Part shown: positions 1-43,727 of the stretch, in pieces
How the letters are laid out: the number at the start of each line of letters is the position of its first letter
Numbering within the stretch: the stretch's first letter is position 1
IMG/VR virus record: IMGVR_UViG_3300046449_000160
Span: 1-43,727 of that record
Length of the DNA stretch: 43,727 bases
Reading direction: 5' to 3' (one strand)
Origin: a virus
The notes under the pieces: model-generated
Seen by the model: only the letters and a program-made list of their open reading frames with translations
Told to the model about the DNA's origin: nothing
Database searches by the model: none
Position numbers and translations under genes: made by a program

Positions 1-360
1 CCTGTTGCTAAAGATAAATATAAAGGGCTTCCGCCGGATCTGCTTATTCAATCGCTTAATTTGTGTGCGCGCTGGGTGGCTGTTCAGGAGTCGTCGGCCA
101 GTAATGTAATCAAGGTGACGGGTTTATTTGAATGGCGGCGCGACATGGAGCGGTTTGCAGAAGCGCTAAAGTGTGAGCAGGTTGTAAAAATGATAGAGCG
201 TGAGAGCTCGTCGAAATGCAAGCAGGCGATAGAATTGCTAACTAAGCGCGTGCAGTTAGAAAGAGACCTGTCGCTAACGCGTGAAGAGTATATGAGTCAA
301 AACTTACAGCACCAAGTGCGCGAAATGGCGTGGGCAAAACATTGGGACCTTTTAAGGTAA
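1..360 (+). CDS. 5'-truncated siphophage protein upstream of the tape measure
   Basis: The frame is open from the first base of the window and ends at TAA 358-360, so the start lies outside. A TTG at 61 is only an internal codon of the open frame. The visible 119 residues are rich in Glu, Lys, Arg and Gln, and the last 60 look helical. Siphophages usually place tail assembly chaperones just before the tape-measure gene, and this position fits that role, but I do not recognise the family from sequence. A rho-independent terminator follows at once, so it closes its own transcription unit. Function is inferred from position only. Confidence 0.6.
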   Translation, partial: PVAKDKYKGLPPDLLIQSLNLCARWVAVQESSASNVIKVTGLFEWRRDMERFAEALKCEQVVKMIERESSSKCKQAIELLTKRVQLERDLSLTREEYMSQNLQHQVREMAWAKHWDLLR

Positions 361-377
361 TAAAATTTTAATAGATA

Positions 378-403
378 AAACCCGCTTATTAGCGGGTTTT
401 TTT
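378..403 (+). terminator. Rho-independent terminator after the truncated gene
   Basis: CCCGCT (381-386) pairs with AGCGGG (391-396) over a four-base loop and is followed by seven T. It separates the truncated first gene from the tape-measure gene. Confidence 0.85.
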
Positions 404-419
404 ATGTCTGGGGTTTGGT

Positions 420-2321
420 ATGACAAACGTTGCAGTGCTTGATATAGAGATGCGCGCAAAAACATCCACGTTTGATCGAAATGTGACGCAAGCTGGAAAT
501 AAGGTTCAGCAGTTTGGTAAACGTGCAAAGATGGCGCGGGCTGAGACAAGTAAGATGGAAGCGGGCTTTAGGCGTGCGAGCAATGCTGTTGCGATTCTTG
601 ACGGTCCCTTCGGTGGTGTTTCTAGTCGTTTGAGTGGGGTTGCAGCAGGATTTGCAACTGTAGGCGTAGCGGGTACTGCGGCGGGATTAGCGATTGCTGC
701 GGCGGGAGCGGTTATAGGCAAAGGTGTTGGTGTTCTTGCTGAGACTGAGCGGCAGCTTTTGCGGACCGAAGCTTTGCTTAAGTCGACAGGTAATGCCAGT
801 GGTCAGACGGTGCGGGTTTTAGATCAGCAGGCGCGGGCTGTTGCGTTGGCGACCTTGGCGAGCACGGAGGGTATTCGTGATGCTCAGGCGGTTTTGCTTA
901 CATTTAAGTCTGTGGGTGGTGAGACATTTAATCGGACTATTAGATTGGCGCAGGACATGGCGGCGGTGATTAATACGGATGCTAAGTCGGCGGTGATGCA
1001 ATTGGGTAAGGCGCTAGAAGACCCGACTAAGGGGTTGACGGCGCTTACTAAGGCGGGTGTCTCTTTTACTGAAGCGGAAAAGAATAAGATTAAAGCATTG
1101 GCGGAAAGTGGTGGGCTGTTGAAGGCTCAAACCATACTGTTGGATAAGATAGCGGGTCAGTTTGGAGGTGCGGCGCAAAAGGAGGCCGAAGGGTATGCGG
1201 GGGCAGTAGATACGTTAGGGCATCGGTTTTCTGATTTGGCTGAGAGTTTGGCAAGGGTTACAGGGGCTAGTAGTTTTACGCAGCGCGCAATGAATGGTTG
1301 GAGTGAGATATTTAAAAGGCTTAATGAAGCGACAATGCCTGATAAGGTTGAGGATTTGTTTGGGCGCCGTATTGAGTTGCTGGGAGAGCTTGGTAAGGCG
1401 CAAGACCATTTAGGTGAGTTTGGTGATTTTAAATCGCTTCCCGATTTGCCTATACCTGGTGTTTTGGATAAAGGTGATTGGCGTGATGCGCAATATGAGG
1501 TTACTCGGTTAAATAAAGAAATTGCTAAGATTGATAAGCTTATGCAAGGGCAAATTGGTGCTAATGATAAGATTATAAGCCAAGAAAAAGAGGCTTATGA
1601 CAAAATGATTAAGCATCGTGAAGAGATGGAACGCCAAGCGAAGGAAGCCAAAAAACTTGCAGAGCTAGAAGAGCGGCGCTTAAAAGCCCAAAAAGAATCG
1701 TTGCAGTTGGCTAAGTCCCGTGGAGCGAAAGGTACAAGTTTATACAGCAAGCTTTTTGCAGAAGATGAGAAAGAGCCTAAAAACTATACCCGTAACTTTA
1801 ATTTTGAGTCTGAAGCCAAGTCTGCAAAGAAATTTATAGATAGCGGATCGACCTTGGCGGCTGAGCAGTTTATTGATCGTGCGCAAGCGTCTTATGTTGC
1901 ATCTAAAAACTATGGCTGGGCATCTAATTATGACTTGCAGGGTATGAAAGATGTTGTCTTGTTGCTGCGCGAACAAGCAGGGCTTGATTACAAAGATCCT
2001 GATAAGGACTCGCGCACAAGTGGCCCGGCTGATAGCAAAGAGGGGGGTAAGTCTCTGCTAGAAGTTACTCGCGAAAACGGCGATAAACTAACGCTAGTAT
2101 CTGAAAGCTCCGCAGAGATGACCAAAAAAGTTGAAGAGTATTTAGAAGTTCAACGGCAGGCTATCCAAGGGGCATCAAAACAAAGCGGCCCAACTAAAAA
2201 GTTTGTGTTGGAGCTGGCGGTGCCAGGTAAAAACAAAAACCTATCAATTACGGCAGAAACTAAAGATGAGTTTGAGAGCAGTATCGCCAATCTGTTAGAG
2301 GGGGCGGCTTCTGGGCTTTAG
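420..2321 (+). CDS. Phage tail tape-measure protein (siphophage type)
   Basis: 633 residues. The tape measure spans the inside of a long tail, sets its length and is threaded toward the cell on infection. The N-terminal 60 residues resemble the opening of prophage tail-length tape-measure proteins (VLDIEMRAKTSTFDRNVTQA). A Gly/Ala-rich hydrophobic stretch follows at about residues 70-105 and could insert in membrane. The segment around 150-260, with GKALEDPTKGLTALTKAGVS, is typical of the tape-measure fold. A charged, probably coiled-coil region rich in Glu, Lys and Arg covers roughly residues 390-435. At 633 residues it would suit a short siphophage tail. A long tail is not expected in the podophage encoded downstream, so this gene marks a second phage type in the window. 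The start is the ATG after GGGGTTTGGT. Confidence 0.85.
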   Translation: MTNVAVLDIEMRAKTSTFDRNVTQAGNKVQQFGKRAKMARAETSKMEAGFRRASNAVAILDGPFGGVSSRLSGVAAGFATVGVAGTAAGLAIAAAGAVIGKGVGVLAETERQLLRTEALLKSTGNASGQTVRVLDQQARAVALATLASTEGIRDAQAVLLTFKSVGGETFNRTIRLAQDMAAVINTDAKSAVMQLGKALEDPTKGLTALTKAGVSFTEAEKNKIKALAESGGLLKAQTILLDKIAGQFGGAAQKEAEGYAGAVDTLGHRFSDLAESLARVTGASSFTQRAMNGWSEIFKRLNEATMPDKVEDLFGRRIELLGELGKAQDHLGEFGDFKSLPDLPIPGVLDKGDWRDAQYEVTRLNKEIAKIDKLMQGQIGANDKIISQEKEAYDKMIKHREEMERQAKEAKKLAELEERRLKAQKESLQLAKSRGAKGTSLYSKLFAEDEKEPKNYTRNFNFESEAKSAKKFIDSGSTLAAEQFIDRAQASYVASKNYGWASNYDLQGMKDVVLLLREQAGLDYKDPDKDSRTSGPADSKEGGKSLLEVTRENGDKLTLVSESSAEMTKKVEEYLEVQRQAIQGASKQSGPTKKFVLELAVPGKNKNLSITAETKDEFESSIANLLEGAASGL

Positions 2322-2350
2322 CTCGTGGGTTTAGGTTGTTGCGTTAAACA

Positions 2351-2373
2351 AGCTCCTTTTTGGGGCTTTTTTT
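2351..2373 (+). terminator. Rho-independent terminator after the tape measure
   Basis: AGCTCC (2351-2356) pairs with GGGGCT (2362-2367), including one T-G pair, over a T5 loop and runs into seven T. Confidence 0.7.
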
Positions 2374-2402
2374 ATGTCTTTTTGTTAAACGGAATCTATT
2401 AA

Positions 2403-2840
2403 ATGTTAAAACTCTATACCGATGCAGCATGCACCAATGCAGTAGGGGCGAGTGTGCCTGTTGCGGCATTTACTGATCACAGTGAAGGTGCGCAAGATCT
2501 TTTATTCTATCTGGCGGATGTCGAGGCAGATGCAGGCGACACCGGTGATTATGAGGTAGTTGCTGATCCAAATCCGGGCGTTGATAACATTGTGCTAACG
2601 CCTGCGGATGGTGATCCGGTGGGTGGTCAAAGTGTAAGCGAAATTAAATTATCAACTACGTTGCTAGGTCTGGATTCTGCAACGGCGGGTGATCCGTTGT
2701 CGCTGGGTACTACAATCACGGCCGGCGAGAGCGGTGCGGTTGAGTTGCATGTGCGGTTTGAAAATACGCGCTCGGTGGTCGGTATAGCGTCCGATTTAAC
2801 AATTGATGTTTCAGCAGTACAAGTGCGAGTTAAACCCTAA
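2403..2840 (+). CDS. Siphophage tail protein of unknown role
   Basis: 145 residues, acidic, rich in Asp, Gly, Val and Thr, with alternating hydrophobic residues that suggest beta structure; no membrane segment and no cysteine motif. It sits between the tape measure and the hub-like protein, the place of distal-tail or tip components. The ATG has only a weak upstream GGAA. Its stop TAA overlaps the next gene's ATG (TAATG), so the two are translationally coupled. I do not recognise the family. A small tail-tip component is the natural inference. Confidence 0.65.
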   Translation: MLKLYTDAACTNAVGASVPVAAFTDHSEGAQDLLFYLADVEADAGDTGDYEVVADPNPGVDNIVLTPADGDPVGGQSVSEIKLSTTLLGLDSATAGDPLSLGTTITAGESGAVELHVRFENTRSVVGIASDLTIDVSAVQVRVKP

Positions 2841-4738
2841 TGACAGTATTAACCTCTTTTAACGTAAACGTGCAGCCAAAGCAGCCTGCGGTTAGGTTGT
2901 TGGGGTTTAATGCCAATGTGCAGGCCAAGCAAGCGGCGGCTGAGCTGTTAGCGTTTGATGTTGATGTGCAGTATAAAGCGGCTTACTCCGCGCAAACGTT
3001 GCTTGGTTTTGATGTAGATGTGAGTGCGCGATATCCGGCGCGGTCGTTGTTGACGCTAGATGTGCATGTTGCCAAAAAAAGCAGGCGCTGGGAGGCGGTT
3101 GTTTTGGTTGATGGTGTTGACGTTACGCCGCGCGTTACAGGCACGGTTATAGTTACAGGGCAGGAAGGGCAAAATAAAACCGCAAGTTTTGTGCTTAAAA
3201 ATCCGGCGGGTGTTGTTGATCCGCTGGCGGTTATTAATAAAAAAGTGACGATTGATTATATTCAGCCAGATGGATCTGCAGATAGAGTGTTTACTGGGTG
3301 GGTAGAGACGCCAACTTATTCTGTTGAAACGGGCCGTACCCAAATTGCAGCGAGTACATTGCTAAGTAAGCAGCTGGATAAAATGAGCCGTGATGAGATT
3401 GATACGCTCATTGGTGGCGAGTGGTCCGAATATCTGTTTGATGAAGAGGCTGAAGGCGAGGATTACGCCAACGATCTACTGCGCACTCGAATGGCAAGCC
3501 TACAAGTTGATGCGTACGGGGTTATACGCCTAGTACCGTGGGCGGTAGGCGCTGTTGATAAAGTGCTTACAGGCAACGACTTATCAGAAGATATGCTAAG
3601 CGTTACCCTGCAAGACTCCAAAAGCCTAGTTAATAAAATCAGTGTTGATGTTGAATACCGATATACCCGTTTGCGTCATCGTGAGCGGGAATATTATTGG
3701 GAAGCGCCGGGGGTTGATTACTGGGGTGATTACATGGTTAAGCCCTACCCTCTAGTGCCAAAAACCCTAATACGGTCCGCCATTGAATCAACCGGTTGGG
3801 AGCTTAAAGGCGCGGTTAGCTATCAGGATATTCCTGCTACTGGGGCGTATACGGTGAATGGCCTAAGCCAAGGTTGGGTTAACCCATCGCCAGAGCTCTA
3901 TGCTGTTTCTGCAAGCTGGTCGCTAGCTAATCGTTTTACTCAAACCATTACCGAAAAATACAGCCTAACATTCACAGCATCAGAAAGTATTGAGGTGTGG
4001 GGCGAGGTCCCATCGTCGGATCGTTCGCACGGGGTAACCGCTGATTATGCAGATGATGAATGGGATGATGCAGAAGTTTACTCTGATCCGCCAGACGGGG
4101 CAGTACAGTCACCCAACGGCGATTGGATCATCGATGCAACAAGTACCGATTACGGTAGCCGTAGTGCGTTTGATGACGTGCTCTCTATTGTATTAACAAT
4201 GTACAAGCGCGAGCTACTGCAAGCGCATCGTAAAAACTATGTCGATTTTAAACTGCCGAAACAGGTTTTTTCCGACATTGATACGCATCATACCCTGCAA
4301 CTCGCCGATGGGCGGGTTGATTGTGTTGGCCGCGTGTATAGCATCACCCATGAGTTTAATCGCGCCACGGGCGTGCGACAAACCAAAGGGCGGCTTGTAT
4401 TAAGCAGGGCGCCTGCAACGGGCAGCTATACAGAAACGGCGCTTGTTAATCCTGCTAAGCCAAACGTGGCGGATCAGGCAGTAACAAACAGCACAATCCG
4501 GTTGGGCGTGCATTTGGGTAATGCCTACGGTGCTGGGCAGCTAGATGAGAGCTGGACCGGCTACATCAGCAACTACAAATATTACGATCAGGTGTCTACG
4601 CTACAGCAGTATCCAACCGCATTTATAGTTGATACCCCCGCGATAGATGATATTGATCGTGATGAGCGCGAGGCGGAAAGAGTGGCGGCATACGATATAA
4701 GCATTCCAAACGATCCGTTGTTAATCACACATGTGTAA
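2840..4738 (+). CDS. Putative siphophage tail hub / tip protein with N-terminal repeats
   Basis: 632 residues. The first 80 residues hold at least four copies of a module of about 18-20 residues with the core LLxFxxxVQxKxxA (for example LLGFNANVQAKQ, LLAFDVDVQYK, LLGFDVDVSARY). From about residue 85 the chain reads like phage tail hub proteins: a beta-rich region with VVLVDGVDVTPRVTG, later YSVETGRTQIAASTLLSKQL, then VNKISVDVEYRY, ending in SITHEFNRATGVRQTKGRLVLSRA. That pattern is usual for the ring around the tail axis that carries the tip. It starts on the TAATG overlap with the previous gene. Hub assignment is by general resemblance and gene order, not by a catalytic motif. Confidence 0.65.
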   Translation: MTVLTSFNVNVQPKQPAVRLLGFNANVQAKQAAAELLAFDVDVQYKAAYSAQTLLGFDVDVSARYPARSLLTLDVHVAKKSRRWEAVVLVDGVDVTPRVTGTVIVTGQEGQNKTASFVLKNPAGVVDPLAVINKKVTIDYIQPDGSADRVFTGWVETPTYSVETGRTQIAASTLLSKQLDKMSRDEIDTLIGGEWSEYLFDEEAEGEDYANDLLRTRMASLQVDAYGVIRLVPWAVGAVDKVLTGNDLSEDMLSVTLQDSKSLVNKISVDVEYRYTRLRHREREYYWEAPGVDYWGDYMVKPYPLVPKTLIRSAIESTGWELKGAVSYQDIPATGAYTVNGLSQGWVNPSPELYAVSASWSLANRFTQTITEKYSLTFTASESIEVWGEVPSSDRSHGVTADYADDEWDDAEVYSDPPDGAVQSPNGDWIIDATSTDYGSRSAFDDVLSIVLTMYKRELLQAHRKNYVDFKLPKQVFSDIDTHHTLQLADGRVDCVGRVYSITHEFNRATGVRQTKGRLVLSRAPATGSYTETALVNPAKPNVADQAVTNSTIRLGVHLGNAYGAGQLDESWTGYISNYKYYDQVSTLQQYPTAFIVDTPAIDDIDRDEREAERVAAYDISIPNDPLLITHV

Positions 4739-4747
4739 AGGTTATCT

Positions 4748-5788
4748 ATGACAAAAAAAAGCGTAGAAGCTAATAACCAACGCATCGTGCAAGCGGTGCG
4801 GCGTATAGCAAAAACCGCTATCGAAGAGGATGGGCGCCTAAGTCCTGCAAATAAAAAAGCGGCGATCGGTAAAACGCGTGGCGTTGCCTTTTATAACTCA
4901 AACGGCGATATCGAATCCAATAGCGGCGAACTGCCGGATGAAGCCTCTACGGAAACGCCGGACGATAGCGGCTCGCAAACAAAAGAACGCAACTACAAAA
5001 CAATCACTGACGATTTAGAGGAAGGTGATAAAGCGGATGAGTTTGAAGGCTACGATTGCGCAACCGGCGACAAAATACAGCTAGACCTTGCGCCCATGCC
5101 AGGGCAAGAATATCAAGCGCCTACAGGGTGGGATGATGCGAATACGCCGCCGGTAGATTCTACATACCAGCCAGGGTATTACTGGGGAAATGGGGCGTAT
5201 TATGCCAACCCGGTATATCCAACGGAAGGTGGGGCTCATGCCGCTGGTAGGTCGCAGGTTGTAATTGATGGTTTTCATTGGTCGGGGGATTGGTATCTTA
5301 GAGGTAGCGGCGGGCCTGGGGGGATTGCTAATAATCGGTCGTGGGTGAGTGTTGATTACTATGATAGAAAAATGGTAAATCCGGCATACCCTGATTCTTA
5401 TTCAATTCGATCTTATAATGTCTTTAAGTTTGAGTGTGGAGGCTCTGGCGCGGACTACTGCAACCCATCCCCTGAAGATCTTCTTTTAGAAACCGAATGG
5501 CCATCAGACGATATAACCTCCCTCGCCGTGATTAATGGTAAATTCCAAGCAAGTGAGTACGATCCTGATGCGGCTGACGGCTACAAATACAACCCGCCGT
5601 CACGGATAGAGATGTGCGATGGCTTGGGTAATAGATATGAGCTAAATGCACTAGAAAACGGCAATACAATGATTACAAAACTGCAGGCCGATGGTAGTGT
5701 TGATGTGCTTGGACAGAGCGTTATTGTTAACACAAGCGGCGTAGTAAAAGAGAAGGTCAGCAACTATACCCGCGATGGTTTGTTGTGA
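4748..5788 (+). CDS. Putative siphophage tail-tip or host-contact protein
   Basis: 346 residues, not recognised. The N-terminus is basic and helical (VEANNQRIVQAVRRIAKTAI). Residues about 55-85 are very acidic, and the middle (120-225) is rich in Tyr, Gly, Pro, Asn and Trp, as in exposed beta-structured virion proteins. The C-terminus contains GNRYELNALENGNTMITKLQ, a pattern seen in phage baseplate and tip proteins. It follows the hub gene by nine bases and closes at a strong terminator, so it looks like the last gene of the siphophage tail operon. Role in host contact is inferred. Confidence 0.55.
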   Translation: MTKKSVEANNQRIVQAVRRIAKTAIEEDGRLSPANKKAAIGKTRGVAFYNSNGDIESNSGELPDEASTETPDDSGSQTKERNYKTITDDLEEGDKADEFEGYDCATGDKIQLDLAPMPGQEYQAPTGWDDANTPPVDSTYQPGYYWGNGAYYANPVYPTEGGAHAAGRSQVVIDGFHWSGDWYLRGSGGPGGIANNRSWVSVDYYDRKMVNPAYPDSYSIRSYNVFKFECGGSGADYCNPSPEDLLLETEWPSDDITSLAVINGKFQASEYDPDAADGYKYNPPSRIEMCDGLGNRYELNALENGNTMITKLQADGSVDVLGQSVIVNTSGVVKEKVSNYTRDGLL

Positions 5789-5815
5789 TTTAAAATAGAC
5801 AAAACACAAAATATA

Positions 5816-5847
5816 AACCGGCAGCGTTAACGCGTTGCCGGTTTTTT
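5816..5847 (+). terminator. Rho-independent terminator ending the siphophage tail block
   Basis: AACCGGCA pairs with TGCCGGTT around a GCGTTAACGCG core and is followed by seven T. It sits close to the place where base composition shifts toward A/T. Confidence 0.85.
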
Positions 5848-5862
5848 TATGGAGTAAAAAAC

Positions 5863-6147
5863 ATGTCAGAAACAACAATGCTAACTGTTTTAGCAAGCGA
5901 TTGGACGCAGGCAGCGACGGCAGAGCAAGATTTCTCGATGCAGAATCCAGTATCTAACAACATGTTATACGTTGTTAATGCTGCAACAAAACCAGAAATA
6001 GACCCAGCTGAGGAGGGTTATGTTTCCGGTAAGCGCGTCCCTCCTTACGGATTTTACGGTCGAATGGATACAGCAAATCAAGCGTTGCTGCAAGGTGTTG
6101 TCTGGGTGCGCGCGGATGAAGATATTCTTATCCCGATTGATAAATAA
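5863..6147 (+). CDS. Small phage protein of unknown function
   Basis: 94 residues. The ATG is preceded by GGAG at a good distance (GGAGTAAAAAACATG). No cysteine motif, signal peptide or membrane segment. The sequence has an acidic, Gln/Ala-rich N-terminus and a C-terminus ending DEDILIPIDK. It is the first gene after the terminator and is followed ten bases later by the next small gene, so it starts a short operon that leads to the tailspike. A tail or spike accessory protein is the plain inference from position. Confidence 0.55.
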   Translation: MSETTMLTVLASDWTQAATAEQDFSMQNPVSNNMLYVVNAATKPEIDPAEEGYVSGKRVPPYGFYGRMDTANQALLQGVVWVRADEDILIPIDK

Positions 6148-6156
6148 GGGGCGGCT

Positions 6157-6702
6157 ATGAAATTTATTAATCAACCGATTAATAGCTCAATTGAAAATGC
6201 GTTTATCAATGCTGTGGCTGGGTCTACAGCTAAAGCTATTAAGAGATACTTCACGACAATAGGCGCTACCCTGAGTCAGTATTATTCTATTCCGTCTGTA
6301 ACTGTTGATCGTATAGTCATGGATGTTTATTCGCCAACAGGTGTTACTACTGGACTGCCTACCGGCGCACCTTCGCCAACTGCTAACAAATATGAGACGT
6401 TAGATTTTGTATATAGCGGAACGATTGACGAGATAGGACAAAACGGTGCAACGCCTGTTCCAGACGGGACGGTCATTGCGAATGTTAATCTGTATTTTGG
6501 CGGAACATTAATTCATAGCTATTCAATAGATGAGGATTTATCAACGACTACAGCTATAGCTGACTCAGCCGGTAGTAATGACGGTACAGCTGTTAATGTA
6601 TCTGAATCCACTTTATTTAATATAACACCAGACATATATGTGATGAGCTATATCCCTGAGTGTGATTATGTGCCTTTCCCCGGCATAACTATAGGATGTT
6701 AA
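6157..6702 (+). CDS. Putative tailspike adaptor or exposed virion protein
   Basis: 181 residues, acidic, Thr/Ser/Gly-rich and probably all beta. The N-terminus FINQPINSSIENAFINAV is helical and the rest alternates hydrophobic and polar residues, with DFVYSGTIDEIGQNGATPV in the middle. It ends one base before the tailspike ATG. The two genes are coupled, so it may connect this spike to the virion. The second spike copy at 43046 lacks this partner upstream, which suggests the gene belongs to the siphophage side. The family was not recognised. Confidence 0.5.
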   Translation: MKFINQPINSSIENAFINAVAGSTAKAIKRYFTTIGATLSQYYSIPSVTVDRIVMDVYSPTGVTTGLPTGAPSPTANKYETLDFVYSGTIDEIGQNGATPVPDGTVIANVNLYFGGTLIHSYSIDEDLSTTTAIADSAGSNDGTAVNVSESTLFNITPDIYVMSYIPECDYVPFPGITIGC

Positions 6703-6703
6703 A

Positions 6704-8080
6704 ATGAAAAAATTACAATGCGGCGTTAGCACCATAGGAAACGCATTTTCTACCATTAATGGATCATTATACCCAGAAGATATACCGTCAGGATTCAACT
6801 GGCCTTCTGAGTTGACATTACCAACAATTACAAGGCAGGGCGGTAGATACGATATAGATATTAGGCCACAAGACCTAATTGATTTCAGTCAGTTTACTAA
6901 TATTGTATATGTTGATAGTACTCGCCCTAACGATCTAGGAAGCGGTGCGTCATGGGGCGCGGCGAAACAAAGCATTAAAGCTGCACTAACAGTGGCCGCA
7001 GGTAACACCGGCGGGACACGTATATTTATTAGATCCGGCGTTTATGATAGCAGTCTATCAATTAGTGCGGGAGATATTTCTTCAGTACTGTCAAATAAGT
7101 CAGTAACTCTGGAGGCTGTCTATGGTCGCGTTGTTACAGGCGCGTTTGATTCACTAACGTGGTCACTATCTGCTAGTAAGACGTACACATATGAAGCTAC
7201 TGTTACTGATGCTATAACAGCGTATAACCCTCTAATAAAAGATAGCTATGGTGATTATCGTAGATATGATCCTGTTGCATCTATTGCAGATGTAGAGAGT
7301 ACTGAGGGCTCATTCTATGTAGACGGAACTACTGCATACATTCACCCGCACGGCGGAAATGTAGCTAGCAATGACAATGTGCGAATATACAGAAATATAC
7401 GTGGCGGCGTTATGATTAACACTGGTGATGTCTATATGAATGGTATAGATTTTGAGGGTGGCAAAACAGGGGCTGTATATGCTTTTGCTCAGTTAGATGA
7501 TAAATATTTAGTAGACGAAAACTGCACGTACAAATACGTAGTTGCGGGATCTTTTGACGATGTTGAGAAATATTCATCTGTAATATATAGACGTTTCCTA
7601 TTACGCTATTCTATTGATACGCAGGCGAGCAGTAACAGCGGCGATGCATACGGGGTTTCAACAGAAGACTCTACGACACCATCTTTGTTATGCCTTCGAT
7701 GCACGGGCGTTAATAACGGATATGTGACGGATACAGCTAGATCAGTTAATGGATTTACATCTCACCAGGAACTAAAGGGTATAGACGTTGGTGGATACTA
7801 TGATGGAAACCTTGGGCCACACGTTGTCGGTGTAGATGATGATACTCAAATACTGTGTGTTGGAACATACGTCGGCGCGTCTGCGGGAGATGTTTTGTTT
7901 GGCGGATCATTCGGATATGGTGGGTTCTTGATGGCAGGCGGTACTAATAATATGTATTTGATTGAATGTAAAGACCGCGCTAATGATGTAGCTATTAGGG
8001 CAAACCTACCGTCCTCTATTGATGTGTACGACCATGACGGCACCGGCGCTATAGAGGGTGATGGTGTAACTTTGTATTAA
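6704..8080 (+). CDS. Tailspike with right-handed beta-helix receptor-binding domain (copy 1)
   Basis: 458 residues. After a private N-terminus of about 26 residues comes IPSGFNWPSELTLP, then IVYVDSTRPNDLGSGASWG and GGTRIFIRSGVYD. This order is characteristic of right-handed parallel beta-helix spikes of the pectate-lyase-like fold, which bind and often cut surface polysaccharide. Short Gly/Asn-containing turns recur through residues 90-430, as expected for stacked coils. I cannot point to catalytic residues. The same sequence from IPSGFNW onward recurs at 43113-43727. Here the N-terminus differs, as expected if each copy docks on a different virion. The start ATG follows AGGATGTTAAA. Confidence 0.75.
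   Translation: MKKLQCGVSTIGNAFSTINGSLYPEDIPSGFNWPSELTLPTITRQGGRYDIDIRPQDLIDFSQFTNIVYVDSTRPNDLGSGASWGAAKQSIKAALTVAAGNTGGTRIFIRSGVYDSSLSISAGDISSVLSNKSVTLEAVYGRVVTGAFDSLTWSLSASKTYTYEATVTDAITAYNPLIKDSYGDYRRYDPVASIADVESTEGSFYVDGTTAYIHPHGGNVASNDNVRIYRNIRGGVMINTGDVYMNGIDFEGGKTGAVYAFAQLDDKYLVDENCTYKYVVAGSFDDVEKYSSVIYRRFLLRYSIDTQASSNSGDAYGVSTEDSTTPSLLCLRCTGVNNGYVTDTARSVNGFTSHQELKGIDVGGYYDGNLGPHVVGVDDDTQILCVGTYVGASAGDVLFGGSFGYGGFLMAGGTNNMYLIECKDRANDVAIRANLPSSIDVYDHDGTGAIEGDGVTLY
6783..7397 (+). repeat. Tailspike homology block, copy 1 of a direct repeat
   Basis: These 615 bases align without gaps to 43113-43727. I count about 31 mismatches by eye, mostly in the first half and many at third codon positions. 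The last 127 aligned bases are identical. Homology stops abruptly upstream, at the codon for the Ile of IPSGFNW. Confidence 0.9.
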
Positions 8081-8113
8081 ACACACTAACTAACATATTT
8101 GAGGAAGAATAAG

Positions 8114-8395
8114 ATGGCAACCGGATTAGCAAGTAAAGACTTAACAGCTACAGGCGAAACAGACTGGCTTCAGGTGAGCGGCGATTTTAATATTTCAGTA
8201 GATATGACGACAGGATCTGGTGTGGGCACTGTAGTTCTGCAGCGCAGCTTTGACGGCGTCAATGCAAAGCCTGCCGCTGTTGATACATACACAGAAGATA
8301 CCGAAGAGGTTGGTAATAACCCAGAGCGCATATGGGTACGATTGAAAGTTACCGACTACACCTCTGGCACTATCTCGTTACGTCTAAGTTACTAG
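8114..8395 (+). CDS. Small virion-associated protein after the tailspike
   Basis: 93 residues from the ATG at 8114, chosen because GAGGAAG precedes it; a longer frame from 8099 uses TTG. It is beta-rich, with FNISVDMTTGSGVGTVVLQR and a C-terminus TSGTISLRLSY. Proteins of this size and pattern accompany podophage and siphophage heads and tails as decoration or fibre-associated parts; that role is inferred. It lies between the spike and the terminase genes and its composition matches the podophage block, so I assign it to the podophage. Confidence 0.6.
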   Translation: MATGLASKDLTATGETDWLQVSGDFNISVDMTTGSGVGTVVLQRSFDGVNAKPAAVDTYTEDTEEVGNNPERIWVRLKVTDYTSGTISLRLSY

Positions 8396-8403
8396 GTGAC
8401 AAC

Positions 8404-9078
8404 ATGACAGCTAAGAATAGAACAGACATACAATCAGAGATAGACTCTCTACTAGCGGATAACACAACTGCGGATATATCAGCTGAGGATTTGAGGACTA
8501 CTCTTGAGACAGCAAAGGACTCTAGTTTAAATTTATTAGAGACTAGCAATCAAACAGTGGCAGGCAAGATAAACGGCGCTACTATTTCGGCTGAAACTGT
8601 TCGCATGGGCGTTATCGATTATAACGACCTAGCAACAGCAACAACGCCAATTTCAGTCACAGGCGGTGCAGGGTTTGTTGATCTAACTAACGACGGGCTA
8701 GGCTCATCTACTAACAAGACATATAAAGTTGCAGGTGTAAGTGAGTTATGGGATACAGGCACTGATTTGTTTGACTGGTCAGATCTATCGTTGGGTGACC
8801 AGGTAAACGTTAGAGTAGATCTAAATATTACTACAACTGCAGCTAATCAGGTTGTGACTGTTCAATTGCTGCTAGGTGTTGGCGGTTCTAGTTACGCCCT
8901 AGTATTTGGAGAAGAGCAATACAAGACGGCTGGCGAACATCCATTCCTTCGATTCTCTAGTGTTTACATGGGTAATACAAACACACTAAACAACGGCGCT
9001 AAGTTTCAAGTGTCGTCACCAGATAATTGCGACATTGAAGTAGTCGGCTGGTCATTACAGCATTTCTTAAGGGGGTAA
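8404..9078 (+). CDS. Podophage tail fibre / exposed virion protein with helical N-terminus
   Basis: 224 residues from the ATG at 8404, preceded by AGGTGACAAC; a longer frame from 8332 has no better signal. The N-terminal 45 residues ([20 protein letters not shown] and [20 protein letters not shown]) match a short helical module often seen at the start of phage tail fibre and structural proteins. The C-terminal part is beta-rich and Gly/Thr/Asn-rich ([20 protein letters not shown]). It ends four bases before the small terminase start. Exposed on the virion by inference. Confidence 0.55.
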
Positions 9079-9082
9079 AGCT

Positions 9083-9520
9083 ATGGCTGAAGGGAGCCGC
9101 AATAAAGGCGGTCGGCCAAAGGAAGGGTTAGACACTCTTCCTAAAGGTTGGCAGCTTAAAATACTGGATATGTATGAGAATGGGGCGTCCGATGTAGAGG
9201 TGCGGGCGTGGATATGGAAGCAGAGAGGATCATTTTCAACTGACCTTTTTGACCGGTGGATAAAAGAAGAGCCTGCGTTTTCAGAAACCATAAAAACAGG
9301 CAGGGCATTATCTCACGCTTGGTGGGAGAATATGGGCCGAACTCAATTGATGGTTGATAACGATGGGCCTAAGCTAAATGCCACTCTTTGGTATATGAAT
9401 ATGAAGAATCGGTTCGGCTGGGCTGATAAGCAAGAAACACAAGTATCTGGATCTAATGGTGGGCCAATAGAGACTAAGTGGACTGTGGAATTTGTTAATG
9501 CCGACACTGAAAGTAAATAA
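9083..9520 (+). CDS. terS: Terminase small subunit (putative)
   Basis: 145 residues. The N-terminal [10 protein letters not shown] is the basic start common to small terminases, followed by an HTH-like region (about residues 25-55, [20 protein letters not shown]) suited to recognising the packaging site. Residues 95-130 ([19 protein letters not shown]) recall terminase small subunits with an '[14 protein letters not shown]' type signature. It precedes and overlaps the large subunit by 23 bases, the usual gene order. The ATG follows GGGGGTAAAGCT. It would bind concatemeric DNA and load the large subunit. Confidence 0.8.
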
Positions 9521-10982
9521 GAAGCTTGAGCGCTTTCTGACGACAAGTAAGCAGATTAAAGTAGCTATCGGTGGTCGCTCTTCTGGTAAGTCCATCGGCT
9601 TTGGTGACATGCTCACATTTAAGATGGAAACGGAAGGTGCTGACATTTACTGTTTGCGTGAGTTCCAGGATTCAATAGCAGACTCAGTACACAGGGTGTT
9701 TATTGGCTCTATCGAAGACAGGCTTAAACTCAAAGGCTGGGCTATTACTAATGACCGTGTACAGGCTCCTAACGGTGCTGTGACAAAATACAAAGGTGCA
9801 GCAAGAAACCCAGACTCTATACAGTCGGCGCAGGGTTATAAATACTCATGGTTTGAAGAAGCGCACACGATGAGTCAGGCTTCTATTGATAAACTTCTCC
9901 CAACAATTCTTCGTAACCCAGGCGCAGAATGCTGGTTTGGTGCTAACCCTCAATCCTCAGCTGATCCATTCTCGCAGAGATTTATTGTTCCATATCAGAA
10001 ATATTTAGATCGTGACGGATTCTACGAAGATGATTTGCATTTAATCGTTGTGATCAACTGGCGTGACAACCCGTGGCATAGTCCAGAAAGTGAAAAGCTC
10101 AGATTGTGGGATAAAGAGAACCTGCCTCGCGCTAAGTATGATTGGATCTGGGAGGGTAAATATAACGATGAAGTAGAGAATGCAATAATCAAGGCTGAGT
10201 GGTTTGATGCTGCAATAGATGCACATAAAGATCCACGGTTTAAGCACTTATTCAAACCTCGTGGTGCTGTCGTTGCTGCTCATGATCCCTCTGATACCGG
10301 TAGTGACTCTGCGGGGTTTGCTGTACGTCATGGCTCTATTATCGAATGCGTAAAAGAAAAGCAATCAGGTGAGATAGACGAGAAATGCGACTGGGCTACT
10401 GATTTGTCGCTAGAGCAGAGAGTTGACTGGTTCCTCTGGGATGGTGACGGAATGGGTACCGGGCTTAAAAGGCAGATTGCGGATGCGTTCGAAGGAACTC
10501 GTGTTAAGTGGCATATGTTCAAGGGCTCGTTATCTGGCAGTGGGCAGGATAACGCAGATGATATCTATCTGAACGACTCTAAAGCACCGGGTGAGCCACA
10601 ATTCACTTACGCTGATACATTTAAAAACAACCGCTCAAGATACTACACTGACATAGCAGATAGGTTTTATAATACGTATAAGCTGGTTACGTTGGGTGTA
10701 TTTAGTGATGTGGATGACATGATAAGCCTAAGCTCTGAAGGAATAGATAATATTGCTGCGCTTAGGTCGGAGCTTTGCCGTATTCCGTCTAAACAAAACC
10801 CTGGCGGTCTAGTTCAGATAATGAGTAAACAGGATATGGCTAAACTCGGGATTTCATCTCCAAATATGGGGGACACAGTTATGATGACTATGTGGAAGCC
10901 TAAGGTTAGGTCTAAAACTAGATCAAACACTTTCATAAAACACGCTGAGTCAATGGCGACTGATTACGATCCGTTCGGGTGA
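9498..10982 (+). CDS. terL: Terminase large subunit
   Basis: 494 residues. This motor translocates DNA into the procapsid and cuts it. A Walker A motif GGRSSGKS lies near residue 25 and a Walker B-like segment YSWFEEAH near 115. The C-terminal nuclease part starts around residue 255 with [16 protein letters not shown] and continues with [10 protein letters not shown], supplying acidic metal-binding residues. The overall pattern is that of PBSX/P22-like terminases. I chose the ATG at 9498 over a TTG six bases upstream. It overlaps the small subunit and is followed four bases later by the GNAT gene, in one operon. Confidence 0.9.
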
Positions 10983-10986
10983 TGCG

Positions 10987-11433
10987 ATGATAAGAGAGAT
11001 GACAGAGCAGGACATTCCTAGAATGATTGAGCTGGGCGCAAGAATGCATCTTGAGTCTGAATACAAGGATTTCAAGCACAATACACAGAAGACATATAAG
11101 CTAGGTCACACAATTATAGATTCAAATGATATGTGCGGCTTTGTTAGCGAGGTGGATGGTGAAATTAAAGGTATGTTTATTGGAGCCAAATGGGAACACT
11201 ATTTTTCTGATGCAACTATATCCGGCGATTTGTTGCTTTATGTAGACCCTGATCATAGGGGTGGAATGACTGGCATTAGGCTAATAAAAGCATATCTATC
11301 ATGGGCTAAAGATTTAGGCGTTGACGACATTAGACTAGGTGAAACGGCCGGTATCGACAGAGAAGCTATAGCAAAGCTTTATGCTAAACTAGGCTTTATA
11401 AACTATGGTACAATTTACAAACTAAATAGATAG
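10987..11433 (+). CDS. GNAT-family N-acetyltransferase between terminase and portal
   Basis: 148 residues. The GNAT fold transfers acetyl from acetyl-CoA to an amine. The N-terminus IREMTEQDIPRMIELGARMH is the typical beta1-alpha1 start. DLLLYVDPDHRGGMTGIRLI carries the motif A loop (R/Q-x-x-G-x-G/A-like, here HRGGMTG), and AKLYAKLGFINYG is the usual C-terminal motif B end. Several podophages carry a GNAT gene at exactly this place, between terL and the portal gene; the substrate is unknown. It is embedded in the late operon, so it is made with virion proteins. Confidence 0.8.
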   Translation: MIREMTEQDIPRMIELGARMHLESEYKDFKHNTQKTYKLGHTIIDSNDMCGFVSEVDGEIKGMFIGAKWEHYFSDATISGDLLLYVDPDHRGGMTGIRLIKAYLSWAKDLGVDDIRLGETAGIDREAIAKLYAKLGFINYGTIYKLNR

Positions 11434-11444
11434 GAGTTGTCACG

Positions 11445-11633
11445 ATGTGCGGATTTCTAAAACCAAGCACGCCCAGCGTTCCAGCTGCACCAACGGCTGA
11501 CCAAGCTGCTGATACTGCTAGAACTGATACATTAGAGAAGCGGAGAGCGGCGGCTGCTGCTGGAAAGAAGTCAACTATACTTGCTGGCGGCACTGCCGCT
11601 GAAGAAAAGCTTAAAACCGTTTTAGGTTCTTAA
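11445..11633 (+). CDS. Small Ala-rich virion protein before the portal
   Basis: 62 residues, starting with MCGFLKPSTPSVPAAP and continuing with Ala, Thr, Arg and Glu (LEKRRAAAAAGKKSTILAGG). Small proteins that begin 'MCGF/MCFGG...P.P.P' and end in an Ala/Gly-rich tail are common next to podophage portals and are thought to be minor head or internal proteins. GGAGTTGTCACG precedes the ATG. It ends one base before the portal ATG. The role is inferred from position. Confidence 0.65.
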   Translation: MCGFLKPSTPSVPAAPTADQAADTARTDTLEKRRAAAAAGKKSTILAGGTAAEEKLKTVLGS

Positions 11634-11634
11634 T

Positions 11635-13227
11635 ATGGCTATTGATGCTGAGAAGATAATCAAGCGATATAAAACGCTTAAGGCAGAAAGAGGGGTATGG
11701 GATAGTCATTGGCGAGAGATTGCTGATTTAGTCTACCCAAGGCGTAGTGATTTTGATACTAAGCGTTCCGCTGGTGAAAAGCGTATGACTAAGGTGTTCG
11801 ACTCTACGGCTATACACTCTAATGAATTATTAGCTTCAGGCATGGTTGGCTTGAATATAAGCCCTGCTAGCAAGTGGTTTGTTGCTGATACTGAGAACAT
11901 GGACGATGCATCTAAGAGATGGTTGTCTAATGCCTCTGATGTGATGCTTGAGGAGATCAATAAAGCATCAGCTGGTTTCTATACGTCCGCTTATGAGTAC
12001 TTCTTGGAGTTTGGCGCGTTTGGTACGGCGGCTATTGCTATAATGGAATCGCAAAGTGGTGACGGCATATATTGTCAGTCTCGCGCTTTGTCTGAGATAG
12101 TTATCTCTGAAGGCTCTAATGGGTTAATAGATACTGTATACCGCCGTTTTGAGTGGCCAGCCCATAGGATTTTTGATAAATGGGGAGATCAATCTGGCGA
12201 GCAAGTATTAAAAGCGATCAAAGAAGATAAGCTCGATTGCAAATTCCATATCATTCATTGCATTCAGCCTAGAAAGGATAGAGATAAAGAAAAGAAAACA
12301 AAGGTTAATCTCCCGTTTGAAGAGTCCTATGTTATCGAGAAAGACAAAACTGTCTTAGAAGAGGGCGGCTATCACGAGTTCCCTATCCCTACGGGTAGAT
12401 TTTACAAGAGCCCAATGGAAACATACGGTCGATCTCCTGCAATGACTGCCTTGCCTGATGTCAAAATGATTAACGAGATCATGAAGACAACTATTAAGGC
12501 TGCTCAGAAATCAGTAGATCCACCATTGATTGTTCCTAATGACGGCTTTCTTAATCCGCTTAGGACTGTTCCTGGTGGTATCAATGTTTTTGATGGCTCA
12601 GCTGATGGGGCTATAGGTCAATTACCTAGCGCTCACCCTGAGATCGGCATAGACATGATTGAGATGCTGAAGGAAACTATCCGATCTACGTTTTTTGTTG
12701 ACCAGCTGCAATTTGCTGGTGATGCTAGAATGACAGCTACAGAGGTTCTACAGCGAACAGAAGAGAAGCTACGACTTATGGGGCCAATACTGGGTCGTGT
12801 GCAGTCTGAATTCTTGGGGCCGGTGCTAGATAGAATATTCGGCATACTGTTTAGACAGGGCAAGTTTGGAGAGCCACCAGAAAGCCTGCCTGCTAGCTTT
12901 GAATTCAAATACACCTCACAAGTAACACAGTCACAGCGACAGACAGAGGCTAATGGATTCTTAAGGGCTGTTGAGGTTATGGCTCCTCTTTTGAATATCA
13001 ATCCTCAGTTGCTAACTGATAACATAGACGCTAATAAGACGCTTCGTGATACTCTAGAAATGTTCGGCGTTTCTGCTGATAAGTTTAATCCTGAAAAAGA
13101 GGTCGATGTAGTACAGCAACAAAGACAGCAAATACAGCAATTAACTCAAATGCTTGCACTTGCTCAGCAAGGTGGTGAGGCAGGGCAGGCATTAAACCAA
13201 GCAACTGCGCAGGAGGGTGCACAGTGA
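11635..13227 (+). CDS. Portal (head-to-tail connecting) protein
   Basis: 530 residues, the usual size of the podophage head-to-tail connecting protein family. The N-terminus has RGVWDSHWREIADLVYPRR, then TKVFDSTAIHSNELLASGMV, both hallmarks of that family. Residues about 230-260 and 370-400 cover the wing and stem, and the C-terminus is Gln-rich (QQQRQQIQQLTQML), as in T7-like portals. A ring of twelve would form the DNA channel at one capsid vertex. Its stop TGA overlaps the next gene's GTG start, so translation is coupled. Confidence 0.9.
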   Translation: MAIDAEKIIKRYKTLKAERGVWDSHWREIADLVYPRRSDFDTKRSAGEKRMTKVFDSTAIHSNELLASGMVGLNISPASKWFVADTENMDDASKRWLSNASDVMLEEINKASAGFYTSAYEYFLEFGAFGTAAIAIMESQSGDGIYCQSRALSEIVISEGSNGLIDTVYRRFEWPAHRIFDKWGDQSGEQVLKAIKEDKLDCKFHIIHCIQPRKDRDKEKKTKVNLPFEESYVIEKDKTVLEEGGYHEFPIPTGRFYKSPMETYGRSPAMTALPDVKMINEIMKTTIKAAQKSVDPPLIVPNDGFLNPLRTVPGGINVFDGSADGAIGQLPSAHPEIGIDMIEMLKETIRSTFFVDQLQFAGDARMTATEVLQRTEEKLRLMGPILGRVQSEFLGPVLDRIFGILFRQGKFGEPPESLPASFEFKYTSQVTQSQRQTEANGFLRAVEVMAPLLNINPQLLTDNIDANKTLRDTLEMFGVSADKFNPEKEVDVVQQQRQQIQQLTQMLALAQQGGEAGQALNQATAQEGAQ

Positions 13228-13421
13228 AATCAACAATACATGCAGAATACAAATGTGGTGAATGCGGCGGCATGATGCAGTACCACGAAAACAGCACTAA
13301 GCTACGCTGCACAAAACTAAAGTGCTCACAACGTAACATTGAATATTTAGTGCCAACCATTGAACTAGAGCCAGTAAATAAGCCGGTGAAGAAGAATGTC
13401 AAGCAAGCAGCTAAAAACTGA
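13224..13421 (+). CDS. Small zinc-ribbon protein
   Basis: 65 residues starting at GTG with GGAGGGTGCACA before it, and overlapping the portal stop. Two cysteine pairs, CGECG at residues about 11-15 and CTKLKC at about 30-35, form a probable zinc ribbon. The C-terminus is Lys/Val/Pro-rich and basic. It lies between portal and scaffold genes; its role is not known to me. It could bind nucleic acid or help assembly. Confidence 0.65.
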   Translation: MKSTIHAEYKCGECGGMMQYHENSTKLRCTKLKCSQRNIEYLVPTIELEPVNKPVKKNVKQAAKN

Positions 13422-13632
13422 TTATCAGCAAGCCTTTGATACCGCAGGTGGTAAGCGAGTGCTTGAGGATATTTTAGCCTATTGTCATGTTCTCGAACCT
13501 TTAAACGGGTCTATTGATACAAACTCAATTATAATAAGGGAAGCTAGGCGTGATGTTGCGCTTACTATTCTTCAAAAACTTAATTGGGATGAACGGAAAT
13601 TCATTGATAACGCCGAAGGGGGCAAAAAATGA
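13396..13632 (+). CDS. Small conserved podophage protein of Bbp19-like type
   Basis: 78 residues. TDYQQAFDTAGGKRVLEDIL followed by REARRDVALTILQKL resembles the short Bbp19-type proteins found near portals and capsids of podophages, in which 'F.T..G..VL.DL' and 'EG.R.V.L.I' are conserved. It overlaps the previous gene by 26 bases and the next by four. GGTGAAGAAG upstream provides a ribosome site. The function of this family is unknown. Confidence 0.6.
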   Translation: MSSKQLKTDYQQAFDTAGGKRVLEDILAYCHVLEPLNGSIDTNSIIIREARRDVALTILQKLNWDERKFIDNAEGGKK

Positions 13633-14462
13633 AGATGAATAATTATGTACTAATGAACGAAGAACCTGCCGATACTGGCGGTGGTGAACCAGCTAATATT
13701 GGACAGTCTAGTGATGGTAATTGGTATGATTCTCTTCCCGAAGATATGCGAGAAGACCAGAACATTACTAAGTTTGATTCTGTTGAATCGCTTGGTAAGT
13801 CGTGGTTAAACGCTCAGCGCCTAATCGGTGCTGACAAAATACCAATGCCTCAGACAGATGATGACTGGGAAAACACATACAACCGTTTAGGTCGTCCAGA
13901 AGATGTCGCAGGTTATGAAGTTAAAGCGCCTGAAGGAGTGGAGATTGATAGCGAGCTCCAAGGCTCATTCCTTCAGACAGCCCATAGCCTTGGTTTAAAC
14001 CAGAAGCAGGTTGAAGGTTTGGCAAACTGGCAATTTGAGCAAGGCGCAAATACACAACAGGCTTCACAGCAACAATCAGAGCAGGCCTTTAATGAAGCTA
14101 TGAACGGTCTTAAGTCTGAATGGGGTAATGCCTTTGAGCAGAACGCAAATGTAGCTGTACGGGCTGCTAGCGAGTTCCTAAGCGATGATGACAAGGCTTT
14201 CATTGAGAATGCGAAGATTGATGGGATAGAAGTTGGCAACCATCCAATGTTCCTTAAGCTGTTCCACAATGTTGGTAAGCAAATGATGGAAGGAAGTAAG
14301 CTTGAAGGGCTTGGGTCTGAGGCAATTAAGACTCCTGACGAAATGGAGGACGAACGTAATTCTCTTATGGCTAACCCTGCATATATGGATAGCCGCCATC
14401 CTGAGCACAAGCAGATTGTTAAGAAGGTGCAAAACCTGTTCCAGCAACAGTTCGGCAGTTGA
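13629..14462 (+). CDS. Capsid scaffolding protein (putative)
   Basis: 277 residues, acidic and Gln/Glu/Asn-rich. WYDSLPEDMREDQNITKFDS and VESLGKSWLNAQRLIGAD near the N-terminus are characteristic of a podophage scaffold family in which 'SLP.DLR.DP.L..F...E.LAKSY..AQ..IG' is conserved. The middle part is a helical, Gln-rich segment and the C-terminus (MDSRHPEHKQIVKKVQNLFQ) is basic, as expected for capsid binding. It directly precedes the capsid gene. Scaffold directs procapsid assembly and then leaves. The ATG follows GGGGGCAAAAA and overlaps the previous stop. Confidence 0.8.
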   Translation: MKMNNYVLMNEEPADTGGGEPANIGQSSDGNWYDSLPEDMREDQNITKFDSVESLGKSWLNAQRLIGADKIPMPQTDDDWENTYNRLGRPEDVAGYEVKAPEGVEIDSELQGSFLQTAHSLGLNQKQVEGLANWQFEQGANTQQASQQQSEQAFNEAMNGLKSEWGNAFEQNANVAVRAASEFLSDDDKAFIENAKIDGIEVGNHPMFLKLFHNVGKQMMEGSKLEGLGSEAIKTPDEMEDERNSLMANPAYMDSRHPEHKQIVKKVQNLFQQQFGS

Positions 14463-14498
14463 TTTTATAAAAGTCAAGCGCTAAACTGTATAGAAATA

Positions 14499-14577
14499 GG
14501 GCGGGGAAACTCGCCCAACCCCCGACAACCCTTCCAAAGGGCCGGAACCGTGTAAATATTCTAGTTACGGGACCGGC
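14499..14577 (+). promoter_or_regulatory. Triple-hairpin leader upstream of the capsid gene
   Basis: The 174 bases between scaffold and capsid hold three consecutive hairpins: GGGCG/CGCCC (14499-14516), CCCTT/AAGGG (14529-14541) and GCCGG/CCGGC (14541-14577), the last with an inner CCGT/ACGG stem. None is followed by a T run, so they are not ordinary terminators. They would form a structured 5' leader or processing site that could raise capsid mRNA stability. The role is inferred from position. Confidence 0.5.
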
Positions 14578-14636
14578 AACGACAACCCCAAAGCTAGGCA
14601 GAAACTTAAAACTTTTGTTTATCTGAGGGACATATC

Positions 14637-15500
14637 ATGTCTTTACAAATTACCACAGCGTTTGTTAACCAGTTTGGTGCAAACATTGATTTGCTATCAC
14701 AGCAAAAAGAATCCCGTTTCATGGGCAAAGTCCGGATGGAATCCCAGAACGGTGAAATCGCATTTTATGAACAGATTGGTGCTACTGCGGCAATCGAACG
14801 TACTTCTCGCCACTCTGACACGCCTCGTGTTGATACTCCTCATTCATGCCGTGCAGTGACATTGTCCGATTTTGAGTGGGCTGACCTTATCGACCAAGCC
14901 GACAAAGTGCGTATGTTGATTGACCCAACGTCTTCTTATGCTAAATCTGCAATGATGGCAATGAACCGTAGCCGTGATGATGTGATGATTGCTGCTGCAT
15001 TAGGGACAGCTAAGACAGGTAAGAACGGAACAACTGATATTGTTCTACCTTCTGACCAGAAGATTGTTCACAACTCAACTGGTTTGACGCTTGCTAAGCT
15101 TCGTAAAGCAGCGGAAATCCTAAACAGTAACGATGTTGATCCGGACATTAATCGTTACATGGCTATTACGTCTAAACAGCTTACAAACCTATTAGGCACT
15201 ACTGAAATCACTAGCTCAGACTACGCGGCTGTTAAAGCGTTAGTTGAGGGTAAAGTAGATACTTTCATGGGCTTCAAGTTTGTACGCACTGAGCGCCTAA
15301 CAACTGATGGTGATGGCAACCGCCAGATTATCGCATGGGCGGAAGACGGTCTATTGTTGGCTCAGGGTAGCAACAACATGACTCGCGTTAGTGAGCGTGA
15401 CGACAAGTCTTATTCTGTACAGGTTTTCCGTAGCGAATGCTTCGGTGCAACACGTATGGAAGAAGAGAAAGTTGTTGAAATTGCTTGTACTGAATCGTAA
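14637..15500 (+). CDS. Major capsid protein
   Basis: 287 residues. TAFVNQFGANIDLLSQQKES followed by MGKVRMESQNGEIAFYEQIG, and later SDFEWADLIDQADKVRMLID, match a podophage major capsid family (Phage_capsid_2 type, HK97-like fold). It is preceded by scaffold and a structured leader, with GAGGGACATATC before the ATG. A small conserved protein follows 12 bases later. As the shell protein it should be the most abundant product of the operon. Confidence 0.85.
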   Translation: MSLQITTAFVNQFGANIDLLSQQKESRFMGKVRMESQNGEIAFYEQIGATAAIERTSRHSDTPRVDTPHSCRAVTLSDFEWADLIDQADKVRMLIDPTSSYAKSAMMAMNRSRDDVMIAAALGTAKTGKNGTTDIVLPSDQKIVHNSTGLTLAKLRKAAEILNSNDVDPDINRYMAITSKQLTNLLGTTEITSSDYAAVKALVEGKVDTFMGFKFVRTERLTTDGDGNRQIIAWAEDGLLLAQGSNNMTRVSERDDKSYSVQVFRSECFGATRMEEEKVVEIACTES

Positions 15501-15512
15501 GGGGAAATTGAA

Positions 15513-16016
15513 ATGGCTATTGTAGAATTAAACGGCTCAAAGATTATGACAGGCTTAGAGTCTGTTCCTTCTGAGTTCGGCGATCCAGGCATTGGTAATG
15601 GTGCTGTGCGGTCATGGGTTGAGACTGTTGAAGTTGGCGCTGCTGACTCTGCCACCTCAACTTACTTAATGGCTCGACTACCGTCTAATGCTCGAATCCT
15701 AGGTGCATCTAAGTTTTATTCCGATGATTTAGCATCATCTGGCGCGCCAACTATGGATATTGGTGTATTTAATCCAACCGGCAAAACAACTATCACTAAC
15801 GATCCTGATGCTATTAACGATGGTATCGATGTTGCTACGGTAACTGATGCAGCGCTAATCAAGGATATTGCCAATTACGGCAATCGTTTGTGGGAGTTTG
15901 TAAGCGGTCAGACAGTTGATCCTAAAGGTGACTTAGATATTAAGCTATCCTTAGTTGATGCTGATGTGAACGTGGGCGGTACGGTAACAGTTGAGCTTTT
16001 CTATACGCTTGACTAG
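15513..16016 (+). CDS. Capsid-linked virion protein (decoration or vertex protein candidate)
   Basis: 167 residues, acidic, beta-rich, without cysteine or membrane segments. It has SATSTYLMARLPSNARILGA and ends DVNVGGTVTVELFYTLD. Proteins of this pattern ('VRLPSNARI', then '...LY') follow major capsid genes in many podophages and are found in virions; the exact role is not established to my knowledge. GGGGAAATTGAA precedes the ATG. A strong terminator follows, ending the head gene block. Confidence 0.65.
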   Translation: MAIVELNGSKIMTGLESVPSEFGDPGIGNGAVRSWVETVEVGAADSATSTYLMARLPSNARILGASKFYSDDLASSGAPTMDIGVFNPTGKTTITNDPDAINDGIDVATVTDAALIKDIANYGNRLWEFVSGQTVDPKGDLDIKLSLVDADVNVGGTVTVELFYTLD

Positions 16017-16057
16017 ATGTTTCGGCTGCCCTTCCAGTCGGAAAAGCGGTAACGCGG

Positions 16058-16078
16058 AGGGGCTTCGGCCCCTTTTTT
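16058..16078 (+). terminator. Rho-independent terminator after the head genes
   Basis: AGGGGC-TTCG-GCCCCT with a stable UUCG-type loop and a run of six T. It would lower expression of the tail and ejection genes relative to the capsid gene. Confidence 0.9.
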
Positions 16079-16089
16079 ATAGGTGATAT

Positions 16090-16647
16090 ATGGCATCTGA
16101 AACAGATATTTGTAACATAGCACTAATTGAGCTTGGCGAAGAGCAGATAATGTCTCTTACTGAGGGATCAAAAGCGGCTAGGTTATGCAACCTTGTATAT
16201 GATGACACTCGCGATGCTGTACTTAGGGAGCATCCGTGGAACTTTTCGATTAAGCGTGTCGAGCTGGCAAAGCTTACAACCAATCCAGCCTTTGAGTACG
16301 ACTCACAATTTCAGCTACCTTCAGACTGTTTGCGTGTTGTAAGAACGGATGACAGCCTAGATCCTTATCGTGTTGAAGGTAATAAGCTTCTTTCATATAA
16401 CGACTCTGTGAAAATAGAGTACATAAGCCGAATTGAAGATACCTCACGGTTTGATTCTCTTTTTGTTGAAGTTCTAGCGGTTAGAATTGCTGCTAAGCTG
16501 TCTTATAACCTGTCAGATAATAACAATCTTACTCAGTTCCTAGAGCAGAAATACAGAGACAGACTTAAACAGGCCAAGTCTATGGACGGGCAAGAAGGTA
16601 TACCTTATTCAACTGATGCCGACATGTGGCTTAATTCAAGAGTGTAA
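16090..16647 (+). CDS. Tail adaptor (tail tubular protein A / gp11-like)
   Basis: 185 residues. SETDICNIALIELGEEQI followed by CNLVYDDTRDAVLREHPWNF is the signature of T7 gp11-like adaptor proteins (also P22 gp4-related folds), which form the ring joining the portal to the tail nozzle. The segment VEYLAVRIAAKLSYNLS-like near residues 125-145 (here EVLAVRIAAKLSYNLSDN) is also typical. It starts just after the terminator and is followed four bases later by the nozzle gene. Confidence 0.85.
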   Translation: MASETDICNIALIELGEEQIMSLTEGSKAARLCNLVYDDTRDAVLREHPWNFSIKRVELAKLTTNPAFEYDSQFQLPSDCLRVVRTDDSLDPYRVEGNKLLSYNDSVKIEYISRIEDTSRFDSLFVEVLAVRIAAKLSYNLSDNNNLTQFLEQKYRDRLKQAKSMDGQEGIPYSTDADMWLNSRV

Positions 16648-16650
16648 GCA

Positions 16651-18693
16651 ATGCCAAAAGCTTCAGCGATACAGACAAACTTTACAGCGGGTGAATTATC
16701 GCCTCGCCTTGAGGGGCGCGTAGACATATCTAAATACTTTAATGGGGTAAAGACATTAAAAAACATGATAATCCACCCACACGGCGGCACAACGCGCAGA
16801 GGTGGCACTAAGTTTAGGTCTACTGCAAAATACGGCAATAAAAAGATTCGATTAATACCATTCCAGTTTTCTGTTGAGCAGGCGTATATTTTAGAGTTTG
16901 GCGAAGGATACATTCACTTTTACAAAGATGGCGAAAAAATAGGTAGCGGTTCGTTTTCTAGTGCATTTTCTAGCGCGTTTACCGGTGCTGCCTCTATTGT
17001 TGAAGTTGAGACTGATTATTTAGAGTCAGAACTGTTTGAAATACAGTTTGTCCAGTCTGCTGACGTTCTTTATTTAGTGCATCCAGCTCATAAGCCTGCA
17101 AAGTTATCGAGAACCGGCGTTGATATGTTCTCTATTGAGGATGAGACATTCTCTAATGGCCCGTATCAAGACGAGAACACAAGCACTACAACAATAACAC
17201 CTAGCGCTACATCTGGGACTGTTACTCTTACTGCATCGGATGACACGTTTGTTTCAACTGATGTGGGTAGATTTGTTAGGATAGATCAAGGTACAGATTA
17301 TGGCTATGCAACCATTACGGCTTATACATCAGCAACAGAAGTTACAGCAACAGTAAATGACGAATTTGTCTCAATTGATGCGAGAATAAGCTGGCGGCTT
17401 GGGGCATTTAGTGACACCACTGGGTATCCTTCATCTATAGCGTTCTATGAAGACCGTTTGATGTATGCTGGGACAATTATCAACCCTCAAACTATATGGG
17501 GGTCACAATCAGGGATATATAATGATTTTGGCCCAGGTGATATTGATTCTGACGGCCTTAATTACACGATAAACTCTGACCAAGTAAATGCTATTCAGTG
17601 GCTATCGTCCGGTAAGTCTCTAGTTATTGGTACTGTTGGCGGTGAGTTCTTAATGAGCGCGTCAAGCTCTGATGAGGCCATCACCCCATCCAATGTTAAG
17701 ATCGTTAGACAGACAGAGTACGGAGGCGCTTATGTAATGCCTATTCGATCAAGTGGTGTTGTTTTATTTCTTCAGAGATCGTCAAGAAAGCTGCGTCAAT
17801 TTATCTATGAGTTTGAATCAGATTCTTATGTATCCCCTGATTTAACCTTATTGTCCGAACACATTACGGGCAATGGCATTACTGAAATGGCTTTCCAGAA
17901 AGAGCCTGACTCTATTGTTTGGATGGTTAGAGAAGATGGAACCTTGATTGGCATGACATACGAGCGTGACCAAGAGGTTGTAGGTTGGCATAGGCATATT
18001 GTAGGCGGTGTTTCTGATAGTGATGGCACTCAAGCGCAGGTAGAGAGTGTTGCGGTTATTCCTTCAGGTTCGTACGATCAATTATGGATATCTGTTAAAC
18101 GATATGTTAATGGCGAAACAGTAAGGCATATAGAGACTTTAGAAATAGGCCGATCAACTATAAACCCTATTGATGGAGAAGATTTCTTTGTTGACGCGGG
18201 CGTTCAATATAATGGTGAAGAAACAACGTCCATCTCTGGTCTTTCGCACTTGGAAGGCGAGACGGTACAAATACTTGCTGACGGTGCTGTTCATCCAGAA
18301 CAAAAGGTAGTAAGTGGTTTAGTTACATTAAGAACTGCGGCATCACAGGTTAGTGTAGGTCTTCAGTACACCTCAGATCTTCAGACTATGCGTATTGAGG
18401 CTGGCTCTGCTGATGGTACATCTCAAAGTAAGATCAAGAGATTCCATAAAATCGACATTAGATTCTATGAAACTTTAGGGTGTCAGTTCGGTGCAAGTGA
18501 GGATAATTTAGATACTATCTTCTTCAGGTCTACAAATGATAAAATGGATCAGGCACCTGATAGGTTTTCTGGTGACAAAGAGCAGGCATTCCCTAGCGGG
18601 TATAATACTGATGGTAGAATATTTATCAGGCAAGAACAGCCGCTACCATTAACTATACTAGCTATAATGCCAAGAGTGAGGACTAACGGATAA
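16651..18693 (+). CDS. Tail nozzle / stabilisation protein (tail tubular protein B-like)
   Basis: 680 residues. IQTNFTAGELSPRLEGRVDI followed by NMIIHPHGGTTRRGGTKF is the conserved start of a podophage tail protein family that closes the portal-adaptor channel. Later segments LMYAGTIINPQTIWGSQSG and IQWLSSGKSLVIGTVGGEF also recur in that family. The protein is mostly beta structure. Its stop overlaps the next start (TAATG). Assignment to the nozzle position follows gene order (adaptor, nozzle, internal proteins), as in T7-like phages. Confidence 0.8.
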   Translation: MPKASAIQTNFTAGELSPRLEGRVDISKYFNGVKTLKNMIIHPHGGTTRRGGTKFRSTAKYGNKKIRLIPFQFSVEQAYILEFGEGYIHFYKDGEKIGSGSFSSAFSSAFTGAASIVEVETDYLESELFEIQFVQSADVLYLVHPAHKPAKLSRTGVDMFSIEDETFSNGPYQDENTSTTTITPSATSGTVTLTASDDTFVSTDVGRFVRIDQGTDYGYATITAYTSATEVTATVNDEFVSIDARISWRLGAFSDTTGYPSSIAFYEDRLMYAGTIINPQTIWGSQSGIYNDFGPGDIDSDGLNYTINSDQVNAIQWLSSGKSLVIGTVGGEFLMSASSSDEAITPSNVKIVRQTEYGGAYVMPIRSSGVVLFLQRSSRKLRQFIYEFESDSYVSPDLTLLSEHITGNGITEMAFQKEPDSIVWMVREDGTLIGMTYERDQEVVGWHRHIVGGVSDSDGTQAQVESVAVIPSGSYDQLWISVKRYVNGETVRHIETLEIGRSTINPIDGEDFFVDAGVQYNGEETTSISGLSHLEGETVQILADGAVHPEQKVVSGLVTLRTAASQVSVGLQYTSDLQTMRIEAGSADGTSQSKIKRFHKIDIRFYETLGCQFGASEDNLDTIFFRSTNDKMDQAPDRFSGDKEQAFPSGYNTDGRIFIRQEQPLPLTILAIMPRVRTNG

Positions 18694-19094
18694 TGTGTAC
18701 TGGTGCAGAACTTTTAATGCTTGGCGGTGCTGGTCTATCTGCTGTCGGTCAAATACAGTCGGCAAACAGTCAGGCTGCGGCTTTAGAGTATGACGCAAAA
18801 CTCCAGCAACAAGAGGCTGATTTTGAAAAGGCGAGGCTAGCAGAAGAACAGGAAGAGCTGGCAGGTCGTCAACGTGTCGCGGCAGCTAAAAGCGGATCTA
18901 CTTCAGGCGGCTCTATATTTGATGTTATGCAAGGCTCTGCTGAGCAGGCAGAGCTTGAAGCGTTGAATATACAGTTTGGAGCAACGGCTGGTGCTCAATC
19001 AAAGCTATTTGAAGCCAAGCAAACTAAAACAGCGGGAAAAATTGGTGCTGGGACTACACTTCTATCTGGTGCAAATAAAGCAGGTTTATTCTAA
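18693..19094 (+). CDS. Small internal virion protein (T7 gp14-like position)
   Basis: 133 residues. A short hydrophobic Gly/Ala start (LLMLGGAGLSAVGQI) leads into a long Gln/Glu/Ala helix (QAAALEYDAKLQQQEADFEK) and a Gly/Ser segment SGSTSGGSIFDVMQGSAEQA. This layout matches the small internal virion protein that precedes the large ejection proteins in podophages. It should be ejected into the cell envelope on infection. The last codons overlap the next gene's ATG by one base. Confidence 0.75.
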   Translation: MCTGAELLMLGGAGLSAVGQIQSANSQAAALEYDAKLQQQEADFEKARLAEEQEELAGRQRVAAAKSGSTSGGSIFDVMQGSAEQAELEALNIQFGATAGAQSKLFEAKQTKTAGKIGAGTTLLSGANKAGLF

Positions 19095-21133
19095 TGCCTA
19101 TAATTCCTAAAGCTAAAGCAAGCTCTCAACTTAGAACGTCAGGCGCGTCTATTAGTCCGTCTGCTGCTGGCGCTGTAGGTCAGGCACTGGCAGGTCTAGG
19201 CAATACTGCTGCCGGCATTGGTTTGCAGGCAATGGAGAAAAAGAAACAGGCTGATGATGTTGCTTTTGTTTCTGAGCAGACCAATAGGCTCCTAAGAGAA
19301 GAAACTGAAAAGTTCGCTGACATTGAAACGCGTGGTGCTGATGTTGACCTTGAATCTATTGGTCAAGAATACCAAGACCGGCTTGCAACAATACTTGAAG
19401 ATGCCCCTTCTGAGGAAGCAGCAAACGAAGTAAAACGACAGGCTGATTCGTTTTATTCTAGGAAGTTTTTCCCTCAGTACTCTAAGCATCAATCTAGCAT
19501 TAATGTTAAAAAGCGTGTGAACTCGTCTAGCAATGCTTTGGATGATATTAACTCTGAGGTATTAACGGGTAGAACGTCTGTCTCCGAGGCTATGGCTAGG
19601 TCTGAAGCGGTTATCACTGGGTTGTCTGAAACTGCCGGTGGTGTTGTTGATATTGATAAGCTTAGACAAAGCCAAAAGAATAGTATTGCATCAGGATCGT
19701 TAAAATCACGGATAGATAGCGGTGATAGCCGAGCAGTAGTAAAAGAAATAGAGGGCGGTAAATGGGATAGCCTTACTGATACATCAACCCTGTCTAAAAT
19801 GCTTAATGCGGCAAAAGCTGACATAAAGCAAAGAGAGGGTGCGGCTAGGAAAAAATACGCCTCAGGTATAGATGATTATATTGCATTTCTTAGTGCTGGC
19901 AATTCAGATGCTGAGCTGGATGAGAAATACTCTCCTAAAAAAGTATCATCTATGTTTGGCGAGTCGTCTTCTGTAATTAATGAAAAAATACAGGATGCTA
20001 GATCGTTCGGCGAAACATTGAACGAGATAAGACTGGCCTCTCCTGAGGAGATTGGCGCTATAGTTGAGCGAGAAAAGCCAACAAGTCCTAATGAGTTCAA
20101 AAGGGAAAGCGCTCAATACAATACAACGCTTAAAGCAATTTCTGCTAGGAATAAGGAGATAAGCCAAGACCCGGCTGCTTATGTAGCAAAAAACAGCGAG
20201 ATAGCAGGAAGAAGCGTTTCAGCCCTACAAGAGGCTATGAGTAGCGGAGATCCTGAGGCTATAAAGATTGCTGCTAATGAATACTCAAATATACAGAAAA
20301 CAATACAAGAAGACCTAGGGATACCTGATAGGTCTGTACAGCTCCTTACTAGCCAAATGGAAGAAATGGTATCTAAGCAGTTGAACGACCTGTCAAACGG
20401 TGGTGAAAATGCTGCTAACGCCATAAATACTTATAAATATTCTTTTGGTTCTGATTGGTCAAAGGTAGAAGCTCAACTGGCTAGGAATAAAAAGATAGGT
20501 CAGTCTGCACAAATAATAGCGATGACTCCACAAGGAGAAGGCCAGGCTGTTGTGGCTCAAGCCGTATCAACTCCTGATGACCAATTAAAAGGATTTATTG
20601 GAGATGATAATTTTAATGATATTAAGAGTGATTCTTTTGATTCGTTAAATGACCTTCGCGATACCTTGCGGGTTGGTTACGGCGAGTCTGGGACTCGGAC
20701 TGCAAACACCATACAGAAAGGCATAGAAAAGACGGCTATGCAGTTAATAGCAGACGGAACCGCTACTAGTTCAGGTGACGCAATAGATCAAGCAAAAGAG
20801 ATAATACTTGGCGATATTGAAATATTTGATACTTATCGAGTACCTAAAAAAGAAGATCCAGACTTAATTAATTTAGGCGTTAGCGGAATAAAGATAAAGC
20901 TATTAAATGGAGAGATACCTATTCTTGCGCCACCATCTAGCGAAATAAGCAATCCTCAAGATGTAATTGATGTATACCTAAGAAGCACATCGGTATACCC
21001 AATAACAAGCCTTGATGGTTCTGGTGTTGCGTTTGTTGACAATAAAAACAATGTTCTTAGAAATCCAGATGGAACGCCGTTAGAATTTACATGGAGAGAA
21101 ATCAAGAATCATAGACCAGAGGATACTTTATGA
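19094..21133 (+). CDS. Internal virion (ejection) protein, 679 residues
   Basis: Long, polar and mostly helical, with a Gly/Ala-rich start (GAVGQALAGLGNTAAGIGLQ) followed by Glu/Lys/Gln/Asp-rich helices. Its position between the small internal protein and the two next large proteins corresponds to T7 gp15-like ejection proteins. It has no recognisable enzyme motif. The C-terminal 100 residues turn beta-rich (IKIKLLNGEIPILAPPSSEI). It overlaps the next gene by four bases. Function by gene order only. Confidence 0.7.
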   Translation: MPIIPKAKASSQLRTSGASISPSAAGAVGQALAGLGNTAAGIGLQAMEKKKQADDVAFVSEQTNRLLREETEKFADIETRGADVDLESIGQEYQDRLATILEDAPSEEAANEVKRQADSFYSRKFFPQYSKHQSSINVKKRVNSSSNALDDINSEVLTGRTSVSEAMARSEAVITGLSETAGGVVDIDKLRQSQKNSIASGSLKSRIDSGDSRAVVKEIEGGKWDSLTDTSTLSKMLNAAKADIKQREGAARKKYASGIDDYIAFLSAGNSDAELDEKYSPKKVSSMFGESSSVINEKIQDARSFGETLNEIRLASPEEIGAIVEREKPTSPNEFKRESAQYNTTLKAISARNKEISQDPAAYVAKNSEIAGRSVSALQEAMSSGDPEAIKIAANEYSNIQKTIQEDLGIPDRSVQLLTSQMEEMVSKQLNDLSNGGENAANAINTYKYSFGSDWSKVEAQLARNKKIGQSAQIIAMTPQGEGQAVVAQAVSTPDDQLKGFIGDDNFNDIKSDSFDSLNDLRDTLRVGYGESGTRTANTIQKGIEKTAMQLIADGTATSSGDAIDQAKEIILGDIEIFDTYRVPKKEDPDLINLGVSGIKIKLLNGEIPILAPPSSEISNPQDVIDVYLRSTSVYPITSLDGSGVAFVDNKNNVLRNPDGTPLEFTWREIKNHRPEDTL

Positions 21134-22416
21134 TTCAACTTGATGGGTATTCTATAAAAAAGAATCTTACGCTAGAAGATTATGATGTATCTATGGCAGA
21201 AGGTCTCTCGGCTGTTGCTGATCAGACATGGCTAGAGAATCCAACGTCAGCAGTATCTAGGTTAATGGAATTAAATAAAGCTAGGCCCAATTATGAGCCT
21301 GGTGTTTATGGCGATTACAGCCCAGAAAAAGCGTTTATTGGTTGGAACTCAAAAGAGGAGGCTGATAAAAAAGTAAAGGAGGCTGGGCTTGATTTAAAAT
21401 TTTCTGATTCAGGAATATCTCAGGAGAAGCTGGATATTCTAATGGACAGAAAGCGTGAAGAGAATAAACGCAAATCATTAATAAGCAGGGCACCGCAAGG
21501 GTTTCTACCTGGTGCAGCAAAAATAGGAACATCATTAGCTGTATCAATCGCAGACCCGTTAAACATAGCTTCAGCGTTTATACCTATAGTTTCGCAAAAG
21601 AACACCGTTAGGCTAATGTCTTCTCTTGGTAGGAATACAGGAAGGGCAGCGGTAGGCGCGATTGAGGGTATAGCTGGGGCGGCAATGATTGAGCCGCTTG
21701 TTTATTATGCAATGACAGAGGAGCAGGCTGACTACGACCTTTATGATTCGTATATGAACCTAACATTTGGCGCTGTTATAGGTGGCGGTCTTCATGCAGG
21801 ATTAGGCGCTATAGGTGATAGAATAAATAGAGCTCCAGCACAAACAAAGTCTGACTTGCTCCAGGCGGCGACTGGGCAAGCTCTAGATAATAGGCCTATT
21901 GATATTGGTCGTGTTGCTGATGAGTGGAGAATAGTTGATCCATACTATCCTGAAGATATTGAAGGTACTGTTAGAGGTGAATTAGAAGATCAGGTCGTTG
22001 ATACTTCGGAAGTAAGAGCAGAGATAAAAAGGCTTAACGATCAATTAGAGCAAAGCGAGATAGACGCTAAGGCCGAGGCTGATATTAGCCGAATTGAACA
22101 AGGCCATATAGATAGGGAGTTTATAGATTCTCACGGCATTAATGGGGCTAAGTATAAAAGCTTCACGCAGACAACCGTCCCTAAACACTCAAGCGAAGCT
22201 GATCCATTAATCTCTAGTGAATACCAAGAAAAAATCAATCTAAAGCCTCCTGAAACGCCGGATACGGTAGACAAGGAGATTGATGATATAATCACATCAT
22301 TAGAAGATCAGGGCGTTGATACTGCGGAAGTAAGAGCAGAGATTGACCAAACAAACAAGCAGATAGAACGCGAGTCGAACGGCTTGCGCGAAGCTGTTGC
22401 ATGTATGCTGGGGTGA
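21130..22416 (+). CDS. Internal virion protein with membrane-active segment, possible split from the next gene
   Basis: 428 residues. Residues about 120-230 contain Ala/Gly/Ile-rich stretches (PGAAKIGTSLAVSIADPLNI and LTFGAVIGGGLHAGLGAIGD) that could enter membrane. The C-terminal third is charged and holds the same motif twice, EDQVVDTSEVRAEI and EDQGVDTAEVRAEI, about 95 residues apart. The frame ends in GLREAVACMLG, one base before the next ATG. In related podophages the ejection proteins are larger, so this and the next gene could represent one longer protein divided here. No enzyme motif found. Confidence 0.65.
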   Translation: MIQLDGYSIKKNLTLEDYDVSMAEGLSAVADQTWLENPTSAVSRLMELNKARPNYEPGVYGDYSPEKAFIGWNSKEEADKKVKEAGLDLKFSDSGISQEKLDILMDRKREENKRKSLISRAPQGFLPGAAKIGTSLAVSIADPLNIASAFIPIVSQKNTVRLMSSLGRNTGRAAVGAIEGIAGAAMIEPLVYYAMTEEQADYDLYDSYMNLTFGAVIGGGLHAGLGAIGDRINRAPAQTKSDLLQAATGQALDNRPIDIGRVADEWRIVDPYYPEDIEGTVRGELEDQVVDTSEVRAEIKRLNDQLEQSEIDAKAEADISRIEQGHIDREFIDSHGINGAKYKSFTQTTVPKHSSEADPLISSEYQEKINLKPPETPDTVDKEIDDIITSLEDQGVDTAEVRAEIDQTNKQIERESNGLREAVACMLG

Positions 22417-22417
22417 T

Positions 22418-24946
22418 ATGGCTGCAAATAATTGTATAGAACGCATTAGAACAGCGATGCAAGACGCCACAGATGAAGAAGTTCTGAAGATGGCCGAGGA
22501 AGCGCAGCGTGTATTGGATGACCGTGTTGGTCAGTCTACTGATGAGATTATGGCATCACTAGACGAGTTTCTTATGGATGAAACTATAGCGAAAAAGATT
22601 GAAGGGAGGAATAAAGCATTAAACGCTGTAGCAAAAAGAAACATCGAACAGTTTGTTGATGACTGGGGCGATGATTATCATTTAGGCGTAGAGGCTTTGC
22701 TGGTTGGCGTGAATGATCTTCGCATGGGGTCCAGAAGGTCTGTTCTGGCAAATCAAGCACAATTACAGGAAAGCTACCTGGCGGGGATTACGTCAGATAT
22801 AGAACAATTATCTGATTTGCACTTCGATGGGTTTTCAAATGGTGTTTGGGATGATGATATTGCTAGGGCGCTATGGCAGATTGGGAACGGTGATGATTTC
22901 AAAGGCCTTGCTCCTGAAGCGGTCGACCTAGCTAAAGTTATTAATAAGTGGCAGGAAGTATCAAGGATTGACGCTAACGAATCGGGTGCGTTTATTAAAA
23001 AGATGCCTGGGTATATTACTCGACAATCACATGATATGGATAAAATACGGAAGGCTGGGTTTGATCAGTGGCGGCAGGATATAGAGCCTAGATTAGATGA
23101 GCGTACATTTACCGGCGTTGAAGACCGTGAGGCTTATCTTCAGTCGTTATGGGATGCTTTATCGTCCGGTGTGCATTTAGGTAATGGCATATCAGGAGAG
23201 TCTGCAGCTCTGCAGGGATTTAGAAATGTAGGGCGCGGCATGTCCAAAGAAAGGAGCGTTCACTTTAAATCTGCGGATGACTGGATAGGTTACAATAAAA
23301 AGTATGGAATTGGTGAGTTAAGAGAATCTGTATTTAGTGGATTAATGATGTCGGCACAAAACACTGGTCTAATGAAAGTATTGGGCCCGAATGCTGAAAT
23401 GAACTACCAAGCACTAATAGATGGAATTAAGAATAAACACCGTACAGATCCTAAATTTGGGAAATTCCAACAATCAATTAGTAATGGTGGAAGTTTAGAT
23501 AACTTTAAATCATCCGTTACTGGTGAGATGAATATACCAGGAGGCCGCAAGATGTTAGGCCTTATTGCTGGCTCTGTTCGTGCTTATAATAGCTTAACAA
23601 TGCTTGGCAAGGCCGTCTTCTCCTCCATTGCTGACGTTCCTATTGGCGCGTCTGAAATGAGATATCAAGGGCAGAGCTTCTTACAATCTCATGGCGGGTC
23701 GCTGAAAAATGCCGGTGGCGCTTTGGGTGATATGGGTAGATCCATTATAAACCGGAAGTTGACAGTTAAGTCAAAAGAGCACCGCCGAGTATTGGCTGAG
23801 CTTGGGATTAGCTTGGACGCAACAACCGGTCTATTTACAAATAGGTTTGATCCTTCAGGTGATATGCCAGGTAGATTAAACCGAGGTTTAAACACATTCT
23901 TTAGATGGAATGGTCTGACTGTTTGGACTGACTCAATGCGGGCTGGATCTATGATAGGAATGGCTGGCAGGATTGGGTCATATATAGGTATGCAGCATGG
24001 CAAATTGCCAAAAGGTATCCAGGATGTCATGAGCTTGTATGGAATTGGCAGGGATGAATGGGGATTAATATCTAAAGCAGGAACAAAAAAAGTAGATGGG
24101 GTTGATGGCCAATTCATAACTCCAGATATGGTTTTAGACATTCCTGACGCTGATATATCAAATCATTTAGAAAGCATTAACGTTAAGCCTACTGATTATC
24201 AAATACGTAAGACCAAAAAAGACTTATCCGAGTCGCTGAGAATGTATTATGTGGACAGGAGCCAGTATGCAGTAATAGAGCCTGATGCAAAAACTAGAGC
24301 TATTATGCTTCAAGGCTCACAGCCTGGAACCGTTGCTGGTGAGATGTGGCGCTCTATCATGCAATTCAAAGCATTCCCTGTGTCTATTATACAAAAGGTT
24401 TGGGGGAGAGAAGCGAGAGGTCGAAGAGATAAATGGTCTGCTGTTGGCGGTATGGCAGAAATATTAATGATGTCAATCTTTGCTGGTTATGCAGCAATGG
24501 TTGCTAAAGACCTATCAAAAAACAGAACGCCTAGAGATGTAGATGATCCTAAAACATGGGGTGCTGCATTTCTTCAGGGCGGCGGTGCAGGCATATACGG
24601 CGACTTTTTATTTGGGGATGTGAAGAACAGGTTTGGCGGATCTGCTTTGGCGACTATAGCAGGACCAACGGCTTCACAGTTCAACACTTTTATGGATATG
24701 TGGGGAAAGGCTAGAGAAGGAGATCCGGATGTAGGTAAAAGCTTATTTAGGGCCGCTTATACTGGTGCCCCCGCTGTTGCTTCAGCATGGTTTCCTCCAG
24801 CTAGCGCGTTAAATGCTGGATACTCTAGAGCCGTTCTTGATAACTTAATATATTACAACGTTATGGAGTCGTTAAGTCCTGGCTATAAAAGACGAATGGA
24901 GCGGCGACTTAAAAAAGAAAACGATCAGGAGTATTTAATAAAATGA
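22418..24946 (+). CDS. Large internal virion (ejection) protein
   Basis: 842 residues from ATG 22418; an upstream start at 22397 overlaps the previous gene and lacks a ribosome site. The first 90 residues are Asp/Glu-rich helices. The segment MLGLIAGSVRAYNSLTMLG around residue 385, and ASWGAAF-like and Gly/Ala-rich stretches near 660-740 (MSIFAGYAAMVAKDLSKN, LATIAGPTASQFNTFM), are usual in the large ejection protein that forms a conduit through the envelope. I see no clear transglycosylase motif. It overlaps the tail fibre start by four bases (ATGA). Confidence 0.7.
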   Translation: MAANNCIERIRTAMQDATDEEVLKMAEEAQRVLDDRVGQSTDEIMASLDEFLMDETIAKKIEGRNKALNAVAKRNIEQFVDDWGDDYHLGVEALLVGVNDLRMGSRRSVLANQAQLQESYLAGITSDIEQLSDLHFDGFSNGVWDDDIARALWQIGNGDDFKGLAPEAVDLAKVINKWQEVSRIDANESGAFIKKMPGYITRQSHDMDKIRKAGFDQWRQDIEPRLDERTFTGVEDREAYLQSLWDALSSGVHLGNGISGESAALQGFRNVGRGMSKERSVHFKSADDWIGYNKKYGIGELRESVFSGLMMSAQNTGLMKVLGPNAEMNYQALIDGIKNKHRTDPKFGKFQQSISNGGSLDNFKSSVTGEMNIPGGRKMLGLIAGSVRAYNSLTMLGKAVFSSIADVPIGASEMRYQGQSFLQSHGGSLKNAGGALGDMGRSIINRKLTVKSKEHRRVLAELGISLDATTGLFTNRFDPSGDMPGRLNRGLNTFFRWNGLTVWTDSMRAGSMIGMAGRIGSYIGMQHGKLPKGIQDVMSLYGIGRDEWGLISKAGTKKVDGVDGQFITPDMVLDIPDADISNHLESINVKPTDYQIRKTKKDLSESLRMYYVDRSQYAVIEPDAKTRAIMLQGSQPGTVAGEMWRSIMQFKAFPVSIIQKVWGREARGRRDKWSAVGGMAEILMMSIFAGYAAMVAKDLSKNRTPRDVDDPKTWGAAFLQGGGAGIYGDFLFGDVKNRFGGSALATIAGPTASQFNTFMDMWGKAREGDPDVGKSLFRAAYTGAPAVASAWFPPASALNAGYSRAVLDNLIYYNVMESLSPGYKRRMERRLKKENDQEYLIK

Positions 24947-26103
24947 CTGTTCCATCTAGTACAAACAGGGCGGATTATTCTGGCAACGGCAGCACAATTG
25001 AGTTTGCCACTAACTTTAGGTTTCTTCAGAACGAAGACCTTAAGGTTATTCTTACAAACACGACAACCAATGTAGAAACTGAGCAATCTATTAATTCCGA
25101 TTACACTGTAACAGGTGTTGGACTTGATGCTGGCGGTACTGTGACCATGGTAATTGCACCGCCTTCCGGGTATAAGCTTTCTATTCTTCGGAGTGTTGCT
25201 AAGACTCAAGAGACAGACTATGTAGAGAATGACGACTTCCCTGCAAAATCTCACGAGGATGCTTTAGATAAGCTCACAATGATATGCCAAGAGCAACAGG
25301 ACGAAATAGACAGATCACTGAAATTATCAGAATCTCAAATTGCCACAGGGTTGACAGTTCCAGCAGCAGAAGAAGGCAAGTTTTTACAATGGGACGATGA
25401 TGGTAATCTTAAGAACGTAACAATAAGCGCATCAGGTGAGTTAATAACAACATCGTTCGGCGAGGAGGTAATAGTTACTTCTGACGCTAAAGACCTAAGA
25501 GACCTTATTGAAGTTTATGGTCAAGACGAGGTTTATACCAAGCAAGGGATTTCAGACATAATACCAGCAAGTGACTATTTTAATGGCGGTGGTGCTGCTG
25601 ATGCATATACGTTATCTGCTATATCACCACGATTAGCACCAACGACATTAGTCGATGGTATGCGGTTTAGAGCTATATTCGCTAATAATAACACCGGCGC
25701 GTGTACTGTTAATCCGTTCGGGTTGGGTGCGGTTAATATTAAGCTTAGAGGTGGCGTAACAGACCCAAGTGCTGACGACATCGTTAGCGGCGAAGAGGCT
25801 ACGTTAATATACAGAACGTCTCCTAGCGCACATGCTGAGTTGGTGATGGCAGGTCTTGGGGTAGATCAAACATGGCAAGACCTTACTGCTTCAAGATCTG
25901 CTTCAACTAACTACACAAACACAACTGGGCGCACAATAACTGTTCTTTTAAGTGCCGGAGGAACAAACACATTATTCACAATAGATGGAATATCATTCAC
26001 TACGTCACAAACATCTGGTCTTAAAGCTATTACAGTTATCGTTCCGAATGGCTCTGTTTATTCTTTCGATAGTATATTTGACTCATGGTTGGAGTTAAGA
26101 TAA
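24943..26103 (+). CDS. Tail fibre base protein with T7 fibre N-terminal domain
   Basis: 386 residues. The first 130 residues match the T7 tail fibre N-terminal domain: TNRADYSGNGSTIEFATNF, NSDYTVTGVGLDAGGTVTM, LSILRSVAKTQETDYVEND and FPAKSHEDALDKLTMICQEQ. This domain clamps the fibre to the tail. The remaining part is beta-rich and Thr/Ser/Gly-rich, and short for a complete receptor-binding fibre. It may act as the adaptor on which the tailspike or another fibre docks. It starts on the ATGA overlap and couples to the next gene by TAATG. Confidence 0.85.
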   Translation: MTVPSSTNRADYSGNGSTIEFATNFRFLQNEDLKVILTNTTTNVETEQSINSDYTVTGVGLDAGGTVTMVIAPPSGYKLSILRSVAKTQETDYVENDDFPAKSHEDALDKLTMICQEQQDEIDRSLKLSESQIATGLTVPAAEEGKFLQWDDDGNLKNVTISASGELITTSFGEEVIVTSDAKDLRDLIEVYGQDEVYTKQGISDIIPASDYFNGGGAADAYTLSAISPRLAPTTLVDGMRFRAIFANNNTGACTVNPFGLGAVNIKLRGGVTDPSADDIVSGEEATLIYRTSPSAHAELVMAGLGVDQTWQDLTASRSASTNYTNTTGRTITVLLSAGGTNTLFTIDGISFTTSQTSGLKAITVIVPNGSVYSFDSIFDSWLELR

Positions 26104-26507
26104 TGAAATACTACAAAAAGCAAGGCGAAGTATGGGCGTTCGAGTCCGATGGTTCTCAAGATCACTTGATTACTGAAGATTTCACAGAGATGACCGGGGC
26201 AGAGCTTGAGGATCATTTAAGCACTGTTAATGCAAAAACCGCAAAACAGATACGCGATGATGCCTTAGCTTCACTGGTTCACGATTTTGGTGACGGTCGA
26301 GTCATTCAGATCAGACAAGGCGCGGATGAGTCAAATATTCGTAACGCTATTGAGCGAATGGAACGTCTTGATTCAGATTCTGAGCAATGGCTTATGGTAG
26401 ACAACAAGTTCTATTCAGTAAGCAAATCAGATTTAGAAATTGCGTTGCAATCAGGACAAGATCAGGTTGCACAGATTTGGAGTGATTATGCAGAAGTATC
26501 ATCTTAG
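26103..26507 (+). CDS. Fibre-associated protein with DUF4376-like C-terminus
   Basis: 134 residues from the ATG at 26103, on the TAATG overlap; the longer frame from 26085 starts inside the fibre gene. The N-terminus MKYYKKQGEVWAFESDGSQ resembles phage fibre-associated proteins. The second half (AKQIRDDALASLVHDFGDGR and onward) reads like the DUF4376 domain found in tail fibre proteins and fibre chaperones. It overlaps the endolysin start. It probably helps fold or attach the fibre; that is inference. Confidence 0.65.
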   Translation: MKYYKKQGEVWAFESDGSQDHLITEDFTEMTGAELEDHLSTVNAKTAKQIRDDALASLVHDFGDGRVIQIRQGADESNIRNAIERMERLDSDSEQWLMVDNKFYSVSKSDLEIALQSGQDQVAQIWSDYAEVSS

Positions 26508-26862
26508 CAAGAGAAGCCTATCACGTCTTGATGGGGTTGATGGCGATCTGGTTCGAGTGGTTAAAAGAGCTATTCAACTCACTGAAGTAGATTTTACTGT
26601 GCTTGAAGGTCTTAGGTCTGAAGAGCGACAGAGAGAGTTGTACGAAAAAGGCGCATCTCAGACAATGAATAGCCGACACTTGATCGGTCAAGCTGTAGAT
26701 TTAGGCGCTTATGTTGACGGAAGAGTTGAGTGGTCATGGCCACTGTATTACAAAATAGCAGAAGCAATGAAAAAAGCGGCTGAAGAGTTAGGTGTTCGCA
26801 TCACATGGGGTGGCGAATGGGAAACTTTTAAAGACGGGCCTCATTTTCAGGTGGAGCATTAA
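26488..26862 (+). CDS. Endolysin, M15-family D-Ala/L-Ala-D-Glu peptidase
   Basis: 124 residues. It cuts the peptide stems of peptidoglycan at lysis. The zinc peptidase signature SRHLIGQAVDLG lies at about residues 60-71 and the C-terminal GPHFQVEH supplies the last zinc ligand region; LEGLRSEERQRELYEKG is the usual preceding helix. I chose ATG 26488, preceded by GGAG, over the open frame from 26440. There is no signal peptide, so it needs a holin, and one is encoded two bases downstream. Confidence 0.9.
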   Translation: MQKYHLSKRSLSRLDGVDGDLVRVVKRAIQLTEVDFTVLEGLRSEERQRELYEKGASQTMNSRHLIGQAVDLGAYVDGRVEWSWPLYYKIAEAMKKAAEELGVRITWGGEWETFKDGPHFQVEH

Positions 26863-26864
26863 TT

Positions 26865-27230
26865 ATGTTTAGTTTTCTAAGTAAATTATTCGGGTCTGGA
26901 ATTGTTGGTTCAATTGAGCGCATAGCAAGTGAAGCCATAGAAACAGACAAAGAGTCTGCAGAAGCTAAAGCGCTATTTATTAAGACTCTCGACCCCAACG
27001 GGCAAATGCGGAGAGATCTATCGCGCTTTGCGTGCCTCTCTTACGGGTTTTATTTGGTATCCACTACTATATTGATAATGTTTCATTCGTTTGGTGTAGG
27101 CGATACTGAGCAGTCTAAAACAGCTATTGAAGCAATGACTGGTTTATTTATGCCAATTACTACAGCATGGGGGACTATTGTTACTGCATCATTTGGGGTA
27201 AATGCAACAAACACAATAAAACGTGGGTAG
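26865..27230 (+). CDS. Holin of the three-transmembrane (GTA_holin_3TM) type
   Basis: 121 residues. A possible short amphipathic start is followed by NGQMRRDLSRFACLSYGFYL, a sequence typical of the 3TM holin family, then hydrophobic segments at about residues 56-74 and 88-113. It follows the M15 endolysin by two bases, the standard lysis pair. It should make the membrane hole that releases endolysin. It is the last gene of the late operon and a terminator follows. Confidence 0.8.
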   Translation: MFSFLSKLFGSGIVGSIERIASEAIETDKESAEAKALFIKTLDPNGQMRRDLSRFACLSYGFYLVSTTILIMFHSFGVGDTEQSKTAIEAMTGLFMPITTAWGTIVTASFGVNATNTIKRG

Positions 27231-27305
27231 TTGCATCGAATAAAAAGTGTGGTATATTTAAATCTCTCTCACTTAACTTTCTTAATCTCCTAGTTAAGCT
27301 CCTTT

Positions 27306-27334
27306 GCCCCTCAAGTTATCGAGGGGCTTTTTTT
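27306..27334 (+). terminator. Rho-independent terminator ending the late operon
   Basis: GCCCCTC (27306-27312) pairs with GAGGGGC (27321-27327), followed by seven T. It separates the rightward late operon from the converging leftward early operon, whose last stop codon overlaps the T run. The bases 27231-27305 contain a second inverted repeat, CTTAACT/AGTTAAG, and no gene. Confidence 0.9.
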
Positions 27335-27521
27335 ATCTAAATTGTTCCAGCGCTCGCTTAGCAATTACTTTCTCGTTTGCATGATATGCAATCTGATTAT
27401 TGACTGAATCAATATCGTGCTGACTTACGTTATCGATATTTCTGTGTTGATCTCTAATATCACGAAGCTGCTTTAATGCGATAGTTTCTTCGTTTAGTTT
27501 TCGTTCCCAATAGTCGTGCAT
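27333..27521 (-). CDS. Small helical protein, last gene of the left arm
   Basis: 62 residues, strongly charged and probably a coiled coil (ERKLNEETIALKQLRDIRDQ, then IAYHANEKVIAKRALEQF). CAGGAGAAGAA before the ATG is a good ribosome site. It lies just downstream of attC site A, so it would be the next cassette in the row, or the resident gene at the array boundary: no further attC site follows it. I do not recognise the family. Confidence 0.6.
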   Translation of the reverse strand: MHDYWERKLNEETIALKQLRDIRDQHRNIDNVSQHDIDSVNNQIAYHANEKVIAKRALEQFR

Positions 27522-27542
27522 TTCTTCTCCTGTATTTTAAAT

Positions 27543-27604
27543 GTATAACACTACGTTCATCGGTACAGCTCGTAACCTCGCAGACGTTGAACTTCTTGTT
27601 ATAC
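27543..27604 (-). other. attC-like integron site A
   Basis: Bounded by perfect inverted boxes GTATAAC and GTTATAC, 62 bases. Inside, GTTCATCG and CGTTGAAC pair with one mismatch. The stop codon of the gene at 27599-27784 is the TAA inside the box, as in compact gene cassettes. The first 52 bases are identical to site E 4 kb away. The inner stem is weaker than in sites B, F, G and J. Confidence 0.7.
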
Positions 27605-27784
27605 AGCTTTACCGAACTGCCGATAGTTAAACTCCAAGTAATCCCCGCTTTTGGTAGTCGTTGTGCGAGAAAAGCCATTACTGGCCATCACTTTATCGAT
27701 TTCCTTTTCAATTCCCTGAATCAAGCATATTTTGCAGTCATTCAGTCCATTCTCTGTTTTCACCTTAACTGTTTTAATGCACAT
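27599..27784 (-). CDS. Cassette gene, small protein of unknown function
   Basis: 61 residues, basic, with two Cys in the N-terminal NDCKICLIQG and a C-terminal SGDYLEFNYRQFGKAV. AGGTAAAAAAC precedes the ATG. Its TAA stop lies inside the R'' box of attC A, so gene and site form one unit. It shares a cassette with the gene 12 bases upstream. No family recognised. Confidence 0.6.
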   Translation of the reverse strand: MCIKTVKVKTENGLNDCKICLIQGIEKEIDKVMASNGFSRTTTTKSGDYLEFNYRQFGKAV

Positions 27785-27796
27785 GTTTTTTACCTG

Positions 27797-27994
27797 TCAT
27801 CTTGTATATGGGTTGTATCCAAGCGCTCCAGCATGTGCCAGCTTACGCTGTGAATCCGTCATATTTCGCCAGCGGCGGCGGCCTTCACGGAACTTGTTGA
27901 TGATGCGCAGCTCTCCGAGAGTTGGCGGCCCCATCTGTTTCCTAATCTCAGGTATCATCTTTTTTCGGGCATATTCTGGATTTTTAATCGTCAT
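27797..27994 (-). CDS. Cassette gene, small basic protein
   Basis: 65 residues, very basic (RKKMIPEIRKQMGPPTLGEL, then FREGRRRWRNMTDSQRK). It has AGCGAGGTTTGAT before the ATG. It sits between attC B and the next gene, first of two genes in a 465-base cassette. The basic, Arg-rich sequence could bind nucleic acid, but I have no family match. Confidence 0.6.
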   Translation of the reverse strand: MTIKNPEYARKKMIPEIRKQMGPPTLGELRIINKFREGRRRWRNMTDSQRKLAHAGALGYNPYTR

Positions 27995-28007
27995 ATCAAA
28001 CCTCGCT

Positions 28008-28072
28008 GTATAACAATTCGGTAGAGGCGATGACCCTCGTTACACTCGGGCCGCTCACCTCAAGGGTTATGT
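28008..28072 (-). other. attC-like integron site B
   Basis: Read on the minus strand, ACATAAC...GTTATAC, 65 bases. GGTGAGCG pairs with CGCCTCTACC if two bases of the right arm are left unpaired, the kind of extrahelical base that gives attC its strand polarity. An inner CCC/GGG stem closes the loop. The TAA stop of gene 28067-28288 is part of the box. Confidence 0.8.
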
Positions 28073-28288
28073 GTTGTTAAGCCTCGTTAAAGCTGGAAGT
28101 AAATCACTTCCGTATTTATTAATAAATTCTTCAAGCTTCATCCATTTATCTCTTTTATTGCCATATTCATCAACATAGTTAGGGTAAATCTTTTCTGGTC
28201 TCTCAGAGTCAGTAATAACCATCACACCAGTTATCGAGATGACTTTTTCCTTTTTATTGAGAACTTCGTCATACATTACAAATGGCAC
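28067..28288 (-). CDS. Cassette gene, small protein of unknown function
   Basis: 73 residues if it starts at GTG 28286-28288, which has GGAGG eight bases before it; an ATG at 28303 gives 78 residues but no ribosome site. The sequence PFVMYDEVLNKKEKVISITG followed by charged residues suggests a small soluble fold. The stop is inside attC B. It shares a 457-base cassette with the 43-residue gene upstream. Confidence 0.6.
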   Translation of the reverse strand: MPFVMYDEVLNKKEKVISITGVMVITDSERPEKIYPNYVDEYGNKRDKWMKLEEFINKYGSDLLPALTRLNNT

Positions 28289-28306
28289 TTCTCTAACCTC
28301 CATGCA

Positions 28307-28438
28307 CTACACATTAATATAAACTCTTAAATAAAACTCTTTTATACTCATTTCTGCTAACCCATTACATTCACTATCTCTATACTGTGTAAAATCAATA
28401 TAAAGTTTTAGAAGCTCGTCACTACTCAAATGTTCCAT
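28307..28438 (-). CDS. Very small cassette protein
   Basis: 43 residues starting MEHLSSDELLKLYIDFTQ, from the ATG at 28436-28438, which has GGTGAAGTT before it. An ATG at 28450 would add four residues. The acidic helical start resembles short phage proteins with 'LSDEELL.LY..F'. It stops four bases before the next ATG at 28303. Short, but with plausible codon use and a ribosome site. Confidence 0.5.
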   Translation of the reverse strand: MEHLSSDELLKLYIDFTQYRDSECNGLAEMSIKEFYLRVYINV

Positions 28439-28464
28439 AACTTCACCCATATTGAATTAAAAAC

Positions 28465-28493
28465 ACATAACAAGGCAATCAATCCGACTGCTC
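28465..28493 (-). other. Half attC-like site C
   Basis: On the minus strand GAGCAGTCGGATTGATTGC leads to an intact R' box GTTATGT. The same half (with one or two changes) is found in site D. The matching R'' half is missing; the adjoining bases run into A/T-rich sequence. It looks like the remnant of a site after deletion or recombination. Confidence 0.5.
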
Positions 28494-28537
28494 TTTATAA
28501 ACATTCTACTACCATAGACATCTAGCTCCATTAGACC

Positions 28538-28723
28538 TTAGTCTACTAGCTGCCAAAGCTCTTGGTATACAACCGCGAGCTCTCCCAGAACGTCCTGAAT
28601 ATGATCATTAACACCACCTTTAACTATCGCCGGATGATCAGCCAGAAGGCTTTGCACCATCTCTGATATGATCAGCGTTCTATCAAGGGCCTCGCTTATG
28701 TGGCCTTCGTTGAGCTCACTCAT
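28538..28723 (-). CDS. Small helical protein downstream of ninG
   Basis: 61 residues, acidic and helical (ISEALDRTLIISEMVQSLLA, then IQDVLGELAVVYQELWQLVD). GAGAGGATAGGTGAGTT precedes the ATG, which overlaps the NinG stop (ATGA). It belongs to the resident early operon rather than to a cassette, since no attC box touches its stop. Family not recognised. Confidence 0.6.
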   Translation of the reverse strand: MSELNEGHISEALDRTLIISEMVQSLLADHPAIVKGGVNDHIQDVLGELAVVYQELWQLVD

Positions 28724-29133
28724 AACTCACCTATCCTCTCTCTGTGATACTTGATTAGACCATTAATCTCTGCTAAAAACTCTTCATAATCAGCTTTGTA
28801 CATCTTCTTAACTTTCTTCGTTGTATCGTGCATGTGTTCTACAAAGTCGCGCCCGTACATGTCGATCATCCACAAAGTATAGAGTGACTCAGCGTTTCCA
28901 TATTTCATGCCAAACCCGTTGCATGATTTGCATTGTGGGTGGATGTTTGCAGGATCTAGGGCCCAGTACGAGCTTTTACCTTTCGCTATGTAATGGCCGC
29001 CGTCCATTTCTTTATAGTGCTGCGTCGTTCCGCAAGAGGCACACTGTGAATATCCGTTATCATCCGCGGCAGCTATCCTTGCTAGCAATTGAGCTGCTTC
29101 TAAACATTTAGCTCTTAGTGTTTTCTTTGCCAT
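28720..29133 (-). CDS. ninG: NinG-like recombination protein (Rap family)
   Basis: 137 residues. Lambda NinG/Rap acts on recombination intermediates such as D-loops and Holliday junctions. Here MAKKTLRAKCLEAAQLLARI is the family start. CASCG near residue 32 and HPQCKSCN near 65 form the zinc-binding pairs, with DGGHYIAKGKSSYWALDPAN between them as the NinG hallmark. It is shorter than lambda NinG (204 residues), lacking N-terminal sequence. AAGGTGATGAA before the ATG supplies the ribosome site and follows a terminator-like hairpin. Confidence 0.85.
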   Translation of the reverse strand: MAKKTLRAKCLEAAQLLARIAAADDNGYSQCASCGTTQHYKEMDGGHYIAKGKSSYWALDPANIHPQCKSCNGFGMKYGNAESLYTLWMIDMYGRDFVEHMHDTTKKVKKMYKADYEEFLAEINGLIKYHRERIGEL

Positions 29134-29144
29134 TTCATCACCTT

Positions 29145-29164
29145 AAAAGGCGGGTTTCCCCGCC
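29145..29164 (-). terminator. Minus-strand hairpin with GAAA loop between ssb and ninG
   Basis: On the minus strand GGCGGG-GAAA-CCCGCC runs into TTTT, then AAGG, which is the ninG ribosome site. It should act as an intrinsic terminator or attenuator inside the operon, reducing ninG below ssb. Confidence 0.7.
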
Positions 29165-29172
29165 GTGGTTAG

Positions 29173-29700
29173 CTAGAAAGGAGGCTGGTTATCAATCATG
29201 TATCCGCCATCAATCAGAGCTTTATCTGTCCAGCCCATCTTAATATAGTCTTCACGACTGAAACCTTCTGCTTTATCAGTCATCACGTACTGTTCAGAAG
29301 GCGCTTGTGGCATACCTGGCGCTTTAGGTGATTGCGGAGCTGATTGCTGAGGAGATGGGCTTGCTGAAGCTTGAGGCGAATCACTGTATGAAACAAACCC
29401 AATGCTTGCGTCAATAATCTCAATTGATAGGTGAGTATCGCCTGAGTTTGAAATAAACTGTTTTATTTTCTGCTGCTTGCCTGAAACTTCGACAATTGCC
29501 CCCTCCACCAACGCCTGTCGATAGAAATCAATCTGTGCCGGAGCCTTTGCAAACACTACAAATTCATAGTTGGTCCACTCGTTAGATTTAGTTTCGCGAT
29601 CATAATAGCGCTCGCCTAGTCTAAGACCAAAACCAACACTTTCACCGGCCTGAAATTCATTCGCTGCCTTTGTTAACTTTCCGGTTATTGCTACAGTCAT
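29173..29700 (-). CDS. ssb: Single-stranded DNA-binding protein
   Basis: 175 residues. The OB-fold part runs to about residue 105 (AVAITGKLTKAANEF-like start, then YEFVVFAKAPAQIDFYRQAL and VEVSGKQQKIKQF). A flexible Pro/Gln/Ser-rich linker (about 115-145) follows. The tail ends IDNQPPF rather than the DDDIPF of bacterial SSB, so contacts with host repair proteins may be altered. It overlaps NinB by four bases. It protects single-stranded DNA during replication and annealing, together with Erf and NinB. Confidence 0.8.
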   Translation of the reverse strand: MTVAITGKLTKAANEFQAGESVGFGLRLGERYYDRETKSNEWTNYEFVVFAKAPAQIDFYRQALVEGAIVEVSGKQQKIKQFISNSGDTHLSIEIIDASIGFVSYSDSPQASASPSPQQSAPQSPKAPGMPQAPSEQYVMTDKAEGFSREDYIKMGWTDKALIDGGYMIDNQPPF

Positions 29701-30038
29701 TGTTGTGCCTCTTTATACTCGTTGTATTGATCCAATGCAGGATCGGGAAAAATTACGCCTCTCTCAGTACCGAACCAGTATGTATATTCGATTACTTCGT
29801 TAAGCTCTTGTTTGCTCATTTTTGAAGTTTTTCTACCTAGCGCAACTAATCCATCACCGTCTACGTTAGGAACTACTCTCTGGCCTCTTATAGCGGCTGT
29901 GAACAGATCTTTGTAGTCATGGTCAGACATATCATTGCCATGCCACAGTGGGCGCTGTTGTGCTATAACGCCTAGTAGCTTCCACATGAGGCGGTTTTGC
30001 TGCACGGTGCGTTTGTCGCTAGGTGGTTTATTGCTCAT
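29697..30038 (-). CDS. ninB: NinB-like recombination protein
   Basis: 113 residues. KRTVQQNRLMWKLLGVIAQQ near the start and LVALGRKTSKMSKQELNEVI in the second half are the NinB (Orf) signature; NinB is a recombination mediator that binds single-stranded DNA and helps load annealing proteins. It is a little shorter than lambda NinB (146 residues). The start overlaps the stop of the gene upstream by 11 bases. The cluster ninB-ssb-ninG with erf in the other arm is a coherent recombination set. Confidence 0.85.
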   Translation of the reverse strand: MSNKPPSDKRTVQQNRLMWKLLGVIAQQRPLWHGNDMSDHDYKDLFTAAIRGQRVVPNVDGDGLVALGRKTSKMSKQELNEVIEYTYWFGTERGVIFPDPALDQYNEYKEAQQ

Positions 30039-30345
30039 ACTTTTTCTTCAGCTGTTCAAGCTTATTAAGCTCCATAAATTTTTCAATCTCAGCTATTTTT
30101 TGTGCTTTGAATTCACGCTCTTTAATCTCATCTTCTGTCTCGGGCCGCTTGTAGTAGATCTCTATTGATGTTACAGGGCAATCTCCGTATCCAGGCAGTA
30201 TATCTATAGTTGCTGACTCTCTAAACTCCTCAGGAATTGATGAGATTTTTTCGTTAAACCACTCAATAAATTCAAACGCATTATCTGAAGGCCAGTCTTT
30301 CCCTTCATACTTATCATTTCTAAACACCTCAACTATTATGTCCAT
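30028..30345 (-). CDS. Conserved small phage protein upstream of ninB
   Basis: 105 residues, acidic start (IVEVFRNDKYEGKDWPSDNA), Glu/Ile-rich middle and a Lys/Glu coiled C-terminus (EIEKFMELNKLEQLKKKYE). GGAGATAAGAGA precedes the ATG. It is the first gene of the resident core block and overlaps ninB. Not recognised beyond being typical early phage accessory content. Confidence 0.6.
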   Translation of the reverse strand: MDIIVEVFRNDKYEGKDWPSDNAFEFIEWFNEKISSIPEEFRESATIDILPGYGDCPVTSIEIYYKRPETEDEIKEREFKAQKIAEIEKFMELNKLEQLKKKYEQ

Positions 30346-30356
30346 TCTCTTATCTC

Positions 30357-30545
30357 CTATATTCTACTAATATCAAACGTAAAGCTTTTTGCATTCTTCC
30401 TGCATACAATAACGCACTCCTTGTATATACTGCGCTCTTTGTACCGGCTTCCTGCAACTACAAAGCCTTTCTTCATTATCCGTGAGATCTCCTGTATCAC
30501 GCATAAATCATTTAATCCGCTATGGTTGTTTATTATAATTTTCAT
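30357..30545 (-). CDS. Small basic protein
   Basis: 62 residues, Ile/Lys/Arg-rich (ISRIMKKGFVVAGSRYKERS) with two Cys (DLCVIQEI, YKECVIVCRK gives three in all). The start is the ATG after CGGAAACCAACT, a weak ribosome site. It lies directly downstream of one copy of the 14-base motif. Family not recognised. Confidence 0.55.
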   Translation of the reverse strand: MKIIINNHSGLNDLCVIQEISRIMKKGFVVAGSRYKERSIYKECVIVCRKNAKSFTFDISRI

Positions 30546-30558
30546 AGTTGGTTTCCGA

Positions 30559-30572
30559 TATTAGACGTTGGT
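30559..30572 (-). repeat. 14-base boundary motif, copy 1
   Basis: ACCAACGTCTAATA on the minus strand, two bases after the TAA of gene 30574-30774 and 14 bases before the next ATG. One of four copies in the window; see 31586, 39624 and 40026. Confidence 0.75.
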
Positions 30573-30573
30573 A

Positions 30574-30774
30574 TTATACGTACTGAGCCATTTTATAACC
30601 TCTATGATATTCAGCAACCTTATCGCCTTTATCTGTAAAAAGTAGCGCCCAGCATATTTCGTCATTTCCTTCATGCTCTTTTTTCATATCTTCGTTGAAA
30701 TGATCTTTTGTTTCGTAATCGCGTTGATAATTAAATCCGCGATAATTGTGTTGTATGCTTGTTAACATTTTCAT
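30574..30774 (-). CDS. Small protein of unknown function
   Basis: 66 residues from ATG 30774, chosen because ACGAGGAAT precedes it; the longer frame starts inside attC D. MLTSIQHNYRGFNYQRDYET is followed by a charged region and ALLFTDKGDKVAEYHRGYKM. The stop is followed two bases later by the boundary motif. It would be the cassette downstream of attC D, but its own attC is not visible. Confidence 0.6.
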   Translation of the reverse strand: MKMLTSIQHNYRGFNYQRDYETKDHFNEDMKKEHEGNDEICWALLFTDKGDKVAEYHRGYKMAQYV

Positions 30775-30792
30775 ATTCCTCGTAGTTTGTAC

Positions 30793-30854
30793 GTATAACA
30801 AAGCAATCAATCAGACTGCTCGTTGATCTCGCGCGTTTTATCGCGTGGTTATTG
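30793..30854 (-). other. attC-like site D (atypical)
   Basis: Minus strand CAATAAC...GTTATAC, 62 bases. The R' half equals that of half site C (GAGCAGTCTGATTGATTGC), but the R'' half does not pair well with it; a separate CGCG-ATAAAA-CGCG hairpin fills the other side. It may be a hybrid of two sites. Confidence 0.45.
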
Positions 30855-30858
30855 AGAG

Positions 30859-31083
30859 CTACAACAGCTCTACTTTGATGTATCTAATTGCTCCGTGCCA
30901 TGGGCCGATTACACATCCCTTTCTGATATAGCTTATTTCAAGCTTTGCACGCCGTCTGTTTCTATATATTCCACAGCAGGCACCGTATTCGCCACCAAAT
31001 AGAACAAACCATTTATTATTTGCGGTCTTTGATATACCCCACCCGCGCCAGATTTCTTTATATTTCATCGCTGTATCCGCCAT
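30859..31083 (-). CDS. Cassette gene, small basic Trp/Cys-rich protein
   Basis: 74 residues from ATG 31083; a later ATG gives MKYKEIWRGWGISKTANNKW with 69 residues. GEYGACCGIYRNRRRAKLEI contains a Cys pair and a very basic stretch. Its TAG stop is five bases before attC D. It is the last of three genes between attC E and D. I do not know the family; it may bind nucleic acid. Confidence 0.55.
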   Translation of the reverse strand: MADTAMKYKEIWRGWGISKTANNKWFVLFGGEYGACCGIYRNRRRAKLEISYIRKGCVIGPWHGAIRYIKVELL

Positions 31084-31092
31084 CAATAAAAA

Positions 31093-31305
31093 TTATACCA
31101 ATACAATAGTTAGTACAAAAATCACCTCAGCCGCTCCTGATAACACCATTCCAAGGATCCCAGCCATTCGAAACCCATACGCCGAGCCTTCGCCTACATA
31201 CTTCTCAATCCATCCCTCGTACACCTGTGAAGACATATAAACAACTAGCGATAACATTGCTAGCATGAACATTACGTACATCCCCCAGGTTAGCAAATCA
31301 CTCAT
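31093..31305 (-). CDS. Small membrane protein with two transmembrane segments
   Basis: 70 residues from ATG 31305, preceded by GAGGGAGAAGAAG; a longer frame from 31338 overlaps the previous gene. Hydrophobic segments YVMFMLAMLSLVVYMSS (about 9-25) and GMVLSGAAEVIFVLTIVLV (about 51-69) flank a short polar loop. It overlaps the upstream gene by eight bases. A role in the cell envelope is likely but unspecified. Confidence 0.6.
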   Translation of the reverse strand: MSDLLTWGMYVMFMLAMLSLVVYMSSQVYEGWIEKYVGEGSAYGFRMAGILGMVLSGAAEVIFVLTIVLV

Positions 31306-31540
31306 CTTCTTCTCCCTCCACGTGCCACTCAAGCTCATTGAAGATAGTGTTTATTTCGTCTTCTGTTGAGTGTCTGAATATGTGCGCTCCGAATACATAA
31401 TACGGGTTGCTTACGCTATCAACTGTTATCTGAATCACAAGCCCGAATGAAACAAGCGCCCGATACTGGCCGTTGTTATTGATATGAATAGCCGTCTCTA
31501 CTAGATCAGCCATAAGGTCTTTGATTTCTTCGTCTGTCAT
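31298..31540 (-). CDS. Small acidic protein of unknown function
   Basis: 80 residues, acidic, with LMADLVETAIHINNNGQYRA and FGLVIQITVDSVSNPYYVFG. The ATG has the strong site AGGAGATTAAA, a ribosome-site form that recurs throughout both early arms. It is the first gene after the boundary motif and attC E. Confidence 0.6.
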   Translation of the reverse strand: MTDEEIKDLMADLVETAIHINNNGQYRALVSFGLVIQITVDSVSNPYYVFGAHIFRHSTEDEINTIFNELEWHVEGEEDE

Positions 31541-31585
31541 TTTAATCTCCTTTTTGTGTAGTTTATTCTTATCTGGCTAATATTG

Positions 31586-31599
31586 TATTAGACGTTGGT
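31586..31599 (-). repeat. 14-base boundary motif, copy 2
   Basis: ACCAACGTCTAATA on the minus strand, overlapping the end of attC E (GTTATACCAACG). Copies 1 and 2 bracket about 1.0 kb with four genes and attC D. Confidence 0.75.
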
Positions 31600-31659
31600 A
31601 TAACACTACGTTCATCGGTACAGCTCGTAACCTCGCAGACGTTGAACTACCTGTTATGC
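31598..31659 (-). other. attC-like integron site E
   Basis: Boxes GTATAAC and GTTATGC (plus strand), 62 bases, identical to site A over the first 52 bases. The stem GTTCATCG/CGTTGAAC is conserved. It follows the Gp49-family gene by 26 bases. Confidence 0.7.
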
Positions 31660-31684
31660 GCCCTATGTAAGCAGCGCAATCTGA

Positions 31685-31981
31685 TTAGGCTGCTAACTTA
31701 TCTTTCAGCAAGTAACCTTCCAGCGCCCAAATTTTATTGCGAGCATTTTCGCGGGCAATCTTTCGCCCAATCTCTGCGTCAAAGTTTTCAGGGCTGGCAC
31801 ACGCACTCTCACCAGTTACAGTAAAACCATTCTGCAAAGTAAGGCAGCAGACCGTCAGGCACGTTTTTTCAAATACGTGGTAGTCCTCTTCGGCAATGGT
31901 CGCGTCAATATGTTCAGGTGTAATGCGTGGCGCATTAAGGTTTTTCTGGTTAATTTCTTTTTCAATATCAGCTTCGCTCAT
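31685..31981 (-). CDS. Gp49/Sf6 gp66-family phage protein in a cassette
   Basis: 98 residues. The C-terminal two thirds, NGFTVTGESACASPENFDAE followed by IGRKIARENARNKIWALEGY, is the clear signature of the Gp49 family (phage N4 gp49, Sf6 gene 66), a widespread small phage protein of unknown function. PRITPEHIDATI begins the domain. GGAGCTAAACGCT precedes the ATG. It is bounded by attC F upstream and attC E downstream, making a 412-base single-gene cassette. Confidence 0.85.
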   Translation of the reverse strand: MSEADIEKEINQKNLNAPRITPEHIDATIAEEDYHVFEKTCLTVCCLTLQNGFTVTGESACASPENFDAEIGRKIARENARNKIWALEGYLLKDKLAA

Positions 31982-32009
31982 AGCGTTTAGCTCCGTAGTT
32001 AATTAAAGC

Positions 32010-32078
32010 GCATAACAAAGGGTTGTACTGGACTCACTACGCTGCGCTTCGTTCGCGCAGTAAGCCCAAAGGTTATGC
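32010..32078 (-). other. attC-like integron site F
   Basis: GCATAAC...GTTATGC, perfect inverted boxes, 69 bases. GGGCTTACTG pairs with CAGTACAACCC leaving an extra base, and CTGCGC/GCGCAG closes an apical hairpin. The loop sequence is shared with site G. This is a textbook attC layout. Confidence 0.88.
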
Positions 32079-32102
32079 GCCCCGTGCTGGCAGCGCAAAT
32101 TT

Positions 32103-32369
32103 CTAAATTCGAGTATAACCACCATCAAAAGCTGCCGAAGGACTCCATGACTTGTAACCGTCCTCGTAAACCACGTAGTAGCCCGGATCGTTTTCATCAC
32201 CCTTAAACCGCTCCCCAAAGTCTGGAGCTGTTGTAAAAACGGCGAAACCTTGATCAGCCGGGGCAATAGTTACCGATCCGTCTTTGTTTACCTCAGCGGC
32301 TGCAATTTTCAGTGCATGAACTGTTTTGTGGCTTCGGTATTTTGGCATTTCCATCTGTACGTCATTCAT
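32103..32369 (-). CDS. Conserved small phage protein in a cassette
   Basis: 88 residues. MPKYRSHKTVHALKIAAAEV and the C-terminal PGYYVVYEDGYKSWSPSAAF match a small conserved protein I know from many phage and prophage genomes, with no assigned function. Start options are ATG 32369 or MPKYRS, eight codons later. It is flanked by attC G upstream and attC F downstream as a single-gene cassette of about 394 bases. Confidence 0.75.
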   Translation of the reverse strand: MNDVQMEMPKYRSHKTVHALKIAAAEVNKDGSVTIAPADQGFAVFTTAPDFGERFKGDENDPGYYVVYEDGYKSWSPSAAFDGGYTRI

Positions 32370-32403
32370 AACTTCAATCTCCGCGCCTAGTTAGTTGATC
32401 AGC

Positions 32404-32471
32404 GCATAACAACTAGCTGCACTGGACTCACTACGCTGGCGCTCGTTCGCGCAGTGAGCTTGGGGTTATTT
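32404..32471 (-). other. attC-like integron site G
   Basis: Minus strand AAATAAC...GTTATGC, 68 bases. AAGCTCACTG pairs with CAGTGCAGCT leaving an extra G. The loop GCGCGAACGAGCGCC with GTAGTGAGTCC is nearly the same as in site F. The TAA of the gene at 32466-32693 lies in the box. Confidence 0.85.
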
Positions 32472-32693
32472 TGGAGCGCTTAATCCGCAAAGTTTAGCGA
32501 CATCCTCTCCCCACTCCTCAACGATATTTGGTATATCAATGCCATAGTTGTCTTTTATATGATGCTTGGCGACTTGGTGAATTTCTGCAAGCGTGGGGCT
32601 GTTTGAATCAACAAAACCTGCTTCTAGCGCGCCAATCATTAAGTTAACAAAATTCTTTACTGCATCGGCCTTTATTTCGTCAATATCAAACAT
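32466..32693 (-). CDS. Cassette gene, small acidic protein
   Basis: 75 residues. FDIDEIKADAVKNFVNLMIG is helical; the C-terminus IVEEWGEDVAKLCGLSAPK is followed by a stop embedded in attC G. GGGAGATAGAAAGAAA precedes the ATG. It is the first cassette gene of the left arm in transcription order. Family not recognised. Confidence 0.65.
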   Translation of the reverse strand: MFDIDEIKADAVKNFVNLMIGALEAGFVDSNSPTLAEIHQVAKHHIKDNYGIDIPNIVEEWGEDVAKLCGLSAPK

Positions 32694-32754
32694 TTTCTTT
32701 CTATCTCCCGCGCCAAATAACTGCGCTCATTTAACTCTCCGTTTACGCCAAAGG

Positions 32755-32988
32755 CTAACTGTCAAATAATGTCGGGTCTGTTTCTTTGTACCAACCAAGT
32801 TTTTTTTGTTCTGGTCTATCAGAAACATCAAAACAAGCAACCTCGCATTCGTATTTATTGCCGCCTCTCCATGCTTCTTCTATATCAGCCGCATATTTAG
32901 CTATAGTCTCGCTGTTATAAACCCCAACAACATAACCATGCTTCTCTTTATTACCGAATCTATAGGCCATTACTGTCCAAACTTTCAT
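32755..32988 (-). CDS. Small conserved early phage protein
   Basis: 77 residues from ATG 32988; an upstream GTG at 33012 lacks a ribosome site. MKVWTVMAYRFGNKEKHGYV followed by GVYNSETIAKYAADIEEAWR is a pattern I recognise from early phage genes of unknown function. The end DRPEQKKLGWYKETDPTLFD is polar. It is second in the left operon, upstream of any attC site. The 61 bases after it contain no gene. Confidence 0.6.
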   Translation of the reverse strand: MKVWTVMAYRFGNKEKHGYVVGVYNSETIAKYAADIEEAWRGGNKYECEVACFDVSDRPEQKKLGWYKETDPTLFDS

Positions 32989-32998
32989 ATAAATAAGC

Positions 32999-33166
32999 TC
33001 ATCTTGATTCACCTGAATTAGACTCTTTATTCATAAGCCAGCCACCAACCTCTACAGCCAGCCACCCAACAAACAAAACCATAGCCGTTGCTAACATCCA
33101 CGTTACGTCATAACCGTAATGTGCTGCCATTAGTAGTGCGAATATAACTATTGCTAATCTGCCCAT
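32999..33166 (-). CDS. Small membrane protein, first gene of the left operon
   Basis: 55 residues from ATG 33166, which has GAGGGAGATTTAGAA before it; the longer frame from 33295 runs into the promoter. Two hydrophobic stretches, LAIVIFALLMAAHYGY and TWMLATAMVLFVGWLAVEV, with a short polar loop. As the first product of the left promoter it is likely made early. Role unknown. Confidence 0.6.
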   Translation of the reverse strand: MGRLAIVIFALLMAAHYGYDVTWMLATAMVLFVGWLAVEVGGWLMNKESNSGESR

Positions 33167-33182
33167 TTCTAAATCTCCCTCG

Positions 33183-33211
33183 TTGTTAAATACAATACTA
33201 GCATATATAAT
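33183..33211 (+). promoter_or_regulatory. Rightward early promoter (sigma70-like)
   Basis: TTGTTA (33183-33188), 17 bases, TATAAT (33206-33211), about 35 bases before the Cro-like gene. This is the strongest promoter sequence I found and starts the right arm. Confidence 0.75.
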
Positions 33212-33221
33212 GTAGAAAACA
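33194..33221 (-). promoter_or_regulatory. Leftward early promoter overlapping the rightward one
   Basis: Minus strand TTGTTT, 16 bases, TAGTAT, about 30 bases before the first left gene. An alternative reading is TTGCTA, 17 bases, TATATG. It overlaps the rightward promoter, so the two directions may compete and one protein could control both. Confidence 0.5.
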
Positions 33222-33246
33222 ACATAGCAAAAGGGTAAATTTTCAC

Positions 33247-33480
33247 ATGGATTTACGGAGAGGCATAAAGGCAGCCTGCGCATTAAAGGGTACAAATATA
33301 ACTAGTCTTGAGATTTACGTGTTCGGCAACCCTAGCGGAAAGGGGAGATTGTTCGCGATAACCAACCCAAACAGAACTAAGAACGGGCCAAGGTTAGATA
33401 CTCTGCAAAAGATATCTGACTGCTTAGATATGAAGCTAAGTCGATTAATTGAATTGAGTGAAGGAGAGGATGATGAATAG
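33247..33480 (+). CDS. Cro/C1-type helix-turn-helix regulator
   Basis: 77 residues. LRRGIKAACALKGTNITSLE opens an XRE-like domain and PRLDTLQKISDCLDMKLSRL closes it, where the second part is the conserved helices 4-5 of Cro/C1 HTH folds. A longer loop separates them. It is the first gene of the right arm, next to the divergent promoters, the place of Cro in lambdoid phages. It probably regulates both early promoters. No second, CI-like repressor was found. Confidence 0.7.
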   Translation: MDLRRGIKAACALKGTNITSLEIYVFGNPSGKGRLFAITNPNRTKNGPRLDTLQKISDCLDMKLSRLIELSEGEDDE

Positions 33481-33631
33481 TAGATCAGGAATGTTTTTGT
33501 TTTGTTTTATAGTGCTTATTATACTTGAGATAATAAAAGTAGTGCTTACTGATCGGGAGATACTTGATTTTTCAGAAATATTATTCATGGCATTTATTGC
33601 AACGTACATAAGTGAAGGGAGTAAAAAGTAA
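33473..33631 (+). CDS. 52-residue membrane protein, paralog 1
   Basis: It starts at ATG 33473, overlapping the end of the regulator gene (GGAGAGG before it), and ends on TAATG. FLFCFIVLIILEIIKVVL and ILFMAFIATYI are hydrophobic. The end YISEGSKK mirrors that of the next gene, which has the same length, so the two are tandem paralogs. Role unknown. Confidence 0.65.
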   Translation: MNSRSGMFLFCFIVLIILEIIKVVLTDREILDFSEILFMAFIATYISEGSKK

Positions 33632-33789
33632 TGTTTAACAGATTAGGATTATTAGCTTTTTGGCTTATTGTTTCTATTGTGTTTGATGTAATTCATAGCT
33701 TTATGGCAGGAGGGCAGAGAATAGATCTTTCTGATTTATTGCTTACAGCTTTAATTACTTCGTGGATATATGAAGGGAGAAAAAAGTAA
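33631..33789 (+). CDS. 52-residue membrane protein, paralog 2
   Basis: It starts on the TAATG overlap and ends in YEGRKK before another TAATG. FWLIVSIVFDVIHSFM and LLLTALITSWIY are hydrophobic. The layout, length and C-terminus equal those of the gene before, while the first halves have drifted apart. The pair may form a hetero-complex in the membrane. Confidence 0.65.
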   Translation: MFNRLGLLAFWLIVSIVFDVIHSFMAGGQRIDLSDLLLTALITSWIYEGRKK

Positions 33790-34253
33790 TGAATAGAGAT
33801 GAGATGATTAACTGGCTTGTTGATAACTTTGATGAGTGGCCATCAATAGGCCCTGTAATAGAAATACCTTACGGGTGGGCACCAAGTTTGACTCAAGGAT
33901 CTCAAGAGTTTTACTTCTATGATGAAGCTACGCGTGAATTTGTTATAACTAAGGATGACTACATAAAAGCAAAGTCTGCACGTGATAACACCGCACCATC
34001 AAAGTACCACGTCAAAAACATCTGGCAGAATTTCGAGTTCATCGACTTCTATCAAATGTACGACATGTACAAATTAGGCAACCCACACGAGGTTGGTGAT
34101 AGCGCAATAGAACACGCATGGAAGAAGATAACCGTTGCCGGCAATAGGTCTGGCGGCAAATCTAAGCTTCAGGATCTACGCGAAGCTGTCGATTCACTAA
34201 ATAGAGCTATTGACGATATAGAGAGTATGCAACTGTCCGGTAATTCCGGATAG
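33789..34253 (+). CDS. Early phage protein with DUF3310-like C-terminal region
   Basis: 154 residues. The C-terminal 60 (YDMYKLGNPHEVGDSAIEHA, KLQDLREAVDSLNRAIDDIE) resembles the SaV/DUF3310 nucleotide-kinase-like pattern, in which 'HA.K.....G......DL..A...L.R.I' is conserved. The N-terminal half (DEWPSIGPVIEIPYGWAPSL) is Trp/Pro-rich. It is the last gene before a terminator. The DUF3310 comparison is by eye and not certain. Confidence 0.6.
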   Translation: MNRDEMINWLVDNFDEWPSIGPVIEIPYGWAPSLTQGSQEFYFYDEATREFVITKDDYIKAKSARDNTAPSKYHVKNIWQNFEFIDFYQMYDMYKLGNPHEVGDSAIEHAWKKITVAGNRSGGKSKLQDLREAVDSLNRAIDDIESMQLSGNSG

Positions 34254-34262
34254 TTCAAAAAA

Positions 34263-34297
34263 ACCGGATGCTGCATAAACAACATCCGGTAATTTTT
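34263..34297 (+). terminator. Rho-independent terminator closing the first right-arm operon
   Basis: ACCGGATG (34263-34270) pairs perfectly with CATCCGGT (34283-34290) and AATTTTT follows. It ends the Cro-like operon. Confidence 0.85.
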
Positions 34298-34354
34298 CAG
34301 GCACTCCGCCGCAAATGTGCAACGCTTATCCTGATTTATCCTTACGGAAGTGTT

Positions 34355-34428
34355 AAAAAACCCGCTAGTACTTAAACTTCCTACAGTTACAGGTCGTCAC
34401 CTGATCGGAGGCCTAAGCAAAGCGGGCC
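34355..34428 (-). ncRNA. Candidate structured leftward RNA with intrinsic terminator
   Basis: On the minus strand CCCGCT and AGCGGG (54 bases apart) close a long structure followed by TTTTTT. Inside, CTTA/TAAG and TCC/GGA pair, and CAGGT-GACG-ACCTG makes an apical hairpin. It covers the gene-free gap 34254-34578, which otherwise holds only the rightward terminator and a possible promoter for gene 34579 (TTGCGT and TATAAA). I found no clear promoter for this RNA. Confidence 0.45.
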
Positions 34429-34578
34429 GTATACTTGCATTGCAACAATTACCCTCTATAGCTGGATTGTGGCAATCAGTATTAGTTTAACACAGTATCT
34501 ATCATTATTTCACTTCTCCTCTTGCGTTAGCTCTAGCGATGATATAAACTGTATTCATCAACTAAGGAGATTAACGAA

Positions 34579-34788
34579 ATGACTACTACAGTAAAAGAAA
34601 TTGAAATTGACAGCAATGAAAACAAATGGTTTGAAATTTCAGGTATGGATTATGGTACGGGCATTGATTTTGGTGACTCAGAAGTTTTTGGTGTTACGTG
34701 TGATGGAGTGATCATGGATTGTGATGGTTTCCCAATCACTAATGGTGATTATTTAGATGTTGCAGTTAAAAACGCATTGAATATTTAA
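34579..34788 (+). CDS. Small acidic protein of unknown function
   Basis: 69 residues, very acidic (IEIDSNENKWFEISGMDYGT, then GIDFGDSEVFGVTCDGVIMD). AAGGAGATTAACGAA gives a strong start. A weak CCCC/GGGG hairpin at 34797-34812 follows. Strong acidity in a small early phage protein can suggest a DNA mimic, but nothing more supports that. Confidence 0.65.
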   Translation: MTTTVKEIEIDSNENKWFEISGMDYGTGIDFGDSEVFGVTCDGVIMDCDGFPITNGDYLDVAVKNALNI

Positions 34789-34830
34789 TATATAACGCCC
34801 CGTACATAGGGGTGATTTTGGAGATTAACA

Positions 34831-35265
34831 ATGAAAGATGAGCAGCTAATAGCAGACATCAACAATAAAATGAGTGCTTCGCAGATAGCAAAAAGTCGTG
34901 GCGTTAAAAAGAGTGCTATATATAAACGCATAAAAGAGTTAGGGCTAAAATATTACACTGTCCAAGGCTCACTAAGCGAAGACTATGAACTAATCAAAGA
35001 GCTAAGATTAAGCGGCATGTCTCTCTCTGAGCTGGCCGATAAATTTGATGTTTCTTATAACTCTATTAATGTATTTTTAAGTAACAATAAAATAAATATT
35101 CGCAATTCTATCGATGGCCTTGACGCTCTTCCAGAGGTCCCTCGATGTGAATTGAGCGGAAAGCTAGACACCCTAACGGAGGCTTGTGTTATCTACCGGA
35201 ACAATGGCAAGCATCACGTAATACTACCCGCAGAAGATTACATGGAGCTAATCAATGGAAAATAA
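34831..35265 (+). CDS. Probable regulator with two helix-turn-helix motifs
   Basis: 144 residues. The first HTH is SASQIAKSRGVKKSAIYKRI (about residues 15-35), the second MSLSELADKFDVSYNSINVF (about 66-86). Both have the spacing of site-recognising HTHs in recombinases and phage regulators. The C-terminal 50 residues hold two Cys and end HHVILPAEDYMELINGK. GGAGATTAACA precedes the ATG. A DNA-binding role is likely; its target is unknown. Confidence 0.65.
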   Translation: MKDEQLIADINNKMSASQIAKSRGVKKSAIYKRIKELGLKYYTVQGSLSEDYELIKELRLSGMSLSELADKFDVSYNSINVFLSNNKINIRNSIDGLDALPEVPRCELSGKLDTLTEACVIYRNNGKHHVILPAEDYMELINGK

Positions 35266-35410
35266 ATCAAGCGCAGTACCGGTTAAGAACCGAGTGAAAA
35301 AGTGTGAAGATGCCAAGCGTGCTAAAGGGCTAAAAGGCCGCAAGAAATGGGCCACAGAAGAAGAGCATGTATTGATAGATAAATTTATAATTGAGCTAAG
35401 GAGTAAGTGA
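35255..35410 (+). CDS. Small basic protein
   Basis: 51 residues, Lys/Arg-rich (VKNRVKKCEDAKRAKGLKGR), ending EEEHVLIDKFIIELRSK. The ATG overlaps the previous gene by 11 bases and the next ATG follows one base after the stop. The frame is tightly packed in the operon, which supports it as a gene. It may bind nucleic acid by charge; no family known. Confidence 0.55.
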   Translation: MENKSSAVPVKNRVKKCEDAKRAKGLKGRKKWATEEEHVLIDKFIIELRSK

Positions 35411-35411
35411 G

Positions 35412-35765
35412 ATGAACAACGACAAACATTTGCAGTTTATAGCTGATTATGTGCCAGAGGTTGGTGATGATGTAGATTTAACACATGTATCAAACAATCA
35501 CACACTAGAAAACTGCACAATAAATTACATTAGTACTGGGTCTATTGTTTATGTTTTCAACGGTGATGAGCATCAAGAGAAACGGTGCAACGTCACTATA
35601 ACCCCACACAAACCAGAACCAACACCGCAAGACCTAATGCTAGAAGACTGGCGATCATTCAATTCATTAGATGAAGCGTATGACAACATGATGAGCACTG
35701 CACGCATAGGTGATGTGTTTGACGCGTTAGTGAAAGCTGGCTGGACTAAAGGAGACGAGAAATGA
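35412..35765 (+). CDS. Early phage protein of unknown function
   Basis: 117 residues. YVPEVGDDVDLTHVSNNHTL and INYISTGSIVYVFNGDEHQE suggest a small beta domain; the C-terminal LDEAYDNMMSTARIGDVFDA is helical. It overlaps the next gene by four bases (ATGA). AAGGAGTAAGTGAG before the ATG is a good ribosome site. I do not recognise it. Confidence 0.6.
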   Translation: MNNDKHLQFIADYVPEVGDDVDLTHVSNNHTLENCTINYISTGSIVYVFNGDEHQEKRCNVTITPHKPEPTPQDLMLEDWRSFNSLDEAYDNMMSTARIGDVFDALVKAGWTKGDEK

Positions 35766-36061
35766 AAAACTTAATTATATCTGCACTGCTAACACTGCCA
35801 CTAACTGTGCAGGCCGACTCAACGCCGCTGGAGGAATGTAAAGCTATTTCCTATGCAGCAGGTGAAGTTATGAAAGGTCGCCAGAATGGTAGTGAAATGG
35901 CTGCTATGTACGAACTAACCGATGGCAATAAAATGTTCGAGGTCATGGTTATAGAAGCGTACAAACAAACAATGTACAGCACCGAAGAATACAAGAATCG
36001 AGCTGTGGTTAAATACAAGAATCTATGGTTCGGAGAGTGCATAAAAGCGCGGTCTAATTAG
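35762..36061 (+). CDS. Small exported protein with signal peptide
   Basis: 99 residues. MKNLIISALLTLPLTVQA is a classical signal peptide with likely cleavage after QA. The mature part has two Cys (EECKAISYAAGEVM and WFGECIKARSN) that could form a disulfide in the periplasm. The C-terminal half repeats a pattern I know from hypothetical phage and prophage proteins. Predicted periplasmic; function unknown. It ends the second right-arm operon. Confidence 0.7.
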   Translation: MKNLIISALLTLPLTVQADSTPLEECKAISYAAGEVMKGRQNGSEMAAMYELTDGNKMFEVMVIEAYKQTMYSTEEYKNRAVVKYKNLWFGECIKARSN

Positions 36062-36065
36062 AAAT

Positions 36066-36167
36066 AAAAACGCCCTTGCAGCTGAGAACTGAAGGGCGTA
36101 TTATTATCTGAAGCCGTTGATACCGGCGATCAATACAAAGTCAATGGAAATACTGAACGCCGACGGC
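36066..36167 (-). ncRNA. Candidate leftward small RNA (OOP-like position)
   Basis: A minus-strand promoter (36174-36201) would start an RNA near 36167 that ends about 100 bases later at CGCCCTT/AAGGGCG plus TTTTT (36066-36098). The RNA would run opposite to the early right operon, downstream of its last gene. It contains no credible reading frame. The same hairpin can end rightward transcription of gene 35762-36061, though the T run on that side is weak. Confidence 0.5.
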
Positions 36168-36173
36168 AAATTA

Positions 36174-36201
36174 AGTATACCAAAAGTTTTAAAATATACA
36201 A
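36174..36201 (-). promoter_or_regulatory. Leftward promoter of the candidate small RNA
   Basis: Minus strand TTGTAT (36201-36196), 16 bases, TATACT (36179-36174). Good -10 match, no gene follows in this direction, only the terminator 80-100 bases on. Confidence 0.55.
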
Positions 36202-36677
36202 AACACTTCGTATTTTTCGACAGGTCAATGGCTAAAGTTCATTTTTAGCTGGTTTTTGACACTTTACAAAACGCAAACCAGATTAACCCGTAAGTTTAAC
36301 TAAGCAATTTAATCGCGCACCAGTCAGTAAGCTCGAAAGAGAGCTGGCAAAGCAATAGCGAACCAGGCTGAGTAATCAGGCGTTATTGTGGATAGATAGA
36401 GGTGTGGACTGTCACTAAGGTTTGCGTGGCAGGGCATAAACAGCGTAAAAGGTGAAGTGTAATACTTCTGTCCGGCAAGACGTTAAAAGGTTGCTGATAA
36501 GTCGATTAAATGAAGAACAGACCAAATTGTATATAGATAATGAGTTTAGAGTTCTAAGTGATCACTTCACCAGTCTCTATCTAATGACCCTTATTGTTTA
36601 AAAAGCATACCTAGTAATACGATGGTCTAATGCACTAGTTAAAGATAAGTTGGTATCGTTACAAAAAGGAGAATGAA
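36202..36677 (+). other. Gene-free regulatory gap before the replication genes
   Basis: About 480 bases without a credible gene on either strand. Visible: a TTGACA box at 36256 without a convincing -10, hairpins AGCTC-GAAAGA-GAGCT (36331-36346), CTGTCAC/GTGGCAG (36408-36431) and GAAGT-GTAAT-ACTTC (near 36453-36467). It precedes the O/P-like replication genes, so an origin, a long leader RNA or a control region are possible. I cannot choose. Confidence 0.4.
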
Positions 36678-37136
36678 ATGGCGAAAATAATACAAATACT
36701 TAAAGATGAGTTTGATCTTTTAGGTCTTGGTGATAATGGAATTACCTACCGGCTCGATGATTGTGAATGGAGAGAGTATATCGGAGATTTACCAACTGAA
36801 GTTAAAAAACGCGGTCCTAATTTCACCCCGCCAACACATGAAGAAGTTAGGTTAGTGATGCTAGATAGGGGGATGGACGTCATTTATGCGTCAAATGAAT
36901 CAACAAAATTTATGGACCATTACAGCTCAAACGGATGGAAGGTTGGTAAGAATAAAATGAAAGACTGGCGCAGATCTGTATCTGGCTGGGTAACAAGATG
37001 GAGAGAAAATAATGCAACACGTAAACAGCGTACTCAATCAGCCGTTGAGCGGGTCGCGGGAGCAAACGGACTCAACACGGACCTTACGCCAATTAACCAA
37101 GCAGGATATATCCAGCCTTTGGGTTTCAATGACTAA
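36678..37136 (+). CDS. Replication initiator, O-like / DnaT-like domain
   Basis: 152 residues. DHYSSNGWKVGKNKMKDWRR at about residues 80-100 is the hallmark 'Y..NGW.VG...M.DW...V..W' of DnaT-like and phage replisome-organiser domains that bring helicase loaders to the origin. The N-terminus (LKDEFDLLGLGDNGITYRLD) is acidic. AAAAAGGAGAATGAA gives a strong start. It is short for a lambda O protein (299 residues) and lacks an obvious winged-helix domain. Its last 125 bases overlap the next gene in another frame. Confidence 0.75.
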   Translation: MAKIIQILKDEFDLLGLGDNGITYRLDDCEWREYIGDLPTEVKKRGPNFTPPTHEEVRLVMLDRGMDVIYASNESTKFMDHYSSNGWKVGKNKMKDWRRSVSGWVTRWRENNATRKQRTQSAVERVAGANGLNTDLTPINQAGYIQPLGFND

Positions 37137-37656
37137 GCTTTACGGTCATAAGTGGTCGTCATCATACGGAGACAAGGACGACGGTAATTTATGGCTAGCT
37201 ACCCTTGGTGAACTATCGCCTGCTGACTTAATGAAGGGCCTAAGAGGGTGTGCGAACAATGGTCATGCATGGCCACCCTCTGCGCCAGAGTTCAAAGCTA
37301 TGTGCCTGCCAAGCTTTGAAGACCATGGCTTACCGTCAACTCAAGATGCATACAAAGAGGCCGCAGATAAGCACAGAATACCGTCTAGTAAGAAATGGAG
37401 TCATGCAGCAGTGTACCATGCAGGGAGAGACACTGGATGGTTTTTATTGGGGACCGCTTCTGAAGATAAAAGCTTTCCTAAATTCAAGAAAAATTACGAA
37501 TCAATTTGTAATCGAGTAATGAATGGTGAAACCTTTAATCTTCCTAAGAGTGATGTGGTCATGCTGGAAAACAATAAACATGGCAAGCGAGTAACAACGG
37601 AAGAAAGCAAAAAAGCCGGAAGCAAGGCGCTATCAGAATTAAAGGGGATGTTTTAG
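37012..37656 (+). CDS. Replication protein P-like helicase loader
   Basis: 214 residues. LTKQDISSLWVSMTKLYGHK, WLATLGELSPADLMKGLRGC and GHAWPPSAPEFKAMCLP match the Phage replication protein P family, which delivers the host DnaB helicase to the initiator. The start at ATG 37012 has GGAGAGAAAATA upstream, inside the previous gene; a later ATG at 37131 would cut into the conserved region, so the long overlap is likely real. It pairs with the O-like gene as in lambda. Confidence 0.8.
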   Translation: MQHVNSVLNQPLSGSREQTDSTRTLRQLTKQDISSLWVSMTKLYGHKWSSSYGDKDDGNLWLATLGELSPADLMKGLRGCANNGHAWPPSAPEFKAMCLPSFEDHGLPSTQDAYKEAADKHRIPSSKKWSHAAVYHAGRDTGWFLLGTASEDKSFPKFKKNYESICNRVMNGETFNLPKSDVVMLENNKHGKRVTTEESKKAGSKALSELKGMF

Positions 37657-37658
37657 AG

Positions 37659-37700
37659 ATGTATAGCATGTATTGGATTTTAACGGATATGGACTGGTGA
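37659..37700 (+). CDS. Possible 13-residue linker ORF
   Basis: ATG 37659 to TGA 37700 encodes MYSMYWILTDMDW, between two coupled genes. Its stop overlaps the spacing before the next ATG. It may only keep ribosomes moving between the genes; the coding value is weak. Confidence 0.25.
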   Translation: MYSMYWILTDMDW

Positions 37701-37701
37701 T

Positions 37702-37989
37702 ATGAATATTGAATCAGAGGACATAGCAATACTGATTGCTGAGGATATAAAAAAAGGAAAAGTAAGCATTCTGTATACCGATATTAAACACAGGTACAAG
37801 GTGGGGTCCGGCGTGGTTAAGAGAGCAAGAGAGCTAGCAGGTAAAGGCGTATCAAAAGCTAGACAGGTTGCAGCAGAGAAAAGAAATAAAAAGTTAAGGA
37901 ATGAAAGCAGAAATAAGAAGTTGACGTACATAGATGAGGTTATGTACAGGCCAAACGGTGTGAATATGCTTACAGTTCCTTGGCGATAG
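37702..37989 (+). CDS. Small basic DNA-binding-like protein
   Basis: 95 residues, basic. ILYTDIKHRYKVGSGVVKRA is a plausible HTH (about residues 25-45) and the middle is Lys/Arg-rich (AAEKRNKKLRNESRNKKLTY). GGACTGGTGAT precedes the ATG. It stands between the helicase loader and the methyltransferase. A regulator or a replication accessory are both possible. Confidence 0.6.
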   Translation: MNIESEDIAILIAEDIKKGKVSILYTDIKHRYKVGSGVVKRARELAGKGVSKARQVAAEKRNKKLRNESRNKKLTYIDEVMYRPNGVNMLTVPWR

Positions 37990-38018
37990 CGGCGGGTTTA
38001 ATAAATAGGAGAATAAGA

Positions 38019-39623
38019 ATGAATGAAGTAGCAAAAACAACGGGTGTTGTGCATTTTAGTGAGTTCTTCGCGCCGATATCGCCGGATCTAATCGCGTCAC
38101 TACTAAAACAATATGGCGATAAACTTAATAGTATCAAATCTGTCGCTGAATATATGGAATCTCCAGGCGTTTCAAGTGCAGTGTCGTATTTCGTAACGGC
38201 AGATAGAAAGAAACACTCTGATCGTAGTCATTATAATTTAGAGTTTGATGTTAGTGCTGCAACAGCTGTGCTTGATTCTGAATTCTGGCAGAAAGCGCTT
38301 AATTTAACCGACGTTTACGATCACATGCCGCAGGATAGAAGGAGTGATTGGAGCGAAATGATCAGAGATTGTAAATGTGTTTCGTTTGAGTCTGACACAG
38401 TGTACAGCACTATTGAGAGCCTACTAAACAGTAGGGCTCAATTTTTAGCTGAGCGCGTTGACGGCATGTTTAGATCGCTATCGGGTGAGCATGTAACCAA
38501 TTCACCTTCTGGGTTCAACAAACGAATGATTATTGCTGGCGCTATTGATCACCTCGACCTAGTTAGTTGGAAAGTTTCCGGACATCTTGATGACCTTAGA
38601 AAAGTTATATCTAAATTTCTAGGGCATGAAGAGTGCGGATTTGGCACAACAAGTGATGCTCTCTATGCAATGAAACGCTGCTATGGTGAATGGGTAGAGT
38701 GGGACGGAGGCTCGATTAGAGCAAAGCTGTACATGAAGGGAACCGTTCATCTTGAGATCCATCCGGATGTTGCATGGAAGCTAAACGAGATACTCGCGTA
38801 CATTTACCCGCGATCATTAAGCGCTAGTAGCCTGAAAAAACCAACGCGCAAATCAAAAGTGTTTAATCATATTAAGCGACCTATCCCAGGTCGTGTGCTG
38901 AATGCATTAAGCGAGTGCGTTAAATACGGTTTAGGCCAAAAGATTAAAATAGATTGGCGGCTAGATAAGGAGATGGAAGAGCAAGTTATTAATTTGCTTG
39001 AATCTATCGGTGGTGTTCGTTCAACGTATGAGTATAAATTTGATCGATACGGTAGTGAGTCTAAAACATTTCCGGCTGTTGATTTCGATTACTACCCAGG
39101 CGAGGCCATCTCTCATATTATCTGCTCTGGGGTATTGCCTGACCAGAAGTCGCACCAGTTCTACCCAACGCCGCAAGGATTAGCAGAAGAGGCGGCACAA
39201 TGGTGTGAGATTGGCGATAACGATTCAGTACTAGAACCGTCGGCAGGTCAGGGTGGGTTAGCGTCATATGTAAACCCAAACAACCTAACGTGCGTTGAGA
39301 TTTCAGAGCTACACTGTGAAATACTAAAGTCTAAAAACATGAAGGCAATTTGTGCTGATTTCCTAGACTGGGCACCGAATCACCAGCAAGAGTTCGACAG
39401 AGTTTTGATGAACCCTCCTTTTTCAGATGGTCGTGCTATTCGACACCTAGAAGCTGCGGCTGAATGCCTAAAATCTAAAGGAATACTGGTCGCTATATTG
39501 CCGTCATCATTTAAAGATAAACCATTTATGACTGGCTATTCGGTTCAGTACTCAGATATTAAAAATAACATGTTTGTTGATGCGTCGGTGAATGTTGTTC
39601 TAATGAAGATAATTAAAGATTAG
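38019..39623 (+). CDS. DUF4942 / class I SAM-dependent DNA methyltransferase
   Basis: 534 residues from ATG 38019, preceded by AGGAGAATAAGA; the frame from 37980 lacks a signal. The N-terminal 290 residues match phage DUF4942 proteins (YNLEFDVSAATAVLDSEFWQ, KRMIIAGAIDHLDLVSWKVS). SHQFYPTPQGLAEEAAQW leads into the methyltransferase domain: motif I EPSAGQGG at about 405-412 and the adenine-type motif IV NPPF at about 465-468. It probably methylates phage DNA at adenine to avoid host restriction. No partner nuclease is seen. Its TAG stop touches a boundary motif. Confidence 0.85.
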   Translation: MNEVAKTTGVVHFSEFFAPISPDLIASLLKQYGDKLNSIKSVAEYMESPGVSSAVSYFVTADRKKHSDRSHYNLEFDVSAATAVLDSEFWQKALNLTDVYDHMPQDRRSDWSEMIRDCKCVSFESDTVYSTIESLLNSRAQFLAERVDGMFRSLSGEHVTNSPSGFNKRMIIAGAIDHLDLVSWKVSGHLDDLRKVISKFLGHEECGFGTTSDALYAMKRCYGEWVEWDGGSIRAKLYMKGTVHLEIHPDVAWKLNEILAYIYPRSLSASSLKKPTRKSKVFNHIKRPIPGRVLNALSECVKYGLGQKIKIDWRLDKEMEEQVINLLESIGGVRSTYEYKFDRYGSESKTFPAVDFDYYPGEAISHIICSGVLPDQKSHQFYPTPQGLAEEAAQWCEIGDNDSVLEPSAGQGGLASYVNPNNLTCVEISELHCEILKSKNMKAICADFLDWAPNHQQEFDRVLMNPPFSDGRAIRHLEAAAECLKSKGILVAILPSSFKDKPFMTGYSVQYSDIKNNMFVDASVNVVLMKIIKD

Positions 39624-39640
39624 ACCAACGTCTAATACCG
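39624..39640 (+). repeat. 17-base boundary repeat, copy 3 of the motif
   Basis: ACCAACGTCTAATACCG directly after the methyltransferase stop. It is identical over 17 bases to 40026-40042. The two copies enclose the attC I - gene - attC J cassette, 402 bases start to start. Confidence 0.85.
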
Positions 39641-39665
39641 ATAGTGATCTGGGTGGCGTATAATT

Positions 39666-39728
39666 AAATAACACTTTTATTAAACGGATGGAGCGAAGCG
39701 GAATTCCGCTTTGAATTACTTGTTATGA
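39666..39728 (+). other. attC-like integron site I
   Basis: AAATAAC...GTTATGA, 63 bases. TATTAAACGGAT pairs with AATTCCGCTTTGAATTA leaving several extra bases, with GGAGCGAAGCGG in the loop. The ATG of the next gene lies inside the R' box. Confidence 0.75.
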
Positions 39729-39946
39729 ATACTTGGCCAGACGGACAGCGCAGAGCAATGACTCAAAGCGAGCATGAACACTGGAACGCAAACAATTACC
39801 CCGGAACTCTGCAATTATGTTGCCAGTGTGACGGTGAAACAGGGCGCTGTGAAGAGGATGAGATTTATATAGATGATGGCGAAACTGGGCCGCTGTGTGA
39901 AGATTGTTATCACAATAGCGAAGAATACAAAGCTCAGGATTCATAA
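39725..39946 (+). CDS. Cassette-borne small Cys-rich protein
   Basis: 73 residues. CCQCDGETGRCEEDEIYID and GPLCEDCYHNSEEY give a four- or five-cysteine zinc-knuckle pattern; NNYPGTLQL precedes it. I know similar small proteins from phages and prophages, without function. The ATG sits inside the attC I R' box and has no ribosome site; MTQSEHEHW, 12 codons in, is an alternative start. The TAA is part of the attC J box. So gene and sites are fitted to each other. Confidence 0.75.
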   Translation: MNTWPDGQRRAMTQSEHEHWNANNYPGTLQLCCQCDGETGRCEEDEIYIDDGETGPLCEDCYHNSEEYKAQDS

Positions 39947-39996
39947 CATCTGTATTAATAGGGCGCTTGCGTCCCTATTTAATCTAAGTGTTATCA
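39941..39996 (+). other. attC-like integron site J
   Basis: TCATAAC...GTTATCA, 56 bases. ATTAATAGGG pairs with CCCTATTTAAT leaving one extra base, over a CGCTTGCG loop. TAA of the gene is inside the R'' box. The shape could be mistaken for a terminator but there is no T run. Confidence 0.82.
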
Positions 39997-40025
39997 ATTT
40001 CGTGCGCTATTTTTAATGGCATTAA

Positions 40026-40042
40026 ACCAACGTCTAATACCG
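40026..40042 (+). repeat. 17-base boundary repeat, copy 4 of the motif
   Basis: ACCAACGTCTAATACCG, identical to 39624-39640, located 30 bases after attC J and 46 bases before the next ATG. Confidence 0.85.
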
Positions 40043-40088
40043 CAACATGCAAATATATTTATAATTAAGCAAAAAAGGAGATTAAGAG

Positions 40089-40262
40089 ATGAGCCTAACA
40101 AACATGACACCAGAAGGTGCTGCACAACAGTTATACAAATCAGGCGAAGTCGAGTACAACCCATTTAGAAGCGATGCATATAAAAGCGCTCGATATATAG
40201 CTGAAATGGATCGTTTAACGCGTGAAGAGCTAAAGCGTCACATGGAGTGTGATTATGTATAA
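40089..40262 (+). CDS. Small protein upstream of erf
   Basis: 57 residues, MSLTNMTPEGAAQQLYKSG followed by FRSDAYKSARYIAEMDRLTR. AAAAAGGAGATTAAGAG before the ATG is a strong ribosome site. The stop overlaps the erf start, so they are coupled. It looks like a small helical early protein; the family is unknown to me. Confidence 0.6.
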   Translation: MSLTNMTPEGAAQQLYKSGEVEYNPFRSDAYKSARYIAEMDRLTREELKRHMECDYV

Positions 40263-40776
40263 GTCTGATTCAATAAAGGAGCTAGCTACAGCTCTATCTA
40301 AAGCCCAAAATCAAATGAGTGGCGCGGTGAAAGATAGTAAAAATCCATTTTTCAAAAGCAGCTATGCCGACTTGGGGGCGGTCGTATCTGCAATCAAAGA
40401 ATCATTTGCAGCGAATGAATTAAGCTACTCACAATTTCCGTTGATGGAAGACGGGAAGGTTGGCGTAGAAACTATTCTTATGCATAGTTCTGGCGAATGG
40501 ATTAGTAGCACTTTACTACTACCTATCACTAAGCAAGATCCTCAAGCGGCTGGTTCTGCAATTACATACGCAAGACGCTATGCATTACAGGCAATTGCGG
40601 GAATACCGGCCGAAGATGATGACGGAAACGCAGCAACACAGAACAATAAACAAAATGTAAATCTTGGCGCTGTTGCAAAATTATACTGGGCACTAGATCC
40701 GGACGAGCAGAAGCGTAGATGGCCGACATATAAACCAGAAGAGCAGAAAGCAATAATAGCAGCAACGCCAAAATAG
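40255..40776 (+). CDS. erf: Erf-family single-strand annealing protein
   Basis: 173 residues from ATG 40255; a GTG six bases upstream is less likely. SKAQNQMSGAVKDSKNPFFK, then KSSYADLGAVVSAIKESFAA and SAITYARRYALQAIAGIPAE are the ERF superfamily signature. Erf of P22 anneals single strands and helps circularise or concatemerise phage DNA. The C-terminal 45 residues (EQKRRWPTYKPEEQKAIIAA) replace the longer tail of P22 Erf (204 residues). It works with SSB and NinB of the left arm. Confidence 0.88.
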   Translation: MYKSDSIKELATALSKAQNQMSGAVKDSKNPFFKSSYADLGAVVSAIKESFAANELSYSQFPLMEDGKVGVETILMHSSGEWISSTLLLPITKQDPQAAGSAITYARRYALQAIAGIPAEDDDGNAATQNNKQNVNLGAVAKLYWALDPDEQKRRWPTYKPEEQKAIIAATPK

Positions 40777-40785
40777 GAGATTAAA

Positions 40786-41475
40786 ATGAGCATCGTATTA
40801 TTTAACGACATAACAACAGAAGAAACGCTAAGACAGCTAGAAGTCACTGGCGAGAAATATAAAGACCTCTACGTTGATATGAACGAGAAGGAACAGCGTA
40901 AATACGTCAAAGACTCAGCCAGCGTTATCAATGATATGCTTAAAAAGCTTGAGCGTGCGCGTATTGATAAATCTAAAGAATATAAAGCCAGAGTTGAGGC
41001 TGAGGCTAAGTCAATTCGTGAGCGATTACAAGCAGCTAACGAGCCGTTCACTGCATTGATTGATGCGTACAATATTGAGCGTAAAAAAATACTCGATGCT
41101 AAAAAAGCAAAAGAGGATGCTATTGAGTTAGCAAGACTTATCGAGTCCGACCACGAAATTGCGTTAATTATCAACACTCAATGGGATAACGACAAAGAAA
41201 AACGTGAAGCTGAGCGGAAAGCAGCACAAGAGGCGCACGATAAAGAAGTGTCAGAACGTGCTATACAAGCTGAGAAAGCGCGAATTGAAGCTGAAGAAAA
41301 GAGAAAAGAGGCTGAACGCATTATTCGTGAGTCAGATATTGAGAATAAGCGAGCCGTAAACAATGCGGCGGTTGAATCGTTAATGTCAGCTGCGGACATT
41401 GATTACGATACAGCGGTTAATGTTATCAAGGCGATAGCTAAAAAACAGGTCGCTAACGTATTTATTCAATATTAA
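40786..41475 (+). CDS. Coiled-coil early protein downstream of erf (DUF1351-like)
   Basis: 229 residues, mostly Glu/Lys/Ala/Arg helix. The first 90 residues (KYKDLYVDMNEKEQRKYVKD, ERARIDKSKEYKARVEAEAK) resemble phage DUF1351-type proteins that follow recombination genes. Residues 140-200 form a long charged coil (KAAQEAHDKEVSERAIQAEK). The C-terminus ends ADIDYDTAVNVIKAIAKKQV. GGAGATTAAA before the ATG. Probably assists the annealing protein; by analogy only. Confidence 0.65.
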   Translation: MSIVLFNDITTEETLRQLEVTGEKYKDLYVDMNEKEQRKYVKDSASVINDMLKKLERARIDKSKEYKARVEAEAKSIRERLQAANEPFTALIDAYNIERKKILDAKKAKEDAIELARLIESDHEIALIINTQWDNDKEKREAERKAAQEAHDKEVSERAIQAEKARIEAEEKRKEAERIIRESDIENKRAVNNAAVESLMSAADIDYDTAVNVIKAIAKKQVANVFIQY

Positions 41476-41527
41476 AAAACATTAAAAACATATTGCGTTT
41501 AGCTTGGGATTATTTTTAGGACGTATT

Positions 41528-41773
41528 ATGAGCACCCTAACATTCAACGAATACACAATAGAGTACGAGATAATCCAGTGTGATCCTACTGCATGGAATA
41601 ACGACACATTCGAGTACTGTGTTGAATCTGTAGTTTATACAGACGGTGGCGATGATGCCTGGGATAGCGTATCACAGAGAGAGTTGGAGCTTATCGAGCG
41701 TGAAATACAGAAAGTAGGCAATAGCATACCAGATACGCCAAATCACTTTTTACGCAAAAGCATGGGATTTTAA
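41528..41773 (+). CDS. Small acidic early protein
   Basis: 81 residues from ATG 41528, with AGGACGTATT before it; the frame from 41504 lacks a signal. STLTFNEYTIEYEIIQCDPT starts a beta-alpha pattern and DSVSQRELELIEREIQKVGN is helical. Not recognised. The 52 bases before it contain no visible site. Confidence 0.6.
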   Translation: MSTLTFNEYTIEYEIIQCDPTAWNNDTFEYCVESVVYTDGGDDAWDSVSQRELELIEREIQKVGNSIPDTPNHFLRKSMGF

Positions 41774-41789
41774 ATTAGGAGATTAGATT

Positions 41790-42161
41790 ATGAGCACAAT
41801 TAAATTCGTAGGTAATGAGCGAGAATGGGAAGGAAATCTCAATCGGTGGGAAAAGCATAAAGAGTGCATTGTTCATTGGTGCGATGGTGGGGAAGTTGAG
41901 TGGCTAAGAGATAATAATGACTTGGTTGAAGTTTTCTATCCATTCTTTGCTATTGAAAACGAATACCGCAAAAAACAACGAGCTCCTAAAGCAGGTGAGG
42001 TTTGGGAGCAAAGTGGATGGTATTCATGGCTTAGAGTTGAAGACGTGAATGGTAATTTTAATGGGTGGGTTAGCGTTGATGGTTGTAATGTAAGCAAAAT
42101 ACCAGAACCAGACAACCTAAAATTCATAGCTAGCAGCTTAGGTGAATACTACAGCAAATAA
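41790..42161 (+). CDS. Trp-rich early protein of unknown function
   Basis: 123 residues, ten tryptophans (EREWEGNLNRWEKHKECIVH, KAGEVWEQSGWYSWLRVEDV). AGGAGATTAGATT gives a strong start. The WEQSGWYSWLRVEDVNGNFN segment could be a small beta domain. It ends the operon before a terminator-like hairpin. Confidence 0.6.
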   Translation: MSTIKFVGNEREWEGNLNRWEKHKECIVHWCDGGEVEWLRDNNDLVEVFYPFFAIENEYRKKQRAPKAGEVWEQSGWYSWLRVEDVNGNFNGWVSVDGCNVSKIPEPDNLKFIASSLGEYYSK

Positions 42162-42170
42162 CACTTAACT

Positions 42171-42195
42171 CCTCGTATATCGGGGCTTCTTTTTA
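42171..42195 (+). terminator. Probable terminator after gene 41790-42161
   Basis: CCTCG (42171-42175) pairs with CGGGG (42181-42185), one T-G pair, then CTTCTTTTT. Weak stem but a T-rich tail. Confidence 0.55.
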
Positions 42196-42245
42196 TCTTC
42201 AATACTACATGCTAAAATATAGAAAATTCTATCTGAGTGTGATAA

Positions 42246-42338
42246 ATGGCTAAGAAGCAAGCGAAGAAAACCGCCAAGAAAAAACAAGCTGTAGCATTCG
42301 GCGGATCTGGTCAGAAGAAAGAGCGTAAACGTGGCTGA
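42246..42338 (+). CDS. 30-residue Lys-rich peptide
   Basis: MAKKQAKKTAKKKQAVAFGG and onward, 30 residues, 12 of them Lys. It overlaps the next gene's GTG by eight bases. Short Lys-rich proteins of this kind are common in phages near structural genes; the charge suggests DNA or membrane binding. The GTGTGATAA before the ATG is a weak ribosome site. Confidence 0.5.
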   Translation: MAKKQAKKTAKKKQAVAFGGSGQKKERKRG

Positions 42339-42798
42339 AATAGGCATATTGTTCTTATTTCTATCTTCACTCATTAACGAGGGTAGAGAGAGACTAACTA
42401 GTGCTATATTTTTTATTGGCGCTATCCACTACATTCTTTCTATGTACGTGTTCGAGTTTATTGGGTTTTATTACTACCTATCTTCAGCGGCCGCTTGTTT
42501 CTTAGCTATACTCTTCATAATCAATCAAAAAATCACAAATCTATCCATTGATCTATCAAGAATCTTTCTTTCAGGAATAGCAATTAACTTGCTTGGATGG
42601 GTATTGTACGAATCATATGTAGAGCCGTGGTACTATAATGCATTGTTCGGTATATTTTACATAGTTTTAATAGCACGACTTCTTATCAGGAATGGACGGG
42701 ATGGAATGGGAAACTATATTACGCATCATGGCTGGCTGCGCTCCGTTTTGTCTGTTCATCTACACAGCGCACAAAAAGGTAAAAGCGGCAGAATATGA
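42331..42798 (+). CDS. Membrane protein with about four transmembrane segments
   Basis: 155 residues from GTG 42331. Hydrophobic segments are at about 3-18, 25-50, 55-68, 82-96 and 105-120 (for example AIFFIGAIHYILSMYVFEFI and AAACFLAILFIINQ). The last 35 residues are polar. It is the first of three overlapping membrane genes before the second spike. Possible roles are envelope change, superinfection exclusion or lysis control. Family not recognised. Confidence 0.6.
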   Translation: MAEIGILFLFLSSLINEGRERLTSAIFFIGAIHYILSMYVFEFIGFYYYLSSAAACFLAILFIINQKITNLSIDLSRIFLSGIAINLLGWVLYESYVEPWYYNALFGIFYIVLIARLLIRNGRDGMGNYITHHGWLRSVLSVHLHSAQKGKSGRI

Positions 42799-42883
42799 AG
42801 AACGTATTAAGAGAAGCCGTGAGCGGTGCGATATCGAATCCGGAAGCGGTGAAAGTAGTGGGCGTGATGGGGGCGGCTGGTAA
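42692..42883 (+). CDS. Small protein with one hydrophobic segment
   Basis: 63 residues, starting within the previous gene. LRIMAGCAPFCLFIYTAHKK could be a single transmembrane segment, with a charged, Glu/Arg-rich tail and a Ser/Gly-rich end. The overlap with both neighbours and the size recall spanin or holin-control genes, but there is no lipobox. Low certainty. Confidence 0.5.
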   Translation: MDGMEWETILRIMAGCAPFCLFIYTAHKKVKAAEYEERIKRSRERCDIESGSGESSGRDGGGW

Positions 42884-43049
42884 CTTCATGTTGTGGCTGG
42901 CTGATAACGCTAACATTCTTGTTGCCGTGTCTACACTGATAATTACATGGCTAATGTTTATGTTGACAAGTAGAAAGCTAAGACTTGAAACAGAAATCGC
43001 AAGGCGGAAGCTTGAACAGCTAGAAGCAAAGGGTAGGAGTGAAGAATGA
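42795..43049 (+). CDS. Small membrane protein, putative holin or spanin component
   Basis: 84 residues. One strong transmembrane segment, NILVAVSTLIITWLMFML (about 39-56), is followed by a charged coiled tail (RKLRLETEIARRKLEQLEAK). Single-pass proteins with a coiled cytoplasmic or periplasmic tail occur among class II holins and i-spanins. It overlaps the previous gene and its stop overlaps the spike start. A holin is also present at 26865, so its exact job is open. Confidence 0.55.
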   Translation: MKNVLREAVSGAISNPEAVKVVGVMGAAGNFMLWLADNANILVAVSTLIITWLMFMLTSRKLRLETEIARRKLEQLEAKGRSEE

Positions 43050-43727
43050 GTATTACACGATCAATAGTTCGAAATACAGCTAATGCAAATTGCACATCTG
43101 GTGTAAAGAGCATTCCGTCAGGATTTAACTGGCCTTCTGAGTTGACATTGCCAACGATTACTTGTCAGGGCGGCAGGTACGATGTTGATATTAGGCCTCA
43201 AGACTTAATTGATTTCAGTCAGTTTACTAATATTGTATATGTTGATAGTACTCGGCCTAATGATCTAGGAAGCGGTGCATCATGGGGCGCGGCTAAACAA
43301 AGTATTAAAGCTGCACTAACAGTGGCTGCAGGCAATACTGGCGGGACACGTATATTTATTAGATCCGGCGTTTATGATAGCAGTCTATCCATTAGCGCCG
43401 GAGATCTTTCTTCAGTACTGTCAAATAAGTCAGTAACTCTAGAGGCTGTCTATGGTCGCGTTGTTACAGGCGCGTTTGATTCACTAACGTGGTCACTATC
43501 TGCTAGTAAGGCGTACACATATGAAGCTACTGTATCTGATGCTATAACAGCGTATAACCCTCTAATAAAAGATAGCTATGGTGATTATCGTAGATATGAG
43601 CCTGTTGCATCTATTGCAGATGTAGAGAGTACTGAGGGCTCATTCTATGTAGACGGAACTACTGCATACATTCACCCGCACGGCGGAAATGTAGCTAGCA
43701 ATGACAATGTGCGAATATACAGAAATA
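43046..43727 (+). CDS. Tailspike with beta-helix domain (copy 2, cut by the window end)
   Basis: 227 residues are visible and the frame is open at the end. The N-terminus MSITRSIVRNTANANCTSGV is unrelated to that of copy 1, and from IPSGFNWPSELTLP onward the protein is almost the same. GGAGTGAAGA precedes the ATG, which overlaps the previous stop. This copy belongs to the podophage, since it follows its right-arm genes. On a circular map it would be followed by relatives of the genes at 8114 and 8404 and then the terminase. Confidence 0.8.
   Translation, partial: MSITRSIVRNTANANCTSGVKSIPSGFNWPSELTLPTITCQGGRYDVDIRPQDLIDFSQFTNIVYVDSTRPNDLGSGASWGAAKQSIKAALTVAAGNTGGTRIFIRSGVYDSSLSISAGDLSSVLSNKSVTLEAVYGRVVTGAFDSLTWSLSASKAYTYEATVSDAITAYNPLIKDSYGDYRRYEPVASIADVESTEGSFYVDGTTAYIHPHGGNVASNDNVRIYRN
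43113..43727 (+). repeat. Tailspike homology block, copy 2 of a direct repeat
   Basis: Aligns to 6783-7397 with about 31 mismatches of 615 by hand count. Similarity rises toward the window end, where the last 127 bases are identical. Confidence 0.9.

Follow-up and report, generated by a model that had tools for sequence, protein, structure and literature searches.

The small genes in the early operons of a phage are separated by hairpin sequences that resemble attC, the recombination sites of integrons. This raises the question of whether these sequences are real attC sites and, if so, how genes enter and leave operons that are already transcribed by the phage itself. We followed this question in an IMG/VR virus record of 43.7 kb (IMGVR_UViG_3300046449_000160), which we call the window and which comprises all 43,727 nucleotides of the stretch analysed, and in further virus contigs that carry similar sites.

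Gene layout of the phage and detection of attC sites

The structural genes of the phage, among them terminase, head-tail adaptor, major head protein and tail protein, read rightward. A rightward operon encodes a helicase loader, a DNA methyltransferase and an Erf-like annealing protein, and the leftward operon, in which attC-like sites were first noticed, also encodes NinG, SSB and NinB. These three core genes separate groups of cassettes, as a preliminary description of this DNA had stated. The same description held that no integrase is encoded, and we likewise found neither IntI nor any other tyrosine recombinase (Pfam: PF00589) in the record, which is possibly incomplete. A complete integron consists of intI and attI; with no intI found in the record, the phage instead corresponds to a CALIN, a close group of two or more attC sites that lacks intI. 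NinB used as bait for viral relatives gave no matches and terminase did yield relatives. The phage and its 97% identical relative carry unrelated sequence at window positions 26500-27252 and L215 positions 315-1483, which are probably different lysis modules.

Reference attC sites came from 20 array regions that adjoin intI in gammaproteobacterial integrons, and the direction of intI set their top strand. From an alignment (A1) of 28 short, oriented chromosomal attC sites we built the covariance model R1; both this model and a dicodon-based gene caller were made for this analysis. The pairs in A1 covary, with a covariation score of 0.483 vs 0.125 in shuffles. On the reference arrays essentially all matches of R1 fall on the expected strand, the exceptions being a few weak echoes of strong sites.

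Six sites in the window have E < 0.05 (A, B, C, D, F and G, Table 1), four of which are in the left operon, and site E and the decayed site at 30793-30854 are below significance alone. Sites A and C are 95% identical to each other and site E is 79% identical to site D. The sites possess the R'' and R' boxes (RYYYAAC ... GTTRRRY), imperfectly paired inner arms and the directional signature of attC. In bottom-strand folding site D reaches a z of -3.5, and for sites A, B and C the folds are mostly not better than those of shuffled sequences, those of A and C being weak. The background of the model is low, with no match at E < 0.1 in 799 kb of bacterial gp49 loci and two matches at E < 2 in 658 kb of other virus loci, both in relatives that share a cassette gene with the phage. 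Rfam gave no match to the window. The covariance model confirms previously described sites of the leftward operon, where A to D are significant and E and the decayed site score lower; a half site at 28465 was recognised by eye. The two sites in the right operon had been missed.

Table 1. Sites, cassettes and core genes in the window (CM: covariance model R1)
Feature	Positions	Strand	Evidence and remarks
attC site A	27543-27604	+	CM 18.3 bits, E 0.008; crossover 27598/27599 = stop codon of gene 27599-27784 (-)
Cassette 1: genes 27599-27784 and 27797-27994, attC B as leader	27599-28066	-	crossover to crossover
attC site B	28008-28072	+	CM 30.0 bits, E 4.8e-6; crossover 28066/28067 = stop codon of gene 28067-28303 (-)
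Half attC, R'' and L'' only	28465-28495	+	by eye; resembles 5' half of 30793-30854
Core genes between cassette groups	28720-30038	-	NinG 28720-29133, SSB 29173-29700, NinB 29697-30038
Decayed attC, arms no longer pair, only 5' half intact	30793-30854	+	CM 12.3 bits, E 0.37
attC site C	31598-31659	+	CM 15.7 bits, E 0.04
Cassette 2: gp49_66 family gene 31685-31981 (Pfam: PF13876) and attC D	31654-32072	-	family and CM matches
attC site D	32010-32078	+	CM 18.4 bits, E 0.007
Cassette 3: gene 32103-32369 and attC E	32073-32465	-	CM match
attC site E	32404-32471	+	CM 10.5 bits, E 1.1; crossover 32465/32466 = stop codon of gene 32466-32693 (-)
attC site F, right operon, 5' leader of gene 39725-39946	39666-39728	-	CM 24.6 bits, E 1.5e-4
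Cassette 4: gene 39725-39946 and attC F; ATG in R'' box, TAA in next R' box	39672-39946	+	common to L317
attC site G, right operon	39941-39996	-	CM 16.0 bits, E 0.034; crossover 39946/39947 = stop codon of gene 39725-39946

Polarity and cassette anatomy

The top strands of attC are on the plus strand in the left operon, where the genes are on the minus strand, and on the minus strand in the right operon, where the genes are on the plus strand. All eight sites detected with the covariance model are antisense to both flanking genes. This contradicts the preliminary description, in which the sites read with transcription, and it sets the window apart from bacterial arrays, whose genes follow the attC direction. 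A single array inserted by chance in one direction is ruled out, because the two operons bear attC on opposite strands, each against its genes.

With this reversed polarity, the unit between two crossovers is composed of an attC hairpin, a leader and a gene. Four genes in the window end exactly at the G^TT crossover (27599, 28067, 32466 and 39946), and the coding strand therefore reads TAA^C there. Gene 39725-39946 begins with an ATG in the R'' box of its own attC (GTTATG) and terminates in the next R' box (TCATAAC).

Besides attC there are other repeated elements near the small genes. A 68-base leader (window 34518-34585 and L084 5045-5112, 96% identical) precedes two different small genes in the phage and in a 97% identical relative, and the contig of the relative ends at the place matching this leader, as if the leader were repeated. 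An insertion in the relative (L084 4186-5337), located between window positions 41475 and 41506, contains a gene resembling PAPS reductases; the 68-base leader precedes a further, small gene of this insertion. The motif ACCAACGTCTAATA, in coding orientation, is found near gene boundaries of both operons (30559-30580, 31580-31600, 39622-39645 and 40026-40045), and a gene of L084 (2112-2363) that is absent from the window ends beside one copy of it. Three other virus contigs (L316 5217-5600, L317 5220-5600 and L319 5265-5600) each repeat their own short ribosome-binding leader before successive small genes.

Cassette movement between viruses

Cassette 4 is found again in L317, a contig of 6.2 kb, with 80% DNA identity over 39675-39947 and no further DNA similarity to the window outside this cassette. 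Its attC, site F, is also present in L084, and in L317 the R' box of this site is lost. L316 shares the gene of cassette 4 alone (39713-39947), placed between two other attC-like sites. In both contigs the homology to the window ends at base 39947, which is the crossover. Another example is the pair of near-identical virus contigs L380 and L384, of which L380 carries one extra cassette, an attC together with a gene resembling HNH endonucleases by sequence, with GCCTAACGC at both junctions, within the core box. L365 and L413 likewise differ by cassettes. Crossover-bounded units of one gene and one attC are hence seen in 39672-39946 with L317, the last few bases excepted, and in L380/L384.

Gain and loss of genes by cassette exchange, as proposed earlier for this phage, is borne out by the right-operon cassette common to L317 and L316 and, in other viruses, by L380 vs L384. 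For this cassette and these other viruses the breaks fall at the crossover (L316, L317, L380/L384) and not away from the GTT boxes. As far as the data reach, neither background-level scores nor misplaced breaks, the two outcomes that the preliminary description had named as refuting it, were seen. The contig of G386, which is 97% identical to the phage, breaks off inside site A of the left array.

Survey of attC in other virus contigs

IMG/VR contigs are predicted viruses. Searching them with a gene-blind IUPAC attC pattern, which favours CGGA-type attC, gave at least 80 virus loci, and R1 has 275 matches on the virus loci listed. A longest-ORF gene caller gave mixed orientations, because in GC-rich contigs it often chose the wrong strand, and we used the dicodon caller in its place, whose calls in the window agree with the operons. 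With this caller and among the matches listed, 66 out of 78 contigs with attC are mostly antisense, nine are sense and three are tied. Counting only sites with both neighbours on one strand, again among the virus matches listed, 199 are antisense and 24 sense, in comparison to four antisense and 70 sense sites in chromosomal integrons (Fisher p 7e-42, for sites that are not independent). Near-duplicates in the survey (L339/L378, L350/L399, L341/L343, L380/L384 and L365/L413) leave the overall picture unchanged. Of the scored antisense gene ends near a crossover in the virus matches listed, 121 out of 349 have an offset of zero.

Named phages show both orientations. In H101 (GenBank: KR534323) attC is on the plus strand and the GenBank genes are on the minus strand at all four sites, two of which are mixed with the dicodon caller. 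The attC of TJE1 are sense to its genes, M16-3 has a canonical sense array adjoining intI, and some virus contigs also carry sense attC. Rctr41k (GenBank: KX853513) has weak, poor attC-like matches and an IntI-like gene co-directional with its neighbours. One attC, 91-98% identical and in sense orientation, is found in L345 (9194-9265), L346 (7370-7441) and L395 (12257-12324), and perhaps belongs to a host-type array.

Virus-borne intI loci

In two of the antisense survey contigs the array is followed at its downstream end by a gene for IntI, which is on the strand of the other genes. A scan of IMG/VR with an IntI alignment led to 80 viral IntI loci. In 50 of them attC is present, with 41 antisense, seven sense and two tied loci, or 137 antisense vs 15 sense sites. 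The attC are mostly located upstream of intI on the opposite strand, which is the canonical geometry, but the cassette genes form a single operon directed at intI. In 71 out of 72 viral loci the gene 5' of intI has the same strand as intI, vs 5 out of 22 bacterial ones. The attC of the viral IntI loci covary, with 0.506 vs 0.141 in shuffles, in an alignment fitted to R1. In the window the genes are antisense to attC and in these other virus contigs they are also co-directional with intI, which are the two parts of the viral reverse-read integron that we propose. It had been suggested earlier that the early promoter of the phage simply replaces the integron promoter Pc; this is unsupported, as the genes oppose attC and the viral operons read the cassettes toward intI.

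Among the large proteins of the viral IntI loci there are matches to terminase, portal, protease and tail families; the most frequent matches are to phage integrase families. The cassette genes include matches to DNA methylases, Mom, Lar and Dam, and most match nothing. In a quick-type integrase tree, with bacterial sampling from Gammaproteobacteria only, 41 viral integrases form one supported clade and most others fall into further virus-only clusters; a few, for example that of L481 with its sense array, group among the bacterial ones. The named-phage collection contained no integrase above 60% identity to viral IntI.

Many viral integron integrases (L459-L538) have a second integrase gene, of the ordinary phage type, next to them, a hint that these phages are temperate. 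In contig G443, the viral IntI (L456 1501-2442) has a four-residue gap and divergent residues where other integrases align well, and nonetheless abuts an antisense array of seven attC.

Comparison with known systems

Clusters of attC without intI, as in the window, are known from the CALIN phages TJE1, P12002L and PH101, and the attC bottom strands of three such phages recombine with IntI1, sites of PH101 and of TJE1 included (Qi et al. 2023, PMC9892861). The sites of PH101 (H101) are, by the R1 model, also antisense to the annotated genes, the same as in the window. The text of that study makes no mention of opposite gene and attC polarity. In comparison to these CALINs, the reversal described here extends over two divergent operons and, among the matches listed, most surveyed virus contigs, and is tied to virus-borne intI.

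The sedentary chromosomal integrons of Vibrio and other gammaproteobacterial arrays share with the viral arrays the attC structure, the G^TT crossover, the attC polarity away from intI and the gene-sized cassettes. The difference is in the genes, which in chromosomal integrons read with attC and away from intI; the genes of the viral arrays have the opposite direction in both respects. The reverse integron of Treponema denticola is described as having a reversed integrase gene, with stop codons located in the R box of attC as usual (PMC4909258). Its intI is transcribed in the cassette direction, as in the viral arrays; compared by description, the viral genes differ in being reversed relative to attC and upstream of intI. 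We found no description of viral reverse-read integrons in the papers searched, a set without preprints.

Interpretation and alternative explanations

The sequence comparisons point to a window with functional or recently functional attC and back-to-front cassettes, an integrase-less array (CALIN) over both divergent early operons whose reversal would come from virus-borne integrons. We give this reading a probability of roughly 0.78. Against it count the lack of any integrase in the record and of a donor integron among the genomes searched, the weak folds of A and C, the low scores of E and the decayed site, the sense attC of TJE1 and of some virus contigs, and a survey made mainly of other viruses. 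In each mobile unit, the attC hairpin would form the 5' leader of a gene that ends at or near the crossover. IntI, supplied in trans by a host integron or another virus, would act on the window sites by cutting at G^TT in the folded bottom strand of attC, in this phage the coding strand. Single genes would thereby be added to or removed from the early operon and would be driven by the operon's own promoters. Reliance on a host enzyme, as proposed earlier, is possible, and the integrase of a co-resident virus is an equal candidate. We searched for a donor integron with the attC family of the phage in 369 gammaproteobacterial genomes, and nothing scored above background. The gp49 gene was also considered as a bacterial integron cassette, and this was rejected with 70 bacterial gp49 loci that have no attC at E < 0.1.

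Furthermore, we consider it likely, with somewhat less assurance, that viruses carry their own lineages of reversed-reading integrons. In these, intI would be distal in a viral operon, and cassettes of anti-restriction genes and genes of no known function would be swapped 5' of intI and read in its direction, with a separate virus cassette pool that includes integrase-less phages. New cassettes would be inserted 5' of intI in the canonical attC polarity. Since the operon would continue through the array into intI, it could express only the genes that face intI, so that reverse-facing cassettes would be kept and would form a pool of their own.

The same attC might have been reversed by selection on the recombination rate, with the bottom strand placed on the lagging-strand template and on the strand opened by transcription, and the location of intI being secondary. 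Such a placement would favour folding of the bottom strand (PMC11023631) and speed up the movement of cassettes. For genes co-directional with the fork the lagging-strand template is the coding strand, and the divergence of the window operons would fit a putative origin between them. Moreover, inversion of the V. cholerae array, which puts the bottom strands on the lagging template, increases excision (PMC11023631). Selection on the rate alone, however, leaves the shared direction of intI and its upstream gene in 71 out of 72 viral loci unexplained, and we regard this reading as possible but rather doubtful. It is compatible with the explanation by intI operons and does not exclude it.

Two further readings were considered. 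The hairpins could be phage regulatory or shuffling leaders, either RNA elements or homology blocks, which merely resemble attC. In T4-type phages, mobile promoter stem-loop cassettes are hairpin-bearing leaders between small genes and are involved in gene shuffling; to our knowledge they lack attC boxes, IntI and a fixed crossover point. The hairpins of the window do sit in 5' leaders, repeated leaders precede small genes in L316, L317 and at window 34518-34585, and homologous pairing is conceivable between sites A and C, which are 95% identical. This is nevertheless very unlikely, since the R'' and R' boxes, the asymmetric L'' and L' arms and the GAC position fit the model made from integrase-flanked attC, the homology breaks at the crossover between sites of different sequence, and many similar arrays abut intI. 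Equally hard to sustain is the model of the preliminary description, namely ordinary bacterial cassettes that the phage took up via a host IntI and in which gene and attC have the usual orientation to each other. Host-type cassettes have a precedent in Vibrio and Shewanella prophages (PMC9892861) and would also fit the canonical sense array beside intI in M16-3. For the window we hold them to be most improbable, given that every detected site has the opposite polarity, that the gammaproteobacterial genomes had no matching attC and that the bacterial gp49 relatives are without attC.

Implications for phage and integron biology

The selectivity of the integrase for the bottom strand is regarded as a means of orienting captured genes for the Pc promoter (PMC11023631). 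A large set of virus integrons with almost all genes reversed, and read by an operon that runs to intI, would represent a second design that works. The reversal in viruses suggests a polarity barrier between the bacterial and the viral cassette pools. Viral reverse-read integrons would offer phages a site-specific way to swap single genes, for example those for DNA methylases, Mom or Lar.
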